Position numbers and translations under genes: made by a program. Source: an uncultured Lachnospiraceae bacterium (lineage in GTDB: Bacteria; Bacillota; Clostridia; Lachnospirales; Lachnospiraceae). Taken from it: a DNA stretch of 53,396 nt. A model generated the notes under the pieces. It did no database searches, had not been told where the DNA came from, and worked only from the letters and a program-made list of their open reading frames with translations. Shown here one piece after another: positions 1 to 53,396 of the stretch (the first letter of the stretch is position 1; each line of letters begins with the position of its first letter). The DNA lies in NCBI GenBank assembly GCA_946626215.1, contig CAMOUD010000002.1, forward strand, positions 1 through 53,396. The letters are read 5' to 3'.

Positions 1-113
1 TCTGAACTGACCTTCTCCTGAAACACATACGCGGCCGGACGCGTCAGGCGCCCGGCCGCTTCTTTTATTTCTTTTCAGTTTTCTAAGGAGCCTTTCCCCG
101 GCCGTCTCCCGGC

Positions 114-623
114 TCAGACAAAGAAAAGGCACAGAAGACCCGACAGAACGCCGGCAAGGGCTCCCGCCAGGACGTCCGACAGAAAGTGGACGCCGAGAAT
201 GACCCGGAGCAGGGCCAGGATCACGCCGGCTCCCAGAAGGACCCGGCCCAGGACCGGCAGGTCCGACAGGATCAGCCAGGCCATGGCGATCACAAAGGCC
301 GAAAAGACATGGCGGCTGGGAAAGGACTGGCCCTCCTTGTCCTTGTACATGGCGGAGGGCTCCCCGAAGACCTCATAGGGCCTTTTCCTGTTGAGCTTCT
401 TCCGGACCAGGGTCAGGAGGACAAAAAAGACGCCGGGGACCAGGACGGCTCCCTCCAGGGCCTTCCATCTTCCTCCCGGGAAAAAGGACAGGGAGGCCAG
501 CAGCAGGGGATAGGAAAGAAAGACCGCCAGGGTCAGGAGCCGGTTGAAGCCGGCCAGGAAGGCCAGCAGCCGGGGCCTGGCCCTGAGGGCCTCCATCAGG
601 GCATGATAGGTCTCCTTACGCAT
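114..623 (-). CDS. PAP2-family (phosphatidic acid phosphatase type 2) membrane phosphatase
   Basis: Hydrophobic protein with PAP2 motifs KKLNRKRP, SFPSRH and RVILGVHFLSD. Confidence 0.88.
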   Translation of the reverse strand: MRKETYHALMEALRARPRLLAFLAGFNRLLTLAVFLSYPLLLASLSFFPGGRWKALEGAVLVPGVFFVLLTLVRKKLNRKRPYEVFGEPSAMYKDKEGQSFPSRHVFSAFVIAMAWLILSDLPVLGRVLLGAGVILALLRVILGVHFLSDVLAGALAGVLSGLLCLFFV

Positions 624-972
624 CTTTTCTGAAGGAATCTACCTTGAAGACATACTCGATCCCGTTCCCGTCGGCGTACTTGCGGATCTGGGTCGCCGCG
701 TTCATGCCGGTATAGGACTCGGCCAGGACATCAAAGGGATCCTTTTCTCCTCCGCCCAGCAGGGAAAAGAGCCTCCAGCTGTTCTCGGCGTTGAACCGGT
801 AGGAATATTCATAGACAGGCTCACCGTAGAAGGCCTCCACAGAGCTGCCTTCGTCCCGGCCGCACACCTTAAAGCGGCCCTTTTCCACCACAGCCGTGAT
901 CCGGGTGGAAAAATCCTCGGACCTCTCGTCGCACAGGACCAGGGACCTGCCGTTGTAATCTGCTACGATCAT
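616..972 (-). CDS. small hypothetical protein
   Basis: ORF restarting at MIVADYNGRS with a good RBS (ggaggagataag on minus strand); overlaps the start of the PAP2 gene by 8 nt. Confidence 0.6.
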   Translation of the reverse strand: MIVADYNGRSLVLCDERSEDFSTRITAVVEKGRFKVCGRDEGSSVEAFYGEPVYEYSYRFNAENSWRLFSLLGGGEKDPFDVLAESYTGMNAATQIRKYADGNGIEYVFKVDSFRKDA

Positions 973-1041
973 GGTCTTATCTCCTCCTTGCCATAGTAGT
1001 CCCATGATAGCAGAAAGCCGGGTGTTTGTGAAGAAGCCCCT

Positions 1042-1359
1042 TCAGGCGGCCGCCGCCTGCCTGGCCCGGCGGAGGGCCCTCCTTTTCCGGATCCCGGCCC
1101 GCTTCCTTTCCTTATAGTATTCCCGGGGCGTCGGGGCCAGAAAGAGCTCGGCGGCAAAATACCAGCCGGTCACCCCGAAGAAGGAGGCGGCCAGGAAGAA
1201 GGGCCAGGCGGCCCAGAGGGTCCAGGCGGCGGTCCCGGCGAAGACGGCCAGAAGGGCCCCGTGGATGAGCAGGGACCGGTTCCGGATCCGGACCGCGTCC
1301 CGGTAGGCGAGCCTCATGCCCATGATCGAAATCCTGTAGTCTGTTCCCTTCTGTCTCAT
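1042..1359 (-). CDS. small membrane protein, unknown function
   Basis: 105-aa ORF with two hydrophobic segments and a basic C-terminus. Confidence 0.55.
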   Translation of the reverse strand: MRQKGTDYRISIMGMRLAYRDAVRIRNRSLLIHGALLAVFAGTAAWTLWAAWPFFLAASFFGVTGWYFAAELFLAPTPREYYKERKRAGIRKRRALRRARQAAAA

Positions 1360-1567
1360 GTCCCTTCCTCCTTTGCTCGGGTCTTAAGGGGCCCGGCCTG
1401 ATCCGGGATCCCGTCCGGCAGGGCCCTGCCTGCCTGACACCCCTATAAAACCAGATCCGGTGTGCATAAATAAAGACATCAGAAGGGATAAATCTAAACT
1501 TTTCATAAACAATCATTCGGGGTATACTGGAAGCATACAGCTGACAGGGATTCTGAAAGGAGCAGCC

Positions 1568-2566
1568 ATGCAGGACGGAAAACTGGAGATCCTATACCTG
1601 ATGAAGATCCTGACCGAGGAGACGGACAAAGACCACGCCCTCAACGCCCAGGACCTGGTCCGGATCCTGGACCAGCGCTTTGACATTTCCGTCAGGAGCC
1701 GGACCATCTACAGCGACATTGCCAGGCTCCGCCGCTACGGGATCCCGGTGGAACAGAAGCGGGGCAGCCGGTACGGCTACTACGTGGAGGACCGCCTCTT
1801 CTCTCTCCCGGAGCTCAAGCTCCTGGTGGACGCGGTCCAGGCCTCCAAGTTCATCACCATCTCCAAGTCCGAGGTCCTGATCGGCAAGCTGGAGGGCCTG
1901 GCGGGCCGCCGGGACGCCGCCTCCCTCCAGCGCCAGGTCTTCATCTACAACCGGACCAAGGCCGAGAACGAGACCATCTATACCTCCGTGGACCTGATCC
2001 ATGCCGCCATGAACCGGGACCGGCAGATCTCCTTCCGCTACTGCGCCTGGACCCCGGACAAAAAGCTCAGGCCCCGCCGGGGCGGAGCCTTCTATATCCT
2101 CTCCCCCTGGAGCCTGACCTGGGACGAGGGCAACTATTACCTGGTGGCCTTCGACGCCGTCACAGGCCAGATCCGCCACTACCGGGTCGACAAGATGCAG
2201 GACATGACCCTGACGGACCTGCCCCGGAAGGGCCGGGAACGGTTCGAGGACTTTGACCTGGCCGCCTTCTCCCGCAAGACCTTTTCCATGTACGCGGGGC
2301 CGGACAGGACCGTGACCCTCCGCTGCCGGAACGAACTGGCCGGGGTCCTGATCGACCGGTTCGGCCAGGACATCATGACCGTCCCCGCCGGGGAGGGCTT
2401 CTTCCGCACCCACGTGACCGTGGCCGTCAGTCCCCAGTTCTACGGCTGGGTAACGGGCATCGGGGAGGGCCTGACCATCGAGGGCCCCGCCTCCGTCCGG
2501 GACGGCTACCGGATCTATCTGGAGCAGATCCTGGCGGGCTTTTCTTCCGACAGGATCCCGGACTGA
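1568..2566 (+). CDS. HTH + WYL-domain transcriptional regulator
   Basis: N-terminal HTH (DISVRSRTIYSDIARLRRYGIPVEQKRG) and WYL-like region (ISFRYCAWTPD...YILSPWSLTWDEGNYYLVAFD); ATG at 1568 preceded by aaaggagcagcc. Confidence 0.85.
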   Translation: MQDGKLEILYLMKILTEETDKDHALNAQDLVRILDQRFDISVRSRTIYSDIARLRRYGIPVEQKRGSRYGYYVEDRLFSLPELKLLVDAVQASKFITISKSEVLIGKLEGLAGRRDAASLQRQVFIYNRTKAENETIYTSVDLIHAAMNRDRQISFRYCAWTPDKKLRPRRGGAFYILSPWSLTWDEGNYYLVAFDAVTGQIRHYRVDKMQDMTLTDLPRKGRERFEDFDLAAFSRKTFSMYAGPDRTVTLRCRNELAGVLIDRFGQDIMTVPAGEGFFRTHVTVAVSPQFYGWVTGIGEGLTIEGPASVRDGYRIYLEQILAGFSSDRIPD

Positions 2567-2598
2567 AGACCGGACTGCATCCAGGACTGAACAAAGGA

Positions 2599-2638
2599 CC
2601 GCCCTGTTTCCGCCTCCCGGGAGGCAGGAACAGGGCGG
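2599..2638. terminator. inverted repeat between convergent genes, likely terminator
   Basis: ccgccctgtttccgcctcccgggaggcaggaacagggcgg; no strong U-tract. Confidence 0.5.
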
Positions 2639-2693
2639 CTGATGATCTAACAGGATTCTTCCGCGGTCAGGGACCCGGCTTCCGGGGCATGCC

Positions 2694-4172
2694 TCAGTCT
2701 CCGTCCTTCTGGGCGATCCCGTTCCTTTCAAAGTACTTGACCAGACGGGAAATGGCGCGGCTGGTCCGGAGGTAGTTGAAGGAATGGATGTTGGCGGTCA
2801 CATGGTCCGTGGTGACCACCTCCACCGTATCGCCCTCCTGGAGGCGGGTATAGGCCTGGAGATGGGTCTTGTTGAAGTTGATCATGGCGTAGTCGAAATG
2901 CAGGCCCACCTCGGAATGGATCATGAAGGCGAAGTCCAGGACCGTGGCTCCCTTGTCGATGAAGGTGCCGGACCCGTCCCGGCGGAAGACCTTGATCTTT
3001 TCATTGTAGGTATCGGTGGGGTTGACCTCGTTGACGTCCGTGTAGGGGGTCATCTCGGCCGAATCCGCGGCCCTGCCCAGGCGGAACTTGAGCTGGTCCT
3101 TCTGGGTCCTGAGGAAGAGCCGGTAGAGGTTGTCGAACCGGTCCGCCAGGAGGAGGTAGGTGGCGTCGTTGTGGGCCGTCCTGTTGATCCGAAGGACCGT
3201 GATCCCCTCTTTTTCCAGAGCCGTCTCATAGAAGAGGAAGAAGACGTCGTAGAGGGACTTGTCCGGCGTATAGACCAGGGCGTCATCCGAATAGATGAGG
3301 GTCAGGTCATAAAGGGGGACATTCTCCTTGTTGAAGAGCCGGCCGAATTCCTGGGACAGGTTGCCGGCCCGGCTGGTTATGTTCCGGAAGATCGAATAGG
3401 AGTAGCGGTGGGCCAGCTGGAAGTCCAGCACGTAGCGGCGGGCCCCCGTCAGGGAGTCTTCCACGCCCTCGTCGCCCAGGAAGACGTCCACCAGGGTCTG
3501 GATCGTCTTCTCGCTGGAGTTGTAGTTGCGCTCCAGCAGCTCCTCATAGAGCTGGCCGATCCTGGTATGGTGGGCCCTGTGCTCGATGGCAAAGCAGAGG
3601 TCCTCCAGGTCCTCCGCCAGCTCATAGGCCCCCTCCTCCACGATCATGGGGACCAGGATGTCCCGGGTATGGCGGGCCTTGGCCAGCTGCTTGGCCTCCG
3701 GCAGGGCAAAGATGGTATGGAGGTTGTCCAGCCTGTCCGCCGTCTTGATAAAGAGGGCGGAATCGGAGATATTGCGCTGGAGCTTGGCGTCCGTCAGGGC
3801 GTCCAGCTCCTCCTTGGACATCTTCTGCCGGCTCTGGAGCTCCCGCTTGACCTCCGAGACCGCGTCCACCAGATAGGCCGTATCATGGCCGAACTGGCTC
3901 CTGACCTCATCCACCGTCACCCCGCAGTCCTCCACCACGTCATGGAGCAGGGCCGCGATCACGACCTCGTCCCCCAGGCCCCACTGGGCCACGTAGCGGG
4001 CGACCCGCATGGGATGCTTGATATAGGCCTCGCCGCTCTTGCGGTACTGGCCTTCATGGCGGACAGAGGCGAACTGATAGGCCTTCTCCAGGGCCTTTCG
4101 GTTGTAGAGGCGGTGGTAGGACTCGATGGCGGCGATGATCTCCCGGAATTCACATTCCATTCTGTACATCAT
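2694..4172 (-). CDS. HD-domain + C-terminal TGS protein (RelA/SpoT-like without a recognisable synthetase motif)
   Basis: HD motifs YIKHPMRVA, ALLHDVVED, IKTADRLDNL; TGS-like VFRRDGSGTFIDKGATVLDFAFMIHSEVGLHFDYAMINF; canonical synthetase motifs not seen. Confidence 0.75.
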   Translation of the reverse strand: MMYRMECEFREIIAAIESYHRLYNRKALEKAYQFASVRHEGQYRKSGEAYIKHPMRVARYVAQWGLGDEVVIAALLHDVVEDCGVTVDEVRSQFGHDTAYLVDAVSEVKRELQSRQKMSKEELDALTDAKLQRNISDSALFIKTADRLDNLHTIFALPEAKQLAKARHTRDILVPMIVEEGAYELAEDLEDLCFAIEHRAHHTRIGQLYEELLERNYNSSEKTIQTLVDVFLGDEGVEDSLTGARRYVLDFQLAHRYSYSIFRNITSRAGNLSQEFGRLFNKENVPLYDLTLIYSDDALVYTPDKSLYDVFFLFYETALEKEGITVLRINRTAHNDATYLLLADRFDNLYRLFLRTQKDQLKFRLGRAADSAEMTPYTDVNEVNPTDTYNEKIKVFRRDGSGTFIDKGATVLDFAFMIHSEVGLHFDYAMINFNKTHLQAYTRLQEGDTVEVVTTDHVTANIHSFNYLRTSRAISRLVKYFERNGIAQKDGD

Positions 4173-5290
4173 TCACCTGCTTTCTCGGTATCGATCTCAT
4201 GGACGGCCGCGGTCTCGGCAGCCCCGCGGAGCAGGTCATCCGCCTCCGCGACGCTTTCCTCCTTTACGAAATGATACCAGCTGTCGTCGTCCCGGCCTGA
4301 GACCTTGGCGTAGCGGAAAAGGTTCCGTTCCATGTTGCGCCGGACGGCCCTTTCGATGTTGGCCCGGATGATGATGTTCTTCTGGGCGGCCGTCAGGTCT
4401 CCTGCCACAGGCTCTGTCATGTTCTCAAAGACCGCCAGGATCTCCTCGGTCTCCTCCTCCACATTGACAGGAGGGACGCTGAGCAGGAGGTGATAGTGGA
4501 TCTCCTCCTCGGAGACATCCAGGGGCATGCGGGAGATGCCCATGAACTGGACGGTGGGAGTGGACTCCCGTCCCCGGGAGACCGAATTGATGGTGCCGAT
4601 GCCGCCCTTGAAGTTGGTCTTGTTGGAATCCACCCGGTAAAAGATGGCCAGGGCCCTGTCCTTTTCCCCGTACTTCATGGTCAGGAACATATGGTGCTGG
4701 GTCAGGGTCACGTCCCCGATATAGAATTCCAGCTCCTCATGGCCGTTCATGTAGGCCATGACCTTGCGGGAATCCTTCTGGCTGCGGACCAGCCTGTGGA
4801 TGGCGGCGGCGTTCTCCCTGTCCGGAATGCCCATGACCGCGCAGCAGTTGAACCTGGCCTCTCTTCCGTCCTCGGAGTCCTCATAGATATGGAGAACGCC
4901 GAATTTCAGGGATCTGGCAGGTGAATTGTAGTCGGCCCCCATGTACTTGCCTGTATCCAGATAGTAGGCACAGTAGCTGCCGCAGTACTTCCGATAGCTG
5001 GCCCTTTCCTTTTCGCTGATGACCTCCGGGATCATCTGGGCCGTCTGCATGCGGGTGAAAAGAAGTTCATCGATGCTGATGCCGTAGATCCTGTGGAAGC
5101 GGATCAGGAACTCTGTGGAGGGCATGGTGTTGCCGTTGCAGTAGCCGGAGATGGTGGATTCCACCATGCCGGTATTCCTGGCAAGGTCCTTCTGGGTCAT
5201 CCGGTTGGCCTTGAGGAATTCCCGGAGATTGTCCGGGAAGTAAAGTCTGGCAGACTGCGGACTGTCTGCTGTCTTTTTTCCCTGTGTCAT
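4169..5290 (-). CDS. XRE-family transcriptional regulator with large C-terminal domain
   Basis: N-terminal HTH (LREFLKANRMTQKDLARNTGMVESTISGYCNGNTMPSTEFLIRFHRIYGISIDELLF) followed by about 290 aa without an obvious family; 4-nt overlap with the HD-TGS gene. Confidence 0.8.
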   Translation of the reverse strand: MTQGKKTADSPQSARLYFPDNLREFLKANRMTQKDLARNTGMVESTISGYCNGNTMPSTEFLIRFHRIYGISIDELLFTRMQTAQMIPEVISEKERASYRKYCGSYCAYYLDTGKYMGADYNSPARSLKFGVLHIYEDSEDGREARFNCCAVMGIPDRENAAAIHRLVRSQKDSRKVMAYMNGHEELEFYIGDVTLTQHHMFLTMKYGEKDRALAIFYRVDSNKTNFKGGIGTINSVSRGRESTPTVQFMGISRMPLDVSEEEIHYHLLLSVPPVNVEEETEEILAVFENMTEPVAGDLTAAQKNIIIRANIERAVRRNMERNLFRYAKVSGRDDDSWYHFVKEESVAEADDLLRGAAETAAVHEIDTEKAGE

Positions 5291-5515
5291 TGCTTTTCCT
5301 CCCCTTATACTGGTTTTTTGTCTGCACTGACATGCCTTTTTATGTATGCCATTATACGTCAGACGATAGAGGTTGGCAATGTGAAATCTTCAGAAAATTC
5401 ATCGTTTTCATTTCGCTCCATCGGTTTTTCCGAACACTCCGGCAGTATGCGCTTCCCTCCTTCAGATTTTTTATAAATTCTTTCGAAATAATTACAAAAT
5501 TCTTACATAAAAAGA

Positions 5516-5540
5516 CGGGCAGAGAAATAATCTCTGCCCG
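5516..5540 (-). terminator. Rho-independent terminator of the malQ-trmD transcript
   Basis: cgggcagaga-aataa-tctctgcccg, followed on the minus strand by tctttttat. Confidence 0.85.
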
Positions 5541-5587
5541 GATCTCTGTTCTTATGCATGGCTTCCGGCCCGGAGGCCGGCCCTTTC

Positions 5588-5839
5588 TCAGGCCTGGGGG
5601 TCCTGGCCTCCGCCGAGGCTCTTCAGCTCCTCCAGAAGGGCCAGGTCTTCTTCGGTGATCCTGATATTGCAGGTCACGGGCGCCTGGCCGGGCTTGGTCA
5701 CGGAGACCTCAAAGACCGTATCGGCCGGGACTCCGCCCAGGATCTCGTTCCTGAAAAAGGCTACTGCCTTGGGATGGCGGGCCGTGAATTCACCGCGCAT
5801 CTTCATCAGCTTCATCAGTGCCATAGGATTGACTGCCAT
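5588..5839 (-). CDS. small conserved-looking protein, unknown function
   Basis: ORF from MAVNPMALMKLMKMRGEFTARHPKAVAFFRNEI; RBS aaggagcacc on minus strand; overlaps the trmD 3' end by 50 nt. Confidence 0.65.
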   Translation of the reverse strand: MAVNPMALMKLMKMRGEFTARHPKAVAFFRNEILGGVPADTVFEVSVTKPGQAPVTCNIRITEEDLALLEELKSLGGGQDPQA

Positions 5840-6578
5840 TGGTGCTCCTTTCTTCTTCCCGGATCTCTTCAAGTAGCCGGGCCTCCTCCCCTGTCAGGGT
5901 TTTCTTCTCCAGAAGGTCGGGCCTGAAGCGGAGGGTCTCCCGCAGGGACTCCTTCAGGCGCCAGATCCGGATCCTTTCGTGGTGGCCCGACAAAAGGACC
6001 TCCGGGACCTTCCTGCCCCGCCAGAGGGCGGGCTGGGTATACTGGGGATATTCCAGAAGACCGTTCTCAAAGGACTCCTCCTCCGCGCTCCCTTCCTTCA
6101 GGTTCCCCTCCAGAAGGCGCAGGACCGAGTCCGCCACGGCCATGGCGGGGATCTCTCCTCCGGTCAGGACATAGTCCCCCAGGGAGATCCGCATGTCGAC
6201 CCGGTCATAGAGCCTGGCGTCCATGCCCTCATAGCGGCCGCAGACCAGGATCAGGTGGCGGCAGCGGGACAGGTCCCTGGCCGTCCTCTGGTCATAGGGC
6301 AGGCCGGCCGGGACCAGGGCGGCCCGGACGACGCCCTCCGAGGGCCCCCGGCGGACTGCCTCCTCCATGGCCCTCATGACCGGCTCCGGCCTGAGGAGAA
6401 GCCCCCGGCCCCCGCCGAAGGGGGAATCATCGATATGCCGGAAGCTCCCTCCGGCAAAGGGCCTGATATCCAGGATCTCGACCTGGCCCAGGCCTCTTTC
6501 CCGGGCCCTTTCCACCACATGGGAGGTCAGAAAGCCCCGGAAAAGATCCGGACACATGGTCAGGATGGTGATCTTCAA
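5790..6578 (-). CDS. trmD: tRNA (guanine-N1-)-methyltransferase TrmD
   Basis: MKITILTMCPDLFRGF, DDSPFGGGRGLLLRPEP, LVCGRYEGMDARL, SLGDYVLTGGE. Confidence 0.95.
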   Translation of the reverse strand: MKITILTMCPDLFRGFLTSHVVERARERGLGQVEILDIRPFAGGSFRHIDDSPFGGGRGLLLRPEPVMRAMEEAVRRGPSEGVVRAALVPAGLPYDQRTARDLSRCRHLILVCGRYEGMDARLYDRVDMRISLGDYVLTGGEIPAMAVADSVLRLLEGNLKEGSAEEESFENGLLEYPQYTQPALWRGRKVPEVLLSGHHERIRIWRLKESLRETLRFRPDLLEKKTLTGEEARLLEEIREEERSTNGSQSYGTDEADEDAR

Positions 6579-8101
6579 GCCTCCGTCTCCTCTTCCTTTT
6601 CCGGCGCAGGGATCCTGCCGTAGAGAGCGGCCAGCTCCCGGATGCTGCGGGCCAGGTTGTCAGAAAGGAAGTTGGCGGGCAGTCTCCACTGCCAGTTGCT
6701 GCCGATGGTGCCGGGCTCGTTGATCCTGGCTTCCTTCCCCTTGACCAGGTAGTCCTGGAGGGGCACGATGCACAGGTCGGCCGGAGACCGGTAGGCCTCC
6801 CGGATGAAGTCCCAGACGAACTGGCCGTAGTCCGTATTCACCGAGTTGATGAAGCGGCGGGCAAAGTCCCTGTCATGGTCGCTGGTCTCTTCGATCCAGG
6901 CCCTTGTGGTGGTATTGTCATGGGTCCCCGTATAGACCACGCAGTTGCGCTCATGCCGGTAGGTCAGGTACCAGGAGGATTCCGACCAGTCGAAGGCGTA
7001 CTGGAGGACCTTCATGCCGGGGAAGCCCGTATCCTTTAAGAGCTTCTGGCTGGACTTGGTGATCTCGCCCAGGTCCTCGGCGATGATCTCCAGGTCTCCC
7101 AGCTCCTTTTTCAGGGCCCGGAAGAAGGACATGCCGGGGCCCTTGCAGAGCGTCCCGTTCTCGGCGGTCTCATCCCCGTAGGGGACCTCGTAGTAGGAAT
7201 CAAAGCCGTTGAAGTGGTCGATCCGGATCACGTCCATCATCTCGTAGCTGCGGCGGATCCGGCGGATCCACCAGTCATAGCCGGACTTCTTCAGGACCTT
7301 CCAGTCATAGATGGGATTGCCCCAGAGCTGGCCCGTCTTCGAATGGGCATCCGGAGGGCAGCCCGCCACTACGACAGGGACCAGGTCCTTGTCAAAGCGG
7401 AAGATCTCGGGATGGGCCCAGCTGTCCACCGAGTCCATGGCCGCGTAGAAGGGGATGTCGCCGATGATCCTGACGCCCTTTTCGGCCGCATAGGCCCTGA
7501 GGGCCCGCAGCTGCTGGTCGAACTTATACTGGACAAAGCAGAAGAAGGCGATGGTGTCGGCCCTCTCCAGACGGATCTCCTCCATGGCGTCGGGATCCCT
7601 GTCCCTGTCCGCGTCGAACCAGTCGGTCCAGGCGTAGCCGTGATATTTTTCCTTAAAGGCCATATAGAGGGCGTAGTCCTTCAGCCAGAAGGATTCCCTC
7701 TTCAGGAAGTCCAGGTAGTCCCTGTCCCTGTCCAGGCCCTGGCTGCGGAAGCGGCCGAAGGCGGTCCTGAGCAGGTCAAGCCGGTTGTTGTAGAGGGCGC
7801 CGTAGTCGACCCTCTCCTCATCCTTGCCGAAATCCCGGCTCCAGCACTCATCCCAGGTCAGAAGGCCCTCCTGGATCAGGGTCTCGGGGGATACGAAATA
7901 GGGGTTGCCCGCGAAGGCGGACACGCACTGGTAGGGGGAATCGCCGAAGCCCGTGGGGCCGAAGGGAAGGACCTGCCAGTAGGTCTGGCCGGAGGCCGCG
8001 AGGAAATCAACAAAGTCAAATGCTTCCTGTGAAAAACAACCGATACCGAACCTGGAAGGCAGGGAGGATATCGGAAATAAAATACCGCTTGCTCGAGTCA
8101 T
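6575..8101 (-). CDS. malQ: 4-alpha-glucanotransferase (GH77, amylomaltase)
   Basis: MTRASGILFPISSLPSRFGIGCF, IIGDIPFYAAMDSVDSWAH, VIRIDHFNGFDSYYEVPYGDETAENG, IIAEDLGEIT, YTGTHDNTTT. Confidence 0.95.
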   Translation of the reverse strand: MTRASGILFPISSLPSRFGIGCFSQEAFDFVDFLAASGQTYWQVLPFGPTGFGDSPYQCVSAFAGNPYFVSPETLIQEGLLTWDECWSRDFGKDEERVDYGALYNNRLDLLRTAFGRFRSQGLDRDRDYLDFLKRESFWLKDYALYMAFKEKYHGYAWTDWFDADRDRDPDAMEEIRLERADTIAFFCFVQYKFDQQLRALRAYAAEKGVRIIGDIPFYAAMDSVDSWAHPEIFRFDKDLVPVVVAGCPPDAHSKTGQLWGNPIYDWKVLKKSGYDWWIRRIRRSYEMMDVIRIDHFNGFDSYYEVPYGDETAENGTLCKGPGMSFFRALKKELGDLEIIAEDLGEITKSSQKLLKDTGFPGMKVLQYAFDWSESSWYLTYRHERNCVVYTGTHDNTTTRAWIEETSDHDRDFARRFINSVNTDYGQFVWDFIREAYRSPADLCIVPLQDYLVKGKEARINEPGTIGSNWQWRLPANFLSDNLARSIRELAALYGRIPAPEKEEETEA

Positions 8102-8150
8102 ACTGTTTATGCTCCTTCATTTATTAAGGGAACCGAAGTCCCCCTTGATG

Positions 8151-8179
8151 ATTATAGGGAGGACCCCCTCAAAAGTCAA
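8151..8179 (-). promoter_or_regulatory. sigma-A-type promoter for malQ-trmD
   Basis: Minus strand TTGACT (8179-8174), 17-nt spacer, TATAAT (8156-8151). Confidence 0.75.
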
Positions 8180-8238
8180 ACCGGCCCCGTCTCTCAGGGA
8201 CCTCAGACCGCCAACAATATTTTCCGGCAGCAAAAAGA

Positions 8239-8270
8239 CTCCGGCAGGTCCCATCCAGGACCTGCCGGAG
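8239..8270 (-). terminator. Rho-independent terminator
   Basis: 13-bp perfect stem ctccggcaggtcc-catcca-ggacctgccggag followed on the minus strand by tcttttt. Confidence 0.85.
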
Positions 8271-8435
8271 CCATTTTCCCCTATGATCTGCGAGGGCAGT
8301 TGAATAGCCGTTCGCTTTCACCCTCTAAGTATAGCACGGGAGCGGAAGAATTGTCCACATATTTATCTGTATTAATGAAATTAATCCGTTTTTTCGCAAA
8401 ATTCACTTTATTTTGCAGATTCTCAGACCATTCCA

Positions 8436-9572
8436 TCACTCTCCGGTATAGGCCGAACAGGGCACGGTAAGGATGGGGACCTCCTGGTCCATCCTGTCTT
8501 CCATGCCGGTCTCCAGGGGAAGGCCCGCGGCCGCGTTGTATGCCGCGTTGGAGAGCATTTCCAGGAAAAGAGCGGGATTCAGGTCCACGCTCCCGTACAT
8601 GGCCCCCTGGGCGATCAGGGCCCTGGCTTCCTCCGAAGCGCCTATGCCGTAAACGGGAATGGAAGGATCCCCCTCCTCGCCCGTATTATAGCCGCTCTTC
8701 CGGAGGGCGGCCGCCGCGCCCGAAGCCATGTCGTCATTGCCGCACAGGACCAGCTCGATCATGTTGTCTTCCTTATCCGTATAGAGGCTGAGGTTGGTCT
8801 CCATGTAGTCCTGGACCGCATGGGCGGACCAGGTCCCGGTCAGATCCAGCTGGTAGCCGTCCGGATTGTCGCTGTTGAAGTAGACCGGGGCTTCATGTCC
8901 CGCCTCGGTCAGGACCCGGGTCAGGGCCTTTACGGCAGATCTGGCCCGCTTTTCCGCTTCTCCCTGGCCTGCCTGGCCCTTGAACAGGGCATAGGAAATG
9001 ATCCCGTCCCCGTTCCGGTCAAAGGCCTCATAGTCCTCCAGGATCCGTTTTCCTGCCGTCTCTCCCTGGATCCTGCCGGCCTCCTCCGGGTCGGTGCCCA
9101 CGTAAAAGACCCGGTCCTGGCCGGTCCTGAGGGACCCCTCTGTTCCGGGCACCTCCATGGGCCTGCCGTAAAAGACCAGGACAGCGCCGCTTTCCCCTGC
9201 CAGATCCGTCAGCCTGAGGGCCTCCTCGGAGGATTCCCGGACGGCCGGGGATACAAAGAGGATCCGGGCGCCGGCCTCCAGGGCCTGGGCAGCCTGGTCC
9301 GCCTGCCTGTCGGCGCTTCCTCCGGCGTCAAAAAAGAGGGCGTCCGGCATGCCGCCGGTCAGGGCCTCCTGGATCAGGGCAAGGTCCTCGTCCGCTCCGT
9401 CTCCGCAGAGGACAGCGGCCTGAAGGGGCGTGACCTCCTCGGCGGCAGGGGCGGCGGTGGCCGCGCCTCCTGCCTTTTCCGCGGGAGCGGAAGTCCCGGT
9501 CCCCTGGCAGGCGGACAGAACAAGAGCTGCGATGGTCACGGCGCCGGCAAGGCGCATCTGGTTCTTTTTCAT
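8436..9572 (-). CDS. galactose-binding-protein-like (MglB-type) periplasmic sugar-binding lipoprotein
   Basis: Lipobox LVLSACQG; type 1 PBP fold with Ca-loop-like FDRNGDGIISYALFKGQ; GNDDMASGAAAALRKSGYN. Confidence 0.8.
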   Translation of the reverse strand: MKKNQMRLAGAVTIAALVLSACQGTGTSAPAEKAGGAATAAPAAEEVTPLQAAVLCGDGADEDLALIQEALTGGMPDALFFDAGGSADRQADQAAQALEAGARILFVSPAVRESSEEALRLTDLAGESGAVLVFYGRPMEVPGTEGSLRTGQDRVFYVGTDPEEAGRIQGETAGKRILEDYEAFDRNGDGIISYALFKGQAGQGEAEKRARSAVKALTRVLTEAGHEAPVYFNSDNPDGYQLDLTGTWSAHAVQDYMETNLSLYTDKEDNMIELVLCGNDDMASGAAAALRKSGYNTGEEGDPSIPVYGIGASEEARALIAQGAMYGSVDLNPALFLEMLSNAAYNAAAGLPLETGMEDRMDQEVPILTVPCSAYTGE

Positions 9573-9585
9573 GGCTTTTTTCCTT

Positions 9586-10206
9586 TCAGCTGAGTCCTCG
9601 GCGGGTCTGGGACAGCCGGTCCAGGGCCCTGTCCAGGGCTTCCCGGGCCTCCAGGACCCTGTCGATCTCTTCTCCGGTCTTTTTCTCCAGCTGGAGACGG
9701 GCCTCCATCTCCTTCTTCAGGGCCTCCGAGGCGGTCTCCATTTCCCGTCTCTGCCTGGCCAGGTCGGCTTCCTTCCTGCTCAGGCCTTCCTCCCGCCGGG
9801 CCGACTCGTCCAGGAGCCTCCGGACCTCGGACCGGCTCTTTTCCAGGAGCTTCTTCGTCTCGTCCAGCTGCTTCTTCATGGCCCGGACCTTTTCCTCCTG
9901 GTCAGCCCGGACCCGGTGCAGGGCCGATTCCGACTGGCTGCGCTCTGTCAGGAGCCGGCGCTCCAGCTCCGAGGCCCTTTCCTTTTCCTTAAAGTAGTCG
10001 TCTGCCAGATTCAGCTGCAGCATGATGGCCCGCATATCCTCCGACAGCTTCCAGTAGGCGTTGTCATCCGCGAAGGAAGCGCGCTTCCCGTTCAGATAGG
10101 CCGCCACTTCCTGCATATATTCTTCGGATTCATGGCCGCTCAGGGTGATGGTCCTTCCTCCGATGGTGATCTTAACGTTCTTTTTTTCTGCCAAGCTTAC
10201 CTCCAT
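9586..10206 (-). CDS. ZapA-like cell-division protein with long C-terminal coiled coil
   Basis: N-term KKNVKITIGGRTITLSGHESEEYMQEVAAYLNGK; long charged coiled-coil tail. Confidence 0.75.
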   Translation of the reverse strand: MEVSLAEKKNVKITIGGRTITLSGHESEEYMQEVAAYLNGKRASFADDNAYWKLSEDMRAIMLQLNLADDYFKEKERASELERRLLTERSQSESALHRVRADQEEKVRAMKKQLDETKKLLEKSRSEVRRLLDESARREEGLSRKEADLARQRREMETASEALKKEMEARLQLEKKTGEEIDRVLEAREALDRALDRLSQTRRGLS

Positions 10207-10362
10207 GAGGCCGGCCGGGGCCGGTCTTCCTTTCTGTCTGTATACCCTTCCAGTCTAATCTATCCCGCCGCATTTTTCAACGGCATGGGAAAGAGGCGGC
10301 AGGCCCCATGGCCCGCCGCCTCCGCGGATCCTTTTCCGTATTCCCTTCTCTGCCCTGCCGGG

Positions 10363-12681
10363 TCAGTTGGCCTGCGGCCTCTCAAAGGAGAAAACAGCCG
10401 GCTCGTAGCCCCGGATCTCCAGGGCGTCCAGGACCTCCGAGACCTCCTCCACGGGGATGATCTCCAGGGCCTTCCTGGTCTCCTCGGGCACGTCCCGCAG
10501 GTCCTCCCGGTTCTCGGCCGGGATAAAGACCCTGGTGACGCCGGCCCGCTGGGCCGCCATCAGCTTCTCCGGCAGGCCTCCGATGGGGTTCACCCGTCCC
10601 TGGAGGGAGATCTCGCCGGTCATGGCCACGGCCGGGCTGACGGGGGTATCCGTCACCAGAGAGGCCAGGGCCGTTGTCAGGGTGATGCCCGCCGAAGGGC
10701 CGTCCTTGGGGGTGGCCCCGTCCGGCACATGGATATGAAGGTCGTTCTCCTTGAAGAGGTCCGCCTTTTCCGGATAGAGGGACCGGACCAGGCTCACCGC
10801 GATCTGGGCCGATTCCTTCATGACATCGCCCAGCTGGCCGGTCACGGCGACCCTGCCGGTGCCGGGGGTCAGGAGGGTCTCAATGTAGAGGATCTCTCCA
10901 CCCACCCTGGTCCAGGCCAGGCCTGTCACCACGCCGGGCCGGGCCGCTTCCCGGACCCTGCCGTGGGTCATGGGCCGCATGTCCATATAGTCGCGCAGGT
11001 TGTCGGGCCGGATCTCCACCCGGCTGCCTCCGCCCCGGACCAGGTCTACGGCCGTGGTCCTGCAGAGGACGTCCATGCACTTTTTCAGACCGCGGACGCC
11101 GCTCTCCCTGGTATAGTCGGAAATGATCAGGTCCAGGACCTCATCGGAGATGGACAGGTCCTCCTCCCGGATGCCGGCGGCCCGCATGGCCCTGGGCAGG
11201 AGGTGGCGCCTGGCGATCTGCTTCTTTTCCAGAGGGGTATAGCCCTGGAACTGGATGACCTCCATCCGGTTCAGCAGGGGAGCCGGGATGGTATCGATGG
11301 AGTTGGCCGTGCAGATGAAGAGGACATTGGACAGGTCGTAGGGCACGTTCATGTAGTGGTCGGTAAAGGTGGAATTCTGCTCGGGATCCAGGACCTCCAG
11401 AAGGGCGCTGGCAGGGTCTCCCTGATAGGAAACGCCCAGCTTGTCCACCTCGTCCAGGACCATGACCGGGTTGGAGACGCCGCTCTTGGAGATGCCGTCC
11501 ATGATCCGGCCGGGCATGGCTCCGATGTAGGTCCGTCTGTGGCCCCGGATGTCCGCCTCGTCCCTGACGCCGCCCAGGCTGACCCGGACATACCTGCGGC
11601 CCAGGGCCCTGGCGATGGACTGGCCGATGCTGGTCTTGCCGGTACCGGGCGCGCCCACAAAGAGGAGGATGGAGCCGGACTGCATGCGCCTGAGGCTCAT
11701 GACGGCGATCTGCTGGAGGATCCTCTTCTTGACCTTGTGAAGGCCGTAATGGTCCTCCTCCAGGATCTCCTCAGCCGCGGCCAGATCGATGTCCGCCGCC
11801 TTTTCCTTCTTCCAGGACAGGCCGGTCAGGAATTCCAGATAGTCCTGGAGCATGCCGGTCTCGGCGGTGGGCTGACCGTCCATCTTCAGGCGCCGCAGGA
11901 CCTTGTCCGCTTCCTTCCGGGCTTCCTCGTTCATGCCCGATTCCTGGACCCGGATCTCCAGGCGCCGCAGGTCTGAAACGGTCTCGGGATGCATATCATC
12001 CAGCTTCTTCTGGAGATATTCGATCTGCCGCCGGATGGCAGACTCCTGGTACATCCTTTCATGCTCGTTTTCCTGGACCGCCTGGGCCTCGCCCCGGATC
12101 TTCGTCATCTCCAGGTTCTCATAGATCATCTGCTCCAGCATCTTAAGCCGGCGGACATGGGAGTCCTCGGCCAGGACGGCGTAGCGCTCCTCATTGGAAT
12201 TCATGAGCCAGGGGGACATGGAGGCCGCGATCTCCTCCAGAGTGGACCACTGGGACACATAGCCCCGGATGGCCTGGCCCCACTGATACTTCTCGGAGAA
12301 CCGGACCACCGCCTTCTTGGCCTCCCGGACCATGGCCGCTTCCGTATCGGGATCGGTCTCGTCCGTATCGGGCCGCCTGGAGATGGACAGGTCGATGGAA
12401 TGGTCGTGGTAGACCACCACCTCGTCGATGTTGACCCGGTTCCGGGTCCGGATCACGATATAGCCCTCGTTGTTGATCTCATTGATGATGCCGGAGACTC
12501 CGATGGGATAGAAGGACTCCGCCGTGATCTCATCAGGCTCCAGGTTGTCCCGGAGGATCAGGAGAAAGACCCTCTCTCCCTCTCCGGGAATGGCCCCGGT
12601 CATCTTTTTGAAATAGTCGGTCTTGATCACAATGCCGGCGTTCGGCACTGCCAGTGTATTGTAAACGGGTAATGCTGCCAA
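10363..12681 (-). CDS. lon: ATP-dependent protease Lon
   Basis: N-terminal LON domain; Walker A GAPGTGKTS; AAA GGVRDEADIRGHRRTYIGAMPG; Ser/Lys dyad region DGPSAGIT and NPIGGLPEKLMAA. Confidence 0.97.
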   Translation of the reverse strand: MAALPVYNTLAVPNAGIVIKTDYFKKMTGAIPGEGERVFLLILRDNLEPDEITAESFYPIGVSGIINEINNEGYIVIRTRNRVNIDEVVVYHDHSIDLSISRRPDTDETDPDTEAAMVREAKKAVVRFSEKYQWGQAIRGYVSQWSTLEEIAASMSPWLMNSNEERYAVLAEDSHVRRLKMLEQMIYENLEMTKIRGEAQAVQENEHERMYQESAIRRQIEYLQKKLDDMHPETVSDLRRLEIRVQESGMNEEARKEADKVLRRLKMDGQPTAETGMLQDYLEFLTGLSWKKEKAADIDLAAAEEILEEDHYGLHKVKKRILQQIAVMSLRRMQSGSILLFVGAPGTGKTSIGQSIARALGRRYVRVSLGGVRDEADIRGHRRTYIGAMPGRIMDGISKSGVSNPVMVLDEVDKLGVSYQGDPASALLEVLDPEQNSTFTDHYMNVPYDLSNVLFICTANSIDTIPAPLLNRMEVIQFQGYTPLEKKQIARRHLLPRAMRAAGIREEDLSISDEVLDLIISDYTRESGVRGLKKCMDVLCRTTAVDLVRGGGSRVEIRPDNLRDYMDMRPMTHGRVREAARPGVVTGLAWTRVGGEILYIETLLTPGTGRVAVTGQLGDVMKESAQIAVSLVRSLYPEKADLFKENDLHIHVPDGATPKDGPSAGITLTTALASLVTDTPVSPAVAMTGEISLQGRVNPIGGLPEKLMAAQRAGVTRVFIPAENREDLRDVPEETRKALEIIPVEEVSEVLDALEIRGYEPAVFSFERPQAN

Positions 12682-12724
12682 ATCCGTACCTCACTTTCCT
12701 TCAACTAAATTGAAGACAATTTAA

Positions 12725-12751
12725 TCAGCACTCTAACTAATTGAGTGCTAA
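12725..12751 (-). promoter_or_regulatory. CIRCE element (HrcA operator) in the lon leader
   Basis: tcagcactc-N9-gagtgctaa; one mismatch to TTAGCACTC-N9-GAGTGCTAA. Confidence 0.92.
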
Positions 12752-12763
12752 ATGTATGAGTGG

Positions 12764-12792
12764 ATATTATCACCAGGTCCTCTTCTTGTCAA
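12764..12792 (-). promoter_or_regulatory. sigma-A-type promoter for lon
   Basis: Minus strand TTGACA (12792-12787), 17-nt spacer, TAATAT (12769-12764), immediately upstream of CIRCE. Confidence 0.8.
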
Positions 12793-12835
12793 GCGGGCCC
12801 CGGGGCAGGGGCAGGGATTTCACAAAAGTTTTAGA

Positions 12836-12896
12836 GTTGACAATACGGTTGACAATAATCAAAAAGGTTGACAATTAAGAGGCCTGCTGATATTCT
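12836..12896 (+). promoter_or_regulatory. bioY promoter region with three direct GTTGACAAT repeats (candidate biotin-responsive operator)
   Basis: GTTGACAAT at 12836, 12848 and 12867; the last gives TTGACA (12868-12873)-N17-TATTCT (12891-12896). Confidence 0.65.
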
Positions 12897-12976
12897 GATA
12901 TCCGGGCCGCGGGACCGGTCCCTCCACGCTCAAAGCGGCGGCTGACCAGGTCCCGCGCCATCAAGAAAGGAGTCCT

Positions 12977-13537
12977 ATGAAAACACAGCATCTTGTCCTG
13001 ACCGCCATGTGCGCGGCCCTCACCTGTGTCCTGGCCCCCCTGTCCATCCCCGCTCCCGGCGGCGTCCCCATTTCCCTGGCGACCTTTTCGGTCATGCTCT
13101 CCGGCCTGGTCCTGGGGCCCCTTCAGGGGACCCTGAGCCAGCTCCTCTATATCCTCCTGGGGGCGGTCGGCCTTCCCGTTTTTGCCGGCTTCGCGGGCGG
13201 GCCCGGCGTCCTTCTGGGCATGACGGGCGGCTACATTGCCGGCTACCTTTTCCTGGCCTTTTTCTCCGGTCTCTTCTATGACCGCTTCGGAAGAAGGTCC
13301 CGCGGCGCCGGCAGGATCCTCTCCGCGGCTGCCGGCATGGTCCTGGGGACGGTCCTTCTCTACGCCTTCGGGACCGCCTGGTTCATGCGGGTGACCGGCA
13401 TGGACCTGAGGGCTTCCCTGGCCGCCTGCGTCCTTCCCTTCCTTCCCGGAGACGCTCTGAAGACCGCGGCCGCCTGCGTCCTGGGCCTCAGGATCGATGA
13501 AGCCCTGGTCCGGGCCGGCCTCCTTCAGAAGGCATGA
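12977..13537 (+). CDS. bioY: biotin ECF transporter S component BioY
   Basis: PLSIPAPGGVPISLATFSVMLSGLVLGPLQGTLSQLLYILLGAVGLPVFAGFAGGPGVLLGMTGGYIAGY. Confidence 0.93.
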   Translation: MKTQHLVLTAMCAALTCVLAPLSIPAPGGVPISLATFSVMLSGLVLGPLQGTLSQLLYILLGAVGLPVFAGFAGGPGVLLGMTGGYIAGYLFLAFFSGLFYDRFGRRSRGAGRILSAAAGMVLGTVLLYAFGTAWFMRVTGMDLRASLAACVLPFLPGDALKTAAACVLGLRIDEALVRAGLLQKA

Positions 13538-13566
13538 CAAAGCATCTGTTTCCTTTCCTCACCATA

Positions 13567-13619
13567 CGCGCCCCGGGCGCGGAGGGGCTGCTCCCTTCGG
13601 GGCGCGGTCCCTCTTTTTT
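13567..13619 (+). terminator. Rho-independent terminator after bioY
   Basis: cgcgccccg ... cggggcgcg stem followed by ctctttttta. Confidence 0.7.
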
Positions 13620-13698
13620 ATTGCCCCCCGGCAGACAGTCCTCTTATAATAAAGACAAAGCAGGAAGCCGGCCCCCGGCCGGCAGAGGGAGGAGCCCC

Positions 13699-15453
13699 GT
13701 GAAGAGCCAGAACCGGAAGGATTTTTCCAAGTCCGACCTTTCCATTTTTATTTCCTATATGCTGCCCCATAAGAAGATGTTCGCCGTGGACATGCTGTTC
13801 TCAGCCCTGATCTCGGTCATTGACCTTTCCTTCCCCTATATCACCCGGAAGGCCATGAACACCCTTCTGCCCGCCCGGATGTATGCCGCCTTTTTCACGG
13901 TCATGGGCCTGGTCCTTCTCGCTTACCTGCTCCGGGCCTTTTTCCAGTACCTGGTGACCGTCATCGGCCACGGCTGCGGGACCCTGGTGGAGGCGGACAT
14001 GCGCGCCGATGTCTTTGCCCACATGCAGAGGCTTTCCTTCAGCTTCTTTGACAGGAACCGGACCGGCGTCCTCCTGGGCCGGGTGACCAACGACCTCTTT
14101 GAGATCGTGGAGCTGGCCCACCACGGCCCCGAGAACATCCTGACCTGCACCCTGACCATCGTGGGGGCGGTCACCATCCTCTTCTTCATCAACCCCCGCC
14201 TGACCCTGGTCCTGATCGTCCTGCTCCCCATCGCCATCTTCTATTCCATGAAGCAGCGCCTGAACATGCGCAGGGCCAACCGGGAGGTCAAGAAAAAGAC
14301 CGGCGAGATCAACGCCGCCATTGAAAGCGGGATTTCCGGGATCCGGACCTCCAAGGCCTTTGCCAACGAGCAGGTGGAAGAGGACAAATTCCAGGCTGCC
14401 AATGAAAGCTTCAAAAAGAGCAAGGAAAGCTACTATAAGGCCATGGGCCTTTTCATGGGAGGCATGGAGGCCACCATCGGCCTCATGCAGGTGGCCGTCA
14501 TCGCCGCGGGCGGCGGCATGCTCATGAACGGGACCCTGGACCTGGTGGACCTCCTGACCTTTACCCTCTATGTCTCCGCCTTTACGACTCCGGTCCGGAA
14601 GCTGACCCAGTTCATGGAGATCTATACCCAGGGCACCGCGGGCTTCTCCCGCTTCCTGGAGATCATGCGGACAGAGCCTGAGATCAAAGACGCCCCGGAC
14701 GCCCTGGACCTGACGGACGTGGCCGGCCGGATCACCTATGAGGACGTCAGCTTCCACTACGGCGACGGGACCGACGTCCTGAAAAATGTCACCGTGACCG
14801 TGGAGCCCGGCACCACCCTGGCCCTGGTGGGATCCTCGGGCGGAGGCAAGACCACCATGTGCCACCTCCTGCCCCGCTTCTATGACGTCTCCGAAGGGGC
14901 TGTGAAGATCGACGGGATCGATGTCAGGAAGATCACCCAGGACAGCCTCCGCCGCCATATCGGCATCATCCAGCAGGATGTCTTCCTCTTTGCCGGCACC
15001 GTCATGGAAAACATCCGCTACGGCAGGCCGGACGCCACCGACAGGGAGGTGGTGGCCGCCGCCGTCCGGGCGGAGATCCACGATGAGATCATGGCCATGC
15101 CCGACGGCTACCATACCTTTGTGGGAGAGCGGGGCGTGATCCTCTCCGGCGGCCAGAAGCAGCGGATCTCCATCGCCCGGGTCTTCCTCAAGGAGCCTCC
15201 CATCCTGATCCTGGACGAGGCCACCTCGGCCCTGGATTCCGTCACGGAAAGAAAGATCCAGTCCAGCCTGGACGCCCTGAGCCTGGGCAGGACCTGCATC
15301 GTGATCGCCCACAGGCTCTCCACCATCCGGGGGGCCGACCAGATCGCCGTCATTGAGAACCAGGGGATCTGCGAGCTGGGATCCCGGCAGGAGCTTCTGG
15401 AAAAGAACGGCGTCTACGCCTCCCTGGAAAGGGCCCAGGAGATCGGAGGCTGA
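13699..15453 (+). CDS. ABC exporter, fused permease/ATPase (MsbA/LmrA-like)
   Basis: GTG start at 13699 after gggaggagcccc; TM domain; Walker A GSSGGGKT; LSGGQKQR; Walker B ILILDEATSALD. Confidence 0.92.
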   Translation: MKSQNRKDFSKSDLSIFISYMLPHKKMFAVDMLFSALISVIDLSFPYITRKAMNTLLPARMYAAFFTVMGLVLLAYLLRAFFQYLVTVIGHGCGTLVEADMRADVFAHMQRLSFSFFDRNRTGVLLGRVTNDLFEIVELAHHGPENILTCTLTIVGAVTILFFINPRLTLVLIVLLPIAIFYSMKQRLNMRRANREVKKKTGEINAAIESGISGIRTSKAFANEQVEEDKFQAANESFKKSKESYYKAMGLFMGGMEATIGLMQVAVIAAGGGMLMNGTLDLVDLLTFTLYVSAFTTPVRKLTQFMEIYTQGTAGFSRFLEIMRTEPEIKDAPDALDLTDVAGRITYEDVSFHYGDGTDVLKNVTVTVEPGTTLALVGSSGGGKTTMCHLLPRFYDVSEGAVKIDGIDVRKITQDSLRRHIGIIQQDVFLFAGTVMENIRYGRPDATDREVVAAAVRAEIHDEIMAMPDGYHTFVGERGVILSGGQKQRISIARVFLKEPPILILDEATSALDSVTERKIQSSLDALSLGRTCIVIAHRLSTIRGADQIAVIENQGICELGSRQELLEKNGVYASLERAQEIGG

Positions 15454-15528
15454 GGCCGGAAGGACTGGAAAAGACCGGATAAAAGACATTCGCGGACCCG
15501 GCCCCTGGCCGGGAAGCATCCACGGGAA

Positions 15529-15572
15529 GAGGCCTCCAGGCCCCGCCGCTCCGGCAGGGACCTGAAGGCCTC
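15529..15572. terminator. terminator hairpin
   Basis: gaggcctccaggccccgccg/cggcagggacctgaaggcctc, then plus-strand T-rich tract ttctttttctt. Confidence 0.7.
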
Positions 15573-15601
15573 TCTTCTTTTTCTTATTCTTATGATTCCG
15601 T

Positions 15602-16885
15602 TCAGATGGCGTCCAGGGCCTGGGCCAGGTCGGCGATCAGGTCCTTCTTGTCCTCCAGACCGCAGGACATGCGGACCAGGCCGGCGGGAACGCCTGCCTG
15701 GCGGAGCTGCTCGTCGTTCATCTGCCTGTGGGTGGAGGTGGCAGGGTTCAGGCAGCAGGTCCTGGCGTCGGCCACATGGGTCTCGATGGCGGCCAGCTTC
15801 AGGTGCTTCATGAAGGTCTCCGCTGCCTTCCGGCCGCCCTTCAGCTCGAAGGAGACTACGCCGCAGCCGCCGTTGGGCATGTATTTCCTGGCGACCTCAT
15901 AGTATTTGTTGCCCGGAAGGCCGGAATAGTTGACATATTCCACGGCCGGATGGGACTGGAGGAACTCGGCCACAGCCATGGCGTTCTCCACATGGCGGGG
16001 CATCCGGACATGGAGGGATTCCAGGCCCAGGTTCAGGTAGAAGGCGTTCTGGGGAGCCTGGATGGAGCCGAAGTCCCGCATGAGCTGGCTGGTCGCCTTG
16101 GTGATGAAGGCCGCCCCGTTGCCGAACTTCTCGGCGTAGACGATGCCGTGGTAGGAATCATCGGGGGTACACAGGCCCGGATACTTGTCGGCGTGGGCCA
16201 TCCAGTCAAATCTTCCGCTGTCCACGATGGCGCCGCCCACGGCCGCGCCGTGGCCGTCCATGTACTTGGTGGTGGAATGGGTCACGATGTCAGCGCCCCA
16301 TTCGATGGGCCTGCAGTTGACGGGGGTGGGGAAGGTATTGTCCACGATCAGCGGAACGCCGTGGGCATGGGCCACGCGGGCAAATTTCTCGATATCCAGA
16401 ACGGTCAGGGCAGGGTTGGCAATGGTCTCGCCGAACATGGCCCGGGTGTTGTCCTTAAAGGCGGCATGGAGCTCTTCTTCAGTGGCGTCGGGGGAGACGA
16501 ATGTGGCCTCGATGCCCATCTTGGCCATGGTCACGCTGATCAGGTTGAAGGTCCCGCCGTAGATGGTGGAGGAGGCCACGATGTGGCTGCCTGCCTCGCA
16601 GATATTGAAAAGAGCGAAGAAGTTGGCAGCCTGACCGGAGCTGGTCAGCATGCCGGCGGTACCGCCTTCCATGTCCGCGATCTTGGCGGCTACCATATCA
16701 TTGGTAGGGTTCTGGAGCCTGGTATAGAAATAGCCGGACGCCTCCAGATCGAACAGCCTGCCCATGTCCTCGCTGGTATCGTACTTGAAGGTGGTGGACT
16801 GGATGATCGGGATCTGCCGGGGCCCGCCGTTCTCAGGCGTATAGCCGCTCTGGACACACTTGGTATTGATGGAATAATCGCTCAT
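15602..16885 (-). CDS. metY: O-acetylhomoserine (thiol)-lyase (Cys/Met metabolism PLP enzyme)
   Basis: From MSDYSINTKCVQSGYTPENGGPRQIPIIQSTTFKY; YTRLQNPTNDMVAAKIADMEGG; PLP Lys THSTTKYMDGHG. Confidence 0.9.
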   Translation of the reverse strand: MSDYSINTKCVQSGYTPENGGPRQIPIIQSTTFKYDTSEDMGRLFDLEASGYFYTRLQNPTNDMVAAKIADMEGGTAGMLTSSGQAANFFALFNICEAGSHIVASSTIYGGTFNLISVTMAKMGIEATFVSPDATEEELHAAFKDNTRAMFGETIANPALTVLDIEKFARVAHAHGVPLIVDNTFPTPVNCRPIEWGADIVTHSTTKYMDGHGAAVGGAIVDSGRFDWMAHADKYPGLCTPDDSYHGIVYAEKFGNGAAFITKATSQLMRDFGSIQAPQNAFYLNLGLESLHVRMPRHVENAMAVAEFLQSHPAVEYVNYSGLPGNKYYEVARKYMPNGGCGVVSFELKGGRKAAETFMKHLKLAAIETHVADARTCCLNPATSTHRQMNDEQLRQAGVPAGLVRMSCGLEDKKDLIADLAQALDAI

Positions 16886-16985
16886 GTTCGCCTCCGTTCC
16901 GAAAGCCTCCCGCCGGAAGGCATCGGCTTTCATCTGCTTGTATTTTGGACCCGGACAGGGCCGGATCTGGTTCGATGGAAAAAAC

Positions 16986-17570
16986 TCACATAAAGGACCG
17001 GATGAAGATCTCCAGTCCGATGCCGATCAGGATGACCCCGCCCACCAGGGGCGCCTTGCCGGCCAGGTAGGTCCCGGCACCCCGGCCTGCCTTCAGGCCG
17101 CCCAGACAGATGGCCAGGGTCACCAGGCCGATCAGCAGGCAGGCCGCCAGGGCCTCTCCCAGGCTGTAGGGCTCAATGGCAAAGCCCACCGACAGGGCGT
17201 CGATGGAGGTGGCCACTCCCTGGACGATCAGGTCCCGGGTCCCGATGGCCCCGGTCTCTTCCGCTTCCTCCTGTCCGCCGCGGATCCCCTCCAGGAGCAT
17301 GCCGCCCCCGATCCAGCAGAGGAGCAGGAGAGCGATCCAGGGGACCAGCATCTGGAAGAGGACAAAGGTCTCGGCGATGGTATGGACGCAGAGCCAGCCT
17401 GCCAGAGGCATGATGAACTGGAAAAAGGCGAAGGTCCCCGCGATCCGCAGGGCTTCTCCCCTCTTCATGTCCGGTTCCTGGAGCCCGTCCGCCACAGACA
17501 CAGTAAAAGCATCCATGGCCAGGCCCGCGCCCAGCAGGATACTGCCGCTTATCAGTTCCAATATTGTCAT
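16986..17570 (-). CDS. mntP: putative manganese efflux pump (MntP/DUF204 family)
   Basis: GAGLAMDAFTVSVADGL, VATSIDALSVGFAI, LVTLAICLGGLKAGRG. Confidence 0.82.
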   Translation of the reverse strand: MTILELISGSILLGAGLAMDAFTVSVADGLQEPDMKRGEALRIAGTFAFFQFIMPLAGWLCVHTIAETFVLFQMLVPWIALLLLCWIGGGMLLEGIRGGQEEAEETGAIGTRDLIVQGVATSIDALSVGFAIEPYSLGEALAACLLIGLVTLAICLGGLKAGRGAGTYLAGKAPLVGGVILIGIGLEIFIRSFM

Positions 17571-17616
17571 GTCGTCTGTCTTTGCCTTTCCCTTTGCTCA
17601 GAAATCCAGTATAAAA

Positions 17617-17649
17617 AAAACCTGCCCCATAGTCAATGAGGCAGGTTTT
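17617..17649 (-). terminator. Rho-independent terminator of the AraC gene
   Basis: aaaacctgcc ... ggcaggtttt with T8 on the minus strand. Confidence 0.85.
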
Positions 17650-17678
17650 CAGCGGCTCAAAAATCCCGAAAGGAGCCG

Positions 17679-18602
17679 TCAGAGATCGGAATCCTTGAAA
17701 TCTCCCTTCTGGGAAAAGACCAGGAGTTCCCTTTCCTGGTTGCGGAAATGGAGGGGACTGACCCCGTAGCGCTTGCGGAAGACCCTGGAAAAGGCCAGCT
17801 GGTCTCCGTATCCCACCGCCGCGGCCACAGCCCCCACGGGCATGGAGGTCTCCCGGAGAAGACTGACCGCCTTGTTCATGCGCAGGGACATGATGTATTC
17901 CTGGACCGAGCAGCCCACGGCCTTGCGGAAGGCCGAGGAAAAATGGCTTCTGGACACGCCCAGGAAGGAGGCCAGTTCCCCGATCCGGATATTCTTTTCG
18001 AAGTGGTCATCGATATAGACCACCGCCTTCTGGATGTAGTCGGGGCCGGACCTTTCCGGGTCCGGATCGCCGCTCCCCGCCTTCTTTTCCTGTCCTTCCA
18101 CCAGAAGGGACAGGATCATCATCAGGCAGGCGTCCCGGAAGAGCTCCCCCGACAGGCTGAGGCTCCTGGAATCCAGGATCTTCTTGATCAGGGCAGAGAT
18201 CCTGTCCAGGGAATCCGTATGGGAAACGGGGCTGTTCAGGCCAAGGCCGCATCTTGTCACATACCGGTCCGCCGCTATGCCTGTAAAGCCGATCCAGGAA
18301 TAGGTCCAGGGGTCTGCCGCGTCCGCCCTGTAGCTGCAGGCCACGCCGGGCTGGATAAAGAAGAGGTCCCCCTTCTGAAGCCGGTAGGTCCTGTCCCCCA
18401 GATGAAAGACTCCTTTCCCGCTTTCCACGAAATGAATGGAATAATGCCTCCGGGGCAGGGTCTTGAACTCTACCCCCTTCCTGGTCTTTTCCCGGCCGCA
18501 GTAGACCAGGCAGAGGTCCATCAGGCTCCTCTGCAGATTCTCCAGGCACCTGTAGTCTTCCATCTCCGTATATCCTGTCGCTGTATGCTTCTGCGTTTCC
18601 AT
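17679..18602 (-). CDS. AraC-family transcriptional regulator
   Basis: N-terminal cupin (HFVESGKGVFHLGDRTYRLQKGDLFFIQPG); C-terminal double HTH (ASFLGVSRSHFSSAFRKAVGCSVQEYIMSLRMNKA... FSRVFRKRYGVSPLHFR). Confidence 0.9.
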   Translation of the reverse strand: METQKHTATGYTEMEDYRCLENLQRSLMDLCLVYCGREKTRKGVEFKTLPRRHYSIHFVESGKGVFHLGDRTYRLQKGDLFFIQPGVACSYRADAADPWTYSWIGFTGIAADRYVTRCGLGLNSPVSHTDSLDRISALIKKILDSRSLSLSGELFRDACLMMILSLLVEGQEKKAGSGDPDPERSGPDYIQKAVVYIDDHFEKNIRIGELASFLGVSRSHFSSAFRKAVGCSVQEYIMSLRMNKAVSLLRETSMPVGAVAAAVGYGDQLAFSRVFRKRYGVSPLHFRNQERELLVFSQKGDFKDSDL

Positions 18603-18704
18603 ACTCCCCCCTGCCGATCACTGTCCCCCGACGGCATCTGTCAGCCGGCTGTATATGTATTGTAAAACATTATTGTGTCAATCTCACAGAAATTGTATAA
18701 AGGT

Positions 18705-20939
18705 TTATGCCTCCTTTGCCTCCAGGGTAAAGACCAGGGCCGCGAAATCTCCGCCCTGGCGCAGGAGTTCCTCCCGGTCGATGGGAAGGCCCGCGTACAT
18801 GAGCTCGTCGCCGTAGGCCTCTGTCGTCAGGATATTTCCTCCAACCTGATGACTGACCCTGTAGAGGACATCCTCGGCCAGGCCCGCGAAGCGCAGGCGG
18901 AGCCAGGAGGCGTTGACCTTGTTGAGCCTCTGGACAAAGGTGGCCACAGCCCGTTTCTTATCCCGGGACACAGCCGCGAAGGCCGTCTCATTCCCTTCGA
19001 AGGGGCTGAGGAGCCGGTAGAAATCGCCGTCGATCTGGATCAGGTCTCTGTACTTCTTCACAAAGTCGGTCTGGCCCTTGATGATCTCGATATCATAATC
19101 CGACAGCATGGCGGGGTCCAGCTCATAGCCGAAGGTCCCGAACATGGCCACGGCCGCCCGGGTCTCGATGGGGGTGGTCCGGGCCAGCTGGTGGTTGGGA
19201 ACGGCGGAAACATGGGCGCCCATGGAGACCACGGGATAGACCAGGGAAGATCCGTACTGGATCTTGCAGCGCTCATAGGCGTCGGTATCGTCGCTGGTCC
19301 AGGCCTGGGGGGCGAAATAGAGCATGCCGGGATCGAACCGGGCGCCGCCGCTTGCGCAGGACTCGAAGAGGATCTCCGGGAACCGTTCCGTCAGCCTGGT
19401 ATAGAGATCATAGACGCCCAGGATGTAGCGGTGCATGACCTCTCCCTGGCGGTCCGCCGGCAGAGCGACGCTGAAGGGTTCCGTCATGTAGCGGTTCATG
19501 TCCCACTTGATATAGGAGATCCTGGAGGAATCGATGACCCTGCAGATCATCTCATAGATATGGTCCACGACCTCCTTCCTGGTGAAGTCCAGGACGTGCT
19601 GGTGGCGGGAATGGCTCTCGAACCGGCCCGGGCAGGCGATCAGCCAGTCCGGATGGGCCCGGTAGAGGTCGGAATCCTTGTTGATCATCTCCAGCTCGAC
19701 CCAGAGGCCGAACTTGAGGCCCAGGGCCTCGATCTTCTCGGACAGGCCGCTGATGCCCGAAGGGATCTTTTCCATGTTGCAGAACCAGTCGCCCAGGCCG
19801 GCATAGTCGTCGTTGCGCTTGCCGAACCATCCGTCGTCCAGGACAAAAAGCTCGATGCCGGCTTCCGCTGCCCGGGAAGCCATTTCCAGGAGCTTGTTCT
19901 CATCGAAGTCGAAATAGGTCCCTTCCCAGTTGTTGAGCAGGATGGGACGGGGCCTGTCTCTCCAGACGCCCCGGACCAGACGGGTCCTGTAAAGCCTGTG
20001 GTAGACCCGGCTCATATGGCCGAGGCCCTGGTCGGAATAGACCATGACCGCCTCGGGGGTGGTGAAGGACTCTCCGCTCTCCAGCTTCCAGGCAAAGGAT
20101 TCGGGATTGATGCCCAGCATGACCCGGGTCAGGTCAAAGGAGGAAACCTCCGTCTGGGCCAGGAAGTTGCCGGAGTAGACCAGAGAGAAGCCGTAGACCT
20201 CTCCCGCGCTCTCCGTGGTGCCGGGCCTCTGGAGGGCCAGGAAGGGGTTGGCCTCGGCGCTGGAGCCGGTGCCGGTCAGGCTGTGGACGGCCTGGATCCC
20301 CACCTCAAGGGGAGTCGTCTTGATATAGCGCTCCCTTGCCCAGGCGCCGGTCAGGCGGATCATTTCAAATTTCTTGTCCGGCAGCTCCACGCTGGCGGAC
20401 ATGGCCCGCTCGATGGTGACGGACTCCGGGCCCTTCTGGCTGATCCTGGCGTGCCTGGTGATGACCGGATAGTCCCTGTAGATGGTATAGACCAGGTCCA
20501 GGTCTGTATCCGACAGATCGTCATGGAAGCAGATCGTCAGGGTCTGGGCCTCCGAGGGATCCTCCGCGTAGGTGGCGGGAAGGGGAGCCAGGGAGGGCTT
20601 GCCCTCTTCGATCCGGTGAGAGACATAGGTGAAGTCGCTGATCCGGCTTCCCGACTCCTGAAGGATCACAAAGGCAGGGCTCCTGTAGTCGCCGCGCCCG
20701 TAGCCGGGATACTCCTGTCTGGTATACTGCATGGACAGGATGGAAGGCTCAGGCAGGGCCACGGCCAGATGGGACCGCATGGCTTCCTCATGGAAGCACT
20801 CCAGGCCCTCTCTGTCATGGATCTTCTTTCCGTAATACAGATTCTCCGCCTGTCCGTTCTCCATGATCCGGATCACATAGGAAATCGAAGAATTGGTCAG
20901 ATGAAAAATACGGGTGTTCTTATGATAGATAATCGACAT
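18705..20939 (-). CDS. alpha-galactosidase, GH36
   Basis: Start MSIIYHKNTRIF; YIKWDMNRYMTEPFS nucleophile motif; ILFESCASGGARFDPGML. Confidence 0.93.
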   Translation of the reverse strand: MSIIYHKNTRIFHLTNSSISYVIRIMENGQAENLYYGKKIHDREGLECFHEEAMRSHLAVALPEPSILSMQYTRQEYPGYGRGDYRSPAFVILQESGSRISDFTYVSHRIEEGKPSLAPLPATYAEDPSEAQTLTICFHDDLSDTDLDLVYTIYRDYPVITRHARISQKGPESVTIERAMSASVELPDKKFEMIRLTGAWARERYIKTTPLEVGIQAVHSLTGTGSSAEANPFLALQRPGTTESAGEVYGFSLVYSGNFLAQTEVSSFDLTRVMLGINPESFAWKLESGESFTTPEAVMVYSDQGLGHMSRVYHRLYRTRLVRGVWRDRPRPILLNNWEGTYFDFDENKLLEMASRAAEAGIELFVLDDGWFGKRNDDYAGLGDWFCNMEKIPSGISGLSEKIEALGLKFGLWVELEMINKDSDLYRAHPDWLIACPGRFESHSRHQHVLDFTRKEVVDHIYEMICRVIDSSRISYIKWDMNRYMTEPFSVALPADRQGEVMHRYILGVYDLYTRLTERFPEILFESCASGGARFDPGMLYFAPQAWTSDDTDAYERCKIQYGSSLVYPVVSMGAHVSAVPNHQLARTTPIETRAAVAMFGTFGYELDPAMLSDYDIEIIKGQTDFVKKYRDLIQIDGDFYRLLSPFEGNETAFAAVSRDKKRAVATFVQRLNKVNASWLRLRFAGLAEDVLYRVSHQVGGNILTTEAYGDELMYAGLPIDREELLRQGGDFAALVFTLEAKEA

Positions 20940-21015
20940 CAGGGAACTCTCCTCCTTGGCTGGCACGGTGCCCGGCAGGGACCGCGCGGGTTGTACAGAT
21001 GTGAATCCTGCTTTT

Positions 21016-21678
21016 TCAGGCCTCTTCCTGCTCCTCTTCGGGCTTTTTCAGAAAGACGTCGAAATCCGGCAGCAGGAGCCGGCAGGCGATCAGCTCGGTC
21101 AGGGCAAAGCCGCAGACCGACCAGAGAAAGGCGTAGAGGGGAAGGCGGGACAGGTCCATGTAGGTCAGGACCAGGGGGCCGATCTGGATCAGGGCGATCA
21201 GGACGGCCCTGAGGGGGTTCTTCCCCGCGAAATAAAGGGCGCTCCTGACCAGAGAGGGCAGGGTGTTCTCAAAGGCGGCCATGACCGGATAGAGGACCAG
21301 GGTCAGGACCAGGAGAAAGCCCAGGACTCCGTAGACAGCGTAGCGGAAGTAGTCCAGGATCCCGCCCATATGGGCCGTAAAGCGGATATCCAGGATCCCG
21401 ATGACCAGAAGGACCAGGACCAGGATCCACCAGAGGAGGGCCTTCAGGAAGCAGTCCCGGAAGCCCTTCCAGAATTCTTTGGCAGGGTTGATGTCCGCCT
21501 CCTCCCGGATGGCCCGCATCATGGTATAGGAAAGAGCCGCCAGGGCCGGGCCTATGGTCAGGACCGGCAGGGAAAAGACGACGAACATGAGGTTCCCCCC
21601 GATCACGGAAAGGCACCAGGCCATCATCCGGCCAAAGGCGGAATCATTATCCAGAAAAGCGGTAATTCTTTTTTTCAA
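21016..21678 (-). CDS. YesL/DUF624-family membrane protein
   Basis: TTG start; LSVIGGNLMFVVFSLPVLTIGPALAALSYTMMRAIREE; multiple TM segments. Confidence 0.8.
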   Translation of the reverse strand: MKKRITAFLDNDSAFGRMMAWCLSVIGGNLMFVVFSLPVLTIGPALAALSYTMMRAIREEADINPAKEFWKGFRDCFLKALLWWILVLVLLVIGILDIRFTAHMGGILDYFRYAVYGVLGFLLVLTLVLYPVMAAFENTLPSLVRSALYFAGKNPLRAVLIALIQIGPLVLTYMDLSRLPLYAFLWSVCGFALTELIACRLLLPDFDVFLKKPEEEQEEA

Positions 21679-22382
21679 GGCTGCCTCCCTTCCGCTCCGA
21701 TGTATTCCAGAAAGGCTTTCACGTCCTCCGGATGGCTGCTGTAGGCGCCGATGCCGAGGACGCATCCGTCCTCGTAGACGCCCATCCTGCCCAGGTCGGA
21801 ATCCGAGATATCAATGCCCACCGGGACCGGGTCCTCGGAATACTCCGTATCATAGGGGACGGCGTAGACAAAGCGGTCCGCGTAGGGAGCGAACAGGTCC
21901 GCCGCCTCGCCCCGGGAAAGGTCCAGAAAGCGGCCGGCGGCGCCGACGGCTTTGAGGTTGTCCTCTTCCATGACGGCCGCGTCCAGGTGGCCGGCCTCCA
22001 CCACAGCCACAAAGGACTGGAAATAGGAGTTGTTGGTCCCGCCGTCCACGGCCGCGTTGAAGTAGGAGGCGGTTCCGAACTCCACCATCCCTTCCTTCAG
22101 GTCATAGCCCATGCGGTCGATAAAGCCCTGCCTGAGGGCGGACCGGTTGCCGATCTCCTGCGACGCTTCAATGGGCGCGTTGACGAACAGGACATAAAAA
22201 CGGTAGTCCTTCACGGTAAAAAAGGCGTGCCAGAGAATATAGACGGCCATGAAGAGGCCCCCGAAGATCCCCAGGGCCCAGAGCCAGTAGTACTCTGCCA
22301 GATAAGCGATCTTCTGCCTGCGGTCCATGCCCGCCAGCTTTTTCTTTTCAGATGCCAGGAACTTTCCAAACTTTTCTTTCAT
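21675..22382 (-). CDS. single-TM hypothetical protein with large extracytoplasmic domain, linked to sugar ABC
   Basis: One N-terminal TM (WLWALGIFGGLFMAVYILWHAFF) then about 180 aa soluble domain; TTGA overlap with the YesL gene. Confidence 0.7.
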   Translation of the reverse strand: MKEKFGKFLASEKKKLAGMDRRQKIAYLAEYYWLWALGIFGGLFMAVYILWHAFFTVKDYRFYVLFVNAPIEASQEIGNRSALRQGFIDRMGYDLKEGMVEFGTASYFNAAVDGGTNNSYFQSFVAVVEAGHLDAAVMEEDNLKAVGAAGRFLDLSRGEAADLFAPYADRFVYAVPYDTEYSEDPVPVGIDISDSDLGRMGVYEDGCVLGIGAYSSHPEDVKAFLEYIGAEGRQP

Positions 22383-22420
22383 GAAACCAACTGTTCTCCT
22401 GCCGCCCCTTTTCGATAAAA

Positions 22421-22457
22421 AGGACCCGGAAACAGCAAAAGCATATTTCCGGGTCCT
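22421..22457 (-). terminator. terminator/attenuator hairpin between permease and downstream genes
   Basis: aggacccggaaa ... tttccgggtcct; minus-strand T5 follows. Confidence 0.75.
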
Positions 22458-22478
22458 CTGATGCTTATGGACTGACGA

Positions 22479-23321
22479 TCAGAGCTTGCCGCCCGATGTC
22501 GCGATACCTTCCACGAACTGCTTCTGGAAGATAACGTAGATAATGACCATAGGAAGGACGGCCAGCGTAGCTGCTGCCATCATGGTAGGATATTCGCTGC
22601 CATACTGGCCCTGCATCTTGGCAAGACCCGCGGACAGGGTGGTGGTCGTCGCGTTGGTGCAGACGATCATGGGCCACATCAGATCCTTGAAGGCGAAGAC
22701 TGCGGTGAAGATACCCAGGGACACCATGGAGCTTCTGGTCAGAGGCATCATGATCCGGGTAAATCTCTGTCCGATGTTGCAGCCGTCGATCATGGCGGCT
22801 TCCTCCAGATCCTTGGGAAGTCCTTCATAGCCGGTCTTCAGGAGGTAGGTGCCGAAGGCGGTGACCAGACCGGGGAAGACCAGGCCGAACATGGAATTGA
22901 GCATGCCCATGTTGGAGACCATCAGGTACTGAGGGATGATGAAGATCTGAGCCGGGACCATCATCTGGATAAGGACCAGAGAGAAGAGGAAGCTCTTGCC
23001 CGGGAATTTCAGGCGTCCGAAGGCGTAGCCGGCCATGGTGGCGGTCAGGCAGGCGCAGACGACGCGCCAGAAGATCATCAGCAGGGTGTTCTTGTAGAGA
23101 ATCAGGAAGTTATAGCTCTTCCATACAGTCGCGAAGTTCTCCCAGTGCCAGCCGTTGTGGGGCAGGATGTAGAAGGGATTGACGGAAATAGATTCCTGAT
23201 TGGTCTTCAGTGCTGTCAGAATCATCCATGCGAAGGGGACCAGCATGATGAAGGACATGATGATCAGCACGATATGGGTGAGAATCTTATTCATTCTCTG
23301 TCTTGCGATTGAGCCTTCCAT
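22479..23321 (-). CDS. carbohydrate ABC transporter permease (MalG type)
   Basis: Inner-membrane component signature region EAAMIDGCNIGQRFTRIMMPLTRS. Confidence 0.92.
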   Translation of the reverse strand: MEGSIARQRMNKILTHIVLIIMSFIMLVPFAWMILTALKTNQESISVNPFYILPHNGWHWENFATVWKSYNFLILYKNTLLMIFWRVVCACLTATMAGYAFGRLKFPGKSFLFSLVLIQMMVPAQIFIIPQYLMVSNMGMLNSMFGLVFPGLVTAFGTYLLKTGYEGLPKDLEEAAMIDGCNIGQRFTRIMMPLTRSSMVSLGIFTAVFAFKDLMWPMIVCTNATTTTLSAGLAKMQGQYGSEYPTMMAAATLAVLPMVIIYVIFQKQFVEGIATSGGKL

Positions 23322-23333
23322 ACTTACCTCCCT

Positions 23334-24221
23334 TTACGCGTGGTAGACGGCTTTCTTCTCGACCTGCTGCAGGATCCAGGTAAGAATCATGATAAAGGCA
23401 AGGAGCACCATGACGATGGTGGCGCCGTAGCCCTTATTGCCGTTGGTGAACGAGTACTGATAGAACAGATAAACAATGGACTGGACCTTGGGCAGAGCCA
23501 CGTTCGTCTTATCCATGACCATGAACATAAGGTCAAAGATGGTCAGCGCGCCGATGATTCTGGTCTGCACGATGAAGAAGGTCGTGGGAGACAGAAGCGG
23601 AACGGTGATGGAGAAGAACTGGCGGAGACCGGAAGCGCCGTCGATGGAGGCAGCTTCATAGTAGTCACCGGGAATTTCCTGCAGGCCTGAAATGAACAGG
23701 ACCATGTTGTAGCCGATGATGGACCAGACACCGATGATGCCGATGGAAATCCATGCGATCTTGGGATCGGAGATCCAGGAGATGTTCGCATGGAAAACGT
23801 TGTTCAGGAGACCGAACTGGGTATTGTAAAGCCACTTCCAGACCATGGCGACGGCTGCGGGCGCGCAGACCATGGGAAGGAAGAAGATGGTCCTGTAGAT
23901 GGACCGGCCGCCGATTTTCTTGTTCAGGAGAACGGCAAGGATCAGGGCGATCACGATGCCGAAGGGAACTTCGATCAGGGCGTATTTAATGGTATTCCAG
24001 AGGGACTGCCAGGTCTCACCGGCAGAAAGGACAGCCTGATAGTTGGCAAGGCCGACGAAGATATTGCCCTTGCCGAAGTCGCCGGTCTTGCAGAAGGACT
24101 GATAGACCGTGTTAAAGATAGGATAGAAGTTCAGAACGATCAGGCCGATCATGGTGGGGGCGACGAACAGATATGCCCATCTAGCCTCCCTCTTCTCGGC
24201 CAGCGTCATCTTTTTCTTCAT
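23334..24221 (-). CDS. sugar ABC transporter permease (MalF type)
   Basis: EAASIDGASGLRQFFSITVPLLSPTTFF motif; 6 TM segments. Confidence 0.92.
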   Translation of the reverse strand: MKKKMTLAEKREARWAYLFVAPTMIGLIVLNFYPIFNTVYQSFCKTGDFGKGNIFVGLANYQAVLSAGETWQSLWNTIKYALIEVPFGIVIALILAVLLNKKIGGRSIYRTIFFLPMVCAPAAVAMVWKWLYNTQFGLLNNVFHANISWISDPKIAWISIGIIGVWSIIGYNMVLFISGLQEIPGDYYEAASIDGASGLRQFFSITVPLLSPTTFFIVQTRIIGALTIFDLMFMVMDKTNVALPKVQSIVYLFYQYSFTNGNKGYGATIVMVLLAFIMILTWILQQVEKKAVYHA

Positions 24222-24350
24222 GCGGGTTCCTCCCTGAAAAGAGTGATGAAAAGCGGCAGGAGCCGGGGGCGCCGGACTCCGGCCGCGTCATCACAGGATT
24301 ATAACGGGATTCTCAGGAGATTCCCGTCAGGATCCGGGTTTTCCTTCAGA

Positions 24351-25703
24351 TTATTCAGCAGCGATCGCGTTCTCGATGATGGTCTGAGCGTTGTCGCAGG
24401 CGGTTGCCATAACGGCAGGATCGGAAGGATTCAGCCACGCATCCAGGAATGCGCCGTTCTGCTGAAGGGCATCTTCCCAGACAGTGGTGTTCCTGGTGTA
24501 AGGACGGAAGAACAGGTCGCCTTCTTCTTCAGCGCGGACGAATGCGGAAACATCCATGCCCTCGAATGCGTTGGCGAAGTCTTCGGAGATGCCCTTCATG
24601 CCGCCCATGGTAACGCCGAGCTGGGCCTGTTCCTTCTGGCCCTTTTCGGAGCAGAAGTAGGAGATCAGGCTGTAGCATGCGTCAGGGTTGGCAGTGGAGG
24701 CGGAAGCTGCCCAGCCAAGGCCGTTGTAAGCGGAATAACGCTCGCCCGCGTCGCACTGGCCGTTGCCGTTCACGTCAGCGTAAGGAAGCATAGCCCATGC
24801 GTAGTTGGCGGAATTCTCGTTGGTGTAGAAGGTGTTGATCATCCAGGAGCCCTGTGTGATCATAGCGCAGAGGCCGGAGTTGAACAGGGAGTCTGTGCCG
24901 GTCTCGGCAACAGTGGTCTGAGGAGCAGAGACTTCAAGGATCTGGCGGAGCATTTCCATGCCGGCCTTGCCTTCGGCGGAACCGATCGTGGTGCCCTTGT
25001 GATCATCGGTGATGACCTGTGCGCCGTAATCATAGATGATGTTGTACCAGCCGTCCTGGTTGTTGGAGGAGTTGATGGCATAGCCGTAGATGCCGTCAGC
25101 AGCGCCGGCCTCGGTGATCTTGGCGGCAGCGTCGCGGAGATCTTCCCATGTCCAGTCATCGGTGGGATAGTCTACGCCGTACTTGTCGAAGATAGCCTTG
25201 TTGTAGAGCAGAGCGATGGTGTCGTGATCCTTGGGAAGCGCGTACTGCACGCCGTTGTCATCACGGTTGTAGAGGTCTACGATGCCTTCATAGTAGTTGT
25301 CCAGATCGATGGCGTCGTCTGCTGCGATGTAGTCATCCAGAGGAAGAAGCAGATCGTTCTCCATGTACATCTGAGCGGTGTTGGAGTGCATCCAGAATAC
25401 GTCGGGCATCTGGCCGCCGGAAGCGCCTGCCTCGAGCAGTGTCCAGTAGTTGTCCCAGTCTACGACGTTGATCTGGACCTTGATGCCGGACTCAGCGGAC
25501 CACTCGTCAGCGATCTGCTGAAGGCCTGCCAGCTGGTTGTTGTCCCAGATGTTGACCTGAAGTGTGTCACCGGATGCAGCGGGAGCCGCGTCGCCGCCGG
25601 ATGCATCGGAGCCGCCAGAGGAAGAGGAAGAGCCGCCGCCGCAAGCCGCGAGGGACAGGACCATGGTTCCGGCAAGCATCGCTGCCAGTAAACGTTTTTT
25701 CAT
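24351..25703 (-). CDS. extracellular sugar-binding lipoprotein (ABC, family 1)
   Basis: Lipobox LSLAACGGG; SBP_bac_1-like sequence. Confidence 0.92.
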   Translation of the reverse strand: MKKRLLAAMLAGTMVLSLAACGGGSSSSSGGSDASGGDAAPAASGDTLQVNIWDNNQLAGLQQIADEWSAESGIKVQINVVDWDNYWTLLEAGASGGQMPDVFWMHSNTAQMYMENDLLLPLDDYIAADDAIDLDNYYEGIVDLYNRDDNGVQYALPKDHDTIALLYNKAIFDKYGVDYPTDDWTWEDLRDAAAKITEAGAADGIYGYAINSSNNQDGWYNIIYDYGAQVITDDHKGTTIGSAEGKAGMEMLRQILEVSAPQTTVAETGTDSLFNSGLCAMITQGSWMINTFYTNENSANYAWAMLPYADVNGNGQCDAGERYSAYNGLGWAASASTANPDACYSLISYFCSEKGQKEQAQLGVTMGGMKGISEDFANAFEGMDVSAFVRAEEEGDLFFRPYTRNTTVWEDALQQNGAFLDAWLNPSDPAVMATACDNAQTIIENAIAAE

Positions 25704-25874
25704 ATAACCCTCCTTTTGTGGTATATACTGCGAAAACTCCGCAGTGTGATTGAATACGCTCTTATTCTATCCGCAGGGAGCCTTCGGGAGTTAGTAACGA
25801 GAGTTATATACATTTGTCAAATTGTTGCATTTAGATTGGCAAAATTTTCACATTCCTTTGTATAGTTTTAAAAA

Positions 25875-25904
25875 ACGGGACTGTTCCCAGAGGAACAGTC
25901 CCGT
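25875..25904 (-). terminator. Rho-independent terminator
   Basis: acgggactgttcc-caga-ggaacagtcccgt with T5 on the minus strand. Confidence 0.85.
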
Positions 25905-25919
25905 CACCATGTACATCTT

Positions 25920-26861
25920 TTATTCATTTTTCAGCGTCTGCTCCGTCACTTTTACGGAAGGCCCATCCATCATGGAATCCCTGGCACGTTTTTCTGTTCT
26001 CTGCCGGTAGCGGATGGGGGACAGGCCGAACTTCTTGCGGAAGGCCTTGGTAAAGACAGCCGGATCCCGGTAGCCGCAGGAAAGGGCGATGCTTTCCACC
26101 GAAAGCTGGGTGTAATCCAGCATCTCCGCCGCCCTGGTCAGCCGGCAGGTGACCAGATAGTCCTTGGGAGACATGCCGATCTCCCTGACAAAGAGAGAAT
26201 ACAGATAGGACCGGTTGATGTTGACGTAGGCCGCGATATCCTCGACCTGGATCCGGGAAGCGTAGTTGTACTGGATAAATTCCATGGCCTTGCGGACATA
26301 GGCGTTGCCCTGGGTCCTTTCCGCGAAAAGGGGAGAAGCGTCCCGGTTCAGACAGGCGATGAAGCGGTAGAGGATGCTGATCTGCATGAGCTCGTTTGCG
26401 TTGGAGGACGAGTCCAGGGCCAGAAGGTCATTGACGACCTCCAGAAGTTCCTCTCCGTGGCCGCTGCGGAAGGTCATGTTCTCTCCCGCCAGTCCGATCT
26501 GCTCCATGAGATCGCCGGCGATCTTTCCGTCAAAGCCCACCCAGATATATTCCCAGGGCTCTTTGCCGTCCGCTTCGTAGTAGGTCTGCTTGCCGGGCTC
26601 GATCAGGAATCCCTCTCCTGCGCCAAGCTGAAAGGTATGATCGCCCCTGACATACTTGCCCTTCCCCGACAGGATGAAGTGGATCAGGTAATTCGAACGG
26701 ACCGCCGGTCCGAAATGGTGGTAGGGATCGCATTTTTCATAGCCGCAGAAACAGAAATACAGGTCCTGGAACTGTCTGCTTCCGCCGATACGCAGTCTGG
26801 TTTCCAATCTACGCTCTTCTCCTTCCGGGTCTTCCGGCTTCGCGGAAGGCCACCTGCACAA
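25920..26861 (-). CDS. AraC-family transcriptional regulator
   Basis: N-terminal sensor domain (LIHFILSGKGKYVRGDHTFQLGAGEGFLIEPGKQ); C-terminal HTH (AAYVNINRSYLYSLFVREIGMSPKDYLVTCRLTRA). Confidence 0.9.
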   Translation of the reverse strand: MCRWPSAKPEDPEGEERRLETRLRIGGSRQFQDLYFCFCGYEKCDPYHHFGPAVRSNYLIHFILSGKGKYVRGDHTFQLGAGEGFLIEPGKQTYYEADGKEPWEYIWVGFDGKIAGDLMEQIGLAGENMTFRSGHGEELLEVVNDLLALDSSSNANELMQISILYRFIACLNRDASPLFAERTQGNAYVRKAMEFIQYNYASRIQVEDIAAYVNINRSYLYSLFVREIGMSPKDYLVTCRLTRAAEMLDYTQLSVESIALSCGYRDPAVFTKAFRKKFGLSPIRYRQRTEKRARDSMMDGPSVKVTEQTLKNE

Positions 26862-27167
26862 ATATATAGATGATTCCGGTCAAAGAGATGCCCTTTCCGC
26901 TCCCGTATCCGCGGCCGTCCCGGCCTCTCAGCCGGATCAGAAGGTCTTACTGTCTCAAAATAATTGTATGGTACAATCAATTTTGAATACATGGTTCCTT
27001 TTTTTGCCTTTTATGCCGGATGTTAGAAAAAGTCTGACTGCAGGGCTTCCTCCAAAGCGTTTTGCATTTTGCCGGCAGGTTCTATATACTGAAGGCAGCG
27101 CAGAGCATACGGCCGCCGGCGGACAAGGGCCGCGGCGGCCCCTACATAGAAACAGGGAGGATCGGAT

Positions 27168-28460
27168 ATGTCCAGAGAGGATGATCTCAGACGCTTATAC
27201 GGTGATTTTTTCGGCAGCCTGACAGACGCGGTCACGGGAGCCGGCTCCGGCAGGAAGGATCCCCCGGCTACAGGCAAAAAGCCCGCGAAGAAAAAGACAG
27301 CCGCTTCCGGCGAGGACGCCCTGAAGCAGGCCCGGGACGCCCTGGATGAAGCCAACGGGCTTCTGGCGGCCGATCCCGAGCTGGCTGCCGCCAGGGCCAG
27401 AAGGGACCAGGCAAAAGCGGAGGCCCCCGAACCGATGCCGGAAGAACCGGCAGAGCCCGAACGGGACCCCCAGGAGGAACTGGACGAGCTGATCGGCCTG
27501 AAGACCATCAAGCATGATGTCCGGGAGCTGATGGATTTCGTCAAGATCCAGAAGATGCGGAGCGAGACCGGCCTCAAGGCGGTCCCCGTTTCTCTCCATC
27601 TTGTCTTCACGGGCAATCCCGGCACCGGCAAGACCACCGTTGCCCGGATCATCGCCAAGCTCTACAAGCGGATCGGCGTTCTGTCCAAGGGACAGCTGGT
27701 GGAGGTGGACCGGTCCGGCCTGGTGGCAGGCTATGTGGGCCAGACCGCCCTGAAGACCCAGGAAGCCATCAAGAAGGCCATGGGCGGCGTCCTCTTCATC
27801 GATGAAGCCTACGCCCTCGCCTCCGGTGACGACAGGGATTCCTTCGGCAGGGAAGCCATCGACACCATCCTCAAGGCCATGGAAGACCACAGGGACGACT
27901 TCGTTGTGATCGTGGCAGGTTATACCGGTCCCATGAAGAAATTCATTGAAAGCAACCCCGGCCTGGAGTCCCGGTTCAACAAATACATCGAGTTCCCGGA
28001 TTATTCGGTGGATGAGCTGGAGGAGATCTTCCTCCAGCGCTGCAGGAAGTATGACTATAAGCTGGATGAAGGCGTCCAGAAGCAGATCCGGGCCATGATC
28101 AGCGTCAAAAAAATGACCCGGCGGGAGAACTTTGCCAACGCCCGCGAGGTCCGCAACATGTTCGAGCAGTTCATCACCAACCAGGCCCGCCGGATCGCGG
28201 CCATGGAAAATCCCACCCAGGAGGATATGATGACCCTGACCCTGGCCGACCTTATGGAGGAGGAAGAACCGGGGCCTCCCAGCCAGATGGAACAGGACGC
28301 CGCCGCGGCCCCGCCCGTCACCGCTCCTCTGACCCTGGAGGAGGGCGCTGACAGTCTGGAAGATCCCTCGGATCCCCCTGCTGAGGAAGATCCAGAGGCC
28401 GGAGAAGATCCTGCCGCCGGGGATCCCGGGGAGGATACGGAAGATCCCGGAGAGGCCTGA
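27168..28460 (+). CDS. CbxX/CfqX (SpoVK-like) AAA ATPase with acidic C-terminal tail
   Basis: Walker A GNPGTGKTT; LVEVDRSGLVAGYVGQTA; GGVLFIDEAYAL; Glu/Pro/Asp-rich tail. Confidence 0.88.
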   Translation: MSREDDLRRLYGDFFGSLTDAVTGAGSGRKDPPATGKKPAKKKTAASGEDALKQARDALDEANGLLAADPELAAARARRDQAKAEAPEPMPEEPAEPERDPQEELDELIGLKTIKHDVRELMDFVKIQKMRSETGLKAVPVSLHLVFTGNPGTGKTTVARIIAKLYKRIGVLSKGQLVEVDRSGLVAGYVGQTALKTQEAIKKAMGGVLFIDEAYALASGDDRDSFGREAIDTILKAMEDHRDDFVVIVAGYTGPMKKFIESNPGLESRFNKYIEFPDYSVDELEEIFLQRCRKYDYKLDEGVQKQIRAMISVKKMTRRENFANAREVRNMFEQFITNQARRIAAMENPTQEDMMTLTLADLMEEEEPGPPSQMEQDAAAAPPVTAPLTLEEGADSLEDPSDPPAEEDPEAGEDPAAGDPGEDTEDPGEA

Positions 28461-28480
28461 AAGGGCCTGAAGGAGGCACC

Positions 28481-29113
28481 ATGGCGCAGTTCATGACTTC
28501 CAGAGAGATGGCAAAGATCGCCTGCCGGTCCTGCGCCGGCTGCGGCAAATGCTGCAGAGGCATGGGCGACAGCATCCATCTGGACCCCTATGATATCGAC
28601 CAGCTGACCCGGCACCTGGGCCGGTCCTTCGAAGACCTCCTGGGGGATAAGATCGCCCTTCACGCGGACCAGGGCCTGGCCCTCCCCCATCTCCTGATGG
28701 ACGAGGAGACGGGCGCCTGCGGCTTTCTCTCTGACGAGGGCCTGTGCGGGATCCACTCCTTCCGGCCCGGCCTTTGCCGGCTCTTCCCCCTGGGCAGGTC
28801 CTATGAGGGAGAGGGCTTCCGCTACTTTGTGGTGGAGGGGGGCTGTCCCGAACCCGGCAGGACCAAGATCCGGATCAGCCGCTGGCTGGAGATCCCGGAC
28901 CTGGCTTCCTATGAAGCCTTTGTCACCGACTGGCACTACCTGCTGGAGGGCATCCGGAACAGGCTCTCTTCCAGAGAAGACCCCGCCCTGACAGAACAGG
29001 TCCGATGGTATCTGCTCCAGACCTTCTACGCCCGCCCCTATGACGGCCCCGGCACCTTCTATGACCAGTTCGGAGACCGCCTCCGGGAGGCCAGAGAGAT
29101 CTTTCGGCTCTGA
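28481..29113 (+). CDS. YkgJ-family cysteine-cluster protein
   Basis: CRSCAGCGKCCRGM, CGFLSDEGLCGIHSFRPGLCRLFPLG. Confidence 0.88.
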   Translation: MAQFMTSREMAKIACRSCAGCGKCCRGMGDSIHLDPYDIDQLTRHLGRSFEDLLGDKIALHADQGLALPHLLMDEETGACGFLSDEGLCGIHSFRPGLCRLFPLGRSYEGEGFRYFVVEGGCPEPGRTKIRISRWLEIPDLASYEAFVTDWHYLLEGIRNRLSSREDPALTEQVRWYLLQTFYARPYDGPGTFYDQFGDRLREAREIFRL

Positions 29114-29182
29114 GAAGGGCAAAGAAGGCAAAGCGGATCTGCAAACAGCATACAGACAGCGGAAAAACACAGGACACACAAA

Positions 29183-29227
29183 AACCGGCATCCCCGACAG
29201 ACCAACGGTCCATCGGAGATGCCGGTT
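29183..29227 (+). terminator. Rho-independent terminator
   Basis: aaccggcatccccga ... tcggagatgccggtt followed by cttta. Confidence 0.65.
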
Positions 29228-29259
29228 CTTTATGCGGTCTTAGCGGTCAGAAGCGCCGA

Positions 29260-29637
29260 TCAGATGTCAGCCTTCCAGATGCCGTGCAGGTTGCAGCTCT
29301 CATAAGCCGCTACAGGGGTCTCACCCTCTGCCAGAGCGAAGACGGCTACGGGCTCCTGGCCGGGAGCCAGGTCCTTCTTCTGGAAGCCCTGGTTGGTCTC
29401 AAGAATGATCCACTCGATGAAGTGCTTCTCCAGCATAGGATGAATGACATCGCCTACCTGGACCCTGACGGTGTTTCCGTTCACTTCCACTGCGGGCACG
29501 TGCTTCTCACGGGCAGCGTCGGTGGTGCCGGGAATGATCTCTTCCATGGCTTCGCCGCAGCACTTGGTCGGGCATGCGGATTCGCGGAACAGGACAGCCA
29601 TCTTGCCGCACTGCTTGCATACATAAAATTTCATCAT
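29260..29637 (-). CDS. dfx: desulfoferrodoxin / superoxide reductase
   Basis: N-term desulforedoxin-like CKQC...CC; SOR ligands EKHVPA, HPMLEKHFIEWI, CNLHGIW. Confidence 0.9.
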   Translation of the reverse strand: MMKFYVCKQCGKMAVLFRESACPTKCCGEAMEEIIPGTTDAAREKHVPAVEVNGNTVRVQVGDVIHPMLEKHFIEWIILETNQGFQKKDLAPGQEPVAVFALAEGETPVAAYESCNLHGIWKADI

Positions 29638-29893
29638 AAACTAGCCTCCTTTATTTGTTTTTGTCTGGGCCTGCCCCTCAGGCAGGCTTTCTCTCCTCGT
29701 GCTTCTCTGCCCCTTATTATAGCAGAAGGGGCCTTCCAATACCATAGAAACCGAAGGAGGAAACCAGCACAGGCGGCCCCTGAGAAGGCCCCTTCTCTCC
29801 CACTTGTCCCTTGCAGTCGCCCGCGGCTGAAATTATAATAGGAATGAATGATTTCCGGCAGCAGGCCGGTCAGGATACGAAAGGAGCCAACAG

Positions 29894-30418
29894 ATGAAAG
29901 AACTGAAAGATTATGTGCTGACGATCCCGGATTTTCCGGAGCCCGGAATCATGTTCCGTGATATTACCAGCGTTCTCCAGGACGCGGACGGCCTTCGCCT
30001 TGCCATTGATACCATGCAGGATATGGTCAAAGACATCGATTTTGACGTTGTGGCCGGCGCTGAGTCCAGAGGCTTCTGCTTCGGCGCTCCTCTTGCCTAC
30101 AACCTCCACAAGCCCCTGGTCCTGATCCGGAAAAAGGGCAAGCTCCCCAGAGAGACCAAGTCTGTCGATTATGATCTGGAGTACGGCAAGGCCACTCTGG
30201 AGATCCATACTGACGCGATCCAGCCTGGCCAGAAGGTCCTTCTGGTGGATGACCTGATCGCCACCGGCGGCACGACCCTGGCCATGATCCAGCTGATCGA
30301 GAGCCTGGGCGGCGAAGTGGCAGGCGTGGCCGTCATCATGGAGCTGGCAGGCCTCAAGGGCAGGGAGAAGATCGCCGGCTACAAGCTGGTCAGCGCCATT
30401 ACCTATGAAGGCAAATGA
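29894..30418 (+). CDS. apt: adenine phosphoribosyltransferase
   Basis: FPEPGIMFRDITSVLQD; VVAGAESRGFCFGAPLA; PRPP loop VLLVDDLIATGGT. Confidence 0.96.
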   Translation: MKELKDYVLTIPDFPEPGIMFRDITSVLQDADGLRLAIDTMQDMVKDIDFDVVAGAESRGFCFGAPLAYNLHKPLVLIRKKGKLPRETKSVDYDLEYGKATLEIHTDAIQPGQKVLLVDDLIATGGTTLAMIQLIESLGGEVAGVAVIMELAGLKGREKIAGYKLVSAITYEGK

Positions 30419-30600
30419 TCGCCGGAGGCGATCATTAAGAGCAGCAGAGCTGCTCTGCGGGGCAAAAAAAACCTTCTTTGGCAAATGATCGCCGGGGGCG
30501 ATCATTAAGAGCAGCAGAGCTGCTCTGCGGGGCAAAAAAAACCTTCTTTGGCAAATGATCGCCGGGGGCGGTCATGAAGAGCAGCATAGCTGCTGTAGGG
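30411..30600. repeat. tandem 70-bp repeats: two near-identical copies (30411-30480, 30481-30550) and a diverged third (30551-about 30600)
   Basis: Unit gcaaatgatcgccggrggcgatcattaagagcagcagagctgctctgcggggcaaaaaaaaccttctttg; copies 1 and 2 differ at 1 position; each has two hairpins. Confidence 0.95.
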
Positions 30601-30638
30601 GATACTTTCAGTTCCCTTCTTTTCATAATTCCGATAAA

Positions 30639-30672
30639 AAGATCCGGGCTGCGCGTCGCAGTCCGGATCTTC
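30639..30672 (-). terminator. bidirectional/minus-strand terminator
   Basis: aagatccgggctgcgcgtcgcagtccggatctt followed on minus by T-run. Confidence 0.8.
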
Positions 30673-30732
30673 TTATTGCTTTCAGTCTGTTCTCAGCCTG
30701 GTATCAGCCTGGTCTCCTGTTCTGCCCTGCTC

Positions 30733-31554
30733 TTACTTGACAGTGACGGAGGTGATGTGGGGGTTGGCGCCCTCATACCAGTACAGGAAGCCGGTCAGGT
30801 CAACAGTATCGCCCACGTTCAGGCCCTTGACTGCCTCATAGACCTCAGTGCCGGGGCCGGTCAGATAGGACTCGACGGTGAACTGATAGGTCTGGCCGTC
30901 CTTGGAGACGTTGAAGTAGAGGTCGGAGCCTTCTTCACCGGAGCCGTCCCAGTTGTAGAGATAAGCAGCTTCGTTGCCGTCGGCGTCCTGGATGGGCTCG
31001 ATGGTCATGTCGGTGAAGCTGACCAGCTCGTTCTGGTGGTCGATGAGCTCATCTTTGCCCAGAAGATCTGTGACGTCAGTGGCCTCTGCCACATACTCGC
31101 CGTCGATGAATTCGAAGGTAGCGCCCTCAGCGATCTCGATCTCGCCGGACCACTCAGCCTTGTAGCCGGTGACGCGGATGCCGGTGCCGGGGGTCAGCTT
31201 GGCAGCGTCCTCTTCGGAGCAGGCCATGTTGTAGATGAAATACGCGCCGTCTTCGCTGGCAGCGTAAACGGTGATCTTGTCTTCCCACCAGGACTGGGTC
31301 GCCTGGACATAGGTCTCGATGCAGACTTCATCGTCTACAGCGGCCGCCATGTACTCTTCATGGGACATGACAGCGACCTCAGCAGCTGCCTCTTCCTCAG
31401 CGGGAGCTTCCGCTTCGGCCTCTTCGGTCTCCTCTGCCGCTTCCTCGACAGCCTCTTCCGCGGGCTCTTCAGCAGGCTTGCTGGAACCGCCGGCGCAGCC
31501 GGTGGCAGCCAGGACCAGGGTCAGGGCCAGTGCCATAGCAAGTTTCTTTTTCAT
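30733..31554 (-). CDS. secreted lipoprotein with Glu/Ala-rich linker and possible OB-fold-like domains
   Basis: Lipobox LAATGCAGG; Glu/Ala linker; two similar blocks ending GTGIRVTGY and GDTVDLTGFLYW. Confidence 0.7.
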   Translation of the reverse strand: MKKKLAMALALTLVLAATGCAGGSSKPAEEPAEEAVEEAAEETEEAEAEAPAEEEAAAEVAVMSHEEYMAAAVDDEVCIETYVQATQSWWEDKITVYAASEDGAYFIYNMACSEEDAAKLTPGTGIRVTGYKAEWSGEIEIAEGATFEFIDGEYVAEATDVTDLLGKDELIDHQNELVSFTDMTIEPIQDADGNEAAYLYNWDGSGEEGSDLYFNVSKDGQTYQFTVESYLTGPGTEVYEAVKGLNVGDTVDLTGFLYWYEGANPHITSVTVK

Positions 31555-31675
31555 TGTTTTCCTCCTTTTTTGTCAAAAGACATATCTTTTACGGACCATT
31601 CCGCAAAAATCATCCTTACACTGATTATACTATGAAACCGCCCTCCCGGGGCCGGTTCCTTTCAATATTGCAGCC

Positions 31676-33280
31676 TCAGGCGTTCTTTTTTCCTGCCGCG
31701 AAGTCCTTCAGGACGTAGAGTCCGATCAGGACCCAGACCAGGACAAGACCTCCGATCAGGGCCTTTGCCGTAGAGGGAAGAGGGCCCAGGTCCGCCTTGC
31801 CGCCGGCGGAAGCGCTGATGGAATCCAGGCGGTACAGGCTGGTCACTTCCTTATAGAGGTTCTCAATGTAGGCATCGTCCACGGTCTGCTTTCTCCGGAC
31901 CGACTTGGCCACGTTCTCGATCATCTGGCCCGCCGCGTCCCTGAGGGAGGCGGAACCGTTGAAGACCGGCGTGACAAAGGTATGGTCCGTGTTTTCCAGC
32001 AGGAGCCTGGTGGCGTCGATCTTGACGTCATAGTGCAGGGAATTGTCCTCTCCTCTCCGGGACAGGTAATCCTGATACTCCTCTGTCTCCTGGGCCTTGA
32101 GGGTGACGGGGGCGTAGCCCTCCGTCTCTGCATAGGCGATCTGGACGTCGTTGGTAAGCAGGTAGGAGGTAAAGAGCCAGCTGGCCAGGACCTCCTGGTG
32201 GTCATCCTTGTTGAAGATGCAGACGGAAGGTCCCTGGGAGATCATCTGGGGATCTGCCGTGTCGAACTGGGGCACGGGACGGACGGCCGTCTCAAATTCC
32301 ACGAACTTGTCCGCGCTGATGTCGGACAGGGGCGCGTGGGATCCCATCCAGGTCGAGCCCGCCGTAGAGTCCACCGCGAAGATGCACTGGCCTGCGTCCA
32401 GGAAGTTGGCCGGATAGGACGAGATCTTGAAGGTGGAGAAGGCGCCGGTCTTCGCGTGCTCCGCCACCGTATAGAGCAGGTCCCTGGTGGTGTCGTTGAA
32501 GATCAGGATATCGCCGGCCGACGTGGAATAATCCCCGCCCTTCTGCTTGAGCATCTGGATCATCATGTTGTCGGTGGACTTGTAGATGAAGGGGATCATG
32601 ACCTTCTGGCCGTTGACCTTGAAGGTCCCGTCGGCGTTCTTGGCCATGGCCGCCTCGGATACCTCCCACACAAAATCCCAGGTCAGGACATCGGGAAGCT
32701 CATAGCCCAGCTTCTCCACAAAGGTCTTGTTGACATAGCAGGCCTCGGTGGACCGCATGTAGGGCAGGGCGTAGTGATTGCTGCCGATCACGCATTCCTT
32801 CAGGAATTCCGGCACCACCTCTTCCTGGGAAGGGCTGTCGAAGAGGACCTCGCTCCCCCCGAGCCCATAGGAGGCGTCCGCCATCAGATCGTCCAGAGGG
32901 ACCACGATGTTGTCGCCGGTCATGTAGGTGGCGATATGGTCCGGATAGGTGATGCAGACATTGGGCGTCGTACCCGTAGAGATGTTGGTGATGACGTCGT
33001 TGTAGATCTTGCCGTAATCCGTATAGAGCCGCATATTGACGGTCACGTTGGGATAGAGCTCTTCAAATCCCCGGATGGCCTTTTCGTAGATATTGGTCTG
33101 GGTCTTGTTGGTATCGTTCTTGGCCCAGAAGGTGATCTCATACTGCCTGGAGGTATCGAAGGTCTCCGGTACCTCGAAGGCCACCGTATCCCGGGCGCCG
33201 TGGCAGCCGGAAAGCAGGGGGGCCGTGACCAGGGCCAGGACCAGCAGCAGGGAAACTTTTCGGACTATGCTTTTCATCAT
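31676..33280 (-). CDS. ABC transporter extracellular solute-binding lipoprotein with C-terminal TM helix
   Basis: Lipobox TAPLLSGCHG; SBP_bac_1-like body; C-terminal ALIGGLVLVWVLIGLYVLKDFAAGKKNA. Confidence 0.88.
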   Translation of the reverse strand: MMKSIVRKVSLLLVLALVTAPLLSGCHGARDTVAFEVPETFDTSRQYEITFWAKNDTNKTQTNIYEKAIRGFEELYPNVTVNMRLYTDYGKIYNDVITNISTGTTPNVCITYPDHIATYMTGDNIVVPLDDLMADASYGLGGSEVLFDSPSQEEVVPEFLKECVIGSNHYALPYMRSTEACYVNKTFVEKLGYELPDVLTWDFVWEVSEAAMAKNADGTFKVNGQKVMIPFIYKSTDNMMIQMLKQKGGDYSTSAGDILIFNDTTRDLLYTVAEHAKTGAFSTFKISSYPANFLDAGQCIFAVDSTAGSTWMGSHAPLSDISADKFVEFETAVRPVPQFDTADPQMISQGPSVCIFNKDDHQEVLASWLFTSYLLTNDVQIAYAETEGYAPVTLKAQETEEYQDYLSRRGEDNSLHYDVKIDATRLLLENTDHTFVTPVFNGSASLRDAAGQMIENVAKSVRRKQTVDDAYIENLYKEVTSLYRLDSISASAGGKADLGPLPSTAKALIGGLVLVWVLIGLYVLKDFAAGKKNA

Positions 33281-34146
33281 CCCTTGGTACCTCCTCTCGA
33301 AACGCCTTCCATGATCTTTTTATGGAAGATCAGGAAGAGGACGATCAGGGGGATGGAGATGACCACGACGGCCGCCATCATGGCGGGGATGTTCTCACGT
33401 CCCAGACCGTTCTCGCGGATCTCCTGAATACCGTTGGAGACCAGGAAGTAGGCCTGGTCGTCGGTAATCAGTCTGGGCCATACATAGGAGTTCCAGCACT
33501 CAATGACCTTGAGGATTGTGATGGTGATGATGGTGGGCCTGCAGATGGGGATCATGACCTTCCACAGGTACTTGAAGTCGCTGGTCCCGTCCACCTTGGC
33601 GGCGTAGTAGAGCTCATCCGGGACCTGGGCGAAGTTCTCCCTGAGGAGATAGATATAGAAGACCGAGGTCACCGAGGGCAGGATCAGACCGGTGAAGGTG
33701 TTGCGCAGGCCGGCGTTGGTGATGGTCACGAAGTTGGTGATGATGACCAGCTCGTTGGGGATCATCATGAGGGCCAGGAAGATCATGAAGAGGGTGTCCC
33801 TGCCCGCGAAGTCGATCCGGGCAAAGGCGTAGGCGGCCAGGACCGTGACCAGGAGCATGACCGTGGTCGTCACCAGGGTAAAGATCACCGTGTTGAGCAG
33901 GTAGCCGCCCAGGGGCACCGTGGTGAAGACGTCCTTATAGTTCTGCAGGGTGGGCGCCGTGGTAAAGAACCTGGGCACATACTCGGAGTTGTAGGCCGAG
34001 TAGCTCTTGATGGAGGACAGGACCATCCAGTAAAAGGGGAAGAGGACCATGAGGCCCCAGATCGTCAGGAGGGTGTAGACCACGATATTCTGGGTACGCT
34101 TCTTCCGGAGGGCCGCTTTTTCAATCTGATTCAGATCCATTTCCAT
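33277..34146 (-). CDS. carbohydrate ABC transporter permease (MalG/UgpE type)
   Basis: YYAAKVDGTSDFKYLWKVMIPICRPT motif; ATGA overlap with downstream SBP gene. Confidence 0.92.
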   Translation of the reverse strand: MEMDLNQIEKAALRKKRTQNIVVYTLLTIWGLMVLFPFYWMVLSSIKSYSAYNSEYVPRFFTTAPTLQNYKDVFTTVPLGGYLLNTVIFTLVTTTVMLLVTVLAAYAFARIDFAGRDTLFMIFLALMMIPNELVIITNFVTITNAGLRNTFTGLILPSVTSVFYIYLLRENFAQVPDELYYAAKVDGTSDFKYLWKVMIPICRPTIITITILKVIECWNSYVWPRLITDDQAYFLVSNGIQEIRENGLGRENIPAMMAAVVVISIPLIVLFLIFHKKIMEGVSRGGTKG

Positions 34147-34164
34147 AAATCACAGCCTCCTTTC

Positions 34165-35055
34165 TCAGATATATACGTGCTTCCTGCGGACCAGCATGTT
34201 GATGCAGGTGATCGTCAGGACGATGACAAAGAGGATCAGGGCCGCCGCGGAGGCGTAGGACGGATAACCGCCGCTGTTGCCGTAGAGCATGTCGTAGACA
34301 TAGCCTACGATGGTGTTCATGCCCGCCGCGTTGAGGTCGGTGGAGAAGAGGGCGACCACGTCCGAATAGGCCTTGAAGGCGCCGATGAAGCCCGTGATGA
34401 TCAGATAGAAGATCGAGGGCGAGATCATGGGCAGGGTGATCTTCCAGAAGATCCTGGACTTGCTGGTCCCGTCCACCCGGGCTGCGTTGTAGTAATCCTG
34501 GTTGACCGAGACCAGGGCTGAGGTCAGGATCAGGATCTTGAAGGGCATGACGATCCAGATGGTATAGAAGCAGAGGACGAACATCTTGGCCCAGTAGGGA
34601 CCGTCGATGAAGTCGATGGTGCTTCCTCCCACGGCCGAGATCAGCATGTTGACCATGCCGTCCGAATAGGGGGTCTTCTTGAACAGGATCATGAAGACCA
34701 GGCCGATGGCCAGGGTATTGGTGACATAGGGCAGGAAGAATACCGTCTGGAAGAAGTCCCTGAACTTGGTGATGGAGGTCAGTCCCAGGGAGATCAGGAG
34801 GGCGATGCCCGTGGAGATGGGGACCGTGATGACCACCAGCAGGAAGGTGTTCTTGATGGCCTGCAGGAAGTAGGGATCGTGCAGGACATAGGAGAAGTTG
34901 TAGCCGCCCACCCCGTAATAGGTCTGGGAAGCGGAGTTATAGCCTTCCTCTATGGAATATACGAATACGTCCGCAAGGGGGTAGACCATGAAGACGCCGA
35001 GGAAGATCAGTGCCGGCAGCAGGTAGAGCCAGCCTTTCATGCTTTTCTGTTCCAT
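34165..35055 (-). CDS. sugar ABC transporter permease (MalF/UgpA type)
   Basis: YYNAARVDGTSKSRIFWKITLPMISPS motif; 6 TM segments. Confidence 0.92.
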   Translation of the reverse strand: MEQKSMKGWLYLLPALIFLGVFMVYPLADVFVYSIEEGYNSASQTYYGVGGYNFSYVLHDPYFLQAIKNTFLLVVITVPISTGIALLISLGLTSITKFRDFFQTVFFLPYVTNTLAIGLVFMILFKKTPYSDGMVNMLISAVGGSTIDFIDGPYWAKMFVLCFYTIWIVMPFKILILTSALVSVNQDYYNAARVDGTSKSRIFWKITLPMISPSIFYLIITGFIGAFKAYSDVVALFSTDLNAAGMNTIVGYVYDMLYGNSGGYPSYASAAALILFVIVLTITCINMLVRRKHVYI

Positions 35056-35079
35056 ACATCATCCTCTTTTCTTACGCCG

Positions 35080-36201
35080 TCAGGCCAGGCCCGGTTCCGT
35101 ATGGCAGGTAAAGGGGATCCTGTCCCCGGTCTCCTTATGGAAAATGAAGACTTTGTGGGGCTTTAAGGAGAAACGCACCTTTCCGGACGCGGTGTCGATC
35201 TTGTGGTCCGAGGAGATGATGGACCGGATGGTGACATTGGCGGACTGGGGATGGGTGGAGACGATGCTGACGTCCCTGCCCATGACCTCCACGGCCTGGA
35301 GGCTGGTGGTGAAGGCGCCCTTCTCATCCAGGACAAAGCCCTCGGGCCGGATGCCTACCGAGACCTCCTGGTCCGGTACGCCGGGCGTCTCCAGGACGCA
35401 CTCGCTGCCGATATAGAGCTTTTCATGACGGACCTCTCCGTTGAAGACGTTGATGGGAGGTGTGCCCAGGAACTTGGCGACAAAGAGGCTGACCGGATCG
35501 TCATAGACATCCTGGGGCTTTCCGATCTGCCTGACAAAGCCGGCTTCCATGACCACGATCATATCGGAAATGCTCATGGCCTCGTCCTGGTCATGGGTCA
35601 CGAAGACAGTGGTGATGCCGGTCTCCTTCTGGATCCTGCGGATCTCCTCACGGGTCTGGAGGCGGAGCCTCGCGTCCAGGTTGGAAAGGGGCTCGTCCAG
35701 CAGAAGGACCCGGGGCCTCTTGACCAGGGCGCGGGCAATGGCTACTCTCTGCTGCTGGCCGCCGGACATCTCACTGGGCTTGCGGTCCATAAGGTGGTCG
35801 ATCTGGACCAGTCTGGCCGCCTCCAGGGCCTTCTCCTTCATGACCTCCTTGGACAGCTTGTCCTTGCCCTTGAGGTTCTCCAGGGGGAACATGATGTTCT
35901 GCTGGACGGTCAGATGGGGATAGAGGGCGTAATTCTGGAAGACCAGGCCGACGCCCCGGTTCTCGACCGGAAGGTCTGTAACATCCGTCTCGCCGAACCA
36001 GATCCGGCCGCTGGTGGGCTTCTGGAGACCGCAGATCAGGTTCAGAGTCGTGGATTTTCCGCAGCCGGAGGGACCGAGAAGGCCGATCAGCTTGCCGTCC
36101 GGGATCTCAAAATTGAAATCATTGACTGCAATGACGCCGGTCTTGTTCTTTTTGTCCAGACTGGGAAATTGCTTTGTCAGATGCTCTAATACGACTTTCA
36201 T
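35080..36201 (-). CDS. ABC transporter ATP-binding protein (UgpC/MsmX/MalK type)
   Basis: Walker A GPSGCGKST; MSGGQQQRVAIARAL; LLLDEPLSNLDARLR; C-terminal TOBE-like domain. Confidence 0.95.
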   Translation of the reverse strand: MKVVLEHLTKQFPSLDKKNKTGVIAVNDFNFEIPDGKLIGLLGPSGCGKSTTLNLICGLQKPTSGRIWFGETDVTDLPVENRGVGLVFQNYALYPHLTVQQNIMFPLENLKGKDKLSKEVMKEKALEAARLVQIDHLMDRKPSEMSGGQQQRVAIARALVKRPRVLLLDEPLSNLDARLRLQTREEIRRIQKETGITTVFVTHDQDEAMSISDMIVVMEAGFVRQIGKPQDVYDDPVSLFVAKFLGTPPINVFNGEVRHEKLYIGSECVLETPGVPDQEVSVGIRPEGFVLDEKGAFTTSLQAVEVMGRDVSIVSTHPQSANVTIRSIISSDHKIDTASGKVRFSLKPHKVFIFHKETGDRIPFTCHTEPGLA

Positions 36202-36378
36202 TTTTCTACCTCATATAGGATTGACGGGATTTGCCGGCAGGACCTGCCGGGCACAAAGACATTTTACCATATCAGGCCCCAAAGGTGCTAAAGGACTTGT
36301 CCACTTTGCACAAAGAAAGGACCGGAACCGGCAGCAGAAGGCTCCGTCTCCCCGGAATACCTCCCGTACAGACAAAAA

Positions 36379-36413
36379 GGCCCCGGACAGTTACGCGGGT
36401 AACTGCCGGAGCC
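36379..36413 (-). terminator. Rho-independent terminator after thiT
   Basis: ggccccggacagttac-gcg-ggtaactgccggagcc with T5 on minus strand. Confidence 0.75.
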
Positions 36414-36473
36414 TATGGATCGCGCCGCGGATGACTGATAAAACTGTCTGATACAGTCACGGCGAAATCTCTC

Positions 36474-37142
36474 TTATCTGGATCCTGTCATGGCCAGACG
36501 GCCGATCCTGGCAAGGCCGCTCCTGACGGCCGGGATGTTGATGATGATGAGGGTAATGACCGCTTCCGCAAGGATGAAGCCGTAGTTGTAAATGACGGGA
36601 TAGAGGACCGCCAGAGACCTGGGGAAGTTCTCGGGCATGTATTCCATCCAGTATAAATAGCCGGCCAGGGCATTGAAAAAGCCTCTGCCGATAATGCCGG
36701 CCAGATAGCCCATGGTCAGGCCGTTCTTCTTTCCGGAAAAGAAGCCGGAAAGGCCCAGGGCAGCGAAGGACAGAAGATAGTCGCAGCAGACCTGGAAGAG
36801 GGTCAGGAAATAGGGTTCCTGGAGGAACTGGAGCACGCCGTAGACAAAGCCGCAGAGGATGCCGGTGCCGGCCCCGTACCAGTTCCCGATCAGGACGATG
36901 AAGAGCATGGACATGAGGGTGACCGATCCTCCGAAGGGCATCTGAAAGAGCTTGATGTAGCTGGTCACCTGGGCCAGGGCAAGGGCCATGGCGCAGAAGA
37001 CCAGGGTCCTGGCAGTGAGCTTTGTGCCTCTCACCCTGGACGCGATGGCGCCGGCGGCGCAGAAGGCGGCCAGAGCCAGGATGAGAAAGAGGGCGTAGCC
37101 GGCCGTTGTCAGGCCGCCGTCAGCAGTAACGAAGTAAGACAT
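36474..37142 (-). CDS. thiT: ECF thiamine transporter S component ThiT
   Basis: Start MSYFVTADGG after gaggagg; TM protein with SYIKLFQMPFGGSVTLMSMLFIVLIGNWYGAGTGILCGFVYG; TPP riboswitch upstream. Confidence 0.92.
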   Translation of the reverse strand: MSYFVTADGGLTTAGYALFLILALAAFCAAGAIASRVRGTKLTARTLVFCAMALALAQVTSYIKLFQMPFGGSVTLMSMLFIVLIGNWYGAGTGILCGFVYGVLQFLQEPYFLTLFQVCCDYLLSFAALGLSGFFSGKKNGLTMGYLAGIIGRGFFNALAGYLYWMEYMPENFPRSLAVLYPVIYNYGFILAEAVITLIIINIPAVRSGLARIGRLAMTGSR

Positions 37143-37214
37143 AAAAAACCTCCTCGCAAATGGTTCGCCAGGAGTGACAGCCAGACAAAAAGACCATGAC
37201 AGGACCTTTATCTG

Positions 37215-37300
37215 TTTGCTTGCCTTCGCCGGCATTATCCGGATCAGGTCTTAAGGGTCACCGGCGCGGGCCGGTTTCTCAGCAAATGCTCCCCTAGCGG
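37215..37300 (-). ncRNA. TPP riboswitch (THI element)
   Basis: Minus strand ggggagcatttgCTGAGAaacc...ggtgACCCTTaagaCCTGATCcGGATAATGCCGGCGaaggca. Confidence 0.96.
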
Positions 37301-37523
37301 TTTTTCAGTTCGCTATCTTTTGTACACCTTTTCTCCGTTTCTGTCAACTCCCCCTGCCAGTCCGTCATTTTTCCGGACACTTTCCGGGCCTTTAACATCT
37401 TTGGTATATCTTCCCTCCCTTCTATCCTGTATGATAGAAGCAGGAACCCGGTGCCGGGCGGGGAGGGAACCCGCTGACCTCCGGCGCTGTCATATCGTGA
37501 TTCTGTAAGGAGGAACAGTGATT

Positions 37524-38516
37524 ATGAAAAAGCACATGGGAAAAAAGACCGCCGTCATCCTCTCCTCTTTCCTCATCGGGGCCCAGATCCTGACAGGCTG
37601 CGGAGGAGCCGCTCCCGCAAAGGACACCGCTCCCGCCGAGGCCCCTGCCGCTGAGGAAGCCGCCCAGGAGGAAGTCCAGGAAGAAGCCCCTGCCCGCGTC
37701 GAAACGGCTCTGGAGCTCTATGACCTCTTCAGGGAGACCTATGAGGAGAACTATCACTACACCGGAGAAATGAACCTGAACATGACCGTCACCATGGATA
37801 TGTCCGGTCTTGCGGAGGAAGGAGAAGAGGCCGCCGCCGCGGGGACCGACTCGACCATGGAGATGAAGATCCCCGTCTCCCTGTCCTATGATATGGACAT
37901 ACTGGATAAGCTCGGGCACGGCGACATGACCATGAAAATGTCCCTGTTCGGCGAGTCCAACGAGATGGCAGCCGAGGTCTACGCAGACATGACCGGAGAT
38001 GAGCCCCTGGTCTACACCTGCCAGACATCCGAGAACGGCGAAGCGGTGGAATCTCCCCAGTGGACCGTCTCCAACTCCACCTCCGGCATCATGATGGCAG
38101 GCGATGAGGAGGCATCCAGGAAGATGATGGAAAGCGCCCAGCTGACCTATGAGGAAGGGACCGGCTATCTGGTCACGATCGACACCTCCACCTACATGGA
38201 CACCACCGGCAACGGAGAGGTGTTCGAGAGCCTGAGCGGAGTCGCCGGCATCGATCCCGAAGCACTGGAAGAATCCCTGCGCAACACCAGCGTAGTCTAT
38301 ACCTTTACCGATGATTACTGCCTGCAGTCCATCCGCATGGATTCCTTCTCCTACACCATGGATATGGACACCAGCCAGACCGGCGCTCCCACCAAGGTCC
38401 AGATGGACATGGACTTCTCCATGGATATGACCGGCTACGGCACTGTCACCGAAGACATGGTGAAGGTCCCGGATGAAGTCAAGGCCTCTGCCGTCAGTGA
38501 ATCGGAAGAAGACTGA
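37524..38516 (+). CDS. lipoprotein, Met-rich, unknown function
   Basis: Lipobox AQILTGCGG; ATG at 37524 after taaggagg; repeated M-D-M/M-x-M motifs. Confidence 0.75.
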   Translation: MKKHMGKKTAVILSSFLIGAQILTGCGGAAPAKDTAPAEAPAAEEAAQEEVQEEAPARVETALELYDLFRETYEENYHYTGEMNLNMTVTMDMSGLAEEGEEAAAAGTDSTMEMKIPVSLSYDMDILDKLGHGDMTMKMSLFGESNEMAAEVYADMTGDEPLVYTCQTSENGEAVESPQWTVSNSTSGIMMAGDEEASRKMMESAQLTYEEGTGYLVTIDTSTYMDTTGNGEVFESLSGVAGIDPEALEESLRNTSVVYTFTDDYCLQSIRMDSFSYTMDMDTSQTGAPTKVQMDMDFSMDMTGYGTVTEDMVKVPDEVKASAVSESEED

Positions 38517-38643
38517 GGAACCGGCCGTGACCGGAGATCCTCTTTTCCGGATCCGGACAGAGCCGTGAAAAGGCCGGCAGCCTCCCTGCCGCCGGCATAA
38601 GAAATCCTGAGATCATACTGAGACTATACTGAGATGATGAAGA

Positions 38644-38675
38644 AAGGCGGGACCCCGCGCGGGGCCCCGCCTTTA
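38644..38675. terminator. bidirectional terminator between convergent genes
   Basis: aaaggcgggaccccgcgcggggccccgccttt. Confidence 0.8.
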
Positions 38676-38727
38676 ATTGTATCTGTATCAGTCATTCCGG
38701 ACGGCGCCATGGCCGCCTGGTCATCCG

Positions 38728-40245
38728 TCAGCCTCTGTCCGCCTGGCTCTTCAGGATGACGTCGTGGCTTCCGCCCTCCACGATGGAGGTGGAGGAGACC
38801 AGGGTCAGGCGGGCCTTCTGCTGCAGCTCGGGGATGGAAAGGGCCCCGCAGTTGCACATGGTGGACCGGACCTTGTAAAGGGTCTGCTGGACGCCGTCTG
38901 CCAGAGCGCCCGCGTAGGGAACGTAGGAGTCGACGCCTTCCTCAAAGGCCATCTTCTTCTCGCCGCCCAGGTCGTAGCGCTGCCAGTTGCGAGCCCTGTT
39001 GGAACCCTCGCCCCAGTATTCCTTGACATAGTTGCCGTTGACATAGAGACGGTTGGTCGGGCTCTCGTCAAATCTGGCGAAATACCGGCCCAGCATCACA
39101 AAGTCCGCGCCCATGGCCAGGGCCAGAGTGATGTGGTAATCGTGGACGATGCCGCCGTCGGAGCAGATCGGGATATAGATGCCGGTCTCCTTAAAGTATT
39201 CGTCTCTGGCTTTGGAGACCTCGATGACGGCTGTGGCCTGGCCGCGGCCGATGCCCTTGGTCTCACGGGTGATGCAGATGGAGCCGCCGCCGATGCCGAT
39301 CTTGACGAAGTCCGCGCCGGCCTCTGCCAGGAAGCGGAAGCCTTCCGCGTCGACTACGTTGCCGGCGCCCACCTTGACAGAATTGCCGTAGTGCTCACGG
39401 ATCCAGCCCAGGGTCCTGGACTGCCATTCGGAGAAGCCTTCGGAGGAGTCGATGCAGAGCACGTCCGCGCCGGCTTCCACCAGGGCAGGCACTCTCTCGG
39501 CATAGTCCCGGGTATTGATGCCCGCGCCCACCACGTAGGATTTATGGGCGTCCAGGAGCTCGTCCTGGTTGGTCTTATGGGAATCATAGTCCTTGCGGAA
39601 GACGATGTACTGGAGATGGCCCCCATCGTCCACCAGGGGCAGGGTGTTGATCTTGTTGTCCCAGATGATGTCGTTGCAGTCATGCAGGCTGGTGTCCGCG
39701 GAGGCAGTGACCAGCTCGCTTAAGGGGGTCATGAACTCCGTGACGCACAGGTCGTTGGACATACGGGAGATCCGGTAGTCCCTGGAGGCAATGATGCCCA
39801 GGAGGATCCCGTGGGCCGTACCGTCGTCAGTCACGGCAACGGTGGAGTGGCCGGTCTTTTCCTTGAGGGCCAGGACATCGCCCAGGGTAGCCGTGGGAGG
39901 CAGGTTGGAATCAGAAGTCACGAAGCCCTTCTTGTAGGTCTTGACCCTGCGGACCATTTCCGCCTCGGACTCGATGGACTGGGAACCGAAAATAAAGGAT
40001 ACGCCGCCCTGTCTGGCCAGAGCGATCGCCAGACGGTCGCCGGACACGGACTGCATGATGGCGGAGACCATGGGGATATTCATGGTCAGAGGGCATTCTT
40101 CCTCACCCTTGCGGTATTTGACCAGGGGCGTTCTTAAGCTGACAGAAGCAGGAATACAATCAGATGAACAGTATCCGGGCACTAAGAGATATTCGCCAAA
40201 GGTGTGAGAAGGTTCCTGAAAGAAATATGCCATAGTCATCTCCAT
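38728..40245 (-). CDS. guaB: IMP dehydrogenase (divergent, Tritrichomonas-like class)
   Basis: CBS region; catalytic loop [78 protein letters not shown]. Confidence 0.92.
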
Positions 40246-40436
40246 TCCTGAGCGGCTTGTACGGCCCTGCCGCGCCGGTATGTCCCGGCCCGCTGCTTCG
40301 CTCCCCGCAGCGGACGTGAATCGCGTCTGTATCCGGCAGGAAGGGACGCCTGTCCCCGTCCTGAGATTTTCATAGCATCATAGCAGAGGTTTTCGGAAAG
40401 CGCAAGTAGAAAAAACCGGGTTTTGGCCCCCTTTCC

Positions 40437-40835
40437 TTATGCTGTTTTTTTCCAGCCCAGGTACCGGGTCCCCTGCCAGGTCAGGACCCCCTGGTCCTCT
40501 TCCTTTACGATCAGGGCTTCCGCCTCCGTCAGTTCCAGGGTCACGGCCCCATGGCCCCTGGTCATGAAGGTCACCATCCAGGTGAAGGAGACCTCCGGAA
40601 GCCGGATCCCGCCCTTTTCCTCCTCCCGGGAAGGCCTGGCCGTCCGTCCGGATCTCGACCTCTCCCGGACAAGGACAAAGGCCTCCTCCTCCAGGACCGG
40701 CTGCCGGTTGTTGGCCATCCATTCCCGGAGGGAGCTGACCAGGCCGATGATCAGGGCGGCCACAAGGAGGACGCCGATGATGAAAATGCCGGCCAGATAG
40801 GCATCGTTGAACATGGATATGACAGTACAGAACAT
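40437..40835 (-). CDS. DUF2500-like membrane-anchored protein
   Basis: N-terminal TM; C-terminal beta-rich region ending DQGVLTWQGTRYLGW. Confidence 0.6.
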   Translation of the reverse strand: MFCTVISMFNDAYLAGIFIIGVLLVAALIIGLVSSLREWMANNRQPVLEEEAFVLVRERSRSGRTARPSREEEKGGIRLPEVSFTWMVTFMTRGHGAVTLELTEAEALIVKEEDQGVLTWQGTRYLGWKKTA

Positions 40836-40967
40836 GCGGGCCTCTCCTTATCCTGAAAACCGGGTCCTTCCGCGGAGCGGCAGGGCACAAAAACCGGCTG
40901 TCCGCAGGGGGCCAGCCGGAGCTTTGTATGTTCGCACAGAGCCGCCCGGACCGGGCAGAAGACCTTT

Positions 40968-41483
40968 TCATTCCTCTCCTGCCTGGTCCGCGCCTGCTTC
41001 TCCGGGCTCCTGTTCCTTCCGCATGCCGGCGGACAGGTCCGGTGTGACTGTGATCTTATTCAGTTCCTCTTCCGTATACCGTTCCGGATACAGACGCTTG
41101 CAGAGGGCGTCCACGGCCTGGATATAGCCCTTGTAGCGCTTGAAGCCCCTCTTATCCAGGGCCCGGAACCGGTCCATCCATTCATCCAGGGTAGACCCGA
41201 TCAGGGTATGGCCCATCAGCTCCTTCTTCTCATGGAACCTGGCAAAGATGGAAGCCCCGTCCATGACCTCGCACCGGGTGATGACGCCGTCCTTATCACA
41301 GGTGATCAGGCACAGGTAGCTGCCGAAAAAGCCGCTCCTTCTCTGTCCCAGGCCCACATTTCCGTACTTGCGGATCCTGGCGACGGAGTTCCGGTAGTTC
41401 CGGATCTGGAAAAAGCCGCCGACCGCCTGCATGATGAAGAGGACAGCCAGCACAATAAAGATCCTGATGAGATTCGGGTTCAT
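40968..41483 (-). CDS. gutM: glucitol operon activator-like protein GutM
   Basis: Start MNPNLIRIFIVLAVLFIMQAVGGFFQIRNYRNSVARIRKYGNVGLGQRRSGFFGSYLCLITCDKDGVI; adjacent to glucitol PTS genes. Confidence 0.85.
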   Translation of the reverse strand: MNPNLIRIFIVLAVLFIMQAVGGFFQIRNYRNSVARIRKYGNVGLGQRRSGFFGSYLCLITCDKDGVITRCEVMDGASIFARFHEKKELMGHTLIGSTLDEWMDRFRALDKRGFKRYKGYIQAVDALCKRLYPERYTEEELNKITVTPDLSAGMRKEQEPGEAGADQAGEE

Positions 41484-41517
41484 ACTATTCTCCAAAAGCG
41501 ATTTCCGTGCGTGACAA

Positions 41518-41548
41518 TGCTGCCGGTGCCCATCGGGTACCGGCAGCA
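41518..41548. other. intercistronic hairpin between EIIA and gutM
   Basis: tgctgccggtgccc-atc-gggtaccggcagca; no good U-tract. Confidence 0.6.
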
Positions 41549-41562
41549 GCGTTTGTTTCTGA

Positions 41563-41931
41563 TCAGAAGATGGTGATGGAACCACCGACTTTGATATCTT
41601 CCGGAGCAGGCTTGGGACCATCCAGCATGATGCAGCCGGGGCGGTCAGGAGTGTCTTCTCCGCGGAAGACCAGCGTGCAGTGACCAAGCTCTCTCAGGGT
41701 AAGCTTGGCTTCCTCGCCGACTGCCGTGATGGTGTAGATATTGTCGCAGATGCTGACGATATCTCCCGCGGCAGGGTCTTCCAGGACCTCGCCCTTAGTA
41801 TGCAGCACACAGATCTCTGCCAGATCTTCAGGCGCGTCATCATTGAAAATTACAATGCAATCCATGCCCTCCATATCCAGGAATCCCATGGCGTCGACAC
41901 CAATTGCCGTAATCAAGACTTTGTACTTCAT
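41563..41931 (-). CDS. srlB: PTS glucitol/sorbitol-family EIIA
   Basis: EGMDCIVIFNDDAPEDLAEICVLHTKGEV...ITAVGEEAKLTLRELGHCTLVFRG. Confidence 0.88.
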   Translation of the reverse strand: MKYKVLITAIGVDAMGFLDMEGMDCIVIFNDDAPEDLAEICVLHTKGEVLEDPAAGDIVSICDNIYTITAVGEEAKLTLRELGHCTLVFRGEDTPDRPGCIMLDGPKPAPEDIKVGGSITIF

Positions 41932-42059
41932 TCCCTACCTCCGTTACAGTCAAAATACTTTTTTGCATATAGAAATATGCGTTTGAATCTGTCCTGCCCG
42001 GGGCCCGGAGGGCCCGGGCAGGGGTTTAATCTCTTAAGCCCGGAAATCCTTATTCAGGA

Positions 42060-43097
42060 TCATGCATAGAGGCCGATAGAGAATGCGTAAGCAATCAGAA
42101 CAGCCAGAGGGCCCGTGATCAGTCTGGAGTACAGAACCGCGGGAACGCCCAGCTCGATGGTACTGGACTCGGCTTCGCCAAGGGACAGACCAACGGGAAC
42201 GAAGTCAGCGCCGACCTGCGCGTCGATGGCGAACAGGGCGGGAAGCGCGAACTGAGGCGGGATGGTGCCGGCCGCGAACTGCGAGCCAAGCAGGGTACCG
42301 ACGATCTGTGCGATAACAGCGCCGGGGCCCAGAACGGGGCTCAGGAAAGGAATCGCGCAGACGACGGAGATGATCAGCATGCCGGGCAGAGTGGAGCAGA
42401 AGGGCGCGATGGTGTTGGCGATGACATTACCAAGACCGGACGCGGAAATGATGCCCAGGATGGTGGATGTGAACGCCATGAAAGGCAGGATGTTGCGGAT
42501 GACCATCTCGATGGATTCACGGCCTGCCGCGAAGAACTTGTTGACGACATGACCGACGCCGACGCCGATCCTGGTCACGATGTTGGCCTGCTTCTTGGGC
42601 TCCTCAGCGGGAGCTTCGCCGGCCATGGCCCTGCCTTCTGCCGCGATCTCTTCTTCAGCGGCAGCCGCTGCTGTGTCCGCTACGGCCTTCTGGGCCATGT
42701 CAGCGGCAAGAGCTTCTTCCGTTGCCGCGTCGGCAAAGGAGAAGGACTTCTCAGTAACTGCGGAAGCGTAGTTGGTCTCCTTGATGAAGGCTGCCAGAGG
42801 GCCGCTGGGGCCGCCGCCGAGCAGGTTGCAGGTCGCGATGCCCTTCTTGGGGTAAACGCCGCAGCGGGCAGTGCCGCCGCAGTCAACGACTGCTACCAGG
42901 ATCTCATCATCCGGGACTCTGTTCTTGAAACCATCGACTGCGGTGCAGCCGGTCATCTCTGCCAGCTTAGCCGCTACGGGGTGGATTCCGCCGCCGCCTG
43001 TGACGCAGAGAATCTTATTCTTCTTTTCATCGCCGCGGACGACAAGAGGGCCGCCCCAGCCGCCTGAACCGTGTTCAATCTTAACTGTCTTAAACAT
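42060..43097 (-). CDS. srlE: PTS glucitol/sorbitol-family EIIB(C2)
   Basis: MFKTVKIEHGSGGWGGPLVV; GIATCNLLGGGPSGPLAAFI; TM domain GESIEMVIRNILPFMAFTS-like. Confidence 0.92.
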   Translation of the reverse strand: MFKTVKIEHGSGGWGGPLVVRGDEKKNKILCVTGGGGIHPVAAKLAEMTGCTAVDGFKNRVPDDEILVAVVDCGGTARCGVYPKKGIATCNLLGGGPSGPLAAFIKETNYASAVTEKSFSFADAATEEALAADMAQKAVADTAAAAAEEEIAAEGRAMAGEAPAEEPKKQANIVTRIGVGVGHVVNKFFAAGRESIEMVIRNILPFMAFTSTILGIISASGLGNVIANTIAPFCSTLPGMLIISVVCAIPFLSPVLGPGAVIAQIVGTLLGSQFAAGTIPPQFALPALFAIDAQVGADFVPVGLSLGEAESSTIELGVPAVLYSRLITGPLAVLIAYAFSIGLYA

Positions 43098-43130
43098 ATC
43101 TAAAATCCTCCCTTAATTCTGAAATCCCGG

Positions 43131-43673
43131 TCATCTTGCTCTGTTCAGGGTCTTGTAGATGAACTCTGTCACGATACCGCGGATCAGGATCACGATAAGA
43201 CCGACGATGAAGTAGCGGACTGCCAGAGCGCCCAGAGAAAGACCGAGCTCCTGGATACCGGCCGCGATACCCATGTAAACGAACAGTTCACCTGCATTGG
43301 CATGAGGGAACAGGCCGGTTACGGGATGAACGAAGGAAACGGCTGCGTCGTAGAACGCGGGCTTGTACTCTTCCTTGCAGAAACGTCCGAAGGTGTAGCA
43401 CATAGGGTTGCCCAGGAAGAGGACTGCCAGGACAGGAAGGATCAGATAACGTCCGATCGGATTGCCTGTGATCTTGGAAGCGAAGTTGTAGACCTTCTCT
43501 TCACCGATGAGTTTGATGACGGCGTTGACGGCAGTCATCAGGCAGACGACCATAGGAATGATGCCTGTGACCCATCCCATGAATGTTTCGCCTCCGGCTG
43601 AGAATAATGACATGAAACCTTCAGCAATAGTTGTGATCAGCTGCATAACCCCTTGACTCCTTTCTTTTTTCAT
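43131..43673 (-). CDS. srlA: PTS glucitol/sorbitol-family EIIC
   Basis: GFMSLFSAGGETFMGWVTGIIPMVVCLMTAVNAVIKLIGEEKV; GNPMCYTFGRF. Confidence 0.92.
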   Translation of the reverse strand: MKKERSQGVMQLITTIAEGFMSLFSAGGETFMGWVTGIIPMVVCLMTAVNAVIKLIGEEKVYNFASKITGNPIGRYLILPVLAVLFLGNPMCYTFGRFCKEEYKPAFYDAAVSFVHPVTGLFPHANAGELFVYMGIAAGIQELGLSLGALAVRYFIVGLIVILIRGIVTEFIYKTLNRAR

Positions 43674-43884
43674 TTACCGCATTGCATCCTGGCCGGGCAG
43701 CTGTCCCCGGTGGATCCCCTGCGGTCATTCAGCACCCCTCCGGCAGCCGTCCTCCCTGAATGAATGAACCGCCTTCGGAGCGCAAGTGTCTTAAAAAGTA
43801 TTTTGACTATGAAGTTTTAGCGCCTGCGGATTCATTCCTGGCAGCAGACTTGCCGGTTCTTCCCTCTCCTCCTTTTTCAGATTT

Positions 43885-43917
43885 CAAATGTTACACATAT
43901 AATTAATGTAACATTTG
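43885..43917. promoter_or_regulatory. perfect palindromic operator upstream of the PTS operon
   Basis: CAAATGTTAC-N13-GTAACATTTG (10-bp perfect arms). Confidence 0.8.
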
Positions 43918-44194
43918 TTAATTACAATTATATTCTCCACAAATTAATTGTCAAGCACTCTTGTTAATTTAAACAATATTACCAGACACTTCCCTTCCCA
44001 GAACAAATGAAAACATGCAATTCGGCATATCCATCTGTTTTGCCGGAAGAATCCGGTTTTATTTGTTAATAGTATAACAATTCAGGCAGAAAATCTCTTG
44101 TCAGGAAGTAAAATATGAGGTTTTCTGCCTGATGCCTGTTCTGAATAGGGAGCGGTCATTTACAAATGTTCAGAACCTGCAGGCCCCGGGCTTC

Positions 44195-44893
44195 TTATTC
44201 CCAGATGCCTCTTTCCTTGGCAGCTTCAACAATAGCCTCTGCCATCTCACGGACACGCTCAGCAGGGGAAGGAGCGTTGAGGATGCCGGAAGTGGCGCCG
44301 GTGCCGTGGGCGCCCAGCTTGACGACGTTGTAGCAGTCGGCAGCAGTGCTGACGCCGGAGGCGATCATGACCAGGACCTCGGGATTGACTTCCTGGAGGG
44401 CCTTGACGGTCTCAGTGGTATAGGAATCGTCCGCCACCTGGCCGGTGCCGATCAGGTCGGTGGGCTCAGCCAGAACGATGTCCGCGTTCAGGCAGGCAAC
44501 CGCCTTGGCCTCGGTGGTGGAGTCGGCGCATACGATGGTGATCATGCCCAGCTCCCTGGCGCGCTTGATGCACTTGTAAAGGTCTGTCACGGTCTTGGGG
44601 TTCTCCGCGTGATTGAGGAAGACCGCTTCCGCGCCGGCTTCCGCCAGGGACTCGGGCAGGACATGGCCCATGCCGCGGCCGGGGGTCAGGGGATCCAGAG
44701 ACTGGGCGCAGACGATGACGTGACTGGTATTCTCCCTGATCATGCGGATGTCCGCGTAGGGGCATGTGAAGTAGATCTGCAGGCCGGTGTCGGCCGCCAC
44801 CTTGTCAGCTGCCAGAGCCAGCTCCAGGCTCTTCTTTCCATAGAGATAGGACTTGGGGTTTACGACCAGAAAAGGTGCTTTTGCCTTTGCCAT
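44195..44893 (-). CDS. triosephosphate isomerase family, short archaeal-like type
   Basis: VVNPKSYLYGK; FLNHAENP; LAEPTDLIGTG; IASGVSTAADC; 232 aa. Confidence 0.87.
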   Translation of the reverse strand: MAKAKAPFLVVNPKSYLYGKKSLELALAADKVAADTGLQIYFTCPYADIRMIRENTSHVIVCAQSLDPLTPGRGMGHVLPESLAEAGAEAVFLNHAENPKTVTDLYKCIKRARELGMITIVCADSTTEAKAVACLNADIVLAEPTDLIGTGQVADDSYTTETVKALQEVNPEVLVMIASGVSTAADCYNVVKLGAHGTGATSGILNAPSPAERVREMAEAIVEAAKERGIWE

Positions 44894-44907
44894 TTGTATT
44901 CTCCTCC

Positions 44908-45429
44908 TTATTCACCCATGATGATGATCTTGCACTTGCGGGTCCTCGGACGGGTCCTGTCAAAGTCTACGAAGTAGATGTAGCCGGTAGTGCCGACGCC
45001 GAGTTTGCCGTTATCGACATCAAAGACCTGGCTGGAGCCCAGGATGGTGGCCTTGAGGTGGGCGTCGCCGTTCCAGAGGGCTGTCCTGTCGCCGCCGGGC
45101 AGATAGGCCTCGGCATCCGGCCAGGAGGCAACGGCCGCGTAATGCTTTTCGCCGGGATAGGTATAGACGTCGGCGCTGGTCTGGTCCGGAATGATCTTGG
45201 CCAGGACCTTGTTCAGGTCGGCCTGGAGGAACTCATCCCCGTCCTCGTTGAAGTCATGCACGAACTCCTCGAAGAAAACGGAACAGGTGGTGTGGGGAGA
45301 GATCACGGTGCAGGTACCGTTCTGAATGCCGCTCTTTTCGATGGCTTCCCGGATCTGAGGCGTGATGTTGACATAGGTCGGAGTCTTGCCGTGGGACTGG
45401 ACCTGGATGGTTTCTTTGTAAACTGCCAT
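44908..45429 (-). CDS. YjbQ/UPF0047 family protein
   Basis: Start MAVYKETIQVQSHGKT; GTCTVISPHTTCSVFFEEF; PGGDRTALWNGDAHLKATILGSS. Confidence 0.9.
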   Translation of the reverse strand: MAVYKETIQVQSHGKTPTYVNITPQIREAIEKSGIQNGTCTVISPHTTCSVFFEEFVHDFNEDGDEFLQADLNKVLAKIIPDQTSADVYTYPGEKHYAAVASWPDAEAYLPGGDRTALWNGDAHLKATILGSSQVFDVDNGKLGVGTTGYIYFVDFDRTRPRTRKCKIIIMGE

Positions 45430-45479
45430 TTTAACCTTCTTTCTGCCGCTGGGGCTCTGCTGTCTGAGGCTGCCTGGAA

Positions 45480-46358
45480 TCAATCCAGTCTCTGGAACAC
45501 GCGGATCGCTCTCTTGACATCTTCCTTCATGGCTTCGGTAGCCGCTAAGGACATTGTATCATAGAAAAGCTTATTATTCTCATCTTCAAAATATGCCTTG
45601 GCGGCACGGGCGCCTGCCATGTTCATGTAGGTGTAGTAGTTGACCTTGGTGATGCCGTTCTCGATGGCGACCTTATAGTCCGCGTCGGAGACGCCGGAAC
45701 CGCCGTGCATGACCAGCGGAACGCCTGCGGCATCCCTGATCCTGGCTACCCGGGGCAGGTCCAGTCTGGGCTCGGTCAGATATACGCCGTGGGTCGTGCC
45801 GAAGGCAACGGCCAGGCAGTCTACGCCGGTCTTCTCCACGAAGTCCTTCGCGACTTCGGGATCGGTGTAGATATCGTCCAGATCCGCGTAATCGCTGTCA
45901 GAGTCGGCGTTTCCGTCGCCTTCGCCCTGTACGACCTTGGAGGTGAAGATATGTCCCAGCTCGGCTTCCACGCTGGCGCCGACGGCATGGGCCATCTTGA
46001 CGATCTCGGCGGTTTCAGCCACGTTCTCCTCAAAGCTCTTGGCAGAGGCGTCGTACATGACAGAGGTAAAGCCAAGGGCCAGGGCCTGGGCGCAGCGGTC
46101 ATAGGTGGCGCCGTGGTCCAGATGCAGGGCTACCGGCACCTTTGCTCTTTCAGCGTAATACTTGAGGATGGGGCCCATTTCCATGAGATCGATGAGGTTG
46201 TCATGGATGTGGGCGTGCTGCAGGATCACAGGAGTATTGAGTTCTTCTGCCGCCTGGACGATGGCGCGGGCCGCCTCCAGTGTGGTGGCGTTGAAAGCGC
46301 CGACGGCCTTCTTCTCGATCTTGGCCTGGTCCAGAAGCTCTTTCAGGGTTACTAACAT
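45480..46358 (-). CDS. class II (zinc) fructose/tagatose-bisphosphate aldolase family
   Basis: GAFNATTLEAARAIVQAAEELNTPVILQ; LHLDHGATYD; VEAELGHI; AFGTTHGVY; VMHGGSGVSDADY. Confidence 0.93.
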   Translation of the reverse strand: MLVTLKELLDQAKIEKKAVGAFNATTLEAARAIVQAAEELNTPVILQHAHIHDNLIDLMEMGPILKYYAERAKVPVALHLDHGATYDRCAQALALGFTSVMYDASAKSFEENVAETAEIVKMAHAVGASVEAELGHIFTSKVVQGEGDGNADSDSDYADLDDIYTDPEVAKDFVEKTGVDCLAVAFGTTHGVYLTEPRLDLPRVARIRDAAGVPLVMHGGSGVSDADYKVAIENGITKVNYYTYMNMAGARAAKAYFEDENNKLFYDTMSLAATEAMKEDVKRAIRVFQRLD

Positions 46359-46406
46359 GGGTCTACCGCCTTTCCTATATACAAATACGGTTCTTGGTTC
46401 TTAAAA

Positions 46407-46440
46407 GGCCCCGTTCCTGCCGCGCGACAGAAACGGGGCC
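46407..46440 (-). terminator. terminator/attenuator after the SAF oxidoreductase gene
   Basis: ggccccgtt ... aacggggcc followed on minus by ttttaa. Confidence 0.75.
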
Positions 46441-46486
46441 GATTGCGTGACTTTCTTATTAAGTACGTTGGATCAGACCGGAGGTC

Positions 46487-47800
46487 TTACCAGGTCAGCT
46501 TGCCCTCTGCAAGGAGACGATCCTGCTCCCTGCGCAGCTGCAGCAGGTAGGAGGACTCATCCAGCTCGACCATGTCATAGGTGATGAGGTCGCCGGGCTG
46601 TACGTCAACCTTCAGGACGGTGTTCTTGTTGATCAGGCCGAGCGGAACGGCGTTCTTGGCCTGGGCTTCCTTGAAGTCATAGAAGCCGCCGTATACGGTG
46701 TAGCCGCCGATGCCGTCAAGCTTTGTGCCGGCCTTCATGGCGATCTTGGCAATGGTAGTGGTCTCAGCGTAAGGAGCGCCTGCCAGCGGAACGATGGAAG
46801 GAGTGTTGTGCAGCAGGATCCTGGCGACAGACATGGGAGTCTCAAGGCTGGTCAGGTGATAAGGTCTGAACAGAGTGAAGATCTCGCCCTTGCCGACCTG
46901 GAGATACCGCATCTCTTCCCTGACCTCGGGAAGCTTGGAGGTAACGATGGCATATACGCCGGGGGCTACGCCGTTGATGTAGTCAACGACCTGGTATCTG
47001 TCGAGGATACCGCCCTCATCCTTGAGCTTGTAGACCTGATCCAGTTCCTTGACGGTGGCGTGATAGCCGGAACCGTTGGTGAACGCGGGAGCGTAGCCGG
47101 TGGCGTTGGACATGGCAGTCATCTCGACCATGGTCTTTGTGCCGTCCTTGAAAGCGGTGAGCATCTTGGGGCTCATGTGCTTTCTGGTCGCTTCTTCCAG
47201 AGCCTTGTCGGGGTTGATGGTCTTGTCAACAACGTTGTTCTTGCCCTTGCCGATGACCAGGACTTCGAAGCCCAGAGCCTTGGCAAAATCATAGAGCTCC
47301 ATAACGGCGCCGGGTTCGTCGCCTGCGCTGCCGGAGTAGATGACGCCCTCTTCCTTGGCCATCTTGTAAAGCAGGGGGCCGATGACGACGTCACACTCAA
47401 CGTTGAGCATGATGATGTGCTTGTGGTTCTTGATGGAGTCGACCGCGATCTTGGCGCCGATCTCGGTAACGCCGGTGGCGTCTACGACGCACTCAACGCC
47501 GTCAGCCTGGATGGCGACTTCAGCATCGGAAGAAATGGCATACTTGCCGGCCGCGATGATCCTGGCGGCTTCTTCGGGAGTAGCTGCCTCGCAGATCTCC
47601 TCAGCGGGGATGCCTGCGTTCAGCAGAGCGTTCCTGGCGTTGTCAAGCTTGATGTCGCAGACGACCACGGGACGCATGCCCTTCATCGCGACTACCTGGC
47701 TGGTCATGCCGCGGCCCATCTGACCACAGCCGATGATAGCCATCTTAAGATATTTGCCCTGAGCTTCCAGTGCAGCAAGTTCTTCTGCGATACCAAACAT
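46487..47800 (-). CDS. NAD(P)-dependent oxidoreductase with C-terminal SAF domain (homoserine-dehydrogenase-like; DRL/DXR-like architecture)
   Basis: Rossmann KMAIIGCGQMGRGM; HIIMLNVECDVVIGPLL; SAF-like AVPLGLINKNTVLKVDVQPGDLITYDMVEL. Confidence 0.82.
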   Translation of the reverse strand: MFGIAEELAALEAQGKYLKMAIIGCGQMGRGMTSQVVAMKGMRPVVVCDIKLDNARNALLNAGIPAEEICEAATPEEAARIIAAGKYAISSDAEVAIQADGVECVVDATGVTEIGAKIAVDSIKNHKHIIMLNVECDVVIGPLLYKMAKEEGVIYSGSAGDEPGAVMELYDFAKALGFEVLVIGKGKNNVVDKTINPDKALEEATRKHMSPKMLTAFKDGTKTMVEMTAMSNATGYAPAFTNGSGYHATVKELDQVYKLKDEGGILDRYQVVDYINGVAPGVYAIVTSKLPEVREEMRYLQVGKGEIFTLFRPYHLTSLETPMSVARILLHNTPSIVPLAGAPYAETTTIAKIAMKAGTKLDGIGGYTVYGGFYDFKEAQAKNAVPLGLINKNTVLKVDVQPGDLITYDMVELDESSYLLQLRREQDRLLAEGKLTW

Positions 47801-47834
47801 GATAGATTTCCTCCTTTACCATGTACTACTGTAA

Positions 47835-47868
47835 TTTATGTAACCGTTTCCTGTTTCAGTTACATTTG
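47835..47868. promoter_or_regulatory. imperfect palindromic operator upstream of the SAF oxidoreductase operon
   Basis: TTTATGTAAC-N14-GTTACATTTG, related to the site at 43885. Confidence 0.6.
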
Positions 47869-48037
47869 ATACTCTAATTATATCGAATATACAGGAACTG
47901 TCAACCTGTTTTTTGAAATTTGTTTAAAAAAGTTATACTTGTTAAATAACCGGCAAACTGTTCTTTTATTTGCCTAACTTTACATTTGTTCCGTTATCCC
48001 GGAATCCTGTACATTCTTTCAGGAAAAAGAAAAAGGA

Positions 48038-48059
48038 CGGAAGTCTCCTCAGACTTCCG
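48038..48059 (-). terminator. Rho-independent terminator of SorC-family gene
   Basis: cggaagtct-cctc-agacttccg; minus-strand tcctttttctttttc follows. Confidence 0.85.
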
Positions 48060-48114
48060 CCCCCAAAAACGCCCGCGCCGGTATGATTCTTCTGTGTATC
48101 GAAATGCCTCCTGA

Positions 48115-49053
48115 TCAGTCCTCCAGCAGGAGTCTGGCCGTATCCACGCTGGTGATCAGGGCCGTGCACAAATGTCCCTCCAGAATGGCCCGGATGGTCT
48201 CCACCTTCTGGGTCCCCTCCGCGAAGACGATGACCGACTCCGCATTCTTCCTGATTTCCCTTACATCCGCGCAGATGATCCGCCTGGTCAGGTCTGTATC
48301 GACCCTTTCTCCCTTCGCGTTGATAAAGTTCAGGGAAACATCGCCTACGATCCCGATGCTCCTGAGCTCTTCTCTCTGCTCCCTGGACAGGATCCCGGAC
48401 CGCATCAGGAAGGAATCCTCCAGGGCGCCGGCCCCGATCAGGGCCACATCCGTCCGCTCGGCCTGTTCCAGGACCTCCGAGCAGCCTGTGCTGCTGCGGA
48501 TGGCCTCATACTCCTCCTCCGAGGCGCAGAAGGCCGGAACGTGCAGGAGCAGGGCCTCGCCCCCGGTCTTGTCCGCGATATGGAGGGCGTTGAAATTCGG
48601 CAGGTATTCCACCGAATCGCCGAAGCTCCCGGCCAGGGGAACGACCCTGAGCCCCCCGATATGGACATCCGGCAGGTTGTCCATGACCCGGGACAAGCTC
48701 TTGCCCCAGCTGATGCCCACCGTCACGTTCTCATGGAGGCGGGACAGGAAATAGTTGGCTGCCGCGACGGCCGCGTGGTCGATCCCGCTGTCATCCTCCC
48801 GGATCACGCCGGCATACTCCAGGCCGTATTTGCGCCGCATCCAGTCGGACAGCTCCGTATCCTCATTGACGGAGGAATTGACCCGGATCTCCACGATCCC
48901 CAGCTCCTCTGCCCGGGCCAGGAGCTTGGACACCCAGGGCCTGGAGATCTGGAGGATCTCCGCGATCTTCTGCTGGGAATATTTCTTCTTATAATACAGG
49001 TTCGCAGCCAGGACGATCTTCGTCATGGAAGCCTCCTGATTTTCTCTTCTCAT
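48115..49053 (-). CDS. SorC/DeoR-type sugar-binding transcriptional regulator
   Basis: HTH YYKKKYSQQKIAEILQISRPWVSKLLARAEELGIVEI; sugar-binding domain VGISWGKSLSRVM, GAGALEDSFLMR. Confidence 0.92.
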   Translation of the reverse strand: MRRENQEASMTKIVLAANLYYKKKYSQQKIAEILQISRPWVSKLLARAEELGIVEIRVNSSVNEDTELSDWMRRKYGLEYAGVIREDDSGIDHAAVAAANYFLSRLHENVTVGISWGKSLSRVMDNLPDVHIGGLRVVPLAGSFGDSVEYLPNFNALHIADKTGGEALLLHVPAFCASEEEYEAIRSSTGCSEVLEQAERTDVALIGAGALEDSFLMRSGILSREQREELRSIGIVGDVSLNFINAKGERVDTDLTRRIICADVREIRKNAESVIVFAEGTQKVETIRAILEGHLCTALITSVDTARLLLED

Positions 49054-49225
49054 GCTGACCTCTTTTCAGGCACATTTGATAAGTGATACAAAAAGTATAG
49101 TACTTTGTTCACTATATTTCAAGCACTTTTGTAAATTAACTCGGCCAAATACTAAATATGTGATTCTAACCCAACAGAATGACAAATCTGATAAAACACA
49201 GGGGAACAGGTACAGAGGGATAGAA

Positions 49226-49258
49226 AAAGGCCCGGAACGCTCAGCGCTCCGGGCCTTT
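49226..49258 (-). terminator. Rho-independent terminator after transketolase
   Basis: aaaggcccgga ... tccgggccttt with minus-strand T-run. Confidence 0.85.
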
Positions 49259-49284
49259 CCTGCTTCAGGGCTCTTTCTCCCTGC

Positions 49285-50229
49285 TTATTTCTGCATGCTC
49301 TTTCTGATCTTCTTATAGATGCCCTCCGCGTCAAGGCCGAACCTTTTGACCAGGACCTCTGCGGACGCGGACTCACCGAACCGGTCGCTCATGCCGATGC
49401 GGACCAGCCTGGTGGGCAGATGCTCGGACAGGAGCGCCGCCACGGCGCTGCCCAGACCGCTGGTCACGAAGTGCTCCTCCGCTGTCACGACCAGACCGGT
49501 CTTCTTCGCGGATTCCAGGATGATATCCGTATCCAGAGGCTTGATGGTGCAGATGTTGATGACCTCGGCGGAAATGCCGTCCGCCGCCAGCATTTCGGCC
49601 GCTTCCAGAGAGGCGGATACGCAGATGCCGGTGGCCACGATGGTCACGTCGGTGCCTTCCCTGAGGAGGAATCCCTTGCCGATCTCAAAGTGATAATCCT
49701 CCCTGTCGTTGATGACCGGGACGGCGGCCCTGCCGAAGCGAAGGTATACAGGGCCCTCATAGTCCAGGGCCGCCTTGACAGCCGCCTTGGCTTCAATATC
49801 ATCCGAAGGGCACATGACGACCATGCCGGGGAGGCCGCGCATCAGGGCGATGTCCTCCAGGCACTGGTGGCTGGCTCCGTCCTCGCCTACGGTAATGCCG
49901 GCGTGGGTGGCTCCGATCTTGACATTCAGATGGGGATAGGCGATGGAGTTGCGGATCTGCTCATAGGCCCGCCCCGCCGCGAACATGGCAAAGGTGGAGG
50001 CAAAAGGGATCTTGCCGCAGGCCGCGAGTCCGGCCGCGACGCCCATCATGTTGGCCTCGGCGATGCCGCAGTCAAAGAACCGGTCCGGATAGGCCTTCTT
50101 GAAGACCTCCGTCTTGGTGGCGCCTGCCAGGTCCGCGTCCAGGACCACCAGGTCCGGATATTCCTCCGCGTACATTTTCAGGGCTTCGCCGTAGCTGGCT
50201 CTGGTAGCGATTTTCTTGATTTCTGCCAT
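49285..50229 (-). CDS. transketolase, C-terminal subunit
   Basis: VVLDADLAGATKTEVFKKAYPDRFFDCGIAEANMMGVAAGLA; GITVGEDGASHQCLEDIALMRGLPGMVV. Confidence 0.94.
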   Translation of the reverse strand: MAEIKKIATRASYGEALKMYAEEYPDLVVLDADLAGATKTEVFKKAYPDRFFDCGIAEANMMGVAAGLAACGKIPFASTFAMFAAGRAYEQIRNSIAYPHLNVKIGATHAGITVGEDGASHQCLEDIALMRGLPGMVVMCPSDDIEAKAAVKAALDYEGPVYLRFGRAAVPVINDREDYHFEIGKGFLLREGTDVTIVATGICVSASLEAAEMLAADGISAEVINICTIKPLDTDIILESAKKTGLVVTAEEHFVTSGLGSAVAALLSEHLPTRLVRIGMSDRFGESASAEVLVKRFGLDAEGIYKKIRKSMQK

Positions 50230-50246
50230 TCTATCTTACCTCCCGA

Positions 50247-51086
50247 TTATTCCTGTGCTTCCAGCTGGGCGTCGATGGCCGCCAGGTCCTGCATGGCCGC
50301 GGCATACTGCTCATCATTGGGAGCCTTTCCGTGCCAGCCTGCCTGGTTCTCCATAAAGGAAACGCCTTTGCCCTTGACAGTCTTCGCGATGATGCAGGTG
50401 GGCATGCCCTTGACGGTCCTGGCCTCCCGGAAGGCGGCCCGGATCTGATCGAAGTCATGGCCGTCAACCGTAATGACATGGAAATTGAAGGCCCTGAACT
50501 TGGCGTCGATGGGATGGGGGTCGTTGACCTCCCGGATGTCTCCGTCAATCTGCAGGTTGTTGTTGTCCACGATCACCACCAGGTTGTCCAGGTGCTTGGC
50601 CCCGGCGAACATGGCGGCCTCCCAGACCTGGCCTTCCTGGATCTCGCCGTCGCCCAGGAGGGTATAGACCCGGAAGTCCTTCCCGTCGATCTTGGCTGCC
50701 AGGGCCATGCCGCAGGCGGCGGAAACGCCCTGTCCCAGAGATCCGCTGGACATGTCCAGACCGGGCAGGTACTGCATGGAGGGATGGCCCTGGAGACGGG
50801 AGCCCAGCTTCCGGAGGGTCAGAAGCTCCTCCCTGGGGAAGTAGCCTCTCTCCGCCATGGCCGCGTAGAGGCCGGGCGCCGTATGGCCCTTAGAAAGAAC
50901 GAAGCGGTCCCGCTCATCCATGACGGGGCGGGCCGGATCGATGTGCATCTCTTCGAAATAAAGGAAAGTTAAGATGTCAGCGGCTCCCAGGGATCCGCCG
51001 GGATGACCCGCGCCGGCAGCGTGGACGCCTTCGATGATTCCTTTTCTGACTTCGTTGGCCTTTTTCTTTAATTCCAGATTGTTCAA
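50247..51086 (-). CDS. transketolase, N-terminal (TPP-binding) subunit
   Basis: GHPGGSLGAADILTFLYF; LSKGHTAPGLYA; GSLGQGVSAACGMALAAK; LLGDGEIQEGQVWEAAMFA. Confidence 0.94.
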   Translation of the reverse strand: MNNLELKKKANEVRKGIIEGVHAAGAGHPGGSLGAADILTFLYFEEMHIDPARPVMDERDRFVLSKGHTAPGLYAAMAERGYFPREELLTLRKLGSRLQGHPSMQYLPGLDMSSGSLGQGVSAACGMALAAKIDGKDFRVYTLLGDGEIQEGQVWEAAMFAGAKHLDNLVVIVDNNNLQIDGDIREVNDPHPIDAKFRAFNFHVITVDGHDFDQIRAAFREARTVKGMPTCIIAKTVKGKGVSFMENQAGWHGKAPNDEQYAAAMQDLAAIDAQLEAQE

Positions 51087-51116
51087 CTATGTTCCCTTCC
51101 TTTCATAAAACAGGTT

Positions 51117-52097
51117 TCAGCCCTTTTTAAATTCTATCAGTTTCTGGGCGCATTCGGAATCCGTAATTAAAATATTGACAAAACCTCCCTGGATGGCGCC
51201 CAGAAGAGCCTCCGCCTTCCGGCTGCCGGTCCCGATGCAGATCCGGTTCTCCACTGTCTTCATCTCCTCCAGGGAAAGGCCCGCGACCCGGTCGTTGAAG
51301 GACCGGAAGGCCTCTGTCCTGCCCTCTCTGTCGAAATACTGGAGGGAAATATCTCCCACCATGCCCGCTTCCACCATCCGTTCGATCTCATTCTGGCGGA
51401 TATAGCCGCCCCTGATCATGGTGGACATGGCGTGGTTGGGCGTCCCTATGCCCATGATCACGGTCCGCATCCTCCGGTAGTATTCCTGGATCCTGCGGGC
51501 CATTTTTTCCTTCATGAAGCCCTGAAGGATGGTCTTGTCGGAGAACATGGCGGGGGCGAAGAATTCAATGTATTCGCTCCCGAAGAGCTCCGCGAAGCCC
51601 CGGGCGATCTGGTTGGAATGGACGGCGTTGACCGAACTGCCGGAAACGCTGATGCCGCCCACCACAGGGACGAAGGTGCAGTCGAACTGGCCGACGGCCC
51701 CGGTATTCTCTCCGCAGATGTTGTAGAGGGTCCTGCCCATGGAAACGCCCACCACGTCCCCGTTCTCCAGGCAGGTCTCCAGCAGGCTGATGGCCGCCTT
51801 CCGGATCTCAGCCTGTTCGTCAAAGCTGGTGGCCAGAGGATCGTGCTCGATCACCACCGCTTCCTTGAGATGGAAAAGGTTCTCCAGATCATTCTCCAGC
51901 TCGCTGTAGCCCAGCTGGTTGGGAGAGATGACCCGGATCTGGACGATTCCCTCATCCCGGCCCGCCTTCAGCAGGCGGGAAACAGAGACCCTCGAAATCC
52001 CTATTATATCCGCTATCTCGTTCTGTGAACAGTTTTTTTCATAATACAATTTGCAGCATTTGTATATAAGCCTGGGATTATCCACGACCTTCTTCAC
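51117..52097 (-). CDS. SorC-type sugar-binding transcriptional regulator
   Basis: HTH YYEKNCSQNEIADIIGISRVSVSRLLKAGRDEGIVQIRV; VGVSMGRTLYNI; VPVVGGISVSGSSVNAVHSNQIA. Confidence 0.92.
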   Translation of the reverse strand: MKKVVDNPRLIYKCCKLYYEKNCSQNEIADIIGISRVSVSRLLKAGRDEGIVQIRVISPNQLGYSELENDLENLFHLKEAVVIEHDPLATSFDEQAEIRKAAISLLETCLENGDVVGVSMGRTLYNICGENTGAVGQFDCTFVPVVGGISVSGSSVNAVHSNQIARGFAELFGSEYIEFFAPAMFSDKTILQGFMKEKMARRIQEYYRRMRTVIMGIGTPNHAMSTMIRGGYIRQNEIERMVEAGMVGDISLQYFDREGRTEAFRSFNDRVAGLSLEEMKTVENRICIGTGSRKAEALLGAIQGGFVNILITDSECAQKLIEFKKG

Positions 52098-52343
52098 TTG
52101 TGTATCCCCCCGCCTGCGTCCGGTCCTGTTGCGCTTGTTTCCGGTTTCCCGTTTTCATTCTAAAACAGGGAATTTATATTTACAATATTTCCAATCCGGA
52201 ACATCAGTAAATATTCATTATAGAGCCTATTTTCACTTTATCATTTGTAAATGTATCGATTTAGAAGTACAATAAAACCACCTGAAGACCTGTTCCGTAC
52301 CGCCGCACTCCGTGAACAACTGCAAACAAGTAAAGGAACTGCC

Positions 52344-53330
52344 TTGAAGAAAGTCATTGACAACCCCCGCCTGATCTATAAGTGCTGCAAGCTCTACTAT
52401 GAGAACGAAATGTCCCAGGCGGACATCGCCGAAAGCCTGGGCGTCTCCCGCGTTTCCGTCTCCCGGATGATCCGGGCCGGGCAGGAAAGGGGCTATGTGC
52501 AGATCCGGGTGATCTCTCCCGGGCAGTTGGGCAGCAGCCGCCTGGAAGAATCCCTGATCCGGCTCTGCGGCCTCGCGGAAGCCGTCGTCATCGACGGGGA
52601 AGCTTCTCTGGGCGGAGCCGACCAGGTCTCTGTCCTCAGGACCTCCCTGATCAGCCTTCTGGAGGCCGAGCTCAGGGAAACGGACTATGTAGGCGTCTCC
52701 ATGGGCCACACCCTCATGAGCATCTACGCGGGCTCCCACCAGAACGCCGGCAGGATCGGCTGCACCTTCATCCCCATGGTCGGAGGCGTCAGCCTGACAG
52801 GCCAGAGCACGGAAGCCATCCATTCCAACCAGATCGCGAGGGGCTTTGCCGATATGTTCGGGGGCCGGTACATGGAATTCTTCTCCCCCGCCGTCTTCTC
52901 CGATGCCGCCCTGATGCAGAGCTTCATGCAGGAGCAGGCCAACCGGGAGATCCTGGCCTCCTATGACCGCCTGGACGCCGCCATCATGGGAATCGGAACG
53001 CCCGATTCCACCTCCCTCTCCACCATGGAAAAGGCGGGCTATACCACCCGGGATGAGATCCGGGCCATGACAGAACGGGGCATGGTAGGCGATATCTCTC
53101 TTCAATACTTCAATGCCGAGGGAGACGGCAGCCCTTTCCGGGACTTCAACAGCCGGGTCGCCGGCCTCCCTCTGGAAAAGCTCCGCCTTGTCCCCAAAAA
53201 GATCTGCATCGCCGCCGGCAGGGAAAAGGCCGCTGCCATCCGGGCCGCCATCCGGGGCGGCTATGTCAATATCCTGGTCACGGACACGGAATGCGCCAGG
53301 GCCCTGATCGAGGCGGAATCCGAAATCTGA
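52344..53330 (+). CDS. SorC-type sugar-binding transcriptional regulator, paralogue of the divergent 51117-52097 gene
   Basis: TTG start preferred by homology (LKKVIDNPRLIYKCCKLYYE aligns to MKKVVDNPRLIYKCCKLYYE); VGVSMGHTLMSIY; FIPMVGGVSLTGQSTEAIHSNQIARGFADMFG. Confidence 0.9.
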   Translation: MKKVIDNPRLIYKCCKLYYENEMSQADIAESLGVSRVSVSRMIRAGQERGYVQIRVISPGQLGSSRLEESLIRLCGLAEAVVIDGEASLGGADQVSVLRTSLISLLEAELRETDYVGVSMGHTLMSIYAGSHQNAGRIGCTFIPMVGGVSLTGQSTEAIHSNQIARGFADMFGGRYMEFFSPAVFSDAALMQSFMQEQANREILASYDRLDAAIMGIGTPDSTSLSTMEKAGYTTRDEIRAMTERGMVGDISLQYFNAEGDGSPFRDFNSRVAGLPLEKLRLVPKKICIAAGREKAAAIRAAIRGGYVNILVTDTECARALIEAESEI

Positions 53331-53344
53331 ATGATCCTGAAAGG

Positions 53345-53396
53345 TCGAGTAGAGAGGAGGATTACTCCCCCTCCCCCTCACAGATCCGGACGTGCG
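53345..53396 (-). mobile_element. 3' end of a group II intron (domain V 3' strand + domain VI), truncated by the window edge
   Basis: Minus strand CGCACGTCCGGATCTGTGAGGGGGAGGGGGAGTAATCCTCCTCTCTACTCGAC resembles bacterial group II intron DV/DVI 3' termini. Confidence 0.65.

Follow-up and report, generated by a model that had tools for sequence, protein, structure and literature searches.

The 53,396-nucleotide window analysed here, the whole stretch taken from an uncultured Lachnospiraceae bacterium of gut or rumen, carries two minus-strand genes in which an XRE-family regulator of 373 aa (4169-5290; open reading frame and HTH_3 match) comes first and is followed by an RSH-derived HD/TGS partner of 492 aa (2694-4172; open reading frame, Pfam and predicted fold). 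The two genes are joined by a 4-nt ATGA stop/start overlap that is directly visible at 4169-4172, as an earlier note on this DNA had claimed, and its proposal that they are translationally coupled is supported; module comparison finds the same 4-nt overlap at loci L107, L109, L110, L112, L121 and L005. About 60 nt ahead of the XRE start lies a sigma-70-type promoter-like site on the same strand (TTGCCA-17-TATAAT, 5351-5379), recognised by consensus match with 11 of 12 consensus bases, and five such sites occur in the region against 0.7 expected from shuffles. Just 3' of the partner gene, also on the minus strand, is a strong hairpin (2597-2640; -36.1 kcal/mol, z = -4.45) that none of 200 shuffles equalled in stability. 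The terminator scan found no T run or T-rich tail at this hairpin, which is absent from the list of terminator-like structures, and the operon may end near it. Because a promoter-like site precedes the XRE gene and a stable hairpin follows the partner gene, the pair looks like a complete bicistronic operon. The upstream neighbour (5790-6578) resembles trmD by eye, and the downstream neighbour of the partner gene is a convergent WYL regulator by Pfam. A 496-aa open frame on the plus strand (2784-4274) runs antisense across nearly the whole RSH-derived gene and probably arises from high G+C codon usage. Elsewhere in the window, two divergent regulators at 51117-52097 (minus) and 52251-53330 (plus), about 150 bp apart, are evidently paralogous, with very similar N-termini (DNPRLIYKCCKLYYE...).

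RSH enzymes make and destroy alarmones, and the partner protein retains much of their architecture: an HD domain (residues ~25-180), a helical linker, a pseudo-synthetase domain (~246-366) and a TGS domain (393-454). Pfam places HD_4 at 31-175 (E 7e-25) and TGS at 393-454 (E 1e-9), both above cut-off, which bears out the Rel-type TGS previously proposed, and the HD core motifs that had been read from the sequence lie at 52-54 (KHP), 77-82 (HDVVED) and 145-150 (ADRLDN). Membership of the RSH superfamily is indicated by a match to TIGR00691 (spoT_relA, E 1e-58), yet one below the full-length cut-off of that model, and by a profile match to Rel (E 1e-74). The full domain set of a long RSH of the Rel/SpoT type is lacking, as the chain ends about 40 residues past the TGS without the helical, zinc-finger and ACT/RRM domains, and so are the catalytic glutamate of the EXQIRT motif and the G-loop of an active long-RSH synthetase.

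The earlier note had described the middle of the protein as free of any synthetase signature, and this stands at the level of Pfam, where RelA_SpoT (PF04607) is absent from the partner; the predicted structure nevertheless gives this region a synthetase fold. In the AlphaFold model (pLDDT 82.7, from an 18-sequence alignment) that fold is without the catalytic motif, and the full catalytic synthetase domain that would have contradicted the note was not found. Foldseek matched the whole chain to SpoT (7qpr, the best match, E 5e-21) and to Rel (6yxa), and matched the HD plus middle domains to the Rel catalytic fragment 7oiw (TMt 0.80). Because the 7oiw match covers both HD and middle domains, and would hardly be attainable by HD alone, we read the middle as a degenerate RelA/SpoT synthetase on the strength of predicted fold and domain order; when the middle domain was taken by itself, its profile match to the Rel synthetase domain was not significant (E ~0.1). 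The strand that would correspond to EXQIRT reads YRLFLRT, placing R351 where Rel has its catalytic glutamate, a mapping made by motif and domain order without a significant profile alignment. R351 is invariant in 30/30 modules, together with D289, D344 and the TGS residues L412, D413, F416 and D448, and the pseudo-synthetase and TGS portion of the gene (2694-3467, minus strand) has a counterpart in every module compared. A second TGS-like domain was observed at the partner C-terminus of nine or ten loci (L109, L110, L111, L112, L115, L120, L007, L009, L013 and perhaps L040), most of which also carry an insert in the pseudo-synthetase.

The XRE protein begins with an ordinary Cro/C1-type helix-turn-helix of the kind that defines XRE regulators (HTH_3 at residues 22-76, E 4e-11 by Pfam). 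The remaining ~290 aa have no family match, just as had been noted, and contain a C-terminal domain (residues ~98-350) of mixed beta and helical structure in a model with pLDDT 76. No Pfam or PDB family was found for this domain by sequence, 25 homologous C-domains are likewise without a Pfam family, and Foldseek and profile searches returned no convincing fold. Candidate beta-barrel matches (MPnS/HppE proteins, nitrophorin and retinol-binding protein) were weak and mutually inconsistent (TMq ~0.2) and were rejected; viral matches to the XRE protein were mainly driven by the HTH, so no fold was assigned from them. The domain may possibly be a sensor. Upstream of the XRE gene, a dyad search performed no better than shuffles. 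The words AATTCAG and ATTGTCAG are weakly enriched upstream of XRE genes, but they were chosen after the fact with near-identical loci included, and neither is present upstream of XRE in the window, leaving the enrichment as a lead only. Just upstream of XRE at locus L104 (~10690-10900) there are several head-to-tail copies of a ~14-bp repeat (TTTCCCTGAGGCTG); these repeats, and the AATTCAG/ATTGTCAG words elsewhere, are possibly operators or possibly chance.

The search for the pair covered 61 relatives, seven named records, 62 genus genomes and 397 family genomes, many of the genomes being metagenome assemblies, and thirty modules were read. In all 30 the partner gene directly follows the XRE gene in the same order and on the same strand, and wherever the contig extends far enough, a gene for the XRE C-domain is directly followed by an RSH-derived gene on the same strand; in one genome (G920) the two halves of the module lie at the ends of two contigs. 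The XRE C-domain occurs in 18 of the 62 genus genomes and 10 of the 397 sampled Lachnospiraceae genomes, and a reverse search with the pseudo-synthetase-TGS profile gave full matches in exactly those ten, while its other matches among the 397 all fell on the TGS domain of ordinary long Rels. The genome-wide search thus found the pairing conserved in other genomes, and the lack of pairing that would have told against the earlier note did not appear. Pairing is kept over ten genera at 25-45% identity, presence in two other genera is sporadic (1/17 and 1/5 genomes), and the flanking genes vary between loci, close relatives excepted. No module was found outside Lachnospiraceae among 388 class and 259 phylum genomes, none was found in viral contigs, and plasmids yielded no XRE C-domain. 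Matches to the partner in phage records were rejected as modules, as they align no more closely than ordinary RSH proteins do and come mostly from unannotated records. The strict pairing, varying flanks and sporadic presence argue that the module is accessory and self-contained, a mobile-looking two-gene unit. One locus (L119:8246-8902, G008:C46) holds the C-terminal half of a partner without HD or XRE beside unrelated sequence and is a decayed copy of the module. Another (L124, G981:C154), at the end of a contig, is an additional but truncated XRE C-domain in a genome that also has a full module.

The HD domain of the window copy is intact. Residues R44, H53, H77, D78, E81, D82, D146 and N150 are all present, among them the metal ligands and ED motif of alarmone hydrolases (H53, H77, D78, E81, D82 and D146), and R44 to N150 fall at nearly the same positions as in Rel of S. 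equisimilis. All HD catalytic residues are kept in 24 of the 30 modules, and the HD is dead in five or six, one of which is without it altogether; XRE, pseudo-synthetase and TGS are retained throughout. In L116 and L040 the HD pair reads HE and the ED motif is missing, in L118 D146 is lost, and L121 has KN in place of ED and E in place of D146. L013, with DM replacing ED, is borderline and its HD probably dead, whereas in L117 the HD domain is wholly missing and the partner starts next to the XRE stop. The linker of the L040 module is also frameshifted, perhaps through a sequencing error. Pfam agrees in part: HD_4 falls short of the cut-off in L116 and L040 and has no match in L117, and TGS passes in every case in which that region was scanned. 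With the tree restricted to XRE and pseudo-synthetase-TGS columns and HD columns excluded, HD loss requires four changes, all forced by well-supported branches, or three without the borderline L013; the HD-dead members sit on long branches and their placement is unsure, but the loss count is stable in bootstraps. Mean HD identity is 40% between the two intact groups and 27% between dead and intact lineages; the corresponding values for TGS are 43% and 41%. Among close pairs dN is well below dS in all domains, indicating purifying selection, and among intact members only TGS is more constrained than HD. The conserved core of the module is therefore the regulator together with the pseudo-synthetase/TGS, and hydrolysis is optional.

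The best explanation of these observations, which we hold tentatively and a little short of an even chance, is a self-contained regulatory module in which the XRE protein and its RSH-derived partner act as a signal-responsive pair. The partner would derive from a long RSH enzyme of the Rel/SpoT type that lost synthesis and everything after the TGS, and it would be made together with the XRE protein, the putative DNA-binding component with its private C-terminal domain. The pseudo-synthetase/TGS part would most likely form a complex with that C-terminal domain, and the complex could couple DNA binding by XRE to a signal of the kind read by RSH proteins, such as alarmone, starved tRNA or ribosome state; the DNA target and target genes of XRE are likewise inferred. 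Where the HD is intact, as in the window copy, its probable activity is hydrolysis of (p)ppGpp or a related nucleotide, by which it may add a reset or ligand-binding function, and where it is dead or missing the partner would be a pure pseudo-enzyme regulator. We favour this signal-responsive pairing because hydrolysis is optional in the module and the regulator and pseudo-synthetase/TGS are not. The host also encodes a long Rel of 779 aa with HD and synthetase domains plus two small synthetases, and alarmone turnover should therefore not depend on the partner gene. That the module represents a class of regulators using a Rel-derived pseudo-enzyme as a dedicated signal receptor or co-regulator subunit of XRE, with hydrolysis optional, is a real possibility toward which we do not quite lean. 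If true, an RSH scaffold can act as a receptor that links a signal directly to a promoter.

Several observations pull the other way. Co-occurrence of the two genes could reflect simple autoregulation, the complex being a proposed one, and the HD-dead members are distant (~25-30% identity), so that their function may have drifted while the window copy may be a real hydrolase. The strong constraint on HD among intact members implies that catalysis matters where it is kept. A serious rival for the window copy, though one we think less likely than not, is a hydrolase dedicated to an alarmone or other nucleotide and equipped with its own autoregulator. On this view HD would bring down the level of (p)ppGpp or a relative, and XRE would repress the operon and respond to a ligand by way of its C-terminal domain. 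This was the earlier note's proposal, and much of what it rested on held: the intact HD, coupling, pairing and lack of a catalytic synthetase. HD residues are conserved in this copy and in most modules, SpoT/Rel and MESH1/SAH hydrolases are the nearest relatives of solved structure, the bifunctional long RSH and two small synthetases of the host could supply substrate, and the weak AATTCAG/ATTGTCAG enrichment would fit autoregulation. What did not hold is hydrolysis as the general explanation, since L116, L118, L121, L040 and probably L013 have lost HD residues and L117 the whole domain, with all else retained. A plain hydrolase, moreover, would need neither a strictly retained pseudo-synthetase with invariant residues nor a private regulator domain.

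The overlapping genes, patchy presence (18/62 in the genus, 1/17 and 1/5 in two others), varying flanks and single decayed copy would also suit a toxin-antitoxin or phage-defence module in which the XRE protein acts as neutraliser or switch. We consider this improbable, as the synthetase catalytic motif that is the source of toxSAS toxicity is gone, viral contigs lack the module and plasmids the XRE protein, and the pair has no match to known toxin-antitoxin or defence families beyond the HTH, PADLOC matches being HTH only for XRE and marginal for the partner. A functionless, decaying RSH duplicate merely sitting beside a regulator could be read from the degenerate synthetase, the dead HD of some members and the remnant L119, but pairing over ten genera at 25-45% identity, the reverse search, and the dN/dS of close pairs, far below 1 in every domain, make that reading unlikely, and we give it scarcely any weight.

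The interest of the module as a signal-responsive pair lies in an RSH relative that is strictly paired, no longer capable of synthesis and repeatedly deprived of hydrolysis as well, yet still tied to a DNA-binding protein; its small size and the natural HD-less member L117 make the importance of hydrolysis directly testable. No description of an XRE and degenerate-RSH pair was found in open-access papers, and we judge the module to be an RSH-family variant with an uncharacterised obligate XRE partner. Small alarmone hydrolases such as MESH1 share the HD fold and catalytic residues, but are single-domain proteins without pseudo-synthetase or TGS. The toxSAS toxin-antitoxin systems and CapRel (PMC11782079, PMC9712102) are likewise RSH-derived proteins in small accessory modules, yet they depend on an active synthetase, whereas the synthetase here is degenerate and no toxin is evident. 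RshC of Bacillus (PMC3153485), a second-copy long RSH truncated after the TGS and a candidate for horizontal origin, is set apart by its description, which classes it as HD plus SYNTH, restricts it to six Bacillus strains and mentions no XRE partner. The nearest parallel is the hydrolase-only SpoT of Moraxellaceae (A. baumannii, PDB 7qpr; PMC9974481), which also combines an intact HD, a pseudo-synthetase without catalytic residues and a TGS, and whose structure indicates that pseudo-SYNTH and TGS can act as regulatory domains (PMC9974481). That SpoT is a full-length long RSH with HEL, ZFD and RRM and the main hydrolase of its host, whereas the window protein stops after the TGS, is additional to a true Rel in its host, and is always accompanied by its XRE partner.
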